Below are positions 1 to 52,539 of a DNA stretch of 52,539 nt, piece by piece. Both the position numbers and the translations under genes were made by a program. Below the pieces are notes generated by a model. The model ran no database searches. It worked only from the letters and a program-made list of their open reading frames with translations, and was not told the origin of the DNA. Source of the DNA: Anaeromyxobacter terrae (GTDB taxonomy: Bacteria; Myxococcota; Myxococcia; Myxococcales; Anaeromyxobacteraceae); assembly GCF_022690685.1 (NCBI RefSeq), contig NZ_JALCYY010000039.1, positions 1 to 52,539 of the forward strand, given 5' to 3'. Numbering within the stretch: the stretch's first letter is position 1; each line of letters opens with the position of its first letter.

Positions 1-1
1 G

Positions 2-40
2 GCGCCACCGCGACAGCGGCGAAGCCGCGCGCGGTGGCGC
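2..40. repeat. nested hairpin at window start
   Basis: Bases 2-12 are the perfect reverse complement of 30-40 (11 bp). The enclosed segment has a second perfect stem, 16-20 with 24-28, closed by GAA. The structure could be a terminator for a gene to the left, or for the small minus-strand ORF that ends at 115. There is no U-tract, so termination is inferred from shape only. Confidence 0.5.
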
Positions 41-114
41 ATGGGACCCGGCGAGCCAGGGTGGGGCCCCGACGAGCTCTGCTCGGCGGGGCGGGGGCGC
101 AGCCCCCGGTAAGA

Positions 115-300
115 TCAGAGGCGGCGGGTGCCCGGGGCGCGGGCGGACGCCAGCTCGGCTCCCCTCGTCGGCCTCGCGGAGCGGCATTGGAGCTCGGAGC
201 GAGCGGCTCGCTCGGCGAAGGTCGCGTGCTGCATGCGGACCGTCGCCCCCAGGAGCAGCACGCACGCGAGGAGCATCACCGCCTTCATCGTGGTCTTCAT
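115..300 (-). CDS. small exported or membrane peptide, unknown function
   Basis: A 61-aa ORF begins MKTTMKAVMLLACVLLLGA, a short basic start followed by a hydrophobic stretch at about residues 5-19. It looks like a signal peptide or single membrane segment. The remainder is Arg/Ala-rich with one Cys and no recognisable domain. It lies upstream of, and in the same direction as, the receiver-gene terminus region but is not tightly linked to it. No strong Shine-Dalgarno is visible before the ATG; an in-frame second Met at residue 5 is also possible. It could be a chance ORF in high-GC DNA, but the signal-like N-terminus argues for a real gene. I do not recognise a family. Confidence 0.45.
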   Translation of the reverse strand: MKTTMKAVMLLACVLLLGATVRMQHATFAERAARSELQCRSARPTRGAELASARAPGTRRL

Positions 301-378
301 GGTCCCGTGAGCCGACCGCGGGGATGTCCGTCGGTGGCGCCTCCGGGAGGTCTGACCTCGGGCGGCGAACGATCTGAC

Positions 379-768
379 TCACGCGGCGATCGACTCGACA
401 GGGAGGAGCGCGAGGGCCGAGGAGACCGTGCGGAGCAGATCGGTCGCGCAGTAGGGCTTCGGGAGGAAGAAGTCCGCGACGATCGCGCCCGGATCCGCGG
501 ACGACGCGACGATCACCGGCACGCGCGCGAGCACCGGATCGCGCAGCAGCTCGCGGCGGAGCTCCCAGCCCGTCATCACCGGCATCTCGAGGTCGGTCAG
601 GACGAGATCGGGTGTGCGAGCACCGGAGCGGAGGCGCGCGAGCGCCTCGTGCCCGTCACGCGCCTCCAGCACCTCGAACCCGACGCCCTCCAGGAAGTGC
701 ACGACGAGCTCCCGCCAGTCCTCGTCGTCGTCGACCACCATCACGACACCGCGCGTCTCATGGAACAT
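379..768 (-). CDS. stand-alone response regulator (receiver domain only)
   Basis: The 129-aa protein is a single receiver domain with no output domain. The acidic pocket is at residues 13-15 (VVDDDED), the phospho-acceptor is Asp59 (LVLTDLEMP), the switch Ser is about residue 89, and the conserved Lys is Lys104 (LPKPY). All phosphorylation residues are present, so it should be an active phosphate-accepting regulator working through protein contacts, CheY/DivK-style. The start at MFHETRG is chosen because the longer frame only adds low-complexity Arg/Pro sequence with no domain. A close paralogue lies at 42751-43131 and aligns without gaps. No histidine kinase is adjacent, so its partner is unknown. 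Confidence 0.9.
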   Translation of the reverse strand: MFHETRGVVMVVDDDEDWRELVVHFLEGVGFEVLEARDGHEALARLRSGARTPDLVLTDLEMPVMTGWELRRELLRDPVLARVPVIVASSADPGAIVADFFLPKPYCATDLLRTVSSALALLPVESIAA

Positions 769-966
769 GGCCCCCTCCGCCGGGTCGACTGCGCGGATCG
801 CCGTCCCTGACACCCGCGCCACGAGGGCCTGGCGCACGGCTGCGTCGCGCGGCCGCTCGAGGGCCCGCGCCCCTGGCGGCCGGTCGTCGCGAGCACCCGG
901 GTCGGGGATGTCAGCCTGTGGCGCCTCGCGCGTCTGCAAGACGGAGAGAGACGCAGGAGACGAGAC

Positions 967-1131
967 ATGATCCCGCCCACATGGATGATCGAGGAGCTGG
1001 AGAGGCGCCGCAGGGAGCGCGAGGAGCAGGAGCGGCCGCAGCTCTGGATCGAGGTGCCGTCCGAGCCCGTGAGCCGCGAGCGCCCGGAGCCCGAGCGCCC
1101 CCGCGGGCCGATCGTGATCGACCTCTGGTAG
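967..1131 (+). CDS. small acidic/basic orphan protein, 54 aa
   Basis: The ORF starts MIPPTWMIEELERRRREREE and ends PIVIDLW. It has an amphipathic charged helix (residues about 8-24) followed by a Pro-rich tail with a hydrophobic terminus. A GGAG-type ribosome site lies about 8 nt before the ATG. Similar short proteins with a charged helix and a hydrophobic C-terminal tail are, from memory, common in Anaeromyxobacter-like genomes, but I cannot name a family or function. It is transcribed divergently from the receiver gene at 379-768, with about 200 bp between the two starts, and it is followed on the same strand by the FHA kinase. Confidence 0.6.
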   Translation: MIPPTWMIEELERRRREREEQERPQLWIEVPSEPVSRERPEPERPRGPIVIDLW

Positions 1132-1195
1132 CCCGCCATGCTCGAGCGAGGGATCCACGGAGGCGGAGCCCCGCGGCGAGCGCGCGGGCGTCCCG

Positions 1196-2704
1196 GTGGG
1201 AAGGTCGGGGCTCGGCGGCCCGGGGCGACGGGGCCTCGCCGTCCCCACCCGGGCGTTGCCCGTGGGTCACGCAGGGGCAACGTGCTCTCGCGTGGGCACG
1301 GCTCGGTCGCTGCGCGCAGGGGAGGGTGTTCCGGCGCCCCTGGTCGTCCGCGTCGAGGACACGAGCGACCACTCGACGGTCGAGTACACGTTCACGCACT
1401 CGCCGGTCCGCATCGGGCGCAGCGCACGCAACGACCTCCCGCTGCATCACCGCTTCGTGTCGGCCTCGCACGGTCTCGTGGAGTTCTCCCCCCGCGAGCG
1501 CAGCTACACGGATCTCGGCTCGACGAACGGCAGCGTGCTCGACGGCGCGCAGCTCGCCCCGCGCGTGGCGGTCCCGCTCGGGCCCGGAGCGGAGCTCCTC
1601 ATCGGCTCGCTGCGTCTCACGTTCCCCGGCGCGGCGCCGGTCCTCGCGACGGGCGGCGAGGACGCCGCGCTGGAGTCCGCCTCACCGTCGGTCATCCGTC
1701 CCGGCGGGATCACCGCCGTCATGCAGCAGATCGCCCGCGCGCCGACCCTGGACCAGGCGTGGCAGGACGTGCTGTTCCCCGGCTCGGTCATCGGACGGTT
1801 CGAGCTCGTGCGCGAGATCGGGCGAGGCAGCTTCGGGGTCGTGTTCGAGGCCGAGGACCGCCAGCTCCGGAGGCGCGTCGCGTTCAAGGCGGTCCGCCCC
1901 GGGCGCACCTCGCAGGTCCAGCTGCGCCAGGAGCAGCTGCAGAAGGAGGCGGAGGCGATCGCGCAGCTCACGCACCCGAACATCGTGACCCTCTACGACG
2001 CGGGCACCTGCCAGAGCGGCCCGTACCTGGTGCTCGAGCTCCTGCGCGGCGAGACCCTGTACGACGCGATGCGGCGCTCGCGGCTCGGGCTGTCGCAGGC
2101 GATCGAGGTCGCCATCGAGATCGCCTGGGCCCTCGATCACGCCCACGCGGCGGGCGTGGTCCATCGCGATCTCAAGCCCGCGAACGTGTTCGTCTGCTCG
2201 ACGGGCGCGGTCAAGGTCCTCGACTTCGGCATCGCGAGCGTGCTCGGCGGCGGCGACGTCCGGGCGGTCGGGACGCCGGCCTACATGGCGCCCGAGCAGT
2301 GGCGCATGGGCCAGCAGGAGCCGCGCACCGACGTCTATGCGGCCGCCGCGATCCTGTGCGAGCTCGTGACGGGCCGGCTCCCGTACCGGGTCACTCGCGA
2401 CTGGAGCGCGGCGCTCGAGCCGGGGGCTCGCCCCAGCGTGGAGGCGCCCGGCGTCCCCGAGGAGCTGGCGCACCTCCTGCGGCGCGCGCTCTCACCCGAC
2501 GCCGCAGAGCGTCCGCGCGACGGGGCGGAGTGGCTCGCCGCCCTCCTCGCGATCCAGGAGCGGCTCGATCGCCCGAGGCCCGTCGAGACGTCGCCCATCG
2601 ACATGGCGCGGCGGTGGGCGAGCCGGATCGAGTGGCGCGTCGCGCTCGTGGCGGCCGGCATCACCGCGGCCGCGGGCGTGCTCCTCTACGAGCTGCTCCG
2701 GTGA
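1196..2704 (+). CDS. FHA-domain Ser/Thr protein kinase with C-terminal membrane anchor
   Basis: The N-terminal FHA domain (about residues 55-140) shows the phosphothreonine-binding signature: IGRSARNDL, the SxxH of SASH, and TDLGSTNGS. A linker leads to a complete Hanks-type kinase (about 200-450): glycine loop GRGSFGVV, the Lys of RVAFKAV, HRDLKPANV, DFG in VLDFGIAS, and APE in YMAPEQ. A hydrophobic segment close to the C-terminus (about 480-500) suggests tail anchoring with the kinase in the cytoplasm. All catalytic residues are present, so it should be active. The FHA domain probably recruits phosphorylated partners or its own autophosphorylated form. The GTG at 1196 is the longest start; the first ~50 residues look non-domain, so a later GTG (about 1289) is possible. 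TolC and the exporter locus follow, but a regulatory link is only inferred from proximity. Confidence 0.88.
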   Translation: MGRSGLGGPGRRGLAVPTRALPVGHAGATCSRVGTARSLRAGEGVPAPLVVRVEDTSDHSTVEYTFTHSPVRIGRSARNDLPLHHRFVSASHGLVEFSPRERSYTDLGSTNGSVLDGAQLAPRVAVPLGPGAELLIGSLRLTFPGAAPVLATGGEDAALESASPSVIRPGGITAVMQQIARAPTLDQAWQDVLFPGSVIGRFELVREIGRGSFGVVFEAEDRQLRRRVAFKAVRPGRTSQVQLRQEQLQKEAEAIAQLTHPNIVTLYDAGTCQSGPYLVLELLRGETLYDAMRRSRLGLSQAIEVAIEIAWALDHAHAAGVVHRDLKPANVFVCSTGAVKVLDFGIASVLGGGDVRAVGTPAYMAPEQWRMGQQEPRTDVYAAAAILCELVTGRLPYRVTRDWSAALEPGARPSVEAPGVPEELAHLLRRALSPDAAERPRDGAEWLAALLAIQERLDRPRPVETSPIDMARRWASRIEWRVALVAAGITAAAGVLLYELLR

Positions 2705-2865
2705 CCGGGCGCCGCGGATGCCCCCTTCCGTCCGTGCACCTCGGAGCTACCCCATGAGGCAGCGAGCCGGTCCCGTCGCACCGCGGCAGATGGAGATCCG
2801 TTCCGGAGGGTGATGCTCGCCCTGCGCCCGTGCGCGCCCTCCGGCCCTTCGATCTGGGGGAACGC

Positions 2866-4215
2866 ATGGGCACCCTGGCTCTCCTCGTCTCCGCGTGCCT
2901 CGCCGGCGCGGCGCCCCTCACGCTCGACGACGCGCTCGCCGCAGCGACGAAGCGGAACGCCGAGCTCGCCATCTCCCGGCTCGACGAGGAGGCGGCCCGG
3001 GTGGAGGTCCGCCAGAGCTACCAGGGTGTCCTGCCCCGCCTCGATCTGACCGGCAACCTCGGTCATCAGTACCAGGGGGAGCAGCAGCAGGTGAACGTGG
3101 TCCCCAACCCGACCCCACCTCCCGACTTCGTCCGCGTCCCCGTGACGTACCCGTCGAATGACTTCGGCGCGCACCAGTACGGCCTCGCCGCGAGCTGGAC
3201 CGTCTTCGACGGCCTCGCGAGCTGGAACCTCATCTCCTCGTCCCGCACCCGCTCCGAGGCGGCCCAGCGGCTGCTCGACGAGTCGTCGCTCCGGGTGGCC
3301 TTCGAGGTGACGCGCCGGTTCTACGAGGTCGTGAAGCAGCAGCGTGCGCTGGAGGTGCGGCGCGAGACGGCGGCCCTGTCGGAGGAGCTGGTGCAGCGAG
3401 CCGACGCGCTCTTCTCGGCGGGCCGAGGCACCAAGGCCGACACCTACAGCGCCCGGGTGAACCTCGGCAACGATCGGATCGCGGTGCGCAGCCAGGCCGC
3501 CGTCCTCGAGAGCGCCCGGGCCGAGCTCGCGGTGGTCCTGGGGCTCAGCTCCGCCGTGGGGCTGGAGGTGGTCCCCCCGGGCACGGTGACCGGGCCGCTC
3601 CTGCCCGCTCAGCAGGAGCTCCCTCCGCTCCCGACGCTGCTGACGGAAGCTCGGAAGCGGCGGCCGGTCCTCGCGGCGCGGAAGCTGTCGGGCGAGGCGG
3701 GCGACCTGGAGATCGCCCGCGCGCGCGGGGCGTACTGGCCGGTCGTCGGCCTCCAGGCGAGCTACCAGAAGGCATCTCCCGACCTGGGCGGGCAGTTCGG
3801 GCTGTTCGGGAATCCGTCGAAGCAGTACGTGGCGGCGACGCAGGTCACGCTCGCGTGGAACCTCTTCGCCGGGGGCTCGACGCGCGCCGGCGTGGAGCGC
3901 GCAGAGGTGGAGGCCCGCCGGGCCTGGGTCCTCCTCGAGCAGGAGGAGCAGACGGTCGCGGCGGAGGTCACCGTCGCCCGGGAGCAGGCCGCGGCGCTCG
4001 CCGACACGGCGGCGACGGTGCAGGAGAACGTGAAGGCCGCCGAGGCTGCGCTCCGCTTCGCGAGGGAGCGGCTCGAGGCCGGCGTCGGCAGCCAGCTCGA
4101 GGTGCGCGACGCGACGGTGAAGCTCTCGGACGCGAGGCTCGCGTGGGTGAGCACCGTCGTGGATCTCGTGGTCGCCCGCGCCGACCTGAACCGCGCGGTG
4201 GGCGGGGGGATGTAG
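2866..4215 (+). CDS. TolC-family outer membrane efflux/secretion protein
   Basis: The 449-aa protein starts at an ATG preceded by GGGGG about 5 nt upstream. A 36-nt upstream GTG start is possible but would disturb the signal peptide. The N-terminus (GTLALLVSACLAGA) is an export signal, followed by the typical OEP opening LTLDDALAAATKRNAEL. The body has two similar halves rich in Ala/Glu coiled-coil heptads and the beta-strand segments expected for a trimeric channel-tunnel (for example QVTLAWNLFAGGSTRAGVERAE). It probably forms the outer membrane exit duct for the type I exporter encoded immediately beside it; the two transcription units converge with only 12 nt between stop codons. It lacks a lipobox-type Cys. 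General multidrug efflux is the alternative role. Confidence 0.9.
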   Translation: MGTLALLVSACLAGAAPLTLDDALAAATKRNAELAISRLDEEAARVEVRQSYQGVLPRLDLTGNLGHQYQGEQQQVNVVPNPTPPPDFVRVPVTYPSNDFGAHQYGLAASWTVFDGLASWNLISSSRTRSEAAQRLLDESSLRVAFEVTRRFYEVVKQQRALEVRRETAALSEELVQRADALFSAGRGTKADTYSARVNLGNDRIAVRSQAAVLESARAELAVVLGLSSAVGLEVVPPGTVTGPLLPAQQELPPLPTLLTEARKRRPVLAARKLSGEAGDLEIARARGAYWPVVGLQASYQKASPDLGGQFGLFGNPSKQYVAATQVTLAWNLFAGGSTRAGVERAEVEARRAWVLLEQEEQTVAAEVTVAREQAAALADTAATVQENVKAAEAALRFARERLEAGVGSQLEVRDATVKLSDARLAWVSTVVDLVVARADLNRAVGGGM

Positions 4216-4227
4216 GGCGCCGCGCGC

Positions 4228-6231
4228 TCACGCCGCATGGCGCGCCTCGATGATGGTCGCAGGGAGGGCGTCGAGGATCTTGCGGATCGACCGGGCCCGG
4301 ATCGGGTCCAGGTTCGACAGCGCCTCGTCGAGGAGCAGCAGCTTGCGATCCGAGGCGATCGCCGCCGTCAGGGCGATGAGCTGGCGCTGCCCGCCGGAGA
4401 CGTTCTTCCCTCCCGGCGAGAGCACGGTCTGGTAGCCCATGGGCAGGGTCGCGACCAGCGCGGCGAGGCCGGTCTGCTCGGCGGCTTCCATGAGGCGCGC
4501 CACCGGCGCGCCGCCGGACAGGAGCCGCAGGTTCTCGATCACGGAGCCGGAGAACAGGCTCACGAACTGCGGCAGGTAGAGGATGTCGCCCGCGGCCGCC
4601 TGCGGGCTCGTCCCTCCGACGTGGATGGCCCCCTCCTCCGGCGCGTACAGCCCCGCGAGCATGCGGATGAGCGTGCTCTTCCCGAACCCGGAAGCCCCGG
4701 AGATGACCTCCTTGGCGCCTGCCTCGAAGCGCCTCGAGTACCCCTTCGCGATCCACGGAGCGTCGGGCGCGTGGCGGAACCAGACGCCCTCCATGACCAC
4801 GGGCACGCCGCGCGCGCCGGGGGCGGCGCGGCGCGTCGACCGCCGCTCCGGCGCGTGGCCCAGGATCTCCTGGGTCCTCTCGAGCTGGGGCCGCAGGACG
4901 GCGACCGAGAGGTAGACGCGCACGAGGCTGAAGACCGAGCCGAGGAACCCCGAGCTGAGCTGGACGAAGGCGAGGAGCGTCCCCACGAGCAGCTCTCCCT
5001 GGAGCATGAGGCTCCCTCCCCACACGAGCAGCGCCACGTAGAGCCCCTGTCGCATCGTCTCGAGCCCCACGTCGCTGAAGAGGCCCAGCCGCTGGCGGCG
5101 CAGCGCGTGGTCCTGCTCGGCGCTGAACCGCCGGACCCAGCGCTGGAGCGCCTGCGGCTCCGCCCCCGCCGCCTTGATCGTCCCGACGCCGGTGATGAGC
5201 TCGGACAGGAGACCGCGCTCGCGCGCCTGCGCCTCCATCTCCCGACGCTGGTGGCGCGCCTGGGCGGACCCGACGAGGAGGGCGAGCCCGGCCATGACCA
5301 TCGCCACGACCACGACGAGCAGGGTGGCCGCCGGCATCTTGGCCGCCATGGCCGCGACGAACGTGACGGCCATCACGCCGTCGAGCACGGTCGCGAGCGC
5401 GCGCTCCGCGATCACCTCGCGCGCGCTGCTCACGCCGTTGATCGCCTGCAGCCGCTCGCCGAGCGTCATCCGGTCCAGGACCGGGAACGGCAGGCGGAGC
5501 AGGTGCTGGAGGATGCCGCGCTCGGCCGAGACCTCCATCCGCGTGACCAGGAACAGGAGCACGCGATCGCGGAGCAGGCCGGTGCAGGCCTGGAAGGCGG
5601 CCACGAGGACGACGCCCAGGGCGACCACGTGGAGCGTCGAGCGCGCGCGGTCGGGCAGGGCCTGGTTCATGACCGCGCCGGTGATCTCGGGGCCGACGAG
5701 CGAGAGCAGCTGCAGGAGGAGGCTCGCGAGCGCCAGCATCACGAGCGTCCGCCGGTGGTGGAGCAGCAGGGCCAGCAGGCGGGACCAGAGCCCCTTTCCG
5801 TCGGGCAGGGAAGGGGAGACGTCGAGCACGTAGCCCGAGAGGAACGGCCCGAGCTCGGCCGCGGCCATCGAGGTGCCGCCGCTGGCGCCCTCGAGCCGGA
5901 GCGCGTCCCGCTCGCGATCGACGAGCACCACCCACGTGCCGTCGCGGAGCTGGAGCAGCGTGGGGAGGTCCAGGTAGGCCAGCTCGTCGGCGGCGACGAG
6001 CGCCGGCCGGGCCTGGACGCCCGCCCGCTCGAGCGGCTCGGCCAGGGACTCCGCGGTGCCGCGCAGGTCGTGGGCCTCCCGGAAGGCCTGGAGCCCTCCG
6101 TCGTGCCCGTGGAGGCGGAGGAGGCGCCACACGGCCTCGACGGCGTCGAACCCGTCGACGGGGAGCGCGGCGGGGGCCGCCGCGGACCTCACGGCGAGCA
6201 CGGTGTCGGAGACGGCGGCGGCGCTAGGCAT
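4228..6231 (-). CDS. ABC exporter with degenerate C39-like domain (second exporter subunit)
   Basis: The 667-aa protein has, in order, an N-terminal C39-like domain (about 1-145), a six-helix ABC transmembrane domain (about 155-455) and a nucleotide-binding domain. The peptidase Cys is absent, and RDGTWVVLV replaces the catalytic-His segment, so this domain cannot cleave and may bind leaders. Walker A is GASGFGKST (about 512-520), the signature is NVSGGQRQ (about 612), and Walker B is LLLLDE (about 631-636). The protein stops at TIIEARHAA, just after the H-loop position, so the usual 40-50 residue NBD tail is missing. The start overlaps the upstream exporter stop by 8 nt, which implies translational coupling; a longer start at 6276 is possible. 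It resembles the second permease of NHLP/bacteriocin-type export systems and may form a heterodimer with the C39 exporter. Confidence 0.88.
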   Translation of the reverse strand: MPSAAAVSDTVLAVRSAAAPAALPVDGFDAVEAVWRLLRLHGHDGGLQAFREAHDLRGTAESLAEPLERAGVQARPALVAADELAYLDLPTLLQLRDGTWVVLVDRERDALRLEGASGGTSMAAAELGPFLSGYVLDVSPSLPDGKGLWSRLLALLLHHRRTLVMLALASLLLQLLSLVGPEITGAVMNQALPDRARSTLHVVALGVVLVAAFQACTGLLRDRVLLFLVTRMEVSAERGILQHLLRLPFPVLDRMTLGERLQAINGVSSAREVIAERALATVLDGVMAVTFVAAMAAKMPAATLLVVVVAMVMAGLALLVGSAQARHQRREMEAQARERGLLSELITGVGTIKAAGAEPQALQRWVRRFSAEQDHALRRQRLGLFSDVGLETMRQGLYVALLVWGGSLMLQGELLVGTLLAFVQLSSGFLGSVFSLVRVYLSVAVLRPQLERTQEILGHAPERRSTRRAAPGARGVPVVMEGVWFRHAPDAPWIAKGYSRRFEAGAKEVISGASGFGKSTLIRMLAGLYAPEEGAIHVGGTSPQAAAGDILYLPQFVSLFSGSVIENLRLLSGGAPVARLMEAAEQTGLAALVATLPMGYQTVLSPGGKNVSGGQRQLIALTAAIASDRKLLLLDEALSNLDPIRARSIRKILDALPATIIEARHAA

Positions 6232-8371
6232 CGGCGAACTCCCTGGCCTCGACGAGCGAACGGAAGAGGCCGTCACGCCGGGAGAGCTCGTCGTACGTGC
6301 CCTCCTGGACGATGCGGCCGGCCTGCAGCACGAGGATGCGGTCGGCGTCCTTCACCGTGGCGAGGCGGTGGGCGATGAGGATCCGAGTGCAGCCGACGCT
6401 CGCCAGGCTGTCGTGGACGCGGCGCTCGGTCTCCAGGTCGAGGGCGCTGGTCGCCTCGTCGAGCAGGAGGATCGCGGGGTCGTGGACGAGGGCACGCGCG
6501 AGGTTGAGGCGCTGGCGCTGCCCGCCGGACAGGACGCTCCCGTTGTCCCCGAGCCGCGTGCCGAACCCGTGGGGCAGGCCCTCGATGACGTCGTCGACGC
6601 AGGCGAGCCGCGCGGCGGTCCGCAGCCGCTCGAGCGGGAGCTCCTCGTCCGTGAGGCTGAGGTTCGCGCGGATGGTGTCGTCGAAGAGGAAGGTCTCCTG
6701 CAGGACGACGCCCATCTGCGCCCGCACCTTCTGCAGGTCGAGCATGCGCAGGTCGCGGCCGTCGAAGGCGATCGTGCCGCTCGACGGGAGGTGCATCCCG
6801 AGGAGGAGGCGCGCGAGCGTCGACTTTCCCGCGCCGGAAGGGCCCACGATGGCGACCTTCTCGCCGGGGCGGATCCGCACCGAGATGTCGAGGAGCGTCG
6901 GGGGGCCCGCGGGGGAGAACCCGAAGCTGACGTCCTCGAGGTCGACGGCGCCCCGGAGCCGGCCCGGGTCCTCGCTGCCCGAGGGCTCGGCGGGCGTCGT
7001 GAGCACGTCGTCCAGCCGCTCGAGGTGGTTCCCGAGGTACTGGAGCTGGCTCACCGTCTCCAGGAGCGACTCGAGCGGGGACATGAACATGCCCTGGAGC
7101 GCGAGGAACGAGGCGAACGTCCCGAGCGTCATGCGCTGCGCGACCACCTGCTCGCCGCCGACCATGAACACGAGGGCGGTGCCGAGCCCCTGCAGCAGGA
7201 CGGTGGCCTGACGGGCGTGGATCCCGAGCCTCCGGCGCTCGAGCGCCCCGTTGACCCGCCCGGTCATCCGGTGAGACCAGCGCTGGATCATCCGGCTCTC
7301 CGCGCCGCTCGCCTTGGTGGTCTCGAGGCCGCTGATCGCCTCGAGCAGCGCCCCGAACTCGCGGCCGGCGGAGGTGAGCTCGGAGGCCATGGCGAGCTGG
7401 CTCCGCCCGCGGAAGACGAGGAGGAGGACCACCCGCAGCGCCCCGAACCCGATGATCACGAGGCCGAGCCTCCAGTCGAACGCGATCATCAGGCCCGCGT
7501 ACCCGACGAGCAAAAGCCCGTCGAGGAGCGCCGAGATGGACTGGCTCCCGAGCAGGTTCTGGATGGCGGAGTTGCTGTGGACGCGCTGCACGAGGTCGCC
7601 CGCCTCCCGCTGCATGAAGAAGCCGAGCGGCAGGTGCAGCAGGTGGCCGAGGAACCGCGTCATGAGCGTGAAGTCGAGGACGTTGCGCAGGCCCTGCACC
7701 ACGAAGCTCCGCACGAGCGCGAGGAGCGCCTTCGTGAGCACGGCGGCGCCGAGCGCGAAAGCGAGGCCCCAGAGCCAGGCCGGCTGGTGAGGCACCACGA
7801 CCGCGTCCACCAGGATCTGCGTGGCGACCGGGAACAGCAGGCCGACCACCTGGAGCCCCAGCGAGGCGAGCAGGATCTGGCCGAGGCTCGGGAGCGAGCT
7901 GCGGAAGATCTCGCGGTACTTGCCGAGGCTCGGCCGCGTGCGCGCCCGACGCTCGAGCGACGGCGACGGCGACAGCATCAGCGCGACGCCGGTGAAGTGC
8001 CGGCCCAGCTCGTCGAGGCGGATGGAGCGCCGGCCGATGGCCGGGTCCACCAGGACGGCGTGGGTGGACGTGAGGCGCTCCAGGACGAGGAAGTGATCGA
8101 AGTCCCAGTGCAGGATCGCCGGGAGCGCGAGCTGGGCGAGCTGGTCCATCTCCACGCGCACCCCCTGGACGGTGAGGCCGTACTCGCGCGCGGCGCGAAC
8201 GAGGGCCAGCGCGTCCGCGCCGTCCCGCGAGATGCCGCAGGCCTGGCGGACCTCGGCGAGCGGGGCGTGGTGCCCGTAGTGGCCGAGGATCATGCTGAGG
8301 CAGGCCGCGCCGCACTCGGTGACCTCGATCTGCGGGACGAAACGCACGCGTCGCCCGAACGGGAGCTTCAT
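6224..8371 (-). CDS. peptidase-containing ABC transporter (C39 family, double-glycine leader processing)
   Basis: The 715-aa protein has an N-terminal peptidase C39 domain, an ABC transmembrane domain (about 160-450) and an NBD (about 480-710). The C39 domain carries Gln14 (VPQIEV), catalytic Cys20 (ECGAACL), His93 (FDHFLVL) and Asp109 (LVDPA). The NBD carries Walker A GPSGAGKST, signature LSGGQRQR, Walker B ILLLDEATSALD and H-loop IAHR. By family knowledge it removes GG-type leaders in the cytoplasm and exports the core peptide in an ATP-dependent way. The ATG overlaps the HlyD stop (ATGA), and its own stop overlaps the next gene, so all three minus-strand genes form one tightly coupled operon. 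The only GG-leader precursor I found nearby is the divergent gene at 10043. Confidence 0.95.
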   Translation of the reverse strand: MKLPFGRRVRFVPQIEVTECGAACLSMILGHYGHHAPLAEVRQACGISRDGADALALVRAAREYGLTVQGVRVEMDQLAQLALPAILHWDFDHFLVLERLTSTHAVLVDPAIGRRSIRLDELGRHFTGVALMLSPSPSLERRARTRPSLGKYREIFRSSLPSLGQILLASLGLQVVGLLFPVATQILVDAVVVPHQPAWLWGLAFALGAAVLTKALLALVRSFVVQGLRNVLDFTLMTRFLGHLLHLPLGFFMQREAGDLVQRVHSNSAIQNLLGSQSISALLDGLLLVGYAGLMIAFDWRLGLVIIGFGALRVVLLLVFRGRSQLAMASELTSAGREFGALLEAISGLETTKASGAESRMIQRWSHRMTGRVNGALERRRLGIHARQATVLLQGLGTALVFMVGGEQVVAQRMTLGTFASFLALQGMFMSPLESLLETVSQLQYLGNHLERLDDVLTTPAEPSGSEDPGRLRGAVDLEDVSFGFSPAGPPTLLDISVRIRPGEKVAIVGPSGAGKSTLARLLLGMHLPSSGTIAFDGRDLRMLDLQKVRAQMGVVLQETFLFDDTIRANLSLTDEELPLERLRTAARLACVDDVIEGLPHGFGTRLGDNGSVLSGGQRQRLNLARALVHDPAILLLDEATSALDLETERRVHDSLASVGCTRILIAHRLATVKDADRILVLQAGRIVQEGTYDELSRRDGLFRSLVEAREFADA

Positions 8372-9819
8372 GGCAACCACCTCTGGAGGGGCTTGAGGAC
8401 GAGCGTCACGAGCCGCTGCCGCCGCAGCGTGAACCGGGCGTTCAGGAGCGCGCCCGTGCGGAGCTTCACGTGCGCCGCCTCCGCCGCCGCGGCGTCCGTG
8501 ATCTCGAGCTCGACGCGGTAGCTCGGGGGGACGTTCCTCTGCTCGTCGCCGAGCGCGTCCCGGATCTCCGCCGGCGAGGCGAGATCGTCGCTGATGCGCG
8601 TCACCCGCGCCCGCACGGTCCCGTACTGCGCGTGCGGGAGCTGGTCGAGCTCGAGCTGGACCTCGTCGCCGGCCTTCGCGAAGGCGCGATCGCGCTCGGC
8701 CAGGAAGGAGACGCCCTGGAGCGGGGAGTCGACGGGGACGAGCTTCGCGACGACCTGCCCGGGCTGGATCACCTCGCCCGGCTTCACGAGGAGCTCGACG
8801 GTCCCGTCGTCGGGAGCCTGGATCACGCTCTGCTGCAGCACGAGCGCGAGCGCGTCGCGCTTGTTCTGGGCGGTCGCCACGAGCTGCTGGCGGTTCCAGA
8901 GCTCCTCCTGGCGCCGGCTCTCCAGCGACGCGAGCTCCTGCCGCGTCTGGTCGAGGGTCTGCTCGGCGGCGGAGAGCTGGCGCTCCGCCTGCGCGAGGCC
9001 GTCGCGCGACTCGGCCACGGCCATCTCGCTCAGGAGCCCCTTCCCGAGCAGCCCGAGGTCCGCCTGGACGCGGCGCGCGTGAAGGGCCGCCGAGCCCTTC
9101 AGGCTCGCGATCTGCTCGCCCATCCGCTGGGCCCGCGCGCGGAGGCTCTCGATCTGCTCCGTGTAGTGGTGGTCCTGCTGCGAGGAGACGGTCGAGTACT
9201 GGGTGCGAACGGCATCGAGCTCGCGGTCGGCCTCGAGGAGCTGCGCCTGGACGGCAGGCGACTCGATCCGGAGGAGCGGGGCGCCGGAGCGCAGGCGATC
9301 GCCGGAGCGCGCCTCCACGCGCGTCACGGTCCCGCCGAGCTGAGCCGTCAGGGCGCGCACGCCCGCCGCGGGGCGGAGGATCCCCCGCCCCCGGCCGGTG
9401 ACCTCGACCTGGCCGACGAACGACGCCGCGAGCGCCGCGACGAGCCCCGCGACCACGATCCACAGCAGCGCCCACGTCCACGGAGGAGACACGCGGACGA
9501 GGCCTCTCCCCTCCTCGTACGCGAGGCGGTGCTTGAGGGCCTCATCGCGAAACAGGCGCGGCGCGGGCTTCGGCTGCTCGACCTCGGGGGCCGGCTCGCG
9601 ATCTCGCCGGGCGACGGTCTGCACGGTCGCGCGCGCTGGCCGCGGGCGGACCTCGACCTCGACGGTCTTCCGCTTCCGGCTTCGCTCCTCCGCCCGCGTC
9701 GTCGCCAGCTCCGCCTGCGACGCCTGGCGGATCGACGCGATGAACGCCGCCCGCCTGCGCGCCCGCGCAGCCTCCGAAACGGTTGCCTGGGCGTTCCTGC
9801 CGGTCCTGACCCCGCTCAC
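8368..9819 (-). CDS. HlyD-family periplasmic adaptor of the type I exporter
   Basis: The 483-aa membrane fusion protein has a long Arg/Ala/Pro-rich cytoplasmic N-terminus, one transmembrane helix (WALLWIVVAGLVAALAASF), a biotinyl-lipoyl-like half (VEVTGRGRGILRP, GGTVTRVEARSGDRL), a long coiled-coil hairpin (about residues 190-350), the second lipoyl half (IQAPDDGTVELLVKPGEV) and a C-terminal beta-barrel region. This is the architecture of adaptors linking a peptidase ABC exporter to TolC. The GTG start at 9819 is preferred because GGGAGG lies about 6 nt upstream. An in-frame start at 10008 would add a Ser/Arg-rich stretch lacking domain character. It is the first gene of the three-gene export operon, divergent from the peptide gene across a 223-bp gap. 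Confidence 0.92.
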   Translation of the reverse strand: MSGVRTGRNAQATVSEAARARRRAAFIASIRQASQAELATTRAEERSRKRKTVEVEVRPRPARATVQTVARRDREPAPEVEQPKPAPRLFRDEALKHRLAYEEGRGLVRVSPPWTWALLWIVVAGLVAALAASFVGQVEVTGRGRGILRPAAGVRALTAQLGGTVTRVEARSGDRLRSGAPLLRIESPAVQAQLLEADRELDAVRTQYSTVSSQQDHHYTEQIESLRARAQRMGEQIASLKGSAALHARRVQADLGLLGKGLLSEMAVAESRDGLAQAERQLSAAEQTLDQTRQELASLESRRQEELWNRQQLVATAQNKRDALALVLQQSVIQAPDDGTVELLVKPGEVIQPGQVVAKLVPVDSPLQGVSFLAERDRAFAKAGDEVQLELDQLPHAQYGTVRARVTRISDDLASPAEIRDALGDEQRNVPPSYRVELEITDAAAAEAAHVKLRTGALLNARFTLRRQRLVTLVLKPLQRWLP

Positions 9820-10042
9820 GGCGACCTCCCGCGAAGGTGGACGGGCGAGGCGCGTCGATCTGACCGGCTGGCGTCGGGGAAGGTGGCTCTCGGGACGGCG
9901 AGACCCGCTCGGGGACGTCAGGTCTCCGCTCGCGGCGAGTCTCTCGGTCGAACGGGCTGAGGGACGGTGAGGACAGGCCGAGCCGAGCCTCCGCCCATCA
10001 CGCAGCAATCACTCGAACGCAGGACCAGGAGAAGACGAAGAC
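9820..10042. promoter_or_regulatory. divergent intergenic region between exporter operon and GG-peptide gene
   Basis: This 223-bp gap separates the GTG of the HlyD gene from the ATG of the peptide precursor, so promoters for both units must lie here or overlap the coding starts. An AGGAG-type ribosome site precedes the peptide ATG at a somewhat long distance (about 11 nt). I could not identify convincing -35/-10 or sigma-54 boxes. Confidence 0.45.
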
Positions 10043-10258
10043 ATGGATCGCAAGCTGATGGTGCTCGGGGACGAGGAGCTGTTCGCGGTGTCGGGCGGTC
10101 ACAAGGGCAAGGGGTACTACCGGAAGCACGTCGAGCAGTCGCTCGACCAGAACCAGAACCAGAGCGTGGACGTCGGGGGCGACGTGATCCTGAAGGGCAA
10201 CGCCAGCCTCACGATCACCTTCGGCGACCAGAGCCAGACCGCGTCCCAGACGGCGTAG
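10043..10258 (+). CDS. double-glycine leader peptide precursor, Q/N-rich core (candidate secreted peptide)
   Basis: The 71-aa precursor has a leader of 19 residues ending LGDEELFAVSGG. Relative to the predicted cut after Gly19 it has Leu at -12, Glu at -8, Leu at -7, Val at -4 and Gly at -2/-1, the classic consensus for C39 peptidases. The 52-residue core has three parts: a basic start (HKGKGYYRKH), a Q/N-rich middle (DQNQNQS at about 35-41) and a beta-prone Thr/Ser/Gln end (VILKGNASLTITF, then QSQTASQTA). It has no Cys, and no lanthipeptide, radical-SAM or other modification enzyme is nearby, so it is likely exported unmodified. Its role is unknown: an antimicrobial, a signal, or an aggregating/adhesive peptide are all possible. 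It is monocistronic and followed by a strong hairpin. Confidence 0.88.
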   Translation: MDRKLMVLGDEELFAVSGGHKGKGYYRKHVEQSLDQNQNQSVDVGGDVILKGNASLTITFGDQSQTASQTA

Positions 10259-10592
10259 TCGCAAGCGGCAGGACGCGAGCCTGGCGCGTCTCGTCTCCTC
10301 CAGGCACGGAATCGCCGACCTCGCGCTCGGCCGCACGCGGCACCGGTGCGGTCGAGCCGAGGTCGGCGTTCCGCGATACGGTCGAGCCGCGGATGGAGTC
10401 GCGCGCTGCGCCGGAACGAGCTCGTGTCGCGGCGGCGCCGGAACGCGATGTCCGACGTGCGCCGTCGAGGGACGTCCTGGTCACGGGGCGAGGCCGAGCG
10501 TGGTCCCGGTCGAGCGACCTCGCGCTCCCGGCGCCAGATGTCCGACGAGGCGTCCGCACCCCCGCTCCCTTCGCCCGGGAGCGGCGTCTCTC
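10259..10592. other. intergenic region, GG-peptide to sigma factor
   Basis: About 330 bp without a convincing gene. It contains the hairpin listed at 10313-10368 and otherwise Arg/Ser-coding-type GC-rich sequence whose frames show no domain. The promoter of the sigma-factor gene should lie in its right half. Confidence 0.5.
10313..10368 (+). terminator. long imperfect hairpin downstream of GG-peptide gene
   Basis: Bases 10313-10323 pair perfectly with 10358-10368 (11 bp). After a one-base bulge at 10324, bases 10325-10336 pair with 10346-10357 with a single C/T mismatch, giving about 23 paired positions and a 9-nt loop. It begins 54 nt after the peptide stop and is followed by only two T residues. 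It is probably a terminator or 3'-stabilising structure that keeps the peptide transcript separate from the sigma-factor gene. Confidence 0.7.
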
Positions 10593-11243
10593 GTGGAGCG
10601 CCACCTTCACGCCGTGGCCGCGCGCCGGCCGGCCCGGTACTTCCACGTCGTGGAACACGAGCGCCCCACGCCAGCGTCCGTTCAGCAGTCCGTCCAGCAG
10701 CACATCGACGCCGGGGACACGTCGGCGGCGGCGACCGAGGCGCTGCGCGCGCTCGGCCCCGAGATCCTCCGGTTCCTCCGCTCCGTGCTCCGCGACGAGG
10801 AGGACGCCGCCGACGCCTTCTCGCACTTCGCGGAGCGCCTGTGGCGCGGGCTCTCGAGCTTCCGGGGTCAGTCCTCCCTCCGCACGTGGGCCTTTCGCAT
10901 CGCCTGGAACTCCGCCCTGACCCTCCGGAACGACGCGTGGCACCGCAAGGGCCGGCGCTTCGCCACCGGCGAGGCGTCCGCGCTCGCCGAGGAGATCCGC
11001 ACGAAGACCGTCGTGCGCGTCGCGCGCCAGAAGGATGCCTTCGACAAGCTGCGCCAGGCGCTCTCGGCCGAGGACCAGTCCCTGCTCGCGCTGCGGCTCG
11101 ATCGCGGCTTCTCGTGGGAGGAGACCGCCGAGATCCTGTCCGCCGGAGGCGAGCCCGTGCAGGCCCTCACGCTCATGAAGCGCTTCGAGCGGATCAAGAA
11201 GCGCCTCGCGGAGATGGTCAGGAAGCAGGCGGAGGAGGAATAG
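10593..11243 (+). CDS. sigma-70 family (ECF-like) RNA polymerase sigma factor
   Basis: About 216 aa from the GTG at 10593, which has GGGAG 11 nt upstream. Region 2 is visible around EILRFLRSVLRDEEDAADAF and the LRTWAFRIAWNSAL helix (promoter -10 recognition and core binding). Region 4 is around LSAEDQSLLALRLDRGFSWEETAEIL, followed by a basic helix ending KKRLAEMVRKQAEEE. There is no region 1.1 or 3, as in ECF-type factors. A shorter GTG start (10650) would also retain both regions. No anti-sigma gene is adjacent. The convergent neighbour is a heme-containing membrane sensor 30 nt away, which may or may not be functionally related. Whether it controls the exporter/peptide genes cannot be told from sequence alone. 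Confidence 0.85.
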   Translation: MERHLHAVAARRPARYFHVVEHERPTPASVQQSVQQHIDAGDTSAAATEALRALGPEILRFLRSVLRDEEDAADAFSHFAERLWRGLSSFRGQSSLRTWAFRIAWNSALTLRNDAWHRKGRRFATGEASALAEEIRTKTVVRVARQKDAFDKLRQALSAEDQSLLALRLDRGFSWEETAEILSAGGEPVQALTLMKRFERIKKRLAEMVRKQAEEE

Positions 11244-11273
11244 GCACCTCGCCCCACCCCAGCGAACGACGTG

Positions 11274-12248
11274 TCACTCCTCGTCCCGCTCGGGCGGCGG
11301 CTCGGGCTCGTCCTCGAGCATCTTCATCGCGGCGACGACGCTGCGGTGCATGCGGTTGAACGCTGCGGCGAGGATCGAGATCTCGTCCTTGCCGCGCACC
11401 GGCAGCTCCGGGACGTCCAGCTGACCCCGGCTGATCTCGTCGGCGCGGGTCGCGAAGCGGCTCACCGGCCGGATGACCGTCACGTACAGCAGCACGTCGA
11501 GGACGAGCAGGGTGAGGAAGCCCACGGCGACGAGCGAGACGATGAGTCGCTGGAAGGCGTGGTTCGCCATCTGGACGGGGACGGAGACCGGCACCGAGAT
11601 GATCTGCGCCGCCACCACGTCCCCCTCCTTCCAGCCGAAGCCGTTGTTCGGCCCGTAGAGCTGGATCATCTCCTTCGGCGCGGCGGTGGGGATCGAGTGG
11701 CACTCCATGCAGTCCGACTGGGCGCGCAAGGGCTTCGCCAGGTAGAGCGCGCGACCGAGCGGGGTCTCCCGCTCGCCGTCGAAGAGCGCCAGCTCGGGAC
11801 GGTTCCGGAAGTTCTTGATGAGATCCTCCTCCCAGTCGAGCGCGCGGTTGCGCGGGTTCGTCGGGTTGAGGGTCGCCTCCTTGTACAGGTAGTCCGGGTA
11901 CTTCTTCCGGAGCTCCATGAACATCTCCGTCGCCGAGTACGCGGGGACGGTCTGCGGGCGGAACACCCGCTTCGCGGCGAAGCCCCGCTTGGCGCAGAGC
12001 TCGCGGAAGACGTCGTCGGTGTGATCGGCCGTCGCGCTCTGCGTGAAGCTGTCGTTGATCGCGGGCTTCACCTGCTTGATGGTGTAGCTCCGCATCGCGA
12101 GCGCGGTGTCCATCATCAGCTGGGCGTTGTGGAGGACCTGATCGCGCGCGTTTCGCTGCAGCAGGCCGTAGAACAGGTAGGCGGCCGCGCCGAGGCCGAT
12201 GCCGAACACCACGACGAAGATCAGGCTGAACTTCGCGAGCAGTCGCAT
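11274..12248 (-). CDS. membrane sensor: DUF3365/Tll0287-like domain with c-type heme motif and HAMP, no output domain
   Basis: The 324-aa protein has a transmembrane helix at about 8-28 and a periplasmic DUF3365/Tll0287-like sensor domain (about 35-225). That domain includes SDCMECHSIP, a single CxxCH heme c site at residues 180-184. A second transmembrane helix lies at about 235-258, followed by a HAMP domain (about 258-310, RPVSRFATRADEISRGQ) and an acidic tail. A very strong GGGGAGGGGGA ribosome site directly precedes the ATG. Related proteins often continue into a histidine kinase or methyl-accepting module; here the reading frame ends after HAMP, so it must signal through a partner. The heme suggests redox or gas sensing. 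It converges on the sigma-factor gene and diverges from a CpoB-like lipoprotein gene. Confidence 0.85.
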   Translation of the reverse strand: MRLLAKFSLIFVVVFGIGLGAAAYLFYGLLQRNARDQVLHNAQLMMDTALAMRSYTIKQVKPAINDSFTQSATADHTDDVFRELCAKRGFAAKRVFRPQTVPAYSATEMFMELRKKYPDYLYKEATLNPTNPRNRALDWEEDLIKNFRNRPELALFDGERETPLGRALYLAKPLRAQSDCMECHSIPTAAPKEMIQLYGPNNGFGWKEGDVVAAQIISVPVSVPVQMANHAFQRLIVSLVAVGFLTLLVLDVLLYVTVIRPVSRFATRADEISRGQLDVPELPVRGKDEISILAAAFNRMHRSVVAAMKMLEDEPEPPPERDEE

Positions 12249-12482
12249 TCCCCCTCCCGATCGAGCGCGACGCCCGGCTGCCACCCGGGCGCAGGTGGCG
12301 CGACGGTGGCGCCAGCGGGTCCACGCCGGCTGGAACGGTCGGATGGATTTCCCTCCCCGGAGGACCGGACAGCGCTCTCTTGGGGCGCGCTCGTCTTGCG
12401 CGACGCCGGGGAGGTCGGGGCGTCGCAACGTACGGAGCACGAATGATTCGAGTCCCCGTGGGAAGGGGACGAGGGAGGGACA

Positions 12483-13406
12483 ATGCTTCTCCCCCGTGCT
12501 CGAGCGCCCGGCGGATCGCGCGGTGAGTCGACGACGTTCCGCCGGCGGGGCGAGGTCGTCGCGCTCGCCTTGCTCCTCGGCGCCTGCTGGTACCCGAAGG
12601 AACGCGGCGCGCGTCTGGAACAACGCGTCGACCGCATCGAGGGAGAGGCCCCGGCGCCGGGGCAGACCGGCGCGGAAGCCGCGGCGATCGAGGCGCAGTC
12701 CCGGCGCGTCGACGTGATGCTGGCGGAGGTGAAGACCAGGCTCGAGGCGCTCGAGGCGCGCGAGGCCGCGAGCAAAGCCGGAGCCAAGCCCTCGCCTCCG
12801 GAGAGTGAGCTCGCCGAGGAGCTGAAGCGCCTGCGCGGGATGCTCGAGCAGCAAGCGCAGCGGCTCGATGCGGTGGAGAAGACGCTCGCCCAGGCGCCGC
12901 GCGGCGCCGGGGAGCGAGTGGCCGAGCCGAGGCACGTCGCGCCGCAGAAGCCGCAGAAGCCCGCGATGCGGGAGGTCCCGCAGGTCCCGCAGGCTGCTCC
13001 GGGCAAGACGGACTACCTCGCCCTCGGGCGTGAGCAGGAGCTGAAGGGCGAGAAGACCGTCGCGCGCGAGCTCTACGAGCAGTACGCCACCGAGTTCCCG
13101 TCCGACCCGTCCACCGCCGAGGCCCGCTTCCGCCTGGGCGAGCTGGCGTTCGGCGAGCGCCGATACCGCGACGCCATCGTCGAGTTCGGGAAGGTCGCGC
13201 GAGAGTTCCCCCGCTCGGAGCGGGCGCCCGAGGCGCTCCTCCGGACAGCCGACTCGATGCTCCAGCTCGACCTGAAGGACGACGCCGCGACCCTGCTGGT
13301 CGAGATCCCGCGGCGATACCCAGGGACGCCGGCGGCGGCCCGCGCCAAGAAGCTCCTCGCCGAGCTCCCGAAGGCGAGCGCGGCCGCAGGCAAGCCGAGC
13401 GACTGA
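12483..13406 (+). CDS. CpoB/YbgF-like TPR lipoprotein
   Basis: The 307-aa protein has an N-terminal export signal with a lipobox (ALLLGACWY, Cys35), making it a predicted lipoprotein. A coiled coil follows (about 40-135, with heptads such as LEQRVDRIEG and MLAEVKTRLEALEARE). After a Pro/Gln-rich linker comes a C-terminal TPR array (about 175-290: DYLALGREQELKGEKTVARELYEQY, then two similar repeats). This coiled-coil-plus-TPR layout matches CpoB/YbgF of the Tol-Pal system, which coordinates outer membrane constriction with peptidoglycan synthesis. No tol-pal genes are adjacent, so a more general periplasmic scaffold role is also possible. A good GAGGGAGGGA ribosome site supports the ATG. Confidence 0.82.
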   Translation: MLLPRARAPGGSRGESTTFRRRGEVVALALLLGACWYPKERGARLEQRVDRIEGEAPAPGQTGAEAAAIEAQSRRVDVMLAEVKTRLEALEAREAASKAGAKPSPPESELAEELKRLRGMLEQQAQRLDAVEKTLAQAPRGAGERVAEPRHVAPQKPQKPAMREVPQVPQAAPGKTDYLALGREQELKGEKTVARELYEQYATEFPSDPSTAEARFRLGELAFGERRYRDAIVEFGKVAREFPRSERAPEALLRTADSMLQLDLKDDAATLLVEIPRRYPGTPAAARAKKLLAELPKASAAAGKPSD

Positions 13407-13549
13407 ACGGGCTGTGCACGCCCGGCGGACGTCACCCCGGCCGCCGGGTCCCCCGTCCGCGATCCCCGACGAGCACGGAACGGTGCCGCCACCTCGCGCC
13501 GGAGCGTCAGCTTCGGCCGCGCGTCCGGTCCTACGGGCAGGAGGACGGT

Positions 13550-13699
13550 ATGCGCGGCGTGATCACTGGCAAGGACGTGTTCCGGCACTCACTCACGATC
13601 GTTCGGCTCTACGGCGCCCGCTGCTACCTGCGCTGCCTGCGCGCGAGCCTCAGCTCGAAGCCGAGCACCTTCCTCGAGGTGGTCTTCGCGAACGGCTAG
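13550..13699 (+). CDS. 49-aa orphan protein with strong ribosome binding site
   Basis: The ORF starts MRGVITGKDVFRHSLTIVR and ends EVVFANG. It is basic (pI high by inspection) with two Cys (ARCYLRCL) but no CxxC. It is preceded by an excellent AGGAGG six bases before the ATG, the best Shine-Dalgarno in this part of the window, so I accept it as real. The middle could form one amphipathic helix. I do not recognise a family. It sits alone between a CpoB-like gene and a Ser/Thr kinase, on the same strand as both. Confidence 0.65.
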   Translation: MRGVITGKDVFRHSLTIVRLYGARCYLRCLRASLSSKPSTFLEVVFANG

Positions 13700-13918
13700 C
13701 GGGCCCGGTGACCGGCCGCGCCGCCCCGGCGACCGGGGATGCGGCCGGAGGACGCGCGCTCGCTCCCGGAGCGGGGCGGCCGCACCGACCGGAGAGGGGG
13801 CCGAGCTCGGGGTGACCCCATCGTCCCGTCCCGTGCACCGAGCTCGCCGTGGAACGGGTCACGGCCGACCGAAGCGAGGGGCGTGATCGCGGCCGAGGCC
13901 TTATGTAGACGCATTGCG

Positions 13919-15583
13919 ATGTCGACCTGCCCGACGTGCAGTGAAGAGGGGAGCCCGGGCGCGCTCTTCTGCGGATCGTGCGGGTCGCGCCTCGTCGCGG
14001 GTCCTTCGAGCCAGTCGCCGGTCGATCCTTTCGTCGGGCAGACGCTCAGCGGCAGGTACCTGATCCAGCAGAAGATCGGCAGCGGCGGGATGGGCGACGT
14101 CTACAAGGCCATCCACAGCCAGCTGGAGTCGCCGGTCGCCCTCAAGATCGTGAAGCCGGCGCTGATCGCGCACTCGGCCATGGTCCACCGGTTCCAGCGG
14201 GAGGCGCGCGCCGCGTCGAGGCTGCACCACCCGAACGTCGTGGCGGTGACCGACTTCGGGCAGTCGGAGGCCGGGGTGCTCTTCATGGTCATGGAGTACG
14301 TGGCCGGGAAGAGCCTCGCGCAGGTCATCGCGGACGACGCGCCGCTCACCGAGCGCCGCGTCGTGCACATCGGCGCGCAGATCCTGTCCGCGCTCGCGGA
14401 GGCTCACGCCAACCACATCCTCCACCGAGACCTCAAGCCCGAGAACGTCATGATCGAGCGGCGGCGCGACGTCCTCGACTCGGTCAAGGTCCTCGACTTC
14501 GGCATCGCGAAGATGCTCGCGGTGGGGGCGGGCGCGTCCACGCTCACGCAGGCGGGCCTCGTGTGCGGGACACCGGGCTACATGAGCCCAGAGCAGCTGC
14601 GGGGCGGCGACGTGGACGCGAGGAGCGATCTCTTCTCCCTCGGCGTCGTGCTCTACGAGATGCTGACGCACAAGCTGCCGTTCGACGCGCAGACGCCCAT
14701 GGACATGCTGCACAGGCAGCTCTCGGAGCCCATCCCGCCGCCGAGCCAGCGCAGGGGGCGGCCGGTGTCGCCCGACCTCGAGTCGCTCGTGGTGCGCGCG
14801 CTGTCGGCCGCCCGCGAGGAGCGCCCGGAGAGCGCCGAGGAGATGCGCGAGGAGCTCCTCGGCGCGGCGCTCTCGCTGGCGGAGGACGACGACATGGAGC
14901 AGGGGCTCGCGACGGAGGTCCTTCCCCGTGGGGACCCGTCGCGACCGGAGGCGACCCCTCGGCGCTCCACGCCCCCGCGGTCGGGAGCGGCGCCCGCGCG
15001 GGCATCACCGCCGCCTGCGAGCACGCGGGAGATCCTTCCGGAGGGGCGGAAGACGACCCCGCGCGCCGAGCGAACCCGCTCCCGGCCCACGGTCCCGCGC
15101 CGCGACAGCGCCAGCGAGGCGGCGGCGGGGAAGACGGCCTCGTTCGCGAAGCGCGTCGAGGATCGCATCGCGCCGCTCCTCGGCCCCGTGGCGCCCTACC
15201 TCGTGAAGAAGGTCGGCCTCGGAGCGGCGACGCCTCACGACTTCTGCCAGCAGCTCGCGGGGTACCTCCCGTCGGACGAGGATCGGAGGTCCTTCCTCGC
15301 CTGGTGCAGCGCCGAGCTGCACGTGGCGCCGGCGCGCGAGCGGCCGCCCACCCAGGCGCCCGCGACGACGCCCGCGGCCGCCTGGGATCCCGCCGTCCTC
15401 GCGCGCGCACGGCGCGATCTGGCGGCCTACCTCGGCCCGCTCGCACGGATCGTCGTCGGGCGGGTGTGCACCCGCGCCCGCGATCAGCGCGAGCTGTACG
15501 AGCTCCTCGCGCTCGAGATCCCGAGCGAGGCCGACCGCGAAGCCTTCAGACGGCTGACGCCGCGGGACGCCCGCGGCGCGTAG
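13919..15583 (+). CDS. Ser/Thr protein kinase with N-terminal zinc ribbon and duplicated C-terminal domain
   Basis: The 554-aa protein starts at MSTCPTC. Cys4, Cys7, Cys18 and Cys21 form a zinc-ribbon-like knuckle. The kinase domain (about 45-310) has GSGGMGDVY, the Lys of VALKIV, HRDLKPENV, VLDFGIAK and GYMSPEQ, so it should be catalytically active. A Pro/Thr/Arg-rich linker (about 325-395) contains potential phosphorylation sites. Two copies of a ~60-residue helical unit end the protein: IAPLLGPVAPYLVKK...FCQQLAGYLPSDEDRR and LAAYLGPLARIVVGR...LYELLALEIPSEADRE. The unit resembles the DUF8082-type repeat seen in myxobacterial signalling proteins, and it may mediate oligomerisation or partner binding. 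There is no transmembrane segment, so it is probably cytoplasmic. Confidence 0.9.
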   Translation: MSTCPTCSEEGSPGALFCGSCGSRLVAGPSSQSPVDPFVGQTLSGRYLIQQKIGSGGMGDVYKAIHSQLESPVALKIVKPALIAHSAMVHRFQREARAASRLHHPNVVAVTDFGQSEAGVLFMVMEYVAGKSLAQVIADDAPLTERRVVHIGAQILSALAEAHANHILHRDLKPENVMIERRRDVLDSVKVLDFGIAKMLAVGAGASTLTQAGLVCGTPGYMSPEQLRGGDVDARSDLFSLGVVLYEMLTHKLPFDAQTPMDMLHRQLSEPIPPPSQRRGRPVSPDLESLVVRALSAAREERPESAEEMREELLGAALSLAEDDDMEQGLATEVLPRGDPSRPEATPRRSTPPRSGAAPARASPPPASTREILPEGRKTTPRAERTRSRPTVPRRDSASEAAAGKTASFAKRVEDRIAPLLGPVAPYLVKKVGLGAATPHDFCQQLAGYLPSDEDRRSFLAWCSAELHVAPARERPPTQAPATTPAAAWDPAVLARARRDLAAYLGPLARIVVGRVCTRARDQRELYELLALEIPSEADREAFRRLTPRDARGA

Positions 15584-15616
15584 GCACGCGCGACGCGCCG
15601 CGAGACGTCACGTCGA

Positions 15617-15814
15617 TCACAGCCCGGCGCCCGGCTCGCCCGCGCCCTTCGGCATGCGGTCGCCTCCGACGCCGTAGTCGTCGCTCGCCTCCCGCCTGGG
15701 CACCTTCTCCTCGTGCTCGTCGCGCCGAGGAGCCGGTGCCTTCTCCGTCGTGCTGGCGGGCTTCGCCGGAGCATTCGTCCGGGCGCGCGGTCGCTCTCCG
15801 TATTCGTTCGTCAT
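15617..15814 (-). CDS. small hydrophilic protein, 65 aa
   Basis: Starts MTNEYGERPRARTNAPAKP. It is highly charged and rich in Ala/Pro/Arg/Glu, lacking hydrophobic segments and probably disordered. A GGAGGT ribosome site lies 8 nt before the ATG. It converges on the kinase gene and lies downstream of the large membrane protein gene in the same orientation, with 115 bp between them. No family recognised. Confidence 0.55.
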   Translation of the reverse strand: MTNEYGERPRARTNAPAKPASTTEKAPAPRRDEHEEKVPRREASDDYGVGGDRMPKGAGEPGAGL

Positions 15815-15929
15815 GTGCGGCACCTCCGCGCATGACGATGAGGACGCCGGCACCGGAGGGAAGGTGCCGAGGCATCCGACGACGCGGGGATGAGCGCCCA
15901 GCCTGCCGCCGAGCCGGGCCCTTCCCTCG

Positions 15930-18900
15930 TCAACGTGCGTCGGCGGTGCCGAGCGCCGCCAGCCGGTCGCGCGGCGCCTGCCAGGCCGGGGCGAGCCGGG
16001 CCGCCTCCTGGTACTCCTTCGCCGCCTCGACCTGCCAGCGGGCGTTCTCGTACATGAGCCCGAGGAAGTAATGGGGGTCGGCGCTCCGCGGGTCGGCGTC
16101 GACCGCCTTCCGGAACGCCGCGGCGGCGTCGTCGAGCTTCTGCATCGCGAGCAGCACCTTCCCCGCGCCGACGTGGAAGGCGGCGGAGGCGGGCTCGAGC
16201 GCGGTCGCCGCGTCGAACTGCTCGAGGGCGACCGGCAGCAGCACCGGCGCGCGCTGCGACACGGCGACGGTCAAGAGCAGGCTCCCGAGCCGGTGGAATG
16301 CCCAGGCGGGCCCCGTGGACTCGAGGCGCCACGGTCCCACCTCGTGGGTGATGCGACGACCGAGGCCGTTCTCGCCCAGGTAACGCGCCGCCGCGCGGTA
16401 GCGCTCGACACGCGGGTCGCCGCTGGGCGCGCGATCGAGCGCCTGGACCGCGTCTCCCGGGCGGCCGAGCGCGATGAGCAGGCGCGCGCGCTCGATCTGC
16501 GCGCCGGACCCGGCGTCGGGCTCGAGCTGCTGGAGGAGGTTCCTCGCCAGCTCGGGCTCGCCGCGGAGCCACGCGGCGCGAGCGGTGAGCATGCGTCCCT
16601 CCGACCCGGTCAGCCGCGCGGCCGCGGCGCCCACCGCGGGCGGCACCGCGGCGCGCTGGAACGAGCGGAGGAACCGATCGTTGTCCTCGTCGTTCGAGGC
16701 GTACAGCGCGCGGGGGGCGGCGAACTCGAGCAGCGGCAGGTCGTCGGTGTTGATCGCCGCGCCCTCCGAGTAGCGGCGCGCGTCCTCCTCCGAGAGCACG
16801 AACTGCTGCATGACGTCCTCGGGGCCGCCCCAGAACCGCGCCAGGTCCGCGCGCGTCGAGGCCGACTCCGCGACGCGCCGCACCGCCGCGTCGAGATCGA
16901 CCTTCAGCGGCCGCTTCGCCGCGACGAGCAGGTAGTCCCCCGCGCCGCCGCGCCAGACGGTGGCGTTCGGGAACACCTCGTGGAACGTCCGCACGACCAT
17001 CCGGATCTCGTCCGGGAAGATGGCGTACGACTGGAGCCACTGCACCATCACGCCGTCGTCGGACAGGCGCTCCCGCGCGGCGCGGTAGAACTCGCGCGTG
17101 AAGAGGTTCGCGACCCCGGCGATCCACGGGTTCGAGGGCTCCGAGACGATGATGTCGTAGGGCTCCGCCGCCGCGGCGAGGATGTGCCGGCCGTCCCCCG
17201 CGATCACCCGGAGCCGCTCGTCGCGGAGCACGCCGTGGTTCTCGCGCGCGAAGAGCTGCGCGGCCTCGATGACCGCCGGCTCGAGCTCGGCGACGTCGAT
17301 GACCCGGAGCGGGTGCTGCGCGAGCGCGCCCGCGGTGATGCCGCTGCCGAGCCCGATCACGAGCGCGCGCTTCGCGTCGGGGGCGAGCAGCGCGGGGAGG
17401 TGGCCCAGCAGGAGCTGGGTCCTCATGTCGAGGCCGTTCGTGCTCGCGTCGGTCTTCCCGTCGACGGCGAGGAACAGGTGCTCGCCGGAGCGCGTCACGG
17501 ACACGGTCGTGGTGAGCCCCTCCGCGTAGAAGAGGAGGGCGCGGTCCGCCGGCTTCTCGCGGGGAGACTGTGCCCCCGCGTCCGCGCCGAGGTGGCGCGC
17601 GGCGTAGATGGACAGGCCGCTCGTCATGACGAGCCGATCCCAGCGCGGCACGGCCGCGGCGGCGATCGCGAACACCGGCACGAGCGCGAGCGCGGCGATC
17701 CTCCTCGAGCGCGAGGCCTCGAGGAGCAGGAGGAGCGCGACGCCCGCAGCCAGGTTCGCGGCCGCCGCGGCGACGACGGTGCCCTGGATCCCGAGGTGCG
17801 GGACGAGCAGGAACCCCGCGCCGACGGACCCGGCGATGGTGCCGATGGTGTTCGCGCCGTAGACGCGGCCGACGTCGTTCCCCACGCGGGCGAGCCCGCG
17901 CGTCAGGCCCGCCAGCACCAGCGGGAACGTGGCGCCGATGGCGGCGGTGGGGAGGAGCATCACGAGGAAGCTCGCGCTGAACTGGGCGACGAGGGCGCTC
18001 TCGTAGGAGAGCCCCAGGCGCGACAGGAGCTGCAGGACGAGCTGCGGGAGGCTCCCCAGCAGCGGCAGCGTGGCGATCGCGAGCGCCGCGATGACGCACT
18101 CGACCACGGCGAACGTGGTGAGCCGGAGCTTCCACCGCCGGAGCGCCTGGGACGCGACGAACGCGCCCGCGGCGAGCCCCACGAGAAACGACGCCAGCAT
18201 CGCGGTGAACGCGTAGGTCGAGCTCCCGACCGCGAGGCAGAGCGCGCGGGTCCACGCCACCTCGTACGCCATCGACGCGGCCCCGGAGATCCCGATCGCC
18301 GCCAGGGCGGCGGTCGCGGTCCTCCGCGGAACCGGGGGGGGCTCCTCCGCGGCCCCGGCCCCCGCAGCCTCGTCGGGCGGGTGCGGCTCGGGGGCCGTGT
18401 CGCCGGCGGGGAGGGGGCGCAACCTGCGATCGAGCAGGAGGGCCACCGCGCCGACCCCGAGGTTGAGCGCCACGCCGATCCAGACCGTCGTGCGCAGGCC
18501 GAACGCCGGCAGCAGGGCGAAGCCGGTGCCGACGACGCCGAGGACCGCACCCCACGTGTTCACGGCGTAGAGGAGACCGACCCGCGAGCCCGTCGTGCCC
18601 GACCGCTCGACGACGGCGCGGCTCAGGAACGGCAGCGTCGCCCCCATGAGCGCGGTCGCGGGGACGAGCAGCAGGGCGGAGAGCGAGAACTGGAGCAGCG
18701 TCGAGCCGACCGCCCCGGGCTCGAGCCGCCGGAAGAGGCTGACGTAGAGGGCGTCCGCTGCGCGGAAGAGCAGCGGGGTGGCGAGACAGTAGGCGCCGAT
18801 GGTCAGCTCGGCGAGGCCGTAGAGGAGCAGGGGACGGGGCGAGCGATCCGAGCGCTTCCCGAGGAGCAGGCTCCCGAGCGCGAGCCCGCCCATGTACGCG

Positions 18901-19043
18901 GCGAGCACCGTGGTGACGGCGTAGACCGTGTGACCGAAGGTGACGCTCAGGAGCCGGAACCAGACCACCTCGTACAGGAGGCCCGCCGCGCCGGACGCGA
19001 AGAAGCACATGGCGGCGACGCTGGTCGACAGTCGTGTTCTCAT
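15930..19043 (-). CDS. fused MFS-type membrane / spermidine synthase-like / TPR protein
   Basis: The 1037-aa protein has about 14 hydrophobic helices in residues 1-520, in two similar blocks (GLLYEVVWFRLLSVTFGHT and SMAYEVAWTRALCLAVGSS start equivalent units). A spermidine-synthase-like Rossmann methyltransferase-fold domain follows (about 560-780: VIGLGSGITAG, DVAELEPAVIEAA, DIIVSEPSNPW). The C-terminal TPR region (about 830-1030) ends in HYFLGLMYENARWQVEAAKEY. Such fused MFS/spermidine synthase proteins are widespread in environmental bacteria; their substrate is not established, so polyamine production should not be assumed. The start at MRTRLST has GAGGG upstream; a start 21 codons earlier is possible. 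It is monocistronic, convergent with neither flank closely. Confidence 0.85.
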   Translation of the reverse strand: MRTRLSTSVAAMCFFASGAAGLLYEVVWFRLLSVTFGHTVYAVTTVLAAYMGGLALGSLLLGKRSDRSPRPLLLYGLAELTIGAYCLATPLLFRAADALYVSLFRRLEPGAVGSTLLQFSLSALLLVPATALMGATLPFLSRAVVERSGTTGSRVGLLYAVNTWGAVLGVVGTGFALLPAFGLRTTVWIGVALNLGVGAVALLLDRRLRPLPAGDTAPEPHPPDEAAGAGAAEEPPPVPRRTATAALAAIGISGAASMAYEVAWTRALCLAVGSSTYAFTAMLASFLVGLAAGAFVASQALRRWKLRLTTFAVVECVIAALAIATLPLLGSLPQLVLQLLSRLGLSYESALVAQFSASFLVMLLPTAAIGATFPLVLAGLTRGLARVGNDVGRVYGANTIGTIAGSVGAGFLLVPHLGIQGTVVAAAAANLAAGVALLLLLEASRSRRIAALALVPVFAIAAAAVPRWDRLVMTSGLSIYAARHLGADAGAQSPREKPADRALLFYAEGLTTTVSVTRSGEHLFLAVDGKTDASTNGLDMRTQLLLGHLPALLAPDAKRALVIGLGSGITAGALAQHPLRVIDVAELEPAVIEAAQLFARENHGVLRDERLRVIAGDGRHILAAAAEPYDIIVSEPSNPWIAGVANLFTREFYRAARERLSDDGVMVQWLQSYAIFPDEIRMVVRTFHEVFPNATVWRGGAGDYLLVAAKRPLKVDLDAAVRRVAESASTRADLARFWGGPEDVMQQFVLSEEDARRYSEGAAINTDDLPLLEFAAPRALYASNDEDNDRFLRSFQRAAVPPAVGAAAARLTGSEGRMLTARAAWLRGEPELARNLLQQLEPDAGSGAQIERARLLIALGRPGDAVQALDRAPSGDPRVERYRAAARYLGENGLGRRITHEVGPWRLESTGPAWAFHRLGSLLLTVAVSQRAPVLLPVALEQFDAATALEPASAAFHVGAGKVLLAMQKLDDAAAAFRKAVDADPRSADPHYFLGLMYENARWQVEAAKEYQEAARLAPAWQAPRDRLAALGTADAR

Positions 19044-19250
19044 CACAAGCCCTCGTCCGGATGCCCGCTGGGCGCCCAGAAACGCCGCCGCAGCCTCCGT
19101 TGTCAACCATCGAGCGGAGCCTCGCGTTCCTGGGCGGAGGGCCGAGGCGTGGCCCGGCGCCTCCGGGAGCCCGGGCCCGGCCGAACGCGAGCGGGCTCCA
19201 CCCAGGCGAACGACGCTGTCATGGCCATGGCCGCTCGCGTCGATCTTCCC

Positions 19251-19324
19251 CCGCTCGTGCTTCGACGAGCTCAGACGAGCGGATCGAAGACCGCTCGCCC
19301 TGAGCCTGTGTCGAAGGGCGAGCG
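19251..19324. repeat. REPIN-like inverted pair of palindromic repeats
   Basis: Two imperfect palindromes lie in opposite orientation, separated by 8 nt. The first (19251-19282) runs from CCGCTCG through CTTCGACGAGCTCA to ACGAGCGG. The second (19291-19324) runs from CCGCTCGCCC through TGAGCCTG and TCGAAGGG to CGAGCG. The core TTCGACAGGCTCA and its complement TGAGCCTGTCGAA are shared with the element at 47544-47617, which shows that this is a dispersed repeat family. Confidence 0.75.
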
Positions 19325-19585
19325 TTGGGCGGGGTCGACGCGAGCGATGAGCGCCATGACGTCGAGCGCGCGCCGGGGTCCTGCGCCGAGCATCCGCGCG
19401 AGCCGACCTTCACGCAGGGTCGCTCTCGGACCGGCACGCCGCCGGGCCGCGCATCGTGCGGACATGTGGATATCGGATCCCGTCCGGGTTCGCATGGGGT
19501 CGTAGCGGACCATCCGTGGAACTGCCAAAGAGTGCGATAAATCGCCTCGCATTTCGGCATGTTGACGCGCGGTTGCAGCGCCGCT

Positions 19586-19624
19586 GGGTGAAAACGCGCG
19601 GGTGAAATCACGCAGGGTAAGACC
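19586..19624 (+). repeat. three spaced direct repeats (GGGTRARAYC)
   Basis: GGGTGAAAAC (19586-19595), GGGTGAAATC (19600-19609) and GGGTAAGACC (19615-19624) recur every 14-15 bp, in the least GC-rich part of the intergenic region. The regular spacing suggests a regulator-binding array upstream of the cytochrome gene, but the repeats are short and could be chance. Confidence 0.4.
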
Positions 19625-19958
19625 ACACCCGTGCGACCTTGCCACGCATGTGGGCGCATGCGGGGCGCGGCAGGCCGTCCTCCCGGGAATCCGCCCGATC
19701 GGCGGGCCGGACCCAGTGCAGGAACCGGGGGGCTCAAGGCCACGGGATCACTCGCAGCGAACGCCTCGCGCGCGCGGAGCTCGCCCACCCGGGGTTCCCG
19801 TGCGGGCGTGTCCAGGCGACCCGGTACACGCCGAGTGCGATCGAGCGTCGAGCGAGCGGCCCGGCTTTCGCACGTGCAGCGCGGGCACCGCCGGCCGTGT
19901 GGCCGGAGGCGTCTCTTCAATTCATTGTTCACGGTACGTAATCAGGGGGAATCCCTTC

Positions 19959-22694
19959 ATGGATGCGACGAAGCATCGCGTGCTCTCGCTGCTGATGGTC
20001 CTGGCGCTCGCCGCCTGTTCCGGAGGCTCGAACGGCAAGGACGGCAAGGACGGTCACGACGGCCAGGACGGTACGCAGGGACCGGTGGGGCCGGGGGGCC
20101 AGGACGGCGCCGACGGAAGGTCGACCGGTGGGGTGATGGGCCGGCTGACGTTCAAGGTCGCGGGGAAGGAGTACCCGGCGACGAACGTCACCGTCGCGAG
20201 CATCCCGGACTGGTGCGGGACGGCCACGTCGGACGCGAACGGCGAGTACGAGCTCGGCTCGGGCTGCGCGATCGGCGTGTACACGATCGTCTTCTCCGGC
20301 AACGGCTTCAAGACCCTCGAGGTGCCGAACATCTCGATCGCCGCGGGCAAGGAGTACATCCTGAACCGTGAGCTCACCGCGGTGAGCCCGATCGTCCTCA
20401 AGGCCGCGAAGACGCCGAACCCCGCCGGCTTCGAGCGCGAGGTGACCCTCGGCGTCACCGTGACGGGCGGCACGCCGCCCTACACGTACAAGTGGACGCC
20501 GCGGACCGCGAACCCGACGGCGGTCACGCTGTCCGCCAATGACGTCGCGGCCCCGACCTTCACGACCGGCGCGCTGGCCGACATCGTCGCCGCCGACAAG
20601 AAGGTGATCGGGTTCGGCCCGTCGCTCGACGAGGAGGGCAACCCCTTCCGCGCCGAGTTCCTGGGCGTCAGCAACCGCCAGCTCACGGAGATGACCTACA
20701 ACTTCGACGTCGTCGTCACCGACCAGATGGGCTTCGAGGGCAAGGTGACCGTCGCGGTGGTCCCGGCGACGCTCGCCCAGGGCAACGGCTCCGTCCCGAC
20801 CGGCACGCTCGTCATCGCCAGCGTCCCCGGTAACGCCACCGCGCTCGCGTTCAGCGAGAAGCCGATCGCCTCGAGCGCCGTGCTGAACGACGCCGACACG
20901 GCGTTCCCCTGGTTCATCGCGGACGCGCCGGGCGTCTACCAGTTCGACGGGCTCCGCGTCGCCGTCTCGAACTACGTCAGCTCGAACCCGAGCTGCGGCG
21001 GATGCCACGAGTACCTCATGACCCCCGCGAAGCAGGCGGCGATGGCGCTGAAGTTCAAGAAGTGGAGCAACTCGGCGCACGGGAACCACTTCTTCAAGTA
21101 CATGGAGTACGACGCGAACGGCGTGCTGGTCTGGAAGACCGGCCCCGACGGCAAGCCGATCCCGGCGCCCACGGCGAATCCGACCGTGTTCTGGACCGAG
21201 CCCGGCGCGATGACGACGTTCGAGTACGGCATGACCGGCGCCGAGGGCACGCACTACGGCGAGAACTGCGTCGCGTGCCACACGACCGGCTACAACGCGG
21301 CGATCCAGAACAACGGCTTCGACGACGTCGCCAGGGACGCGGGCTGGACCTTCCCCGACTTCACGAAGTACTTCACCGGTCTCACCGGCACTCCCCCCGA
21401 CCTCGTCACGCCGGAGCCGCAGTACGGCGCGTGGGACCTCGTCCCCGCGGTCGCCAAGGCCTACGCCGGCATGCAGTGCGAGAGCTGCCACGGGCCGCTC
21501 GGCCGCCACGCCGCGAACGGCGGCTCGAAGCCGGTGGGCGAGTACAACGTCGCCGCGTGCGCCGTGTGCCACGACCGCCCGACGAACCACGACCGCGTCG
21601 CGCTGTGGCGCCGGTCCGGCCACGCGAACACCGGCCTGGCCCTCGCGGAAGGCACGAACGACCCGGGCGTCGCGAACAGCTGCGCGCGCTGCCACTCCGC
21701 GCAGGGCTTCGTGAAGTACGCCTCGGACACGACGCAGGCCACCGTCGACGGCGGCGCCACCGAGGCGACCGTCCAGCCGCAGACCTGCGCCGCCTGCCAC
21801 GACTCGCACTCGACGACCGTCCGCATCGACGGCAAGGCCCCCGTCTACGTCGCCGCGGGCTTCACGGTCTCCGGCGCCGGAACGGGCGCGCTCTGCATGA
21901 CCTGCCACAACGGCCGCCGCGGCCTGCGTGGCGACGCCATCCCGATGACGTCGTTCACGACCCCGCACCCGCCGACCCAGGCCGAGGTGCTGATGGGCAT
22001 GAACGCGTACTTCATCGGCGACGCCAACGGCTACAAGGTCTCCGGTCACGCCGCCGTGTCCGAGACCTGCGTCGGCTGCCACATGAAGACCGCGGTCGAG
22101 GGCCTCCGCTACACCATCACGAACCACACGTTCGGCTTCACGAACGACAGCGGCGTCGACATGGCGAAGTCGATCTGCAAGGAGTGCCACGGTGAAGAGG
22201 TGAACGGTGAGGCGATCGAGACCGCGTACACGGACTCGCGCGCCCGCGTCATCGCGCAGCTCGGCGCGACGCTCGAGGCCGCGGTGGCCGGCACCGCCGG
22301 GTTCACGGTCACGCCGGTCTACAGCCTGGAGCACGGCGCGGAAACCGGCACGGCGTTCGTCCTGCCGCTCGCGAGCATCGCGAGCATCGACGTCAGCGGG
22401 ACCACGATCGTGTTCAGCCTGACGGCGCCGATCGACGTGACCTTCCCGACGGCCGGGACGATCTCGACGTCGACGGTGTACTGCGCGGCCGCGAACGTGA
22501 AGGACGCGACGGGCGCGTTCGCGCTCGCCGACAAGGACGGCGTGCTCTCGCGCTCGCTGTGGAACCTCGGCCTCGTCGACGACGGGTCGAACGCCATCCA
22601 CAACCCGACGTTCGTGTTCGAGGTGCTGCAGGCGACGGACGAGGCGCTCAAGGCGGCGACGCCGGCGGCGGCGTGCGCGGCGACCTGCCTGTAG
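19959..22694 (+). CDS. nonaheme c-type cytochrome lipoprotein with collagen-like segment
   Basis: The 911-aa protein has a lipobox LALAAC at Cys20, then a run of Gly-X-Y triplets (about residues 26-53: GKDGKDGHDG, GTQGPVGPGG). A carboxypeptidase-regulatory-like/beta-sandwich segment (about 60-130) and an Ig/PKD-like region (about 145-270) follow. Nine CxxCH heme sites are at about 346, 437, 507, 534, 575, 610, 646, 704 and 740, and a beta-rich C-terminal domain ends the protein. It is presumably attached to the outer membrane and moves electrons at the cell surface, as in dissimilatory metal or other extracellular respiration. The ATG at 19959 is supported by AGGGGGA 8 nt upstream and by the lipoprotein signal; the upstream extension of the frame is not coding. 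A perfect hairpin follows the stop. Confidence 0.93.
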   Translation: MDATKHRVLSLLMVLALAACSGGSNGKDGKDGHDGQDGTQGPVGPGGQDGADGRSTGGVMGRLTFKVAGKEYPATNVTVASIPDWCGTATSDANGEYELGSGCAIGVYTIVFSGNGFKTLEVPNISIAAGKEYILNRELTAVSPIVLKAAKTPNPAGFEREVTLGVTVTGGTPPYTYKWTPRTANPTAVTLSANDVAAPTFTTGALADIVAADKKVIGFGPSLDEEGNPFRAEFLGVSNRQLTEMTYNFDVVVTDQMGFEGKVTVAVVPATLAQGNGSVPTGTLVIASVPGNATALAFSEKPIASSAVLNDADTAFPWFIADAPGVYQFDGLRVAVSNYVSSNPSCGGCHEYLMTPAKQAAMALKFKKWSNSAHGNHFFKYMEYDANGVLVWKTGPDGKPIPAPTANPTVFWTEPGAMTTFEYGMTGAEGTHYGENCVACHTTGYNAAIQNNGFDDVARDAGWTFPDFTKYFTGLTGTPPDLVTPEPQYGAWDLVPAVAKAYAGMQCESCHGPLGRHAANGGSKPVGEYNVAACAVCHDRPTNHDRVALWRRSGHANTGLALAEGTNDPGVANSCARCHSAQGFVKYASDTTQATVDGGATEATVQPQTCAACHDSHSTTVRIDGKAPVYVAAGFTVSGAGTGALCMTCHNGRRGLRGDAIPMTSFTTPHPPTQAEVLMGMNAYFIGDANGYKVSGHAAVSETCVGCHMKTAVEGLRYTITNHTFGFTNDSGVDMAKSICKECHGEEVNGEAIETAYTDSRARVIAQLGATLEAAVAGTAGFTVTPVYSLEHGAETGTAFVLPLASIASIDVSGTTIVFSLTAPIDVTFPTAGTISTSTVYCAAANVKDATGAFALADKDGVLSRSLWNLGLVDDGSNAIHNPTFVFEVLQATDEALKAATPAAACAATCL

Positions 22695-22703
22695 GCGACG
22701 TCA

Positions 22704-22733
22704 GCTCCCGGCGCGGTCCGCCGCGCCGGGAGC
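22704..22733 (+). terminator. hairpin terminator after cytochrome gene
   Basis: Perfect 12-bp stem (GCTCCCGGCGCG at 22704-22715 with its complement at 22722-22733) and a 6-nt loop, 10 nt after the stop codon. There is no clear U-tract. Confidence 0.75.
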
Positions 22734-22763
22734 GTCGATCCTGAAGCTTCACGGGCTCGGGCC

Positions 22764-22784
22764 CGCCGGTCGGCACGACCGGCG
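22764..22784. terminator. second hairpin in the convergent gap
   Basis: CGCCGGTCG (22764-22772) pairs with 22776-22784 around a 3-nt loop. It lies between the converging cytochrome and DJ-1-family genes, 63 nt past the stop of the latter, and could terminate that minus-strand transcript. Confidence 0.5.
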
Positions 22785-22846
22785 AGCCCGGGCCCGCGTC
22801 GTCTGCGCGCCCGCCGGTCCGGGGCGCAACCGCGCGGCGAGGGCCA

Positions 22847-23509
22847 TCAGCTCCGCCCTTCCTCGCGATCGTCCCGGTACAGCTCGTACGCCGCGGTGTA
22901 CTCCATCACCCGCGCGACGTCGGCGATGAAGCTCTCCGGATAGCCGGCGCGGCGGAGGAGGTGGAAGCCCAGCTCCATGCCGGAGGTGATCCCTCCGGCG
23001 GTGATGATCCGGCCGGCGTCGACGACGCGGGCGCGGCTCGGCTTGCACGCCGGCGCGATCCGCGCGAGCCGCTCGAGCGGCACGAGGCCCGGCGGCGCCG
23101 CCTCGGCGCGGTCCGGCTTCTTGCGGTTCGTCGCGGGGAGGCCGTCGAGCAGGCCCATCGCTCCGTAGATCCAGGAGCCGGTGCAGACCGAGACGAGCAG
23201 CGTCTCCTCGGGCTGGCTGCGGACGAACTCGTGGAGCCGCCGGTTGTGCAGCTCCTGCCGCGTGCCGTAGCCGCCCGGGATGAGGAAGGCGTCCATCGCA
23301 GGGCGGTCCGAGAAGCCGTAGTTCGGCAGGACCGTGAAGCCGGCCTGCGCCTGCACCGGGCGCATCGCGTCCGCGACGAGGAACGCGTCCAGCTCCGGAT
23401 CGTAGCGGCGCGCCACCGAGAAGACGCCGTGCGGGGCCGCGAAGTCGACGATCTCGGCGTCCTTGAACACGTAGATGCCCAGGCGGAACCCGGGGCGAGT
23501 CGGGGCCAT
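22847..23509 (-). CDS. DJ-1/PfpI family (GlxA N-domain-like) protein
   Basis: The 220-aa single-domain protein of the class I glutamine amidotransferase-like fold begins GIYVFKDAEIVDFAAPHGVF. The nucleophile elbow is SVCTGSWIYGAMGLLDG (Cys about residue 110) and the C-terminal part has IITAGGITSGMELGFHLL. Compared with GlxA-type AraC regulators it lacks the helix-turn-helix half, so it is an enzyme or chaperone-like DJ-1/PfpI member, for example isonitrile hydratase-like. The segment after the elbow (ATNRKKPDRAEAAPPGLVPL) is longer than usual. The start has GAGGAGGAA just upstream. It is divergent from the oxidoreductase region at 23805. Confidence 0.85.
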   Translation of the reverse strand: MAPTRPGFRLGIYVFKDAEIVDFAAPHGVFSVARRYDPELDAFLVADAMRPVQAQAGFTVLPNYGFSDRPAMDAFLIPGGYGTRQELHNRRLHEFVRSQPEETLLVSVCTGSWIYGAMGLLDGLPATNRKKPDRAEAAPPGLVPLERLARIAPACKPSRARVVDAGRIITAGGITSGMELGFHLLRRAGYPESFIADVARVMEYTAAYELYRDDREEGRS

Positions 23510-23623
23510 TGTCGTTCCTCCTCGTCGAGCTCCCTCTCCGATGCGGAGGGGACACCGCGGTGTCGGGGCCTCGACGGGGCGCGGCGGGAACCGGTCGTGC
23601 GGGCAGCGCGCCGCTCGCTCGTC

Positions 23624-23800
23624 ATGTCTGGGCCTCGCCGAGGGGATGACGCGCCGACGAGCATCACGGTCTCGTCCTGGAGGGACGAGGAGGCCATCCG
23701 GCGCTGGCGCGAGATCGAGCGCCACCTCGCCGGCCGTAACCCCGACCGCGACCACGGCATCGAATGGACGGTCGCAGGAGTCCTCGGCGGCGACCGGAGG
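23624..23800 (+). pseudogene. probable remnant of an antibiotic biosynthesis monooxygenase (ABM) domain protein
   Basis: In the frame beginning ATG at 23624, residues ITVSSWRDEEAIRRWREIE, then a His-Leu and a charged stretch to WTVAGV, resemble the C-terminal half of ABM-family proteins (which typically read S-W-x-x-E-E-A-I-x-x-W-x-x-x-x-E-H). The N-terminal half is missing and the frame runs on into the next gene without its own stop, so an intact gene is unlikely. The resemblance is from memory of the family pattern. The alternative is a short unrelated leader ORF. Confidence 0.4.
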
Positions 23801-23804
23801 ACGC

Positions 23805-24974
23805 ATGCCCGACTTCAAGTACGTGCTGGTCGGCGGTGGGATGACGGGCCACGCCGCGGCGCAGGGGATCCGCTCGGCGGACGCGAGCGGGTCGATCGCG
23901 CTCGTCGGCGAGGAGCCGGTCCCGCCGTACGCGCGCCCGCCGCTCACCAAGGGGCTCTGGGCAGGGAAGGAGGAGGGGGCGATCTGGCTGCCCGAGGTGA
24001 AGGGCGTCTCGCTCCTCACCGGCGTACGCGTCGTCGCGATCGACCGCGCGCGGCGCCGGGTCGCGCTCGAGGGAGGGGAGACCCTCGGCTACGAGCGGCT
24101 CCTCCTCGCGACGGGCGGCACTCCGCGGCGCCTGCCGTTCGGCGGCGACGGCGTCGTCTACTACCGGACCGTGGCGGGCTTCCGGCGCGTCCACGCGCTC
24201 CCGGTGGGCAAGCACGTCGCGGTGGTGGGCGGAGGCTTCATCGGCTCCGAGCTCGCGGCCTCGCTCGCGACGGCCGGCTACCGGGTCACGCTCGTCTTCC
24301 CCGAGGACGGCATCTGCGCGCGCCTCCTCCCACGGGACCTCGCGCTGCACCTGAACGGCTACTACGCGGAGCGGGACGTCGAGGTCCGAGCGGTCGAGCA
24401 GGTCACCGGGATCTCGGCGCACGGCTCCGGGTTCACGGTCGCGACCTCCCGGGCCGAGCTCCGGGCCGACCTCGTGGTGGCGGGGCTCGGCATCGTCCCG
24501 AACGACGCCCTCGCCGCCGGCGCCGGGCTCGCCGTCGACGACGGCATCGTCGTGGACGAGACGCTGCGCACCTCCGACCCCGACGTGTTCGCCGCGGGTG
24601 ACGTCGCGCGCTTCTGGAGCCCGGCGCTCGGGCAGAGGATCCGGGTCGAGCACGAGGACAACGCCAACCGCATGGGGTGGGCGGCCGGCAGGGCGATGGC
24701 CGGCGCGGAGACCGCGTACCGCCACCTGCCCTTCTTCTACTCGGACCTCTTCGACCTCGGGTACGAGGCCGTGGGCGTGCTCGACGCGCGCCTCGAGGTC
24801 GTCGCCGACTGGGCGGAGCCCTTCCGCAGGGGCGTCGTCTACTACCTCGCGGAGGGCAGGGTGCTCGGCGTGCTGACCTGGGGCGTCTTCGGCGCGATGG
24901 ACGCCGCCCGTGCCCTCATCGCAGAGCCGGGCCCGCACGCCGCCGCGACCCTGCGCGGGCGGATCCCGGCGTGA
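23805..24974 (+). CDS. AIF/ferredoxin-reductase-like FAD-dependent pyridine nucleotide oxidoreductase
   Basis: The 389-aa protein has an N-terminal FAD-binding Rossmann motif (VLVGGGMTGHAAAQGI), the family marker PYARPPLTKGLW, a second dinucleotide motif for NAD(P)H (VAVVGGGFIGSELAASL, about 135-150), the FAD-contact motif TSDPDVFAAGDVARF, and a C-terminal domain with EHEDNANRMGWAAGRAMAG. This is the layout of AIF-like and rubredoxin/ferredoxin reductases that pass electrons from NAD(P)H to a small redox protein. No ferredoxin or Rieske partner lies next to it. There are no redox-active CxxC Cys pairs. The ATG has CGGAGG four bases upstream. The electron acceptor is unknown. Confidence 0.9.
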   Translation: MPDFKYVLVGGGMTGHAAAQGIRSADASGSIALVGEEPVPPYARPPLTKGLWAGKEEGAIWLPEVKGVSLLTGVRVVAIDRARRRVALEGGETLGYERLLLATGGTPRRLPFGGDGVVYYRTVAGFRRVHALPVGKHVAVVGGGFIGSELAASLATAGYRVTLVFPEDGICARLLPRDLALHLNGYYAERDVEVRAVEQVTGISAHGSGFTVATSRAELRADLVVAGLGIVPNDALAAGAGLAVDDGIVVDETLRTSDPDVFAAGDVARFWSPALGQRIRVEHEDNANRMGWAAGRAMAGAETAYRHLPFFYSDLFDLGYEAVGVLDARLEVVADWAEPFRRGVVYYLAEGRVLGVLTWGVFGAMDAARALIAEPGPHAAATLRGRIPA

Positions 24975-25004
24975 CCGTCGCCGCGCGGCGCGGCGCCGGA
25001 GCGT

Positions 25005-27854
25005 TCAGGCCGGGCGGGTGCGTGGCAGGCGCCCGGGCCGCGGCTGCGCGGCGACGAGGCGCGTGAGCACCTTCTTCAGCTCCATCACCCAGAGCACCGA
25101 GCTCGCGACGGCGACGCAGAGGAGCCAGTCCCCCGCGGTCAGGGGGACGGTCCGGAACGCGCCCTGGAGGAACGGGGCGTGGACCACGGCGACCTGCAGG
25201 GCCGCCGAGATCAGCACCGCGAGCCAGAGCCAGCGGTTGGCGAACGGCCTGTGGAAGGCGCTGCGGGCGGGGAAGCGGGAGTTGAAGGCGTTGAAGAGCT
25301 GGAACAGGACGAGCGTGGTGAACGCCAGGGTCTGGGCGTGCCGGAGGCCTCGCCCCGGGGCGGAGGGGCCGGCGCCGCCGATGAGCCCGCCGGGCAGCGC
25401 CCCGTCCATCACCGCGAGCGTACCGACGGCCATGACCGCGCCGACCAGGACGAGGTCGAACCAGGTCCGTCCGTCGAGCACCCGGCTCCGCGGGTCGCGC
25501 GGCGGCTCGAGCATGAGGTCGCGGTCCGCCGGCTCGACGCCGAGCGCCAGCGCGGGGCCCGAGTCGGTCAAGAGGTTGATCCAGAGGATCTGGGTCGCGA
25601 GCAGCGGCACGACCACCGCCGAGCCCTCCTCGGGCTGGAGCCCGATCACCCCCGCGAGCAGCACGCCGAGGAACATGACGAGCACCTCGCCGATGTTCGA
25701 CGAGAGCAGGTAGCGCAGGAAGCGCTGGATGTTGGCGAAGATCGAGCGCCCCTCCTCGACGGCGGCGACGATCGAGGCGAAGTTGTCGTCGGTGAGGATC
25801 ATGTCGGCGGCCCCCTTCGCGACGTCGGTGCCGGCGATGCCCATCGCCACGCCGATGTCGGCCGCCTTCAGCGCAGGCGCGTCGTTCACTCCGTCCCCGG
25901 TCATCGCGATGACCTCGCCGTTCGCACGCAGCGCCCGGACGATCCGCAGCTTGTGCTCCGGCGCCACGCGGGCGTAGACCGAGACGTCGCGGACGGCCGC
26001 GCGCAGCCCCTCGTCGTCCAGCCGCTGGAGCTGGGCGCCCGTCAGCACCGCGCCGCCCCTGGCCGCGATCCCCAGCTCGGCCGAGATCGCCGCCGCCGTG
26101 ATCGGGTGGTCGCCCGTGATCATCACCGGGCGGACGCCGGCCCGCCGCGCGTCGGCGACGGAGGCGCGGGCCTCCGGGCGCGGCGGGTCGATCATGGCGA
26201 CCACGCCGAGGAGCACGAGCTCCTGCTCGACCTCGTCCGTCAGCTCCCCGGGGATGGCATCGAGGGTGCGGTAGGCGACCCCGATCGTCCGCAGCGCCGC
26301 CGCGGCCAGCCGGTCGACGGCGGCCGAGATCTCCGCGCGGCGCTCCTCGCCGAGCGCCCGGGTCTCCTCGCCGATCCGTTCCCGGGTGCAGCGCGCCAGC
26401 AGGACGTCGGGCGCGCCCTTCGTGAACACCAGCACGCGCTCCTGCTCGGCGTCGGCGTGGGCGGTGCTCATCAGCTTGCGCTCGGACGAGAACGGCACCT
26501 CGCCGAGGCGCGGGTAGCGCGCCTGGAGCGCCTCCAGGGCGAGCCCCACCTTGCGCGCGGCCACCACCAGCGCGCCCTCGGTCGGATCGCCCTGGATCGT
26601 GAAACGGCCGTCCTGCTCGACGAGCACGGCGTTGCTCGCGAGCTGGCCCGCTTCCAGCGTCTTCTCGACCTCCTCGAGCAGCACGGGATCCTCGACCGAA
26701 CGGCCGTCCCGGCGCACCTCGCCGGTCGGCTCGTACCCGGTGCCGGTCAGGTCGACGGTGCCGCTCGCGGTGACGACGGTGCGGACGGTCATCTCGTTCT
26801 TGGTGAGGGTCCCGGTCTTGTCGGAGCAGATCGTCGTCGTCGAGCCCAGGGTCTCGACCGCCGCGAGCTTGCGCACGATCACGTGGCGCTCCGCCATGCG
26901 CTGCGTCCCGAGCGACAGCACGATCGTCGTGATCGCCGTGAGCCCCTCCGGCACGGCGGCCACCGCGAGGGAGACCGCCAGCAGGAGCACGTCGACGACG
27001 TCGGTGAGCGAGCGCAGCTCCTCCACGACCAGGATCGTCGCGCTGATGACGATCGCGATCGCGATGACCGCCGCGCCGAGCTGCTTGCCGACGCGGTCGA
27101 GCTCCCTCTGCAGCGGAGTCTCGACCTCCTCGGTCGTCTGGAGCGAGCGGGCGATCCTGCCGAGCTCCGTCGAGGATCCGGTGGCGGTGACGACCGCCCG
27201 GCCGCGGCCGGATGCGATGGCCGTGCCGCTGAAGACCATGTTCTCCTGGTCGCCGAGGCCGAGCTCCGCGGCGAGCGGGGCGCTGTCCTTGGAGACGGGC
27301 ATGCTCTCGCCGGTGAGCGCCGACTCGGCGGCCCTGAGCGCGATCGACTGCAGCACCCTGGCGTCGGCGGGGACCGTGTCGCCCTCCTCGAGGAGCAGGA
27401 CGTCGCCCGGGACGAGCTCGGCGGTCGGAACGAGCTGCTGCCTCCCGTCGCGCAGGACGCGGGCGCTCGGCGCGGACATCGCCCGGAGCGCCGCGACCGC
27501 CTGCTCGGCCCGGCTCTCCTGGACGAAGCCCAGCACGCCGTTGAGGAGCACGATCGCGAGGATGGTGAGCGTGTCGTAGGGGAGCGGCGTCTCGCGCTCG
27601 ATCCACCAGGCGACGAACGAGACCACCGTCGCGACGAGCAGCAGGATCGTCAGCACGTCGCGGAACTGGGCGAGGAAGCGCCGCCAGGCCGGGACCGGCG
27701 CTGGCGAGGGCAGCTCGTTCCTGCCGTGGCGCCGGAGGCGCTCCTCGACCACGTCCCCAGGGAGCCCGCGCTGCGCGTCGCTCGCGAGCCCGGCGACGAC
27801 CTCCGCCGCCGCGAGCCGGTGAGGAGGCGATTCGGCCGGGCTAACCGCGGCCAA
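25005..27854 (-). CDS. P-type cation-transporting ATPase, Ca2+-ATPase-like (type II)
   Basis: The 949-aa protein has an N-terminal cation ATPase domain, an actuator domain with TGES (181-184), transmembrane helix 4 with VAAVPEGL (about 299-305), phosphorylation site Asp345 in ICSDKTGT, a nucleotide-binding domain with [10 protein letters not shown], the hinge [13 protein letters not shown], and C-terminal helices with SSNIGEV and [15 protein letters not shown]. The PEGL and TM5/TM6 residues resemble SERCA/PMR1-type Ca2+ pumps, although Na+/K+-type or mixed specificity cannot be ruled out. It moves cations across the inner membrane at the expense of ATP. The TTG start lies inside the last codons of the acetate kinase-phosphoketolase gene (14-nt overlap), and no better start exists before the domain begins, so translation is probably coupled. 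It converges on the oxidoreductase gene with 30 bp between. Confidence 0.92.
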
Positions 27855-30800
27855 CGGCGCCCCCCGCCGGCCACCGCCAGCCCACGATCTCGGGCGGGTC
27901 GACGCCGTGCTCCTGGGCGTGAAGCCGGCACTGGATCTGCTGGTTGCGGAACCGCTCCTTGGCGTGAGCGCCCGGGCCGAGCAGCCGCGGCACGCGGTCG
28001 ATCACGTCCATGGCCAGGCTGAACCGGTCGATCTGGTTCTCGATCGCGAGCTCGAGCGGCGTGTTGATGCTGCCCTTCTCCTTGTAGCCGCGCACGTGGA
28101 GGTTCGGGTGGTTCCGGCGGCGGTAGGCCAGCCGGTGCACGAGCCACGGGTAGCCGTGGAAGTTGAAGATGATCGGCGCCTCCACGGTGAAGAGGGAGTC
28201 GAAGTCCCGGTCGGAGAGGCCGTGCGGGTGCTCCGTCTCCGGCTGCAGCTTGAAGAGATCCACGACGTTCACGAAGCGGAGCTTCAGGTCGGGGAACGCC
28301 GGCCGCAGCATGGCGGTGGCGGCCAGCGCCTCCAGCGTCGCGACGTCGCCGGCGCACGCCATGACGACGTCGGGCTCGTGCCCCTCGTCGCTGCTCGCCC
28401 AGTCCCAGATGCCGATCCCCTTCGCGCAGTGCGCGATGGCCGCGTCCATCGACAGGTACTGGAGGTGAAGCTGCTTGTCTGCGACGATCACGTTGACGTA
28501 GTTCTCGCTGCGGAGGCAGTGGTCCGCCACCGAGAGCAGGCAGTTCGCGTCGGGCGGGAGGTAGATGCGGGTGACCTCGGCGCTCTTGTTCACCACCACG
28601 TCGAGGAAGCCGGGGTCCTGGTGGGTGAAGCCGTTGTGGTCCTGGCGCCAGACCGTCGAGGTGACGAGCAGGTTCAGCGAGGCGATCTCCTCGCGCCACG
28701 AGAGGCGGTTGCAGATCGAGAGCCACTTCGCGTGCTGGTTGAACATCGAGTCGATGATGTGGACGAACGCCTCGTACGACGCGAAGAGCCCGTGGCGACC
28801 GGTCAGGAGGTAGCCCTCGAGCATCCCCTCCAGCGTGTGCTCCGAGAGCACCTCGACGACGCGGCCGTCGGGGGCGAGCCGGCCCCCGTCGGCGTCCTCC
28901 GGGAAGGTCTCGCCGAGCCAGAGCTTCCCCGAGGCCTCGTACACCGCGTCGAGCCGGTTCGAGGTGGTCTCGTCCGGCGAGAAGACGCGGAAGTTCCTCG
29001 CGTTCGCCCGCAGCACGTCGCGCAGGAACGCGCCGAGCGGCCCGGTGTTCCCCGCCTGCGAGCCGCCCGGTGAGTCCACCGCCACCGCGTACTCCCGGAA
29101 GTCTGGCAGGCGGAGCGCCTTCTTGAGGAGGCCGCCGTTCGCGCGCGCGCTCGCGCCCATGCGGCGCGGCCCCGCGGGCGCCGCCTCGCGCACGGCGGCG
29201 ACCGGCGCGCCCGCGGCGTCGAAGAGCTCCTCGGGCCGGTAGCTCCGGAGCCAGCGCTCGAGCAGCGCCAGCCGGGCCGGGTCCTGCTTCACGCCGGGGA
29301 TGGGCACCTGGTGCGCGCGCCAGGAGCCCTCGAGCGCGTGGCCGTCCAGCTCGGCGGGCGCGGTCCAGCCCTTGGGCGCGCGCAGCACGACCATGGGCCA
29401 GCGCGGGCGGGTGGCGACCCCCGTCCGCCGCGCCTCGGCCTGGGCGCCGCGGATGAGCTCCACGCAGCGATCGAGCGTGGCCGCCATGGCCTGGTGCATC
29501 GACTCGTGCTCGGAGCCCTCCACCAGGAACGGCGTCCAGCCGTAGCCGGAGAGGAGCCGCGTGAGCTCGTCCGAGGGGATGCGGGACAGCAGGGTGGGGT
29601 TGTCGATCTTGTAGCCGTTCAGCGACAGCACCGGGAGGACCGCGCCGTCGCGGATCGGGTTCAGGAACTTGTTCACGTGCCACGACGTGGCGAGCGGGCC
29701 GGTCTCGGCCTCGCCGTCGCCCACGACGGCCGCGACGATCAGGTCGGGGTCGTCGAACGCGGCGCCGCAGGCGTGCGAGAGCACGTACCCGAGCTCACCG
29801 CCCTCGTGGATCGAGCCCGGGAGCTCCGGCGTGCAGTGGCTGCCGACGCCGCCCGGGAACGAGAACTGCTTGAAGAGGCGCCGGAGCCCCTCCTCGTCGA
29901 GGCTCTTGTCCGGATAGACCTCGGAGTAGGTGCCCTCGAGGTACACCGGGCCGAGGACGCCGGGCGCGCCGTGGCCCGGCCCCGCGAGGAAGAGCATCTC
30001 CACGTTGCGCGCGCGGATGATCCGGTCGAGGTGCGCGTAGACGAACGACAGCGCCGGGCTCGCCCCCCAGTGGCCGAGCAGCCGGTTCTTCACGTGCTCG
30101 GGGCGGAGCGGCTCGCGCAGGAGGGGGTTGTCCTGCAGGAAGATCATGCCGAGCGCGAGGTAGTTGCAGGCGCGCCAGAAGGCCTCGATCCGGCCCACCT
30201 CCTCGGGCGTGAGCGGCGCTCCGCGCACCGTGGAGCGCGCCGGCCCGAACGCGGACAGCTCGGCGATTCCCGAAAGCCTCGGCGCTTGCTCGCTCACGGC
30301 TCGTCCCTCCCCGGCGGCCGCGTGCGCCAGGATCCGGCGCGCGTGCCGCGCGATCATCAGCTCCTCGTCGGTGTGGACCACCCACGCGGAGACGCGGCTC
30401 CGCTCGGTGCTGATCCGCGGGCCTGCCGCGGCGTTCGCGGCCGGGTCGAGCTCGACGCCGAGCCACGCGGCGTCGCGGCAGACCCGCTCGCGGATCACGG
30501 CCGAGTTCTCGCCGATGCCCGCCGTGAACACGACGGCGTCGAGCCCCCCGAGCGCGGCCGCGAGCGACCCCAGCTCCCGGCCGATCCGGTAGACGAAGAG
30601 GTCGACGGCGAGCCGCGCGCGCGGGTCGGACGAGGCGAGCAGCGTGCGGAGGTCGCTCGAGATGCCCGAGACTCCGAGGAGGCCGGACTGGTCATACAGG
30701 AGCCGCTCGATCGCGCGCGGGTCGAGGCCGCGCTCGCTCGCGAGCCAGAGCACCGCCCCCGGATCCAGCGCGCCGCACCGCGTCCCCATGCAGAGGCCGT

Positions 30801-31506
30801 CGAGCACGCTGAAGCCCATCGTCGTCGCGACGCTGCGGCCGTCCTGCAGGGCGCACATGCTGGCGCCGCTGCCGAGGTGCATGACCACGCTCCGCCCGCG
30901 CGCGGCGGCTGGGTCGAGCGCCCCCAGCGTCGAGGCGACGTACTCGTAGGAGAGGCCGTGGAAGCCGTAGCGCCGCAGGCCGGCCGCGTGCAGCTCCTCG
31001 GGGAGCGCGAAGCGCTCGGCGACCGGCGGCAGGGTGCGGTGGAACGCGGTGTCGAAGCAGGCGACCTGCGGGAGCGACGGATCGAGGTCGCGCAGGATCC
31101 GGATGGGCGCGAGGCCGTGCGGCTGGTGGAGCGGCGCGAGCGGGACGAACGTCTGGAGCCGCGCGAGTACGGCGTCGTCGATCCGCTCGGGGCCGGCGAA
31201 GACGGCGCCGCCGTGAACCACCCGGTGCGCCGCGCCGGCGAGCGCCCCGTCGCCCAGCGCGCCGCGGACGAGCTCGAGGATCACCCTCACCGCGCCGGGG
31301 TGGCCGAGGTACGCGTTCGCCGGCCAGTGACGCTCCGCCAGCAGCGCGCCATCCGCCCGGCGCGCGACGAAGCGCGGCTCGCCCTCGGCCGAGAGCCCGT
31401 CGATCTGGCCGCGCACGTCGGCCGCGAGCGCTCCCTCGCGCTCGCGGAAGAGCGAGAACTTGATGGACGACGAGCCCGCGTTGAGGACCAGGATCCTGTC
31501 GGGCAT
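27841..31506 (-). CDS. acetate kinase-phosphoketolase fusion
   Basis: One uninterrupted frame of 1221 aa. Residues 1-403 are a full-length acetate kinase: [56 protein letters not shown] and [11 protein letters not shown]. Residues 404-1221 are a full-length xylulose-5-P/fructose-6-P phosphoketolase: [21 protein letters not shown], the thiamine diphosphate motif [24 protein letters not shown], and [20 protein letters not shown]. Phosphoketolase splits ketose phosphates into acetyl phosphate and an aldose phosphate; acetate kinase turns acetyl phosphate into acetate and ATP. The fusion therefore joins consecutive steps and could channel acetyl phosphate. A ribosome site and GTG occur exactly at the domain border. 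The gene is divergent from glk and the pentose phosphate genes. The start at MPDRILV matches acetate kinase N-termini, but its Shine-Dalgarno is weak. Confidence 0.93.
30295..30312 (-). promoter_or_regulatory. internal ribosome site and GTG at the acetate kinase/phosphoketolase junction
   Basis: Read on the minus strand, GGGGAGGGA (30312-30304) is followed after 6 nt by an in-frame GTG (30297-30295). The GTG encodes residue 404, right where acetate kinase homology ends and phosphoketolase homology begins. It could let ribosomes make a free phosphoketolase as well as the fusion. Seen directly; its use is inferred. Confidence 0.6.
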
Positions 31507-31677
31507 GGCCGGGACCGCCCGTCGGTGTGGGATCGTTGACCCCGCGCTCTCCGTGCGCAAGGCCAGGAGCGCGCAGGGCCCGGATGGCCCGCCCGAGACG
31601 AGCCGCGCGCCACCAGGCGTGGCATGGGAAGCGGCGATGAGCGAGGCCCGCGCGATCGAGGCGGCTCGGAGAGGCCG

Positions 31678-32661
31678 GTGATCCTGGCCGGGGACATCGG
31701 CGGGACGAACGCTCGCCTCGCCACCTTCGACGTCCTGGGCGGGCGTCCCGCGCTGCGCGCGCTCCGGATCTACCCGAGCGACCGCTTCGCCGGCCTCGAG
31801 GAGATCCTGGAGCGTTTCCTGCGCGAGGTCGGTGGCGCGATCGAGGCTGCCGCGATCGGCGTGGCCGGGCCGCTGCGCGCCGGCGCCGTGGTCACCACGA
31901 ACCTGCCGTGGGTGGTCGACGCGGACCGGCTGGGGGCGGTGCTCGGGCTCCGGAAGGTCGTGCTCGTGAACGACCTCGAGGCGCTCGCGTGGTCACTCGA
32001 CGTGCTCGAGGCGGACCAGCTCGGGACGATCCACTCGGGCCGGCCGGACCGGGCGGCGGCGCGGGCGGTGCTCGCCGCGGGCACGGGGCTCGGCGAGGCC
32101 GCCCTGGTGCCCGTCGCCGGTCGCTTCGTCGCGCTCCCGAGCGAGGGGGGCCACGCGGACTTCGCGCCGCGGACCGACCTCGAGATCGAGCTCCTCCGCT
32201 GGCTCAGGGTGCGCCACGGCCGCGTGAGCTGGGAGCGCGTCCTCTCCGGCCCCGGGCTCGGCGACGCGTACCGCTTCCTCCGCGAGCGGAGCGGGGACCC
32301 GGAGCCGCCCGCGCTCGCCCGGGCGATGGCGGAGGGTGACGCCGCGGTGGTCGTGTCGTCCGCGGCGCTCGCCGGGAGCGATCCCGTCTGCGCGCAGGCC
32401 CTCGAGCTCTTCGTCTCGGCCTACGCCGCCGAGGCCGGGAACCTCGCCTTGCGGCTGATCGCGACGGGCGGCGTCTTCCTCGGCGGCGGCATCGCGCCCC
32501 ACGTCCTGGCGTGGCTCCGCCGGCCGTCGTTCCGGGAGGTCTTCGTGGACAAGGGACGGCTCGGCGCGCTGCTCGAGGACATCCCGGTGCACGTGATCCT
32601 CGACGATCTGGCGGGCCTCCTGGGCGCCGCGCGGCGGGCGATGGAGGAGCTCGGGGGCTGA
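31678..32661 (+). CDS. glk: glucokinase (Glk family)
   Basis: The 327-aa protein starts [18 protein letters not shown], the ATP phosphate-1 motif at the N-terminus as in bacterial Glk proteins. Other motifs include [18 protein letters not shown] (catalytic Asp), [12 protein letters not shown] and [10 protein letters not shown], where the Glu/Gly/Gly/His segment contacts glucose. It phosphorylates glucose with ATP to give glucose-6-phosphate, feeding the zwf-pgl-gnd steps encoded downstream. The GTG at 31678 has GGAGAGG four bases upstream and matches family N-termini; a start at 31624 would add 18 non-conserved residues. It is the first gene of the plus-strand sugar-phosphate cluster, divergent from the acetate kinase-phosphoketolase gene. 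Confidence 0.9.
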
Positions 32662-32778
32662 GGGCGTCGCGCCCGAGCACGCTCTCGTCCGGCCGCTCGC
32701 CGCGCTCGCCGGCGGCGCCGTTCGCGAGCCCGAGGGGATGCCTGCCGCGCGCGGCGCATCCAGATCAGGAGGACCGAC

Positions 32779-34839
32779 GTGGACCGCGATGTCGATCAGC
32801 TCTCGGTGGCGACCCTCCGCACCCTCGCCATGGACGCCGTCCAGAAGGCGCGCTCCGGGCACCCGGGCACGCCCATGGCGCTCGCGCCGGTCGCCTACGT
32901 GCTGTGGCAGCGCTTCCTCCGCTACGATCCCGAGGAACCGATCTGGCCGGACCGCGACCGGTTCGTGCTGTCGAACGGGCACGCGTCGATGCTGCTCTAC
33001 GCCCTGCTCCACCTCGCGGGCGTGAAGGCGGTCGATCCGGACTACGAGACGCTGGGCCGGCTGGCCGTCGAGCTCTCGGACATCGAGCGCTTCCGCCAGC
33101 TCGACAGCAAGTGCCCCGGCCACCCGGAGTACCGGTGGACGAGCGGCGTGGAGGCGACCACCGGTCCGCTCGGGCAGGGCGTCGCGACGAGCGTCGGCCT
33201 CGCGATCGGCGGCCGCTGGCTCGCCGCCCGCTACAACCGCCCCGGCCTCGCGCCGTTCGGCTACGACGTCTACGCGCTGTGCGGGGACGGCGACCTCATG
33301 GAGGGGGTCTCCGAGGAGGCGGCGTCGCTCGCGGGACACCTCCGGCTCCCGAACCTCTGCTGGATCTACGACAACAACCGGATCACCATCGAGGGCCGGA
33401 CCGCGCTCGCCTTCAGCGAGGACGTGGCTTGCCGGTTCATCGCCCTCGGGTGGAGCGTGACGCGCGTGGGCGACGCGAACGATCTCGACGCGCTCTCGCG
33501 CGCGCTCGAGCAGTTCCGCGCCACCCGGGATCGGCCGACGCTGATCGTCGTCGACAGCCACATCGCCTGGGGCGCGCCGCGGAAGCAGGACACCTCGGAG
33601 GCGCACGGGGAGCCGCTCGGCGAGGAGGAGGTCCGCGCCACGAAGCGCCGCTACGGGTGGCCGGAGGACGCCCACTTCCTCGTGCCCGACGGCGTCCGCG
33701 AGCACTTCCGCGCCGGGATCGGCGCGCGCGGCGCGCGACTGCGCGGCGAGTGGGAGCGGATGTTCGCCTCGTACCGGGCGAGCCACCCGGACCTCGCCGC
33801 CGAGATCGAGCGCATGCAGCGCCGCGAGCTGCCCGAGGGGTGGGACCGCGGGCTCCCGGCGTTCTCCCCGGACGCGAAGGGGGTCGCCACGCGCGACGCG
33901 TCCGGGAAGGTCGCGAGCGCCGTCGCCGCGAACGTCCCCTGGCTCCTCGGGGGCGCCGCCGACCTCGCGCCCTCCACGAAGACCCGCCTCACGGTCGACG
34001 GCGCCGGCGACCTCGAGGCGGACACGCCGGGCGGCAGGAACCTGCACTTCGGGATCCGCGAGCACGCCATGGGCGCGGTGACGAACGGGCTCTCGCTCGC
34101 GAAGCTGCGCCCCTTCGAGGCGACCTTCCTCGTCTTCAGCGACTACATGCGCCCGGCGCTCCGGCTCTCCGCGCTCATGGAGCTGCCGATCATCGCGATC
34201 TTCACCCACGACTCCATCGGGCTCGGCGAGGACGGTCCCACCCACCAGCCCGTCGAGCACCTCGCGTCGCTGCGGGCCATCCCGGGCCTCGTCACGATCC
34301 GCCCGGCCGACGCGAACGAGGTGGTGGAGGCCTGGCGCGTGGTGATGCAGCGGCGCTACGGCCCGGTGGCCCTCGTGCTGACGCGGCAGGCCGTGCCGGT
34401 CCTCGACCGCACGCGCTACGCCTCCGCGGCGGGCCTCGCGCGCGGCGCCTACGTCCTCGCCGACGCTCCCGGCGGTCGCCCCGAGCTCCTGCTCCTCGCC
34501 ACCGGCAGCGAGGTGCACCTCGCCCTCGCGGCGGGGGAGACGCTCGCGGCGCGGGGCGTCCGCGTGCGCGTCGTGAGCATGCCGTCATTCGAGCTCTTCG
34601 AGCAGCAGCCGCCGGAGTACCGCGCGAGCGTGCTGCCACCGGAGGTGAAGGCGCGCGTCGCGGTGGAGCAGGCCTCGACCTTCGGCTGGGACCGCTACGT
34701 GGGGAGCGCGGGCGCAGTCGTCGGCATGCGCACCTTCGGCGCCTCCGCGCCGCTCAAGGCGCTGCAGACGCGCTTCGGGTTCACCCCGGACGCGATCGTC
34801 TCGACGGCGAGCGCGCTCCTCGCGCGCGGGGAGGGCTAG
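32779..34839 (+). CDS. tkt: transketolase
   Basis: The 686-aa thiamine diphosphate enzyme has [21 protein letters not shown] (start of the PP domain), [17 protein letters not shown], the ThDP/metal motif [20 protein letters not shown] with NNRITIEG, the Pyr-domain [32 protein letters not shown] (transketolase signature 2), and C-terminal [10 protein letters not shown]. It transfers two-carbon units between pentose, triose and tetrose phosphates. AGGAGG is placed 7 nt before the GTG. It is separated from glk by about 120 bp and from rpiB by 3 bp, so tkt onwards is a compact operon. Confidence 0.96.
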
Positions 34840-34842
34840 GCC

Positions 34843-35325
34843 GTGCGCGTCGCCATCGCCGCCGACCACGCAGGCTTCCCCCTGAAGGAGGCGCTGCGAG
34901 ACGGCCTCGCGGCCCTCGGGCACGAGGTCGTCGACCTCACCCCGCGCGAGCCGGCGCCCGAGGACGACTACCCGGACCACGCGCTGCTCGTGGGCGAGGC
35001 CGTGCGGTCCGGCGGCGCCGAGCGCGGCGTCCTCGTGTGCGGGAGCGGCGTCGGAGTGGCCATCGCAGCGAACAAGCTGCCCGGGATCTACGCGGGCGTG
35101 TGCCACGACACCTACTCGGCGCACCAGGGCGTCGAGCACGACGCGATGAACGTCCTCGCGCTCGGGGCGCGCGTCGTCGGAGTGGCGCTCGCGGAGGAGA
35201 TCCTCCGGGCCTTCCTCGCCGCCCGCCCCTCCGGCGAGGAGCGGCACCGCCGCCGGATCTCGAAGACGCGCGGCATCGAGGCGCGCGCGCTGCAAGGAGA
35301 CGCACATGATCGAGCCCATCCGTGA
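34843..35325 (+). CDS. rpiB: ribose-5-phosphate isomerase B
   Basis: The 160-aa protein starts MRVAIAADHAGFPLKEAL, the RpiB/LacAB N-terminal motif. The active-site segment LVCGSGVGVAIAANK carries the catalytic Cys, and GVCHDTYSAHQGVEHDAMNVLALGARVVG completes the family pattern. It interconverts ribose-5-P and ribulose-5-P. The GTG start lies 3 nt after tkt, and its end overlaps the transaldolase start by 20 nt, indicating translational coupling. The C-terminal ~15 residues read through the next gene's ribosome site and are unlikely to be functional. Confidence 0.95.
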   Translation: MRVAIAADHAGFPLKEALRDGLAALGHEVVDLTPREPAPEDDYPDHALLVGEAVRSGGAERGVLVCGSGVGVAIAANKLPGIYAGVCHDTYSAHQGVEHDAMNVLALGARVVGVALAEEILRAFLAARPSGEERHRRRISKTRGIEARALQGDAHDRAHP

Positions 35326-36445
35326 GCTCGCGAGGTACGGGCAGAGCATCTGGTACGACGGCCTGAGGCGGGACCTCCTCCGCACCGGGTCGCTCGCGCG
35401 GCTCATCGAGGACGGCGTCCGCGGCCTCACCACGAACCCGTCCATCTACGAGAAGGCGATCGCGGGGACGGCGGATTACGACGCCGACATCACGACGGTG
35501 GGGGGGAGCGGCCTCGACGCGAAGGCGGTCTACGAGACGCTGGCGATCCAGGACCTGCGGGGCGCGGCCGACCTCATGCGCCCGGTCTTCGACGAGATGG
35601 ACGGGCGCGACGGGTTCGTGAGCCTGGAGGTCTCTCCGCTCCTCGCCCAGGACACGCGAGGCACGATCGAGGAGGGACGTCGCCTGTGGAAGGCGCTCTC
35701 GCGGCCGAACGTCTTCATCAAGGTCCCAGGCACGCCCGAGGGCATGCCGGCCATCGAGGCGCTCGCCGCCGACGGCGTGAACGTGAACGTCACGCTGCTG
35801 TTCGCGCGCTCGGCGTACCGCCTGGCCGCGGAGGCCTGGATGGCCGGGCTCGAGGCGCGCGCGGCGAGGGGCGAGACGCTCTCGCGGGCGGCCAGCGTGG
35901 CGAGCTTCTTCGTCTCGCGGATCGACACCGCGGTGGACCGCCGGCTCGACGCGCACGCCGGCCGCGCGGCCGGACCCAGCGAGCGCGAGCGCATCGAGGC
36001 GCTCCGCGGCAAGGCCGGGATCGCCAACGCGAAGCTCGCCTACCAGGACTACGCGGCCCTCGTCGCGAGCGAGCGCTGGCAGCGGCTCGCGGCCCGCGGC
36101 GCTCGCACGCAGCGCGTGCTCTTCGCGAGCACGAGCGTGAAGGATCCGCGCTACCCGGAGCTCATGTACGTCGAGTCGCTCATCGGGTCGGACACGGTGG
36201 ACACGGTGCCTCCGGACACGCTCGAGGCCCTCCGTCGCGGCCTCACGGTGCGCCCCACCCTCGAGGAGGACGTTCCGGGGGCCCACGCCGACCTCACCGC
36301 GCTCGAGGCGCTCGGGATCTCGATGGACGCGGTCACGGACGAGGTGCTCGCGGAGGGCGTGCGCAAGTTCGCCGAGCCGTTCCAGGCGCTCCTGGCCACG
36401 ATCGACGCGCGGCGCGCGGGGCTCGGCGCCCCCGCGGCCCGGTGA
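35306..36445 (+). CDS. tal: transaldolase
   Basis: The 379-aa TIM-barrel aldolase contains [32 protein letters not shown] (Schiff-base Lys in FIKVPGT), [14 protein letters not shown] and [18 protein letters not shown]. Its length and pattern match the longer transaldolase subfamily found in actinobacteria and cyanobacteria rather than the ~317-aa E. coli type. It exchanges dihydroxyacetone units between sedoheptulose-7-P/fructose-6-P and erythrose-4-P/glyceraldehyde-3-P. AAGGAGA precedes the ATG, and the start lies within the end of rpiB. Confidence 0.95.
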
Positions 36446-36459
36446 GGGGAGGCGGCGCG

Positions 36460-37479
36460 ATGCAGCTCGGGATGGTGGGGCTCGGGCGGATGGGGTCGAA
36501 CATGGCGCGGCGGCTCCTGCGGGCCGGGCACCGCGTCGTGGCGTACGACCGCGATCGCGCGGCGGGCGCGGCCCTCGAGCGTGAGGGAGCGGTGGCCGCG
36601 GCGTCGCTCGACGACCTCGTCCGCCGGCTCGACCCCCCGCGCGCGGCCTGGGTCATGCTCCCCGCGGGAGCGCCCACCGAGGAGACGGTCTCGGCGCTCG
36701 GGGATCGGCTCGCGCGGGGCGACGTGATCGTCGACGGCGGCAACTCCTGGTTCAAGGACGACGCGCGGCGGGCGCGGGGGCTCGAAGCGAAGGGCGTGCG
36801 GTACGTGGACGCCGGGACGAGCGGCGGCGTCTTCGGGCTCGAGCGCGGCTACAGCCTCATGATCGGCGGGGACGCCGAGGCGGTCCGCCTCCTCGAGCCC
36901 GTCTTCCGCTCGCTCGCGCCGGGGCGCGCCGCGGTGCCGGCCACGCCCGGGCGGGAGGGCCGGACGAGCACCGCCGACGACGGCTACCTCCACTGCGGCC
37001 CGGCGGGGGCCGGGCACTTCGTGAAGATGGTCCACAACGGCATCGAGTACGCCCTCATGCAGGCGTTCGCCGAGGGGTTCGACATCCTGCGCGGCGCCGC
37101 GGGGGACGAGGTGCCGGAGGAGCTCCGCTACCAGCTCGATCTGGCGGAGGTGGCCGAGGTCTGGCGGCGCGGCAGCGTCGTCTCCTCCTGGCTCCTCGAC
37201 CTCGCCGCCGCGGCCCTCGCGCGGGATCCCGGGCTCGTCGGGTTCACGGGCAGGGTGCCGGACTCGGGCGAGGGGCGCTGGACCGTGCAGGCCGCGGTGG
37301 AGGAGGCGGTCCCGGCGACCGTCATCTCCGCCGCGCTGTACGCCCGGTTCCGCTCGAGGCAGGACCACACGTTCGGAGAGAAGCTCCTGTCGGCGATGCG
37401 GCGGCAGTTCGGCGGTCACGCGGAGGCGCCGGCGAGCTCGCCGCAGGGCCCTCCGGCGGCCTCCAAGGGGCGGCCATGA
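36460..37479 (+). CDS. gnd: 6-phosphogluconate dehydrogenase, decarboxylating, short form
   Basis: The 339-aa protein starts [20 protein letters not shown] with the Rossmann GxGxxG. It has [36 protein letters not shown], and the catalytic [28 protein letters not shown] with the Lys and Asn-Glu. It is much shorter than the ~470-aa classical enzyme and matches the YqeC/GndA-type subgroup. After beta-2 it has AYDRDR; the acidic Asp there suggests NAD+ rather than NADP+ preference (inference). It oxidatively decarboxylates 6-phosphogluconate to ribulose-5-P. Its stop overlaps the zwf start (ATGA), and a GGGGAGG site precedes its own ATG. Confidence 0.95.
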
Positions 37480-39011
37480 CGACGGATCCCGGGTCGCCAG
37501 CCGCCCCCGAGGCAGGAGGCAGGCCGGGGCCGGCTCCGCTCGAGCGACCGGCCGACGCCGCGTCGATCGTGATCTTCGGGGGCACGGGCGATCTCGCCCG
37601 CCGCAAGCTGTTCCCGTCCCTCTGGAACCTGTGGTCGAACGGGCTCCTGCCCGCGGACGTCGCGGTCATCGGCGTCGGGCGGAAGATCGCCTCGGACGCC
37701 GCGTACCGCGAGGAGATCGGCGCGAGCGTGCGCCGGTTCGGGGCGTGCCCGCCGCAGGACGACCGCAGCTTCGGCCAGTTCCTCGAGCGGATCTTCGTGG
37801 TGCAGGGCGCGTTCGACGACCCCGCGACCTACGGGTGGCTGAAGGCCCGCCTCGCCGAGGTCTCCGCGCGGCATCGGACCGGAGGGAACGTGCTCTTCTA
37901 CCTCGCGACGCCGCCCACCGCGTTCGGGACGATCGTCCGCCGCCTCGATGCCGCGGGGCTCGCCCGCGAGGCGCAGGGGTGGCGGCGCGTGGTCGTGGAG
38001 AAGCCCTTCGGCCGCGATCTCGCCTCGGCGAAGGCCCTCGGCGCTGAGCTGCACGCGGTGCTGCGGGAAGATCAGATCTTCCGGATCGACCACTACCTCG
38101 GGAAGGAGACGGTCCAGAACATCCTCGTGTTCCGCTTCGCGAACGGGGTGTTCGAGCCGATCTGGAATCGCCGCTACGTCGACCACGTCCAGATCACGGT
38201 GGCGGAGGACCTGGGGGTCGAGGGGCGCGGCGCGTACTACGAGAGCGCCGGGGCGCTCCGGGACGTCGTGCAGAACCACGTCCTCCAGCTCGTCACGCTC
38301 GTCGCCATGGAGCCGCTCACGAGCCTCGCCGCCGACGCGGTCCACGCCGAGAAGGTGAAGGTGCTCCAGGCGATCCGCGCGACGGGAGCCGTCCGAGGGC
38401 AGTACGGGGAGGGCACCATCGCGGGGGTGCAGGTGCCCGCCTACCGGTCGGAGCCGGACGTGGATCCGCACTCGACGATCGAGACCTATGCGGCCGTGCG
38501 GCTCGACATCGACAGCTGGCGCTGGTCCGGGGTCCCCTTCTACGTCAGGTCCGGCAAGCGGCTCGCGCGCCGCTGCACCGAGATCGTCGTCCAGTTCCGC
38601 CGGCCTCCGCTCATGCTGTTCCAGCAGTCGGGGGTCGGGGAGATCGAGCCGAACCGGCTCCACATCCACATCCAGCCCGACGAGGCGATCTCCTTCGACA
38701 TCAAGGCGAAGGCGCCGGGTGCCGCCATCCGGGTCGAGGACGTGCGGCTCTCCTTCGACTACCGGAGCATCGGCGAGGGGTGCGCGGCGACGGGGTACGA
38801 GCGGCTCCTCTACGACGCGCTGGTGGGCGACTCGACGCTGTTCCATCGCGCGGACATGGTCGAGGCCGCGTGGCGGATCGTGACGCCGATCCTCGAGGCG
38901 TGGTCGAGCCGGCCCGCACCCGACTTCCCGAACCATCCCGCCGGCTCCTGGGGGCCGCCGGCCGCGGACAAGCTCCTCCGCCGCGACGGGCGCCGCTGGG
39001 TGGTGGGCTGA
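37476..39011 (+). CDS. zwf: glucose-6-phosphate 1-dehydrogenase
   Basis: The 511-aa protein has the N-terminal nucleotide-binding motif [20 protein letters not shown], the substrate-binding signature [15 protein letters not shown] (catalytic His and Lys), [22 protein letters not shown], and [12 protein letters not shown] in the C-terminal domain. The first ~25 residues are a Pro/Ala-rich extension. It oxidises glucose-6-P to 6-phosphogluconolactone with NADP+ (or NAD+) reduction. Translation is probably coupled to gnd through the 4-nt overlap. Confidence 0.97.
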
Positions 39012-39020
39012 AGGGAGGCC

Positions 39021-39764
39021 ATGGCGGCCGAGCGAGACACGGCGAAGCCGGAGGTGCGCGTCGTCGAGGACCCCGCCGCGCTCGCCCCGGCCGCCGCGGA
39101 CGAGTGGCGCGCGCGAGCCCTCGCGGCGGTGGCCGCGTCCGGCCGCTTCGCGGTCGCGCTCTCGGGCGGCTCGACTCCGCGCGCGGTCTACGCGCTGCTC
39201 GCCGACCCGGCCGCGCCGTACCGCGACGCCCTCCCGTGGGCGCGCACGCACGTGTTCTTCGGTGACGAGCGGGCGGTGCCGCCCGATCACCCGCAGTCGA
39301 ACTACGGCATGGCGCGCGACGCGCTCCTCGCGTCCGTGGCGCTCCCGCCGGAGAACGTCCACCGGATCCGAGGGGAGGACGAGCCGGAGGCGGCCGCCCG
39401 CGCATACGAGGACGCGCTGCGCGCCTTCTTCGGCGGCGCCCCCCGCTTCGACCTCCTGCTGCTCGGGATGGGCGCCGACGGTCACACCGCCTCGCTCTTC
39501 CCGGGGAGCCCCGCGCTCGAGGAGCCATCGCACCTCGTCGTGGCCGCCCCCGCGCCGGCTCCGGGTCCGCCCCGGATCACGCTCACCCTCCGGGCGCTGC
39601 AGGCGGCGGCTCGCGTGGTGTTCCTCGTCTCCGGCGCGGCGAAGGCGCCCGCGCTCGCGCGCGCCCTCTCCGGCGCGAGCGGCGCGGGGGCGCTCCCCGC
39701 GGGGCGCGTCCGGCCGACGGACGGCTCCGTCCTCTGGCTCGTGGATCGCGCCGCGGCGCCCTGA
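39021..39764 (+). CDS. pgl: 6-phosphogluconolactonase (DevB/Pgl type)
   Basis: The 247-aa protein of the NagB/RpiA/Pgl fold contains FAVALSGGSTPRAVYALL, THVFFGDERAVPPDHPQSNYGMARDAL and LLLGMGADGHTASLFPGSPAL, the conserved Pgl motifs including the catalytic His of GADGHTAS. It hydrolyses 6-phosphogluconolactone between the zwf and gnd reactions. It starts 9 nt after zwf with GAAGGGAGG upstream and is the last gene of the pentose phosphate operon. The next gene has its own ribosome site and lies 148 nt away. Confidence 0.95.
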   Translation: MAAERDTAKPEVRVVEDPAALAPAAADEWRARALAAVAASGRFAVALSGGSTPRAVYALLADPAAPYRDALPWARTHVFFGDERAVPPDHPQSNYGMARDALLASVALPPENVHRIRGEDEPEAAARAYEDALRAFFGGAPRFDLLLLGMGADGHTASLFPGSPALEEPSHLVVAAPAPAPGPPRITLTLRALQAAARVVFLVSGAAKAPALARALSGASGAGALPAGRVRPTDGSVLWLVDRAAAP

Positions 39765-39912
39765 CGGTCGGCTGAAGGGTCGAGGCGGGACCCGGGCGCG
39801 GTTCCCGCCAGGGCATGACGCACCCGCCGGCGGTGGCCCCGCGCGAGCCGCGATCGCGCGGGGCTCCGTGCCCTACGTTCATCGCGCCCGTACGGGCGGG
39901 GAGGGTTTCGAG

Positions 39913-40323
39913 ATGCGAGCTTCGAAGCGTGGGATCGTGGCGGCGATCGTCTCCGCCGCGGTGCTGGGGTTCGCCCCTGGAGCGCGGGCGGCCGACGGCG
40001 CGGTGAAGGTGGCGAAGAGCGAGAAGGCCGGGAGCTACCTCACCGACGACAAGGGCATGACGCTCTACGTCTTCAAGAAGGACTCGGAGGGGAAGAGCGC
40101 CTGCGCCGGCGCCTGCGTGACGAACTGGCCGATCTACCACCGCGAGAAGGTCGAGCCGGCCGGCGGCGCGAGCGCGGCCGACTTCAAGACGATCACGCGC
40201 GAGGACCGCAAGAAGCAGACGACTTACAAGGGCAAGCCGCTCTACACCTTCGTCGGGGACAAGAAGCCGGGCGACACGAACGGGCAGGGCGTGATGGACG
40301 CCTGGAGCGTCGCGGCGCCTTGA
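39913..40323 (+). CDS. secreted COG4315-type (Lipoprotein_15) repeat protein
   Basis: The 136-aa protein has a signal peptide ending GARAADGA (cleavage about residue 28, without a lipobox Cys). The mature part carries two copies of the family unit: GSYLTDDKGMTLYVFKKDSEGKSACAGACVTNWP and TTYKGKPLYTFVGDKKPGDTNGQGVMDAWSV. The two Cys (CAGAC) are typical of the first unit. Related small secreted proteins are found near cytochromes and redox genes, but their function is not settled. GGGGAGGG precedes the ATG by 7 nt. A strong bidirectional hairpin follows. Confidence 0.85.
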   Translation: MRASKRGIVAAIVSAAVLGFAPGARAADGAVKVAKSEKAGSYLTDDKGMTLYVFKKDSEGKSACAGACVTNWPIYHREKVEPAGGASAADFKTITREDRKKQTTYKGKPLYTFVGDKKPGDTNGQGVMDAWSVAAP

Positions 40324-40346
40324 TCGCCGCCAGGACGTACCCGCCC

Positions 40347-40381
40347 GTGGCCCCTGGCGGGCGAGAATCGCCAGGGGCCAC
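40347..40381. terminator. bidirectional hairpin terminator
   Basis: Perfect 13-bp stem (GTGGCCCCTGGCG at 40347-40359 with 40369-40381) and a 9-nt loop. Outside this, CGCCC and GGGCG can extend the pairing. It sits between the converging COG4315-type and Ig-like lipoprotein genes, 12-24 nt from each stop. Confidence 0.85.
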
Positions 40382-40393
40382 GCGGGCGCGCGA

Positions 40394-41842
40394 TCACGGG
40401 ATCGCGATGGAGCGGTTGACGCTGATGGTCTGCTTCGGGTTCGCGCTGTCCGTCACCTGGACCGCGAACCCGTAGATCCCGCTCGCAGTCGGCGTGCCCT
40501 CGATGGCGCCCGCCGTGCCGAGCGTCAGCCCGGGCGGCAGGCTGCCCGAGGCGAGCGAGAGCGCGTAGGGCGGGAGGCCGCCGGCCGCCTCGAGCGCCGC
40601 GGAGTACGGAGCTCCGACGGCGCCGTCCGCGAGGCTCTCGGTGGTGACCTCGAGCGGCGCGAAGACGCGCAGCGTGAACGGCGCGCTGAAGTTCTTCTGG
40701 GGCGCGGACGCGTCGAGGACCCGGAGCGTGAAGCTGTGGCTCCCTGCTTCGGTGGGTACGCCGGCGAGCTCGCCGGTCGCGGCGTCGAGCGCGAGCCCGG
40801 GGGGCAGCGCGCCTCCGCTCACGGACCAGGTGTACGGGGCGGTCCCGCCGATCGCCGCGGCGTGCGCCGCGTATGGCGCGCCCACGACGCCGTCGCCGAA
40901 GGCGGTGGTGGTGATGACGAGCGCGTTCGACGCGGCGGCGATCGTGACGCTGAACGCCTGGGACGCGACCTTCTGCGGCGTCGAGGCGTCGGCGGCCTGC
41001 ACGGTGAAGGTGTAGCCGCCGGTCGCCGTGGGGCTGCCGGCGAGGGCGCCCGTGACGACGTCGAGCGCGAGCCCCGGAGGCAGCGTGCCGGCGACGACGC
41101 TCCAGGCGTAGGGCTCGGCCCCGCCGTTGGCGGCCACGGCCTCGGCGTACGGAGCCCCGAGCACCCCCTTCGGCAGCGAGACCGTGGTGACGGTGAGCGG
41201 CGCGGTACCGATGGTCATGGTGAACTGCTTCTGCGCGAGCTCGGGCGGCGTCGAGCCGTCCGCGACCTGGACGACGAACGTGGCGCTGCCCGTCTCGGTG
41301 GGCGTGCCCGAGAGCGCGCCGTCCGCTCCGAGCGTCAGCCCGGGGGGCAGCGCCCCCGCCGCCACGCTCCAGACGTACGGGCCCGTGCCGCCCGCCGCGA
41401 CGAGCGTCGCGGAGTAGGCGGAGCCCACGGTGCCGCCGGCCAGGGAGGCCGTCGTGATCTGGGCGCTCCCGGCGTCCGCGAGCACGGTGATGCCCAGGCT
41501 CGCGGTCGCTGCCTGGGCGGGAGAGGAGCCGTCGCTCACGCGCACCGTGCAGACGTAGGTGCCGCTGACGCTCGGCGTTCCGGACAGCGTGCCGTTCGAC
41601 GCGAGGGCGATCCCGGGCGGCAGGTAGCCGCCGGCCCGGCTCCAGGAATACGGCTGCGTGCCGCCGCCCGCGGTGAGCGTCGCCGCGTACGCGGCGCCGA
41701 CCACTCCGTTCGCGAGCGAGGTCGTCGTGACGACGAGCGCGGAGGGGGAGGGCGGAGCGGCGGGATCGGACGAGCCGCCCGAGCAGGCGATGAGCGAGAG
41801 CGCGACGAAGCACGCGAGCGCGCGTGGCGTGGTGCGCGGCAT
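40394..41842 (-). CDS. lipoprotein with five putative Ig-like (He_PIG) repeats
   Basis: The 482-aa protein has a lipobox LSLIACSGG (Cys20), then five tandem ~90-aa units. Each begins with a hydrophobic strand such as LVVTTTSLANGVVGAAY and contains the signature YxWSxxxGxLPPGLxLxxxTGxLxGxPT..G.Y.FTVxVxD. This is the putative-Ig/He_PIG pattern of surface and adhesion proteins. The first unit has GGYLPPGIAL, and the last (ALSLASGSLPPGL) is the most divergent. There is no C-terminal catalytic or anchoring domain, so it is probably a surface-displayed structural or adhesive lipoprotein. GGGAG lies 4 nt before the ATG; upstream extension of the frame is not coding. Confidence 0.88.
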   Translation of the reverse strand: MPRTTPRALACFVALSLIACSGGSSDPAAPPSPSALVVTTTSLANGVVGAAYAATLTAGGGTQPYSWSRAGGYLPPGIALASNGTLSGTPSVSGTYVCTVRVSDGSSPAQAATASLGITVLADAGSAQITTASLAGGTVGSAYSATLVAAGGTGPYVWSVAAGALPPGLTLGADGALSGTPTETGSATFVVQVADGSTPPELAQKQFTMTIGTAPLTVTTVSLPKGVLGAPYAEAVAANGGAEPYAWSVVAGTLPPGLALDVVTGALAGSPTATGGYTFTVQAADASTPQKVASQAFSVTIAAASNALVITTTAFGDGVVGAPYAAHAAAIGGTAPYTWSVSGGALPPGLALDAATGELAGVPTEAGSHSFTLRVLDASAPQKNFSAPFTLRVFAPLEVTTESLADGAVGAPYSAALEAAGGLPPYALSLASGSLPPGLTLGTAGAIEGTPTASGIYGFAVQVTDSANPKQTISVNRSIAIP

Positions 41843-42148
41843 ACAGCTCCCTTTCCGCAGGCGCCTCGGCCGGCGTGGCCTACTGGCCCTGCGACGAGAT
41901 GACGCGCGTACGCAAGGCGAATGCCGCGTCGTCGCAAGCGTCACGGACAGCGAAGAGCGCCCGTCTCTCGCGTGCAAGCGCGCGAGACGTGGGGCCTCCC
42001 GAGCGCCGTCCCGCGGCCACGTCGGCGCTCGGCGTGCGGCGCTGTGCGCGAACGGCTCCGTACGCGCCGGTACACTCGAGCGTACCGGCGCGTTCACGCC
42101 GGGTCGCCGGCCCGAGGCGGCGCGCGGGCGAGCCACCCGCGCCGGGCG
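41843..42148. other. intergenic region between tautomerase and Ig-like lipoprotein genes
   Basis: 306 bp holding the hairpin at 42062-42093 and the promoter region of the lipoprotein gene. No other gene is apparent. Confidence 0.5.
42062..42093 (-). terminator. 12-bp hairpin downstream of the tautomerase gene
   Basis: ACGCGCCGGTAC (42062-42073) is the exact reverse complement of 42082-42093, with an 8-nt loop. It lies about 55 nt after the tautomerase stop on the minus strand, so a terminator is likely. An operator for the downstream lipoprotein gene is possible. Confidence 0.55.
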
Positions 42149-42529
42149 TCACGCGTACTGCGCGATCCCGTTCCCGAACGACCAGTTCTCCTTCGTGACC
42201 TCGACGAGCGAGACGAGGACGTCCTCCGGCCTCACCCCCGGTGACGTGGAGAGCAGCTCGGCGATGCGGGCGTAGAGCGCCTTCTTCATCTCCAGCGTGC
42301 GCCCGGCGTTGAGCGTGATCTGCACGACGACGAGCTCGTCGGTCCGGGCGATGTCGAGGTACGACGGATCGTAGACGAGGCCGGCGGCGTCGTGCTCGGT
42401 GATGACCTGGAAGCGATCCTTCGCGGGGACGTTCATCGTCTCCACCATCGCGCGGTGGACGGCGTCGCCGACGGCGGCGCGGTACGCGGCGGGCTTTCCG
42501 GCTCTGAGCGAGATGCGAACGAGCGGCAT
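42149..42529 (-). CDS. tautomerase superfamily protein
   Basis: The 126-aa protein has Pro2 (MPLVRISLRAGK), the catalytic N-terminal proline of the 4-oxalocrotonate tautomerase superfamily. It also has ITLNAGRTLEMKKALYARIAELL and the C-terminal LVEVTKENWSFGNGIAQ, typical of the Tautomerase_2 (malonate semialdehyde decarboxylase-like) group. Substrate unknown. A GAGGAGAACCCC stretch precedes the ATG. It is monocistronic and divergent from the receiver gene at 42751. Confidence 0.9.
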   Translation of the reverse strand: MPLVRISLRAGKPAAYRAAVGDAVHRAMVETMNVPAKDRFQVITEHDAAGLVYDPSYLDIARTDELVVVQITLNAGRTLEMKKALYARIAELLSTSPGVRPEDVLVSLVEVTKENWSFGNGIAQYA

Positions 42530-42750
42530 GGGGTTCTCCTCGAGGAAGGGGCGGGATTATGGCCTGAACCCCCGAGCGAGGGGCGCCCCTGGCGCAGGTG
42601 AACGGTCCCTGCCCCTGCCGTTGGCGACCAGGCGCCTCCGCCGCTCCTCCCGTCGGCCGAACCCACGAGAGCTGACGTTCCCGGGCGCCGAAAGCTCGAC
42701 GGCCATGGAGCGCGGCGTAGCGTGGAGTCGGCGTCCGACGGGAGGACGGC

Positions 42751-43131
42751 ATGGTCGAGCGGACGGGTGGCGTCGTGATGGTCGTCGACGACGACGAGGA
42801 TCTGCGGGAGCTCGTCGTCGGGGTCCTGAAGGACGCCGGCTTCGAGGCGGTGGCCGCGAGGCACGGGCGCGAGGCGCTCGCGCGACTCCAGGACGCCGAG
42901 GTCACGCCGGAGCTCATCCTGCTCGACCTCGAGATGCCCGTCATGTCGGGCTGGGAGTTCCGCCGCGAGCAGCTGCGCGATCCGGTGCTCGCCCGGGTGC
43001 CGGTGCTCGTCACGTCCTCGGCGGACCCGGGCGCCCTCGCGGCGAGCGGGTACCTCGCGAAGCCGTACGCCGCGGCCGACCTGCTCCGCGCCGTCGCGGC
43101 GGTTCGCGCGGGCCGCGCGATCGCGGCGTGA
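42751..43131 (+). CDS. stand-alone response regulator (receiver domain only), paralogue of the one at 379-768
   Basis: The 126-aa protein has the acidic triad VVDDDED at 11-17, phospho-acceptor Asp59 (LILLDLEMP), switch region VTSS at 88-90 and Lys104 (LAKPY). All phosphorylation residues are intact and there is no output domain. It aligns with the window-start receiver without gaps, at identical residue numbers for all key sites. A GGGAGGACGGC ribosome region precedes the ATG. It converges on the ptsI gene with 10 nt between stops. Its kinase is not in the window. Confidence 0.9.
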   Translation: MVERTGGVVMVVDDDEDLRELVVGVLKDAGFEAVAARHGREALARLQDAEVTPELILLDLEMPVMSGWEFRREQLRDPVLARVPVLVTSSADPGALAASGYLAKPYAAADLLRAVAAVRAGRAIAA

Positions 43132-43141
43132 CCCCGCGCGC

Positions 43142-44875
43142 TCAGCTCGCGTCCGGCGCGGCCGCGGGCCGCTCGCCCAGCAACGCCTCCACCTCCGCGG
43201 CCGAGCCCAGCTCGACGGCCTGCTGCGCGAGCTCCCGCGCCTCGTCCAGGCGGGTCTCGCGGATCGCGTTCTTCACCTCGAGCATCTCGCCCGGCGCGAC
43301 GCTGAACGCGCGCAGGCCCAGGCCGAGGAGCAGCTCCGTGTGGGCGGGGTCGCCCCCCATCTCCCCGCAGATGGTGAGCTCGCGCCCAGCGCTCTCCGCG
43401 GCCTCCGCGACGGAGCGGATGAGGCGCAGGACCCCCGGGTGCAGGGGCTGGTAGTAGGGGGCGATGGTCTCGTCCTCGCGATCGGCCGCGAGCACGTACT
43501 GCACGAGGTCGTTCGTCCCGAGGCTCAGGAAGTCGACCTCTCGCGCCAGCGTCCGGGCCATCAGGGCCGCCGAGGGGACCTCGATCATCGCGCCGAGGGG
43601 GATCTCGGGGTTGAAGCGCTGGCCCTCGGCGGCGAGCTCCGCCTGCACCTGGCGCACGATCGCGCGCGCCTCCCGCACCTCCTCGAGCCCGCCCACGACC
43701 GGGAGCAGGATGGAGGCCGGGTGGTCCGCGCTGACGCGCAGGAACGCGCGCAGCTGCGGCTTCAGCACGTCGAGGTGGCGGAGCAGGAGCCGCACGCCTC
43801 GCTGCGCGAGCGACGGGTTGCGGGCGGGCGGCATCGGGAAGTAGGGCAGGACCTTGTCGCCGCCGAGGTCGAGCAGGCGGAAGACCACCTTCCGCGGGTG
43901 GAACCGCCCCGCCGCGCGCGAGAGGTACTCGTACTGCTCCTCCTCGGTGGGGAACGCGGGCCGGATGGCGAACGCGAACTCGGTCCGGTAGAGGCCGATC
44001 CCCTCGGCCTCGAAGCGCAGCGCGGACTCGGTGTCCGCGAGCTTGTTCACGTTGGCGTAGAGCGGGACCGACGTGCCGTCGCGCGTCACCGAGGGCAGCC
44101 CGACGAGGTGCCTGAGCTCCTCCTTGCCGGCGCGGAGCTCCGCCTCCAGCCGATCGTACTCGCGCTCCAGCGACGGCTCCGGGTCGACGAAGACCACGCC
44201 CGCGATGCCGTCCACGATCAGCCGGTCGCCGGTCCGGATCCGGAGCGACGCCTCCGGCACCCCGGCGACGGCCGGCGTCCCCAGCGAGCGCGCCAGGATC
44301 GAGCTGTGCGAGAACCGGTTGCCCCGCTCCGTCACGAGGCCGCCGACGCGGTCGAGCTCGAGGCGAGCCGTCACGGACGGCAGGAGCTCCTCCGTCACCA
44401 CGATGGCGCCCGGCGGGATGACGAGGCTCGAGGGACCGCGGCGCTCGATGAGCGTCGAGAGGACGCGGCGGCCGACGTCGCGGACGTCGGCGGCGCGCTC
44501 GCGGAGGTAGGCGTCGGGGATAGCCTCGATGATCCGCAGGTACTCGTCGATGACCTCCGAGAGCGCCGCCTCGACGTTGATGAGCTTCTCGCGGACGCGG
44601 CGGAGGACCCGGTCGCGCAGCTCCGGATCGTCGACCGCGAGCGCCTGTGCGCCGAAGATGTCCGCCTGGCTCTTGCCGAGCCGCGCGTTCACGTCGTCCT
44701 GGAGCGTGGCCAGCTCCGCGGCGGCGGTGGCCAGCGCCGCGTCGAAGCGCAGCCGCTCGCCCTCGACCTCCGACGGCTGGATGCTGCGCCGCGGCGCCGC
44801 CGATCGGTAGCCGCAGGCGATCACGAGGGCCTTGCCCCGCGCGACTCCCGGCGACACGCCCGTGCCTCTGAGCAT
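43142..44875 (-). CDS. ptsI: phosphoenolpyruvate-protein phosphotransferase (PTS enzyme I)
   Basis: The 577-aa protein starts MLRGTGVSPGVARGKALV. The phospho-histidine site is GNRFSHSSILARSLGTPAVAG (the usual Thr two before His is Phe here). PEP-binding segments are EGIGLYRTEFAF, FRLLDLGGDKVLPYF, NPSLAQRGVRLLL and IPLGAMIEVPSAALMA, with SLGTNDLVQYVLAADR and the catalytic Cys in TICGEMGGDP. It has no GAF domain, so it is EI rather than EI-Ntr. It transfers phosphate from PEP to HPr; no HPr or EII gene is in the window. The ATG at 44875 has GGAAGG upstream; an ATG eight codons earlier lacks a ribosome site. It is divergent from sixA. Confidence 0.93.
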   Translation of the reverse strand: MLRGTGVSPGVARGKALVIACGYRSAAPRRSIQPSEVEGERLRFDAALATAAAELATLQDDVNARLGKSQADIFGAQALAVDDPELRDRVLRRVREKLINVEAALSEVIDEYLRIIEAIPDAYLRERAADVRDVGRRVLSTLIERRGPSSLVIPPGAIVVTEELLPSVTARLELDRVGGLVTERGNRFSHSSILARSLGTPAVAGVPEASLRIRTGDRLIVDGIAGVVFVDPEPSLEREYDRLEAELRAGKEELRHLVGLPSVTRDGTSVPLYANVNKLADTESALRFEAEGIGLYRTEFAFAIRPAFPTEEEQYEYLSRAAGRFHPRKVVFRLLDLGGDKVLPYFPMPPARNPSLAQRGVRLLLRHLDVLKPQLRAFLRVSADHPASILLPVVGGLEEVREARAIVRQVQAELAAEGQRFNPEIPLGAMIEVPSAALMARTLAREVDFLSLGTNDLVQYVLAADREDETIAPYYQPLHPGVLRLIRSVAEAAESAGRELTICGEMGGDPAHTELLLGLGLRAFSVAPGEMLEVKNAIRETRLDEARELAQQAVELGSAAEVEALLGERPAAAPDAS

Positions 44876-45087
44876 TTGAGCGATCCTTCCCAAGCTCATA
44901 TGCGCGCGCGGGTCGCGGCCGCCACCGAAGTCCCGGTCGGGCGACGCGTTCGACCCACGCTCCCCACCCGGTCGGGCGCGCGAGCGAGCGGAGGAGCCCG
45001 GAGGGACCGTGGCTCGCTCGGGCCCTGCCGGCCCGCCGCGGGGCTCGTCCCTTCCGCCGCCGCGGCCCCGGGCCATACTCAGCGGAC

Positions 45088-45603
45088 ATGGAGCTCCTGC
45101 TCGTCCGCCACGCCATCGCCGCGCGGACCTCCTCGCGCGGCGAGTCGGCGGATGCGCGCCGACCGCTGACGGCCGAGGGCCGCCGGCGCATGGTCCGGGG
45201 CGCGCGCGGGCTCGCGGCGCTCGTCGCGGAGCTCGACGGCGTCTTCCCGAGCCCCCTCGTCCGGGCGGTCGAGACGGCGCGCATCGTGGCCGACGCGTAC
45301 GGGCTCACGCCGGAGGAAGGGCTCCCGGCGCTCGCGCCGGACCGCCCGCCGCAGGAGGTGATCGCGTGGCTGTGCGCTCGGCGCCGCGACGGGACCGTCG
45401 CGCTCGTCGGGCACGAGCCGCACCTCTCTCGCCTCGCGGCGCTCCTCGTCGCCGGCGACCCCGAGCCGCTGTTCACGTTCCGCAAGGGCGGGGCGTGCCT
45501 CCTCACGCTCGACGGCACGCCGCGCCCGGGCGGCGCGCGCCTGCGCTGGCTCGCGACGGCGAAGGTCCTCAGGCTCCTCGGGGCGCGGGAGGCGAAGGGG
45601 TGA
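45088..45603 (+). CDS. sixA: SixA-type phosphohistidine phosphatase
   Basis: The 171-aa histidine phosphatase superfamily member has MELLLVRHAIA (catalytic RH at 7-8), FPSPLVRAVETARIVADAYG, VALVGHEPHLSRLAALL (second catalytic His) and FRKGGACLLTL. In E. coli SixA removes phosphate from phosphohistidine of HPr-type/NPr proteins, so its position head-to-head with PTS enzyme I (212 bp apart) is meaningful. It is followed by pyrophosphatase and CHAD genes on the same strand. The C-terminal part is slightly longer than E. coli SixA. Confidence 0.9.
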   Translation: MELLLVRHAIAARTSSRGESADARRPLTAEGRRRMVRGARGLAALVAELDGVFPSPLVRAVETARIVADAYGLTPEEGLPALAPDRPPQEVIAWLCARRRDGTVALVGHEPHLSRLAALLVAGDPEPLFTFRKGGACLLTLDGTPRPGGARLRWLATAKVLRLLGAREAKG

Positions 45604-45683
45604 GCCGCGGCCCGGACGGCGCCAGGCGCTCGGCGGCTCGCCAGGCCGTGGCGGGGACGGGCGCCGGATCGCACATTCGAGGC

Positions 45684-46190
45684 ATGCCCCTCTCCTCCGT
45701 TCCCGCCCGCGCGGAGGGCGGCTTTCACGTCGTCGTCGAGGCGCCGCGCGGCGCGACGTTGAAGCTCAAGCACGACCCCGCGCTGGACGTGATGATCGGC
45801 CACCGGCCGCTGCCGCTCGGGTTTGCCTATCCGTACGACTGGGGCTTCGTGCCGGGCACGAAGGCCTCCGACGGCGACCCGGTGGACGCGCTCGTGTACT
45901 GGGACGTCTCGAGCTACCCCGGCGTCGTCGTCCGCTGCCGCGCGCTCGGCGTGCTCGCGCTCGAGCAGGACGCGAAGCGCGGCGGGCGGGAGCGGAACGA
46001 CCGGATCCTGGCGCTCCCCCTCGTCCACTCCCGCGGCGCGGCGCTGCGTACCCACGCGGACCTCGACCGCCGGGTGCTCGAGGAGATCGAGCACTTCTTC
46101 ACCTCGTCGGTGTTCTTCGAGCCGAAGAACCCCCGCATCCTCGGGTGGCAGGGGCCGGAGGACGCGGAGCGCCTCCTCGCGGGGAGCTAG
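45684..46190 (+). CDS. ppa: family I inorganic pyrophosphatase
   Basis: The 168-aa protein contains GATLKLKHDP, LPLGFAYPYDWGFVPGT and the signature DGDPVDALVYWD, with the metal-binding Asp residues, followed by the conserved core through KNPRILGW. It hydrolyses pyrophosphate to phosphate. Some core residues deviate from the E. coli enzyme: KYE is KLK, and D-x-D-P-x-D is kept. It resembles the short divergent branch often found beside CHAD genes. Only 3 nt separate it from the CHAD gene, so the two are co-transcribed. Confidence 0.88.
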   Translation: MPLSSVPARAEGGFHVVVEAPRGATLKLKHDPALDVMIGHRPLPLGFAYPYDWGFVPGTKASDGDPVDALVYWDVSSYPGVVVRCRALGVLALEQDAKRGGRERNDRILALPLVHSRGAALRTHADLDRRVLEEIEHFFTSSVFFEPKNPRILGWQGPEDAERLLAGS

Positions 46191-46193
46191 CGG

Positions 46194-47159
46194 GTGGCGA
46201 AGCCGACCGAGATCCCCGGGCTCGAGCCCGGCACCCCGGTCTCCGTGGCCGGGCCACTCCTCGTCCGCGCGCGCCTCGACGACGTGCGCCGGTACGAGGC
46301 CGCGGCGCTGGGGGAGGGGGACGGCGAGCCCGACGTGGACGCGGTGCACGACATGCGCATCGCGACGCGGCGGCTGCGCGCCGCGATCCAGCTCTTCGGC
46401 CGAGGCGAGCTCGCCGCGCTCGAGGGCGAGGTGAAGGCGCTCCAGGACGCCCTCGGCGAGGTCCGCGACGGCCAGGTGCAGCGGCGCTGGTTCGCGCGCC
46501 ACGCGAGGAAGGAGGGCGGCGCCGGCCGCCTCGCGACGTGGGCCGGCGCGGGCCTGCCGAAGGCTGCCAAGCGGCTGCGGCGCGCGCTCCGCGCGTGGCA
46601 AGGCGCCGTGGCGCCGTCGATCGCGCGCGCGGCGGAGGACGCGGCAGGGAAGGGACGGCTCGAGGGAAAGCGGCTCGCGAAGGAGGTGACGAGGCGGCTC
46701 AGGACCGTGAATCGCCGCCTCGCCGACGCGCACGACGCGCGGTCGCCGCGCAAGGTGCACCGGCTCCGCATCGCGGCCAAGAAGCTCCGGTACGCCGCCG
46801 AGCTCGTGGACCGCGGCTTCCCGGACGCCGCGACGCGGATGCTCGCTGCGCTCGTGCCGCTCCAGGAGCGGCTCGGCGACCTCCACGACACGGACGTGCG
46901 GATCGAGCGGCTCGAGCGCCTCGCCCGGCGGGGCGGGCGGGGCGAGCGCCGGGCCGCGCGCGCCACGCTCGCCGTCCTCCGCGAGGAGCGCGACCGCGAG
47001 GCGCGGGCGCTCCGGCGCGAGCTCTCGCGGTGGCGGGAGGAGGGGGTGGTGCGGGCGCTTCGGCGCGGGTTCTCGGGCGGCGGCGGGCGGCGCGTGAAGC
47101 CCGGAGTGGATGGCGCGGCCGGGGCGAATCGGCACGCGGCGGGCTCGTCCGCGGCGTGA
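46194..47159 (+). CDS. CHAD domain protein (polyphosphate-binding family)
   Basis: The 321-aa protein carries the two halves of a CHAD domain. The first is VHDMRIATRRLRAAIQLF (about residue 55) and the second is KVHRLRIAAKKLRYAAELV (about 185), each with the conserved His and basic residues that bind polyphosphate. The rest is helical and Arg/Ala-rich, with a Gly-rich tail. CHAD proteins associate with polyphosphate granules, and they cluster with SixA, pyrophosphatase or polyphosphate enzymes. The position directly after ppa supports a role in phosphate/polyphosphate metabolism. GTG start, 3 nt after ppa. Confidence 0.92.
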   Translation: MAKPTEIPGLEPGTPVSVAGPLLVRARLDDVRRYEAAALGEGDGEPDVDAVHDMRIATRRLRAAIQLFGRGELAALEGEVKALQDALGEVRDGQVQRRWFARHARKEGGAGRLATWAGAGLPKAAKRLRRALRAWQGAVAPSIARAAEDAAGKGRLEGKRLAKEVTRRLRTVNRRLADAHDARSPRKVHRLRIAAKKLRYAAELVDRGFPDAATRMLAALVPLQERLGDLHDTDVRIERLERLARRGGRGERRAARATLAVLREERDREARALRRELSRWREEGVVRALRRGFSGGGGRRVKPGVDGAAGANRHAAGSSAA

Positions 47160-47724
47160 GGATCGGCGGGCGCGTCGCGGGGGCGACGGCGGGTTGGGGG
47201 TCGGGTCGGGTTGTCCGGCATTCCCGCGACCGAGGTCACCTTGGCGCGCCGCCTGGACGGGACCTCACGTCCTCGGCGGGCCACGATGGACGGGGACAAG
47301 GTACAGGGGGCGGTGCCGTCCGCCAGACGCCGCCGGCAACGCGGGGCTGCGGGCGGGGGCTGCGCATGGGCGAGGTCGCCGTGGCCAACCGCGTTGCATT
47401 GCGGTCCGTGGGTCGGGGCGGTGCCTACCGCGTCCAGTGGCCCGCCTGCGGGCGCGAGGTCCCGCCACTTAGGGCGGCGCGCTGGGGGCGGGGTGAGTGG
47501 TGGGGCTTGGCCTCGGTTGCCGCTGTCCTCGTCGCCATCGGAACCGCTCGCCCTTCGACAGGCTCAGGGCGAGCGGACGATATCTTCTGCTCGTCGTGAG
47601 CCTGTCGAACCACGAGCGTGGTCGTGGTCGGGGTCGCGGTCGACGTCGGGGTCGCGATCGCGTCGCCCCCTCAACGTGGCGTTCGAGCGGGCGCGCCCCG
47701 TGCCTCCGCGCTAGGCTCGGCGCC
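47160..47724. other. 565-bp intergenic region with REPIN-like element
   Basis: No convincing gene in either strand. It contains the palindromic element at 47544-47617 and otherwise low-complexity GC-rich sequence. A short GGTCGTGGTCGGGGTCGCGGTCG stretch near 47620-47660 resembles the hexamer repeats seen further right. Confidence 0.55.
47544..47617. repeat. REPIN-like inverted pair of palindromic repeats
   Basis: The first unit is an exact hairpin: CCGCTCGCCCT (47544-47554) pairs with 47566-47576 around the loop TCGACAGGCTC. The second (about 47589-47617) has the complementary core TGAGCCTGTCGAA between GCTCGT and ACGAGC. Same core and arrangement as the element at 19251-19324. Confidence 0.78.
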
Positions 47725-48357
47725 GTGATCCTCTACCTCCACGGCTTCGCGTCGGGCCCCTCCTCTCACAAGGCGCGCATCCTCTCGGAGCGGTTCGCCG
47801 CCCTCGGAGCGCCCCTCCACGTCCCGGATCTCACGCCCGGCGCGGAGGGCTTCGAGCGCTCCTCGCCGTCGTCCATGCTCGGCATCGCCGAGGCCGCGCT
47901 CGACGGCGCCGCGCCGCCGCACGCGATCATCGGCAGCTCGCTCGGCGGGTACCTCGCCGCGCTCGCGGCCTCGCGCGATCCCGGCGTCGAGAAGCTCGTC
48001 CTGCTCGCGCCGGCGTTCCGGCTGTTCGAGCGGTGGCGCGCACGGCTCGGGCCGGGGGCGCTCGAGGACTGGCGCGCGAACGGGCTCGAGACGATGCACT
48101 ACGCGTCCGGGCGCATGCGGCGCATCGGCTTCCAGTTCTTCGAGGACGCCGGCGCCTACCCGGCGTTCCCGGAGGTCCGCGTCCCGACGCTCTGCATCGC
48201 CGGCATGCGCGACGACACCGTCCCGTTCGAGGACGTCGAGGCGTTCGTCGAGCGCACCCCGACCGCGCGCCTCGTCGCGGTCGACGACGGCCACGAGCTC
48301 GCGGCGTCGCTCGACCGGATCTTCGACGAGGCGCGCGCGTTCCTCCTCGGCGGGTGA
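47725..48357 (+). CDS. YqiA/YcfP-like alpha/beta hydrolase (esterase)
   Basis: The 210-aa protein starts VILYLHGFASGPSSHKA, an oxyanion-hole HGF motif. The nucleophile elbow is IIGSSLGGYLAAL (Ser in GSSLGG), the acid is probably Asp in IAGMRDDTVPFED, and the catalytic His is in VDDGHELAAS. It belongs to the UPF0227/YqiA family of small esterases. Substrate unknown. The GTG start fits the family N-terminus but has no clear ribosome site. It converges on the triheme cytochrome gene. Confidence 0.87.
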   Translation: MILYLHGFASGPSSHKARILSERFAALGAPLHVPDLTPGAEGFERSSPSSMLGIAEAALDGAAPPHAIIGSSLGGYLAALAASRDPGVEKLVLLAPAFRLFERWRARLGPGALEDWRANGLETMHYASGRMRRIGFQFFEDAGAYPAFPEVRVPTLCIAGMRDDTVPFEDVEAFVERTPTARLVAVDDGHELAASLDRIFDEARAFLLGG

Positions 48358-48392
48358 GCGCCGGGAGGAGCGCGCCTTCCCCGGGCGCTCCG

Positions 48393-49025
<633 letters not shown>

Positions 49026-49120
49026 CGGGATTCTCCTCGGTTCGGGAACGGAAGGCGGGGGCGGTGCCGCGGAGTTTACCGCGCGGGGCGCGCGGCGGGA
49101 TCGCTTGCTACACTCCCGCC

Positions 49121-51328
49121 GTGCTCGTCGAGGTCGCCGTCGCCGCCGCGGTGCGCGGGACATTCACCTACCGCGCCCCACCCGCGCTGGCTCCGGAGAT
49201 CGCGCTCGGGCAGCGCGTCGCCGTGCCGTTCGGCAAGAGCCGGCGCGCGACCGGCTACGTGGTCGGCTTCCCGGCCTCGGCGCCGGAGGGCGTCGCGCTG
49301 CGCGAGGTCGCCGCGGTGCTCGACCGCGTCCCTCCCTTCACGCCGAAGCTCGTCGAGCTCATCCGCTGGGCGGAGGACTACTACCTCGTCCCCGCGGGCG
49401 AGCTGCTCCGCGCCGCGCTCCCTCCCGGTCTCAACACGCGCAAGGGCGCCGCCGCGCCGGTGCGCCGCGGCGTCGAGTACGCCGCGCCGGAGGCCTCCGC
49501 CGCGGACGCCCTCCCCACCCTCGCGCGCGCCCGCGCCCAGCGCGCGGTACTCGAGTACCTGCTCGCGCGCGGGCGCATCCCGGTCGAGGAGCTCCGAGCC
49601 GCGTTCCCGGCGGGAAGGCCCGCCCTCGGCGCCCTCGCGCGCCGCGGGCTCGTCCGGCTCGAGCGCGAGGTGCCGGTCGCGCGCGGCGGGCTCCTCCCCG
49701 CTTCCGCCGCGCCGCTCGCGCTCACCCCGGCCCAGGCGGCGGCGCTCGAGGCGATCGCGGGGGCGTTCGGCGCGTTCACGCCGTTCCTCCTCCACGGCAT
49801 CACCGGCTCCGGGAAGACCGAGGTCTACCTCCAGGCCATCGCCCGGGCGCGCGCCGCGGGCAAGGGCGCCCTCGTGCTCGTCCCGGAGATCGCGCTCACG
49901 CCGCAGCTCGCCGGCCGGTTCCGGGCGCGCTTCGGCGACGAGGTCGCGCTGCTCCACTCCGGACTCTCCCCGGCGGAGCGCCACGCCGAGTGGCAGCGGC
50001 TCCGGTCCGGCGAGGCGCGCATCTGCGTGGGCGTGAGGAGCGCCATCTTCGCGCCCGTGCCGGACCTCGCCGTCGTCGTCGTCGACGAGGAGCACGAGGG
50101 CAGCTTCAAGCAGGAGGACGGTCCCGCCTACCACGCGCGCGATCTCGCCGTCGTGCGCGCCAAGCTCGAGGGCGCGGTCGTCGTGCTGGGCTCCGCGACC
50201 CCCTCGCTCGAGACGCTCGAGAACGCGCGGCGCGGCCGCTACCGGCTCCTCGAGCTGCCCGCGCGCATCGACGACCGCCCGCTCCCGGAGGTCGAGCTCG
50301 TCGATCTCTCGAAGCTCCGCCGCCCCGGACGCGACCTCGGCCCGGGGCTCGTGTCACCGCGCCTCGCCGAGGCGCTCGCGGAGACCGTCGCCGCCGGGAA
50401 GCAGGCGATCCTGTTCCTGAACCGCCGGGGCTACGAGACCCTCGTCGTCTGCGAGGCGTGCGGCGAGGAGGCGCGTTGCACCGAGTGCGCCGTCTCCCTC
50501 ACGCACCACGCGCGGCGCGGGATCCTGCTCTGCCACTACTGCGGCCGCACGGAGCGCGTCGGCGAGCGGTGCCCCGCGTGCGGCGGCGCCCGTCTCGGCG
50601 TGGGCGTCGGCACCGAGCAGGTCGAGGAGGCGGTCCGCGCGCTCCTCCCGGAGGCGCGCGTCGCCCGCCTCGACCGCGACGCGGTCGGGACGGCCGAGGA
50701 GACCGCGGAGCTGCTCGCGCGCTTCGCGCGGCGCGAGCTCGATGTGCTCGTCGGGACGCAGATGGTGACGAAGGGGCACGACTTCCCGGGCGTCACGCTC
50801 GTCGGGGTGGTGCTCGCCGACACCGCCCTCGCCCTCCCCGACTTCCGCGCCGCCGAGCGGACGTTCCAGCTCCTCGCGCAGGTCGCGGGCCGCGCCGGCC
50901 GCGGCGCCGACGCGGGCCGGGTGATCGTGCAGACCTTCAACCCGGCGACGCCCGCCGTGGCCTGCGCCTCGGGGCACGACTACGCGGCGTTCGCCGCGGG
51001 CGAGCTCGAGCGCCGCCGGCGCCACGGCTACCCGCCCTTCGGCAGGCTCCTCGCCGCGCGGGTCGAGGGCTCCGAGGCGGGCGCCCGCCGCACCGCGGAG
51101 GCGCTCGCGGAGGCGGCCCGACCGGCGCTCCGCGGCGAGGTCGCGATGCTCGGGCCCGCGCCCGCGGCGATCGAGCGGATCCGCGGCCGCACGCGCTGGC
51201 ACCTCCTCTTCCGCGCGAGCTCGCCCCAGGCGCTGTTCCGCGTGCACGGCGCGCTCGCGCGCGTGGCGCACCGGCCGCCCGGAGGGGCCGAGGTGCGCTT
51301 CGACATGGACCCGCACTCCATGCTGTGA
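49121..51328 (+). CDS. priA: primosomal protein N' (replication restart helicase PriA)
   Basis: The 735-aa protein has an N-terminal 3'BD domain (VEVAVAAAVRGTFTYRAP, GQRVAVPFGKS), a winged-helix region, and a helicase core with Walker A HGITGSGKTEVYL (about 225), VLVPEIALTPQL and the DEEH box. The zinc-binding insert has eight Cys (CEACG, CTEC, CHYC, CPAC). The second RecA lobe has VGTQMVTKGHDFPGVTLVG and QLLAQVAGRAGRG, followed by the C-terminal domain. PriA rebuilds replisomes at stalled forks. The GTG at 49121 matches family N-termini; the longer upstream frame is not coding. Confidence 0.96.
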   Translation: MLVEVAVAAAVRGTFTYRAPPALAPEIALGQRVAVPFGKSRRATGYVVGFPASAPEGVALREVAAVLDRVPPFTPKLVELIRWAEDYYLVPAGELLRAALPPGLNTRKGAAAPVRRGVEYAAPEASAADALPTLARARAQRAVLEYLLARGRIPVEELRAAFPAGRPALGALARRGLVRLEREVPVARGGLLPASAAPLALTPAQAAALEAIAGAFGAFTPFLLHGITGSGKTEVYLQAIARARAAGKGALVLVPEIALTPQLAGRFRARFGDEVALLHSGLSPAERHAEWQRLRSGEARICVGVRSAIFAPVPDLAVVVVDEEHEGSFKQEDGPAYHARDLAVVRAKLEGAVVVLGSATPSLETLENARRGRYRLLELPARIDDRPLPEVELVDLSKLRRPGRDLGPGLVSPRLAEALAETVAAGKQAILFLNRRGYETLVVCEACGEEARCTECAVSLTHHARRGILLCHYCGRTERVGERCPACGGARLGVGVGTEQVEEAVRALLPEARVARLDRDAVGTAEETAELLARFARRELDVLVGTQMVTKGHDFPGVTLVGVVLADTALALPDFRAAERTFQLLAQVAGRAGRGADAGRVIVQTFNPATPAVACASGHDYAAFAAGELERRRRHGYPPFGRLLAARVEGSEAGARRTAEALAEAARPALRGEVAMLGPAPAAIERIRGRTRWHLLFRASSPQALFRVHGALARVAHRPPGGAEVRFDMDPHSML

Positions 51329-51400
51329 GCGGCCGTATCGCACCCGGCGACGGAGGCGCCCGCTTGGTCCCCTGCTGGGCGCGATCCATAATCGCGCGAC

Positions 51401-52539
51401 GTGGCGCGCATCCTCCTCGTGGACGACGACATCGCCGAGATCTCGGCGGTCAAGCGCGTGCTCATGCGCGCCGGGCACCAGACCGTGCTCGCGACGAACG
51501 CGTCCGACGCGCTCGCGGTGATGGCGCAGGCGCTGCCCACCCTCGCCGTCGTGGGCGCGACCTGCGAGGCCGGAGAGGCGCTCGCCCTCGCCCACCGGCT
51601 CGCCGCGGGCGACGGCGCCCCGCTCCTGCCGCTCATCCTCCTCGGCCGCGACGACGGCGCTCCCGCCGGCGCGCCGCAGCTCGCTCGACCGGTGGATCCC
51701 GGACAGCTCGCGGAGGAGGTGACCGCGGCCCTCGCCCGCGCCGCGGCGGCGGGCGCGCCGCCGGCCCCCGCGGCGAGCGCCGCGCGACGGAACGTCGCCG
51801 TCCCTCTCCCGGCGGGCGCGCCCAAGGGCACCGCGGGCGTGCCCGCGCGCGGCAGCGCAACGCCGTCAGCCGCGGCCAGCGCCCCGAACCCGATGGTTCC
51901 GAGTCGAGCGGCCGCTCCTCCCGAGCGTGGCGCCTCCGCGACAGCGGAGACACGGAGTCGAGGGACGAACCCGACCTCGACCTCGACCGCGACCCCGACC
52001 CGCACCGCGACCGCGACCCCGACCCGCACCGCGACCGCGACCCGCACCGCGACCGCGACCCCGACGCGCACCTCGACCTCGACCCCGACCTCGACCCGCA
52101 CCCCGACCGCGCCCCCCGCGACCTCGAACCCGACCCGAGCCGCGACGACTCCGGCCTCGCGCCCGCAGGCGCCCTCCGCGAGATCCGCCGCCCCGGACGC
52201 CCGCCGCGCCGCGGCGGAGGCTCTCCGCGCCCGCGCCGACGAGCTCCGCCGCACGGCCGCTCCGTCCGCTGCTTCCGATGCCGCGGAGGAGGACGGCCTC
52301 GAGGCGCTCCTGCGGCGCGCGGAGGAGGCCGAGCGGCGCCACCTCGCCGAGCGAAAGGCGCGCGCGCGCCAGGCGGACCGCGCCACCGTGGAGGCCTCCC
52401 AGCGCGCCGAGGCGGAGCGGGTGGCGGTCGAGAAGGCCGCCCGCGCGCGCGAGGCGGAGGCGCGCGCGCGCGCCGAGGAGCGGGCCCGCGCCCACGCAGA
52501 GGCGCGAAGCCAGGAGGAGGAGGCGCGCCGCGGTGAGGA
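51401..52539 (+). CDS. pseudo-receiver + Thr-rich linker + coiled-coil protein (FrzS/AglZ-like layout), 3' end outside window
   Basis: The frame is open to the window end (379 complete codons). Residues 1-~112 form a receiver fold starting MARILLVDDDIAEISAVKRVLMRAGH. The phospho-acceptor position reads LAVVGATCEAG (no Asp), and the usual KP is RPV, so it cannot be phosphorylated in the normal way. A Pro/Ala linker leads to a ~50-residue Thr-alternating stretch (TATPTRTATATPTR type), then a highly charged Ala/Arg/Glu coiled coil from about residue 265 on (EALLRRAEEAERRHLAERKA). FrzS and AglZ, myxobacterial motility proteins, combine a pseudo-receiver with a long coiled coil; the similarity is in layout, not shown by alignment. 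It begins 72 nt after priA on the same strand. Confidence 0.75.
   Translation, partial: MARILLVDDDIAEISAVKRVLMRAGHQTVLATNASDALAVMAQALPTLAVVGATCEAGEALALAHRLAAGDGAPLLPLILLGRDDGAPAGAPQLARPVDPGQLAEEVTAALARAAAAGAPPAPAASAARRNVAVPLPAGAPKGTAGVPARGSATPSAAASAPNPMVPSRAAAPPERGASATAETRSRGTNPTSTSTATPTRTATATPTRTATATRTATATPTRTSTSTPTSTRTPTAPPATSNPTRAATTPASRPQAPSARSAAPDARRAAAEALRARADELRRTAAPSAASDAAEEDGLEALLRRAEEAERRHLAERKARARQADRATVEASQRAEAERVAVEKAARAREAEARARAEERARAHAEARSQEEEARRGE
51970..52110 (+). repeat. degenerate NCGACC/CCGACC hexamer repeat coding for Thr-X dipeptides
   Basis: A run of hexamers of type (C/G/T)CGACC with CGCACC variants encodes TS, TA, TP and TR dipeptides within the pseudo-receiver gene. 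The unit CCGACC/GACCCC is the complement of the GGGGTC unit at 48761-48911, so two neighbouring genes carry related microsatellites. Confidence 0.7.

Follow-up and report, generated by a model that had tools for sequence, protein, structure and literature searches.

A putative sigma-controlled regulon of double-glycine-leader peptides with a shared C39 exporter in Anaeromyxobacter

Gram-negative peptides with a double-glycine (GG) leader are usually read as microcins, and the EbfG proteins are a case of biofilm building. In Synechococcus elongatus PCC 7942, the GG proteins EbfG1-4 are needed for biofilm formation and rely on PteB, a C39 protein, in their export; EbfG1-3 are amyloid-prone, and the EbfG proteins have no antibacterial role (PMC4997328, PMC9981879). 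The Anaeromyxobacter locus described here is similar in that several small GG-leader proteins, without known homologues elsewhere, are encoded next to a C39 exporter. Whereas the EbfG genes form one transcript, the Anaeromyxobacter genes each have a promoter element and a hairpin of their own, and their system further differs in having a linked ECF sigma factor and kinase and members scattered in the genome. The likeness claims no homology of the cores, and the Anaeromyxobacter peptides are known from sequence alone.

Two other described systems share parts of this arrangement. Class II microcins (e.g., microcin V, exported by CvaAB-TolC) have the same GG leader, C39-ABC protein, HlyD adaptor and TolC, but the Anaeromyxobacter system has no immunity gene, two ABC proteins, a sigma-linked multi-peptide regulon and a Q/N-rich core. 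Secretion by the Fap amyloid system of Pseudomonas requires the C39-family protease FapD (PMC5557850). Fap likewise combines Q/N-rich amyloid substrates with a C39-family protease; however, FapD stands alone as a periplasmic protease, and the substrates leave by Sec and FapF with no ABC exporter. GG-peptide type I secretion is known; new is a regulon that is sigma-linked, has interchangeable substrates and, among the searched genomes, is confined to part of the Anaeromyxobacter family. No published description of a sigma-linked GG-peptide regulon was found in the literature searched. We put the probability that the locus belongs to a sigma-controlled regulon of C39-processed, exported peptides at about 80%.

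The peptide gene and its homologues

The window, by which we mean the whole 52,539-nucleotide stretch of DNA of the soil bacterium Anaeromyxobacter terrae that was analysed, contains the following features:

1196..2704, + strand: FHA-Ser/Thr kinase, hydrophobic at its C-terminal end (PF00069, PF00498; start uncertain)
2830..4215, + strand: TolC-family outer-membrane factor (TolC/OEP; PF02321, E 4e-54; TIGR01844 below cut-off)
4228..6276, - strand: second ABC transporter (PF00664, PF00005; N-terminal domain without the catalytic Cys)
6224..8371, - strand: C39 peptidase-ABC exporter (PF03412, E 1e-36; PF00664, PF00005)
8368..9819, - strand: HlyD-type adaptor (PF13437, TIGR01843; inferred start codon, from an alignment to A. 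oryzae and relative G007)
9917..9943, + strand: putative promoter element of ECF type, GTCAG-17 bp-GTCTC, 99 bp upstream of the peptide start codon
10043..10258, + strand: 71-aa precursor of the GG-leader peptide (leader 10043-10099, core 10100-10255; from translation and homologues)
10314..10367, + strand: long conserved hairpin 3' of the peptide gene, with arms that occur nowhere else in the window
10593..11243, + strand: ECF-type sigma factor (PF04542, E 2.5e-11; start uncertain)

The open reading frame at 10043-10258 (+) encodes a 19-aa leader, MDRKLMVLGDEELFAVSGG, followed by a 52-aa core, HKGKGYYRKHVEQSLDQNQNQSVDVGGDVILKGNASLTITFGDQSQTASQTA. The original prediction of a 71-aa precursor with a consensus GG leader agrees exactly with this translation, and every leader position it named matches (L-12, E-8, L-7, V-4, G-2, G-1). 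These positions are kept in homologues, with G or A at -1, as expected of a double-glycine-leader C39 substrate; lack of leader conservation had been named beforehand as counter-evidence, and the A. oryzae copies retain the leader. The window peptide is thus predicted to be a C39 substrate that is cleaved after GG and exported. Its core has no Cys and is 19% Q+N; the claim of a cysteine-free peptide stands for this core and fails as a family trait, with one Cys in the basic head of three of the four A. oryzae copies.

Close homologues were found in a single genome besides the window's own, that of A. oryzae Red232 (G006). It carries four tandem copies with 52-63% identity to the window peptide, spaced ~490 bp apart and next to exporter, TolC, kinase and sigma orthologues (67-85% identity). 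No relatives were recovered from the plasmids or viral contigs searched, from genome contigs searched other than A. oryzae, or from outside the family among 195 genomes of the phylum. Weak matches in genomes G091 and G093 were rejected, the latter lying in a transposase-like frame and the former looking like the same element. A Pfam match to HpuA (E 0.0014, under the gathering score) was taken as chance, sister copies matching less or not at all, and a PDB sequence search gave no match.

Conservation between the window gene and the A. oryzae copies covers the leader and the C-terminal FGDQSQ.A.Q.A. The dN/dS of the leader is ~0.35 against three copies and ~0.5 against the fourth, and the core evolves faster (~0.7-1.1), all of these being rough numbers from short sequences. 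Judged by these rates, the leader is under purifying selection. Differences in the basic linker between the tandem copies are mainly amino-acid changes, with a replacement rate above that of the cores (again rough numbers), and such fast-evolving cores and linker fit antagonism or recognition as well as structure. The four homologues, the leader dN/dS and the conserved promoter element and hairpin at each gene argue that the window frame is not a chance one. Elsewhere in the window, positions 25059-27767 match A. oryzae DNA that directly adjoins the kinase gene there, so the region has been rearranged between the two species.

The exporter and its distribution

The HlyD, C39-ABC and second ABC reading frames overlap slightly and are divergent from the peptide gene, and the TolC gene faces them. 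All four were confirmed by domain matches, bearing out the earlier claim of a complete export route near the peptide. The C39 domain retains its Cys (ECGAAC), His (WDFDHF) and Asp (DPAIG), as read from the translation, and is the only one found in the window's genome, which places an exporter with intact catalytic residues in the same genome as the peptide, as a C39 substrate requires.

The gene trio of HlyD, C39-ABC and second ABC could also point to an NHLP-type RiPP cluster, in which the peptide would be modified ahead of export, and the top-scoring model for the C39-ABC is indeed TIGR03796. Against this, the three NHLM models score under their curated cut-offs (681 vs 853, 272 vs 709 and 73 vs 156 bits), no nitrile-hydratase-like or Nif11 leader was matched, and the window core offers no Cys. 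No modification enzyme was seen in the cluster, and the earlier statement that neither an immunity nor a modification gene is visible holds up. We regard modification before export as very improbable.

The idea that the exporter is dedicated to the window peptide had to be given up: it is the only C39 exporter of the genome, and orthologous exporters carry other GG/GA substrates. Such orthologues (71-78% identity for the second ABC protein, ABC2) are present in two more relatives, one of the same genus (G007) and one of the same family (G016); elsewhere in the 195-genome phylum set, no ABC2 match exceeded ~32% identity. Both relatives are without the window peptide and have three other GG/GA peptides each in the same slot. 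An exporter operon found elsewhere with a different GG substrate is what the original prediction had named as evidence against itself. In G016, the sigma gene, the kinase gene and one peptide gene stand at the end of one contig, and two peptide genes, HlyD, both ABC genes and TolC start another, suggesting one continuous cluster.

Each of these four family genomes has one strong C39-ABC, and a full C39-ABC is found in none of the remaining 20, two of which give a weak, short C39 match. The exporter, the orthologous sigma factor, the promoter element and leader peptides co-occur in 4 of 24 family genomes; in the other 20 the exporter and promoter are absent, and a search for peptides of the family came up empty. 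A leader-profile scan of two of the exporter-less genomes returned chance-level matches only, nearly all in long frames.

The ~30%-identical ABC2 matches in other Myxococcota were set aside as distant transporters, some with GG peptides of other, often Cys-containing types nearby. GG-leader peptides were noted beside such distant ABC exporters at seven loci (L030, L032, L033, L035, L037, L041, L042), and many of the cores contain Cys (e.g., ...NSCGIVACV).

Sigma factor, promoter and regulon members

The kinase, sigma factor, promoter element and hairpin had been missed in the original prediction. Sigma orthologues at 79-85% identity were found only in the four exporter genomes, and a kinase orthologue adjoins the cluster in G006, G007 and G016, which places the kinase in the cluster in all four. 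A Tll0287-like/HAMP sensor gene (11274-12248, -) adjoins the sigma gene of the window and has counterparts close to the exporter clusters in A. oryzae, G007 and G016.

The closest described parallels are the ECF43 sigma/kinase pairs EcfP-PknT and EcfK-PknS (PMC8999054, PMC13147305), in which an ECF sigma factor and a Ser/Thr kinase are likewise encoded in one cluster, adjoining a secretion function that they possibly control (T6SS for EcfK). In ECF43, the acidic motif of region 2.2 is replaced by a phosphorylatable Thr motif (PMC8999054). The window sigma factor, in contrast, keeps the acidic DEED (RDEEDAADAF) that ECF43 members lack. Its assignment to ECF43 was rejected despite the nearby kinase, and activation by phosphorylation of that motif therefore does not follow.

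Alignment of upstream regions revealed GTCAG-17 bp-GTCTC as an invariant element ~80-100 bp upstream of the start codons of all exporter-linked peptide genes in the four genomes. Its form resembles that of ECF promoters; it would act as the promoter, with the ECF-type sigma factor as its likely activator. The exact pattern occurs 12 times in the 24 genomes, each time upstream of a leader peptide and only in the four exporter genomes; having been derived from those same sites, it is informative in the absence of other exact matches. Allowing one mismatch added two leader peptides, at G007:1751508 and, within the genome of the window itself, at G000:C99:113364. Trained on 14 sites, a sequence model returned 17 matches at a threshold of E<=0.005, all within the four exporter genomes (best elsewhere 0.06). 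Three were outside the training set: G000:C24:91255 lies upstream of a new GG peptide, G016:C3:4220 upstream of a small Sec-type secreted protein near the sigma gene, and the G000:C58 match has no recognisable leader ORF after it. Three leader peptides that had escaped the exporter-linked family profile came to light through the promoter (G000:C99, G000:C24, G007:1751508).

The hairpin at 10314-10367 is probably a terminator or 3' stabiliser. A long, sequence-conserved hairpin, with some two-sided changes, follows nine of the ten exporter-linked genes folded; an Rfam search with it gave no match. Each of the four A. oryzae tandem copies has its own promoter and hairpin, and the exporter-linked genes thus resemble self-contained units of promoter, ORF and hairpin. 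Sequence comparison shows these units and the leaders, the co-occurrence of units and exporter, and the intact C39 residues.

A second promoter class, GTCAG-17 bp-GTCCA, combines the same -35-like half and spacing with a different -10-like half, and perhaps serves a paralogous sigma factor. It precedes five more GG/GA-leader peptides (L168-L172: G006:C1:5294738, 5412895, 5403266 and 4786907; G007:C1:3685360).

Regulon members away from the exporter are not Q/N-rich. The peptide found in the window's genome via the promoter model (G000:C24:91348, L135) has a GG leader and a helical, bacteriocin-like core, SALCSAVSTTIKAVGDALSTAARKG, with no obvious immunity gene in its neighbourhood. G000:C99:113474 (L136) and G007:C1:3685360 (L172) have alike Pro-rich cores behind GG/GA leaders (HPVYPMPPGQFP... 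and HPVFPPGQFP..., respectively), and their promoters belong to the two different classes.

The exported cores and their possible roles

The exporter-linked cores follow a common plan, in which a flexible, often basic head precedes QxN/QxQ, a beta-prone stretch, a Gly-containing turn, a second beta-prone stretch and a further QxN/QxQ. From the first QxN/QxQ to the second, this plan fits 8 of 8 cores against 0.43 expected in shuffles, a descriptive figure given that the pattern was read from these cores and several are homologous. The curlin half-repeat motif N-x-psi-x-psi-x-Q (PMC10192328) occurs in four of the eight, all siblings and with one half-repeat each. A match to the curlin-like holdfast anchor protein HfaA (PMC6707917) was obtained for one sibling, at E 0.0028 and short of the cut-off, and for none of 10 shuffles. 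Curli (CsgA) and HfaA share with these cores the plan of Q/N-flanked beta-strands; they differ in using Sec with CsgG or HfaB, as opposed to C39 type I export, and in having repeats, as opposed to one unit per peptide. Searches of Pfam and NCBIfam with the window peptide gave neither a curlin nor an HfaA match, and its core does not contain the motif. AF2 modelling returned only a low-confidence C-terminal hairpin (pLDDT 63 and 58), and a beta-alternation test was not significant. The G007 and G016 substrates share the leader type, promoter and Q/N-rich, beta-prone core, which lends indirect support to the earlier guess of a secreted, adhesive or amyloid-forming peptide.

In the mechanism that we propose, the FHA-Ser/Thr kinase encoded nearby probably governs the ECF sigma factor, which would switch on the set of promoter-ORF-hairpin units, with one GG/GA-leader peptide per unit. 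The leader would be removed in the cytoplasm by the cell's only C39-ABC, and this protein, together with HlyD, TolC and a partner ABC that lacks the catalytic Cys, would move the core directly outside the cell. There, the exporter-linked cores may act as beta-rich, self-associating surface or matrix peptides, like EbfG1-4 in Synechococcus biofilms. We infer the pairing of sigma factor and promoter, the kinase control, the cleavage and export and, above all, the self-assembly, including any amyloid formation by the cores.

That the exporter-linked members are surface or matrix peptides is suggested by their Q/N-rich, beta-prone cores, the lack of an adjacent immunity gene, the tandem duplication and the EbfG1-4 precedent, and by this analogy we favour it tentatively, at slightly under even odds. 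The narrower proposal of a kinase/ECF-sigma regulon delivering one-unit curlin-like amyloid peptides through a C39 type I exporter is doubtful.

Because other regulon members look bacteriocin-like and the cores diversify quickly, class II microcins or bacteriocins are kept as a serious rival: the regulon would then be an arsenal of unmodified antibacterials passing through a shared exporter, with immunity unlinked or absent. A GG leader with a C39 exporter is the classical microcin route, the cores vary between species, the linker diversifies between tandem copies, and two members, G000:C24 and G007:1751508, have cores of amphipathic, bacteriocin-like appearance. However, no immunity gene adjoins any exporter-linked peptide; the stretch from hairpin to sigma gene shows no conservation with A. 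oryzae and holds no conserved ORF, the tandem units are too tight for an immunity gene, and the window peptide matches no bacteriocin family. Q/N-rich hydrophilic cores are also unlike the known membrane-active class II peptides. We consider an antibacterial arsenal possible, if on the unlikely side.

The cores could alternatively be cell-cell signals acting back on the kinase or another receptor, given that the cluster encodes a kinase and a sigma factor and that other GG peptides are pheromones. Cores of ~50 residues are long for signals, though, one sigma factor is common to several different peptides, and the kinase has no obvious extracellular domain, its FHA and kinase domains preceding the C-terminal hydrophobic segment. 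Signalling is accordingly improbable, ranking below both surface or matrix peptides and microcins.

If the amyloid proposal is true, Gram-negative bacteria would have a further secretion route for functional amyloids besides CsgG and FapF, with substrate cassettes that are interchangeable and vary from species to species. With the promoter as a guide, substrates can be found that escape searches by sequence similarity. With its recognisable promoter, one exporter and few cassettes, this compact regulon in the culturable Anaeromyxobacter would make both roles, matrix building and antagonism, directly testable.
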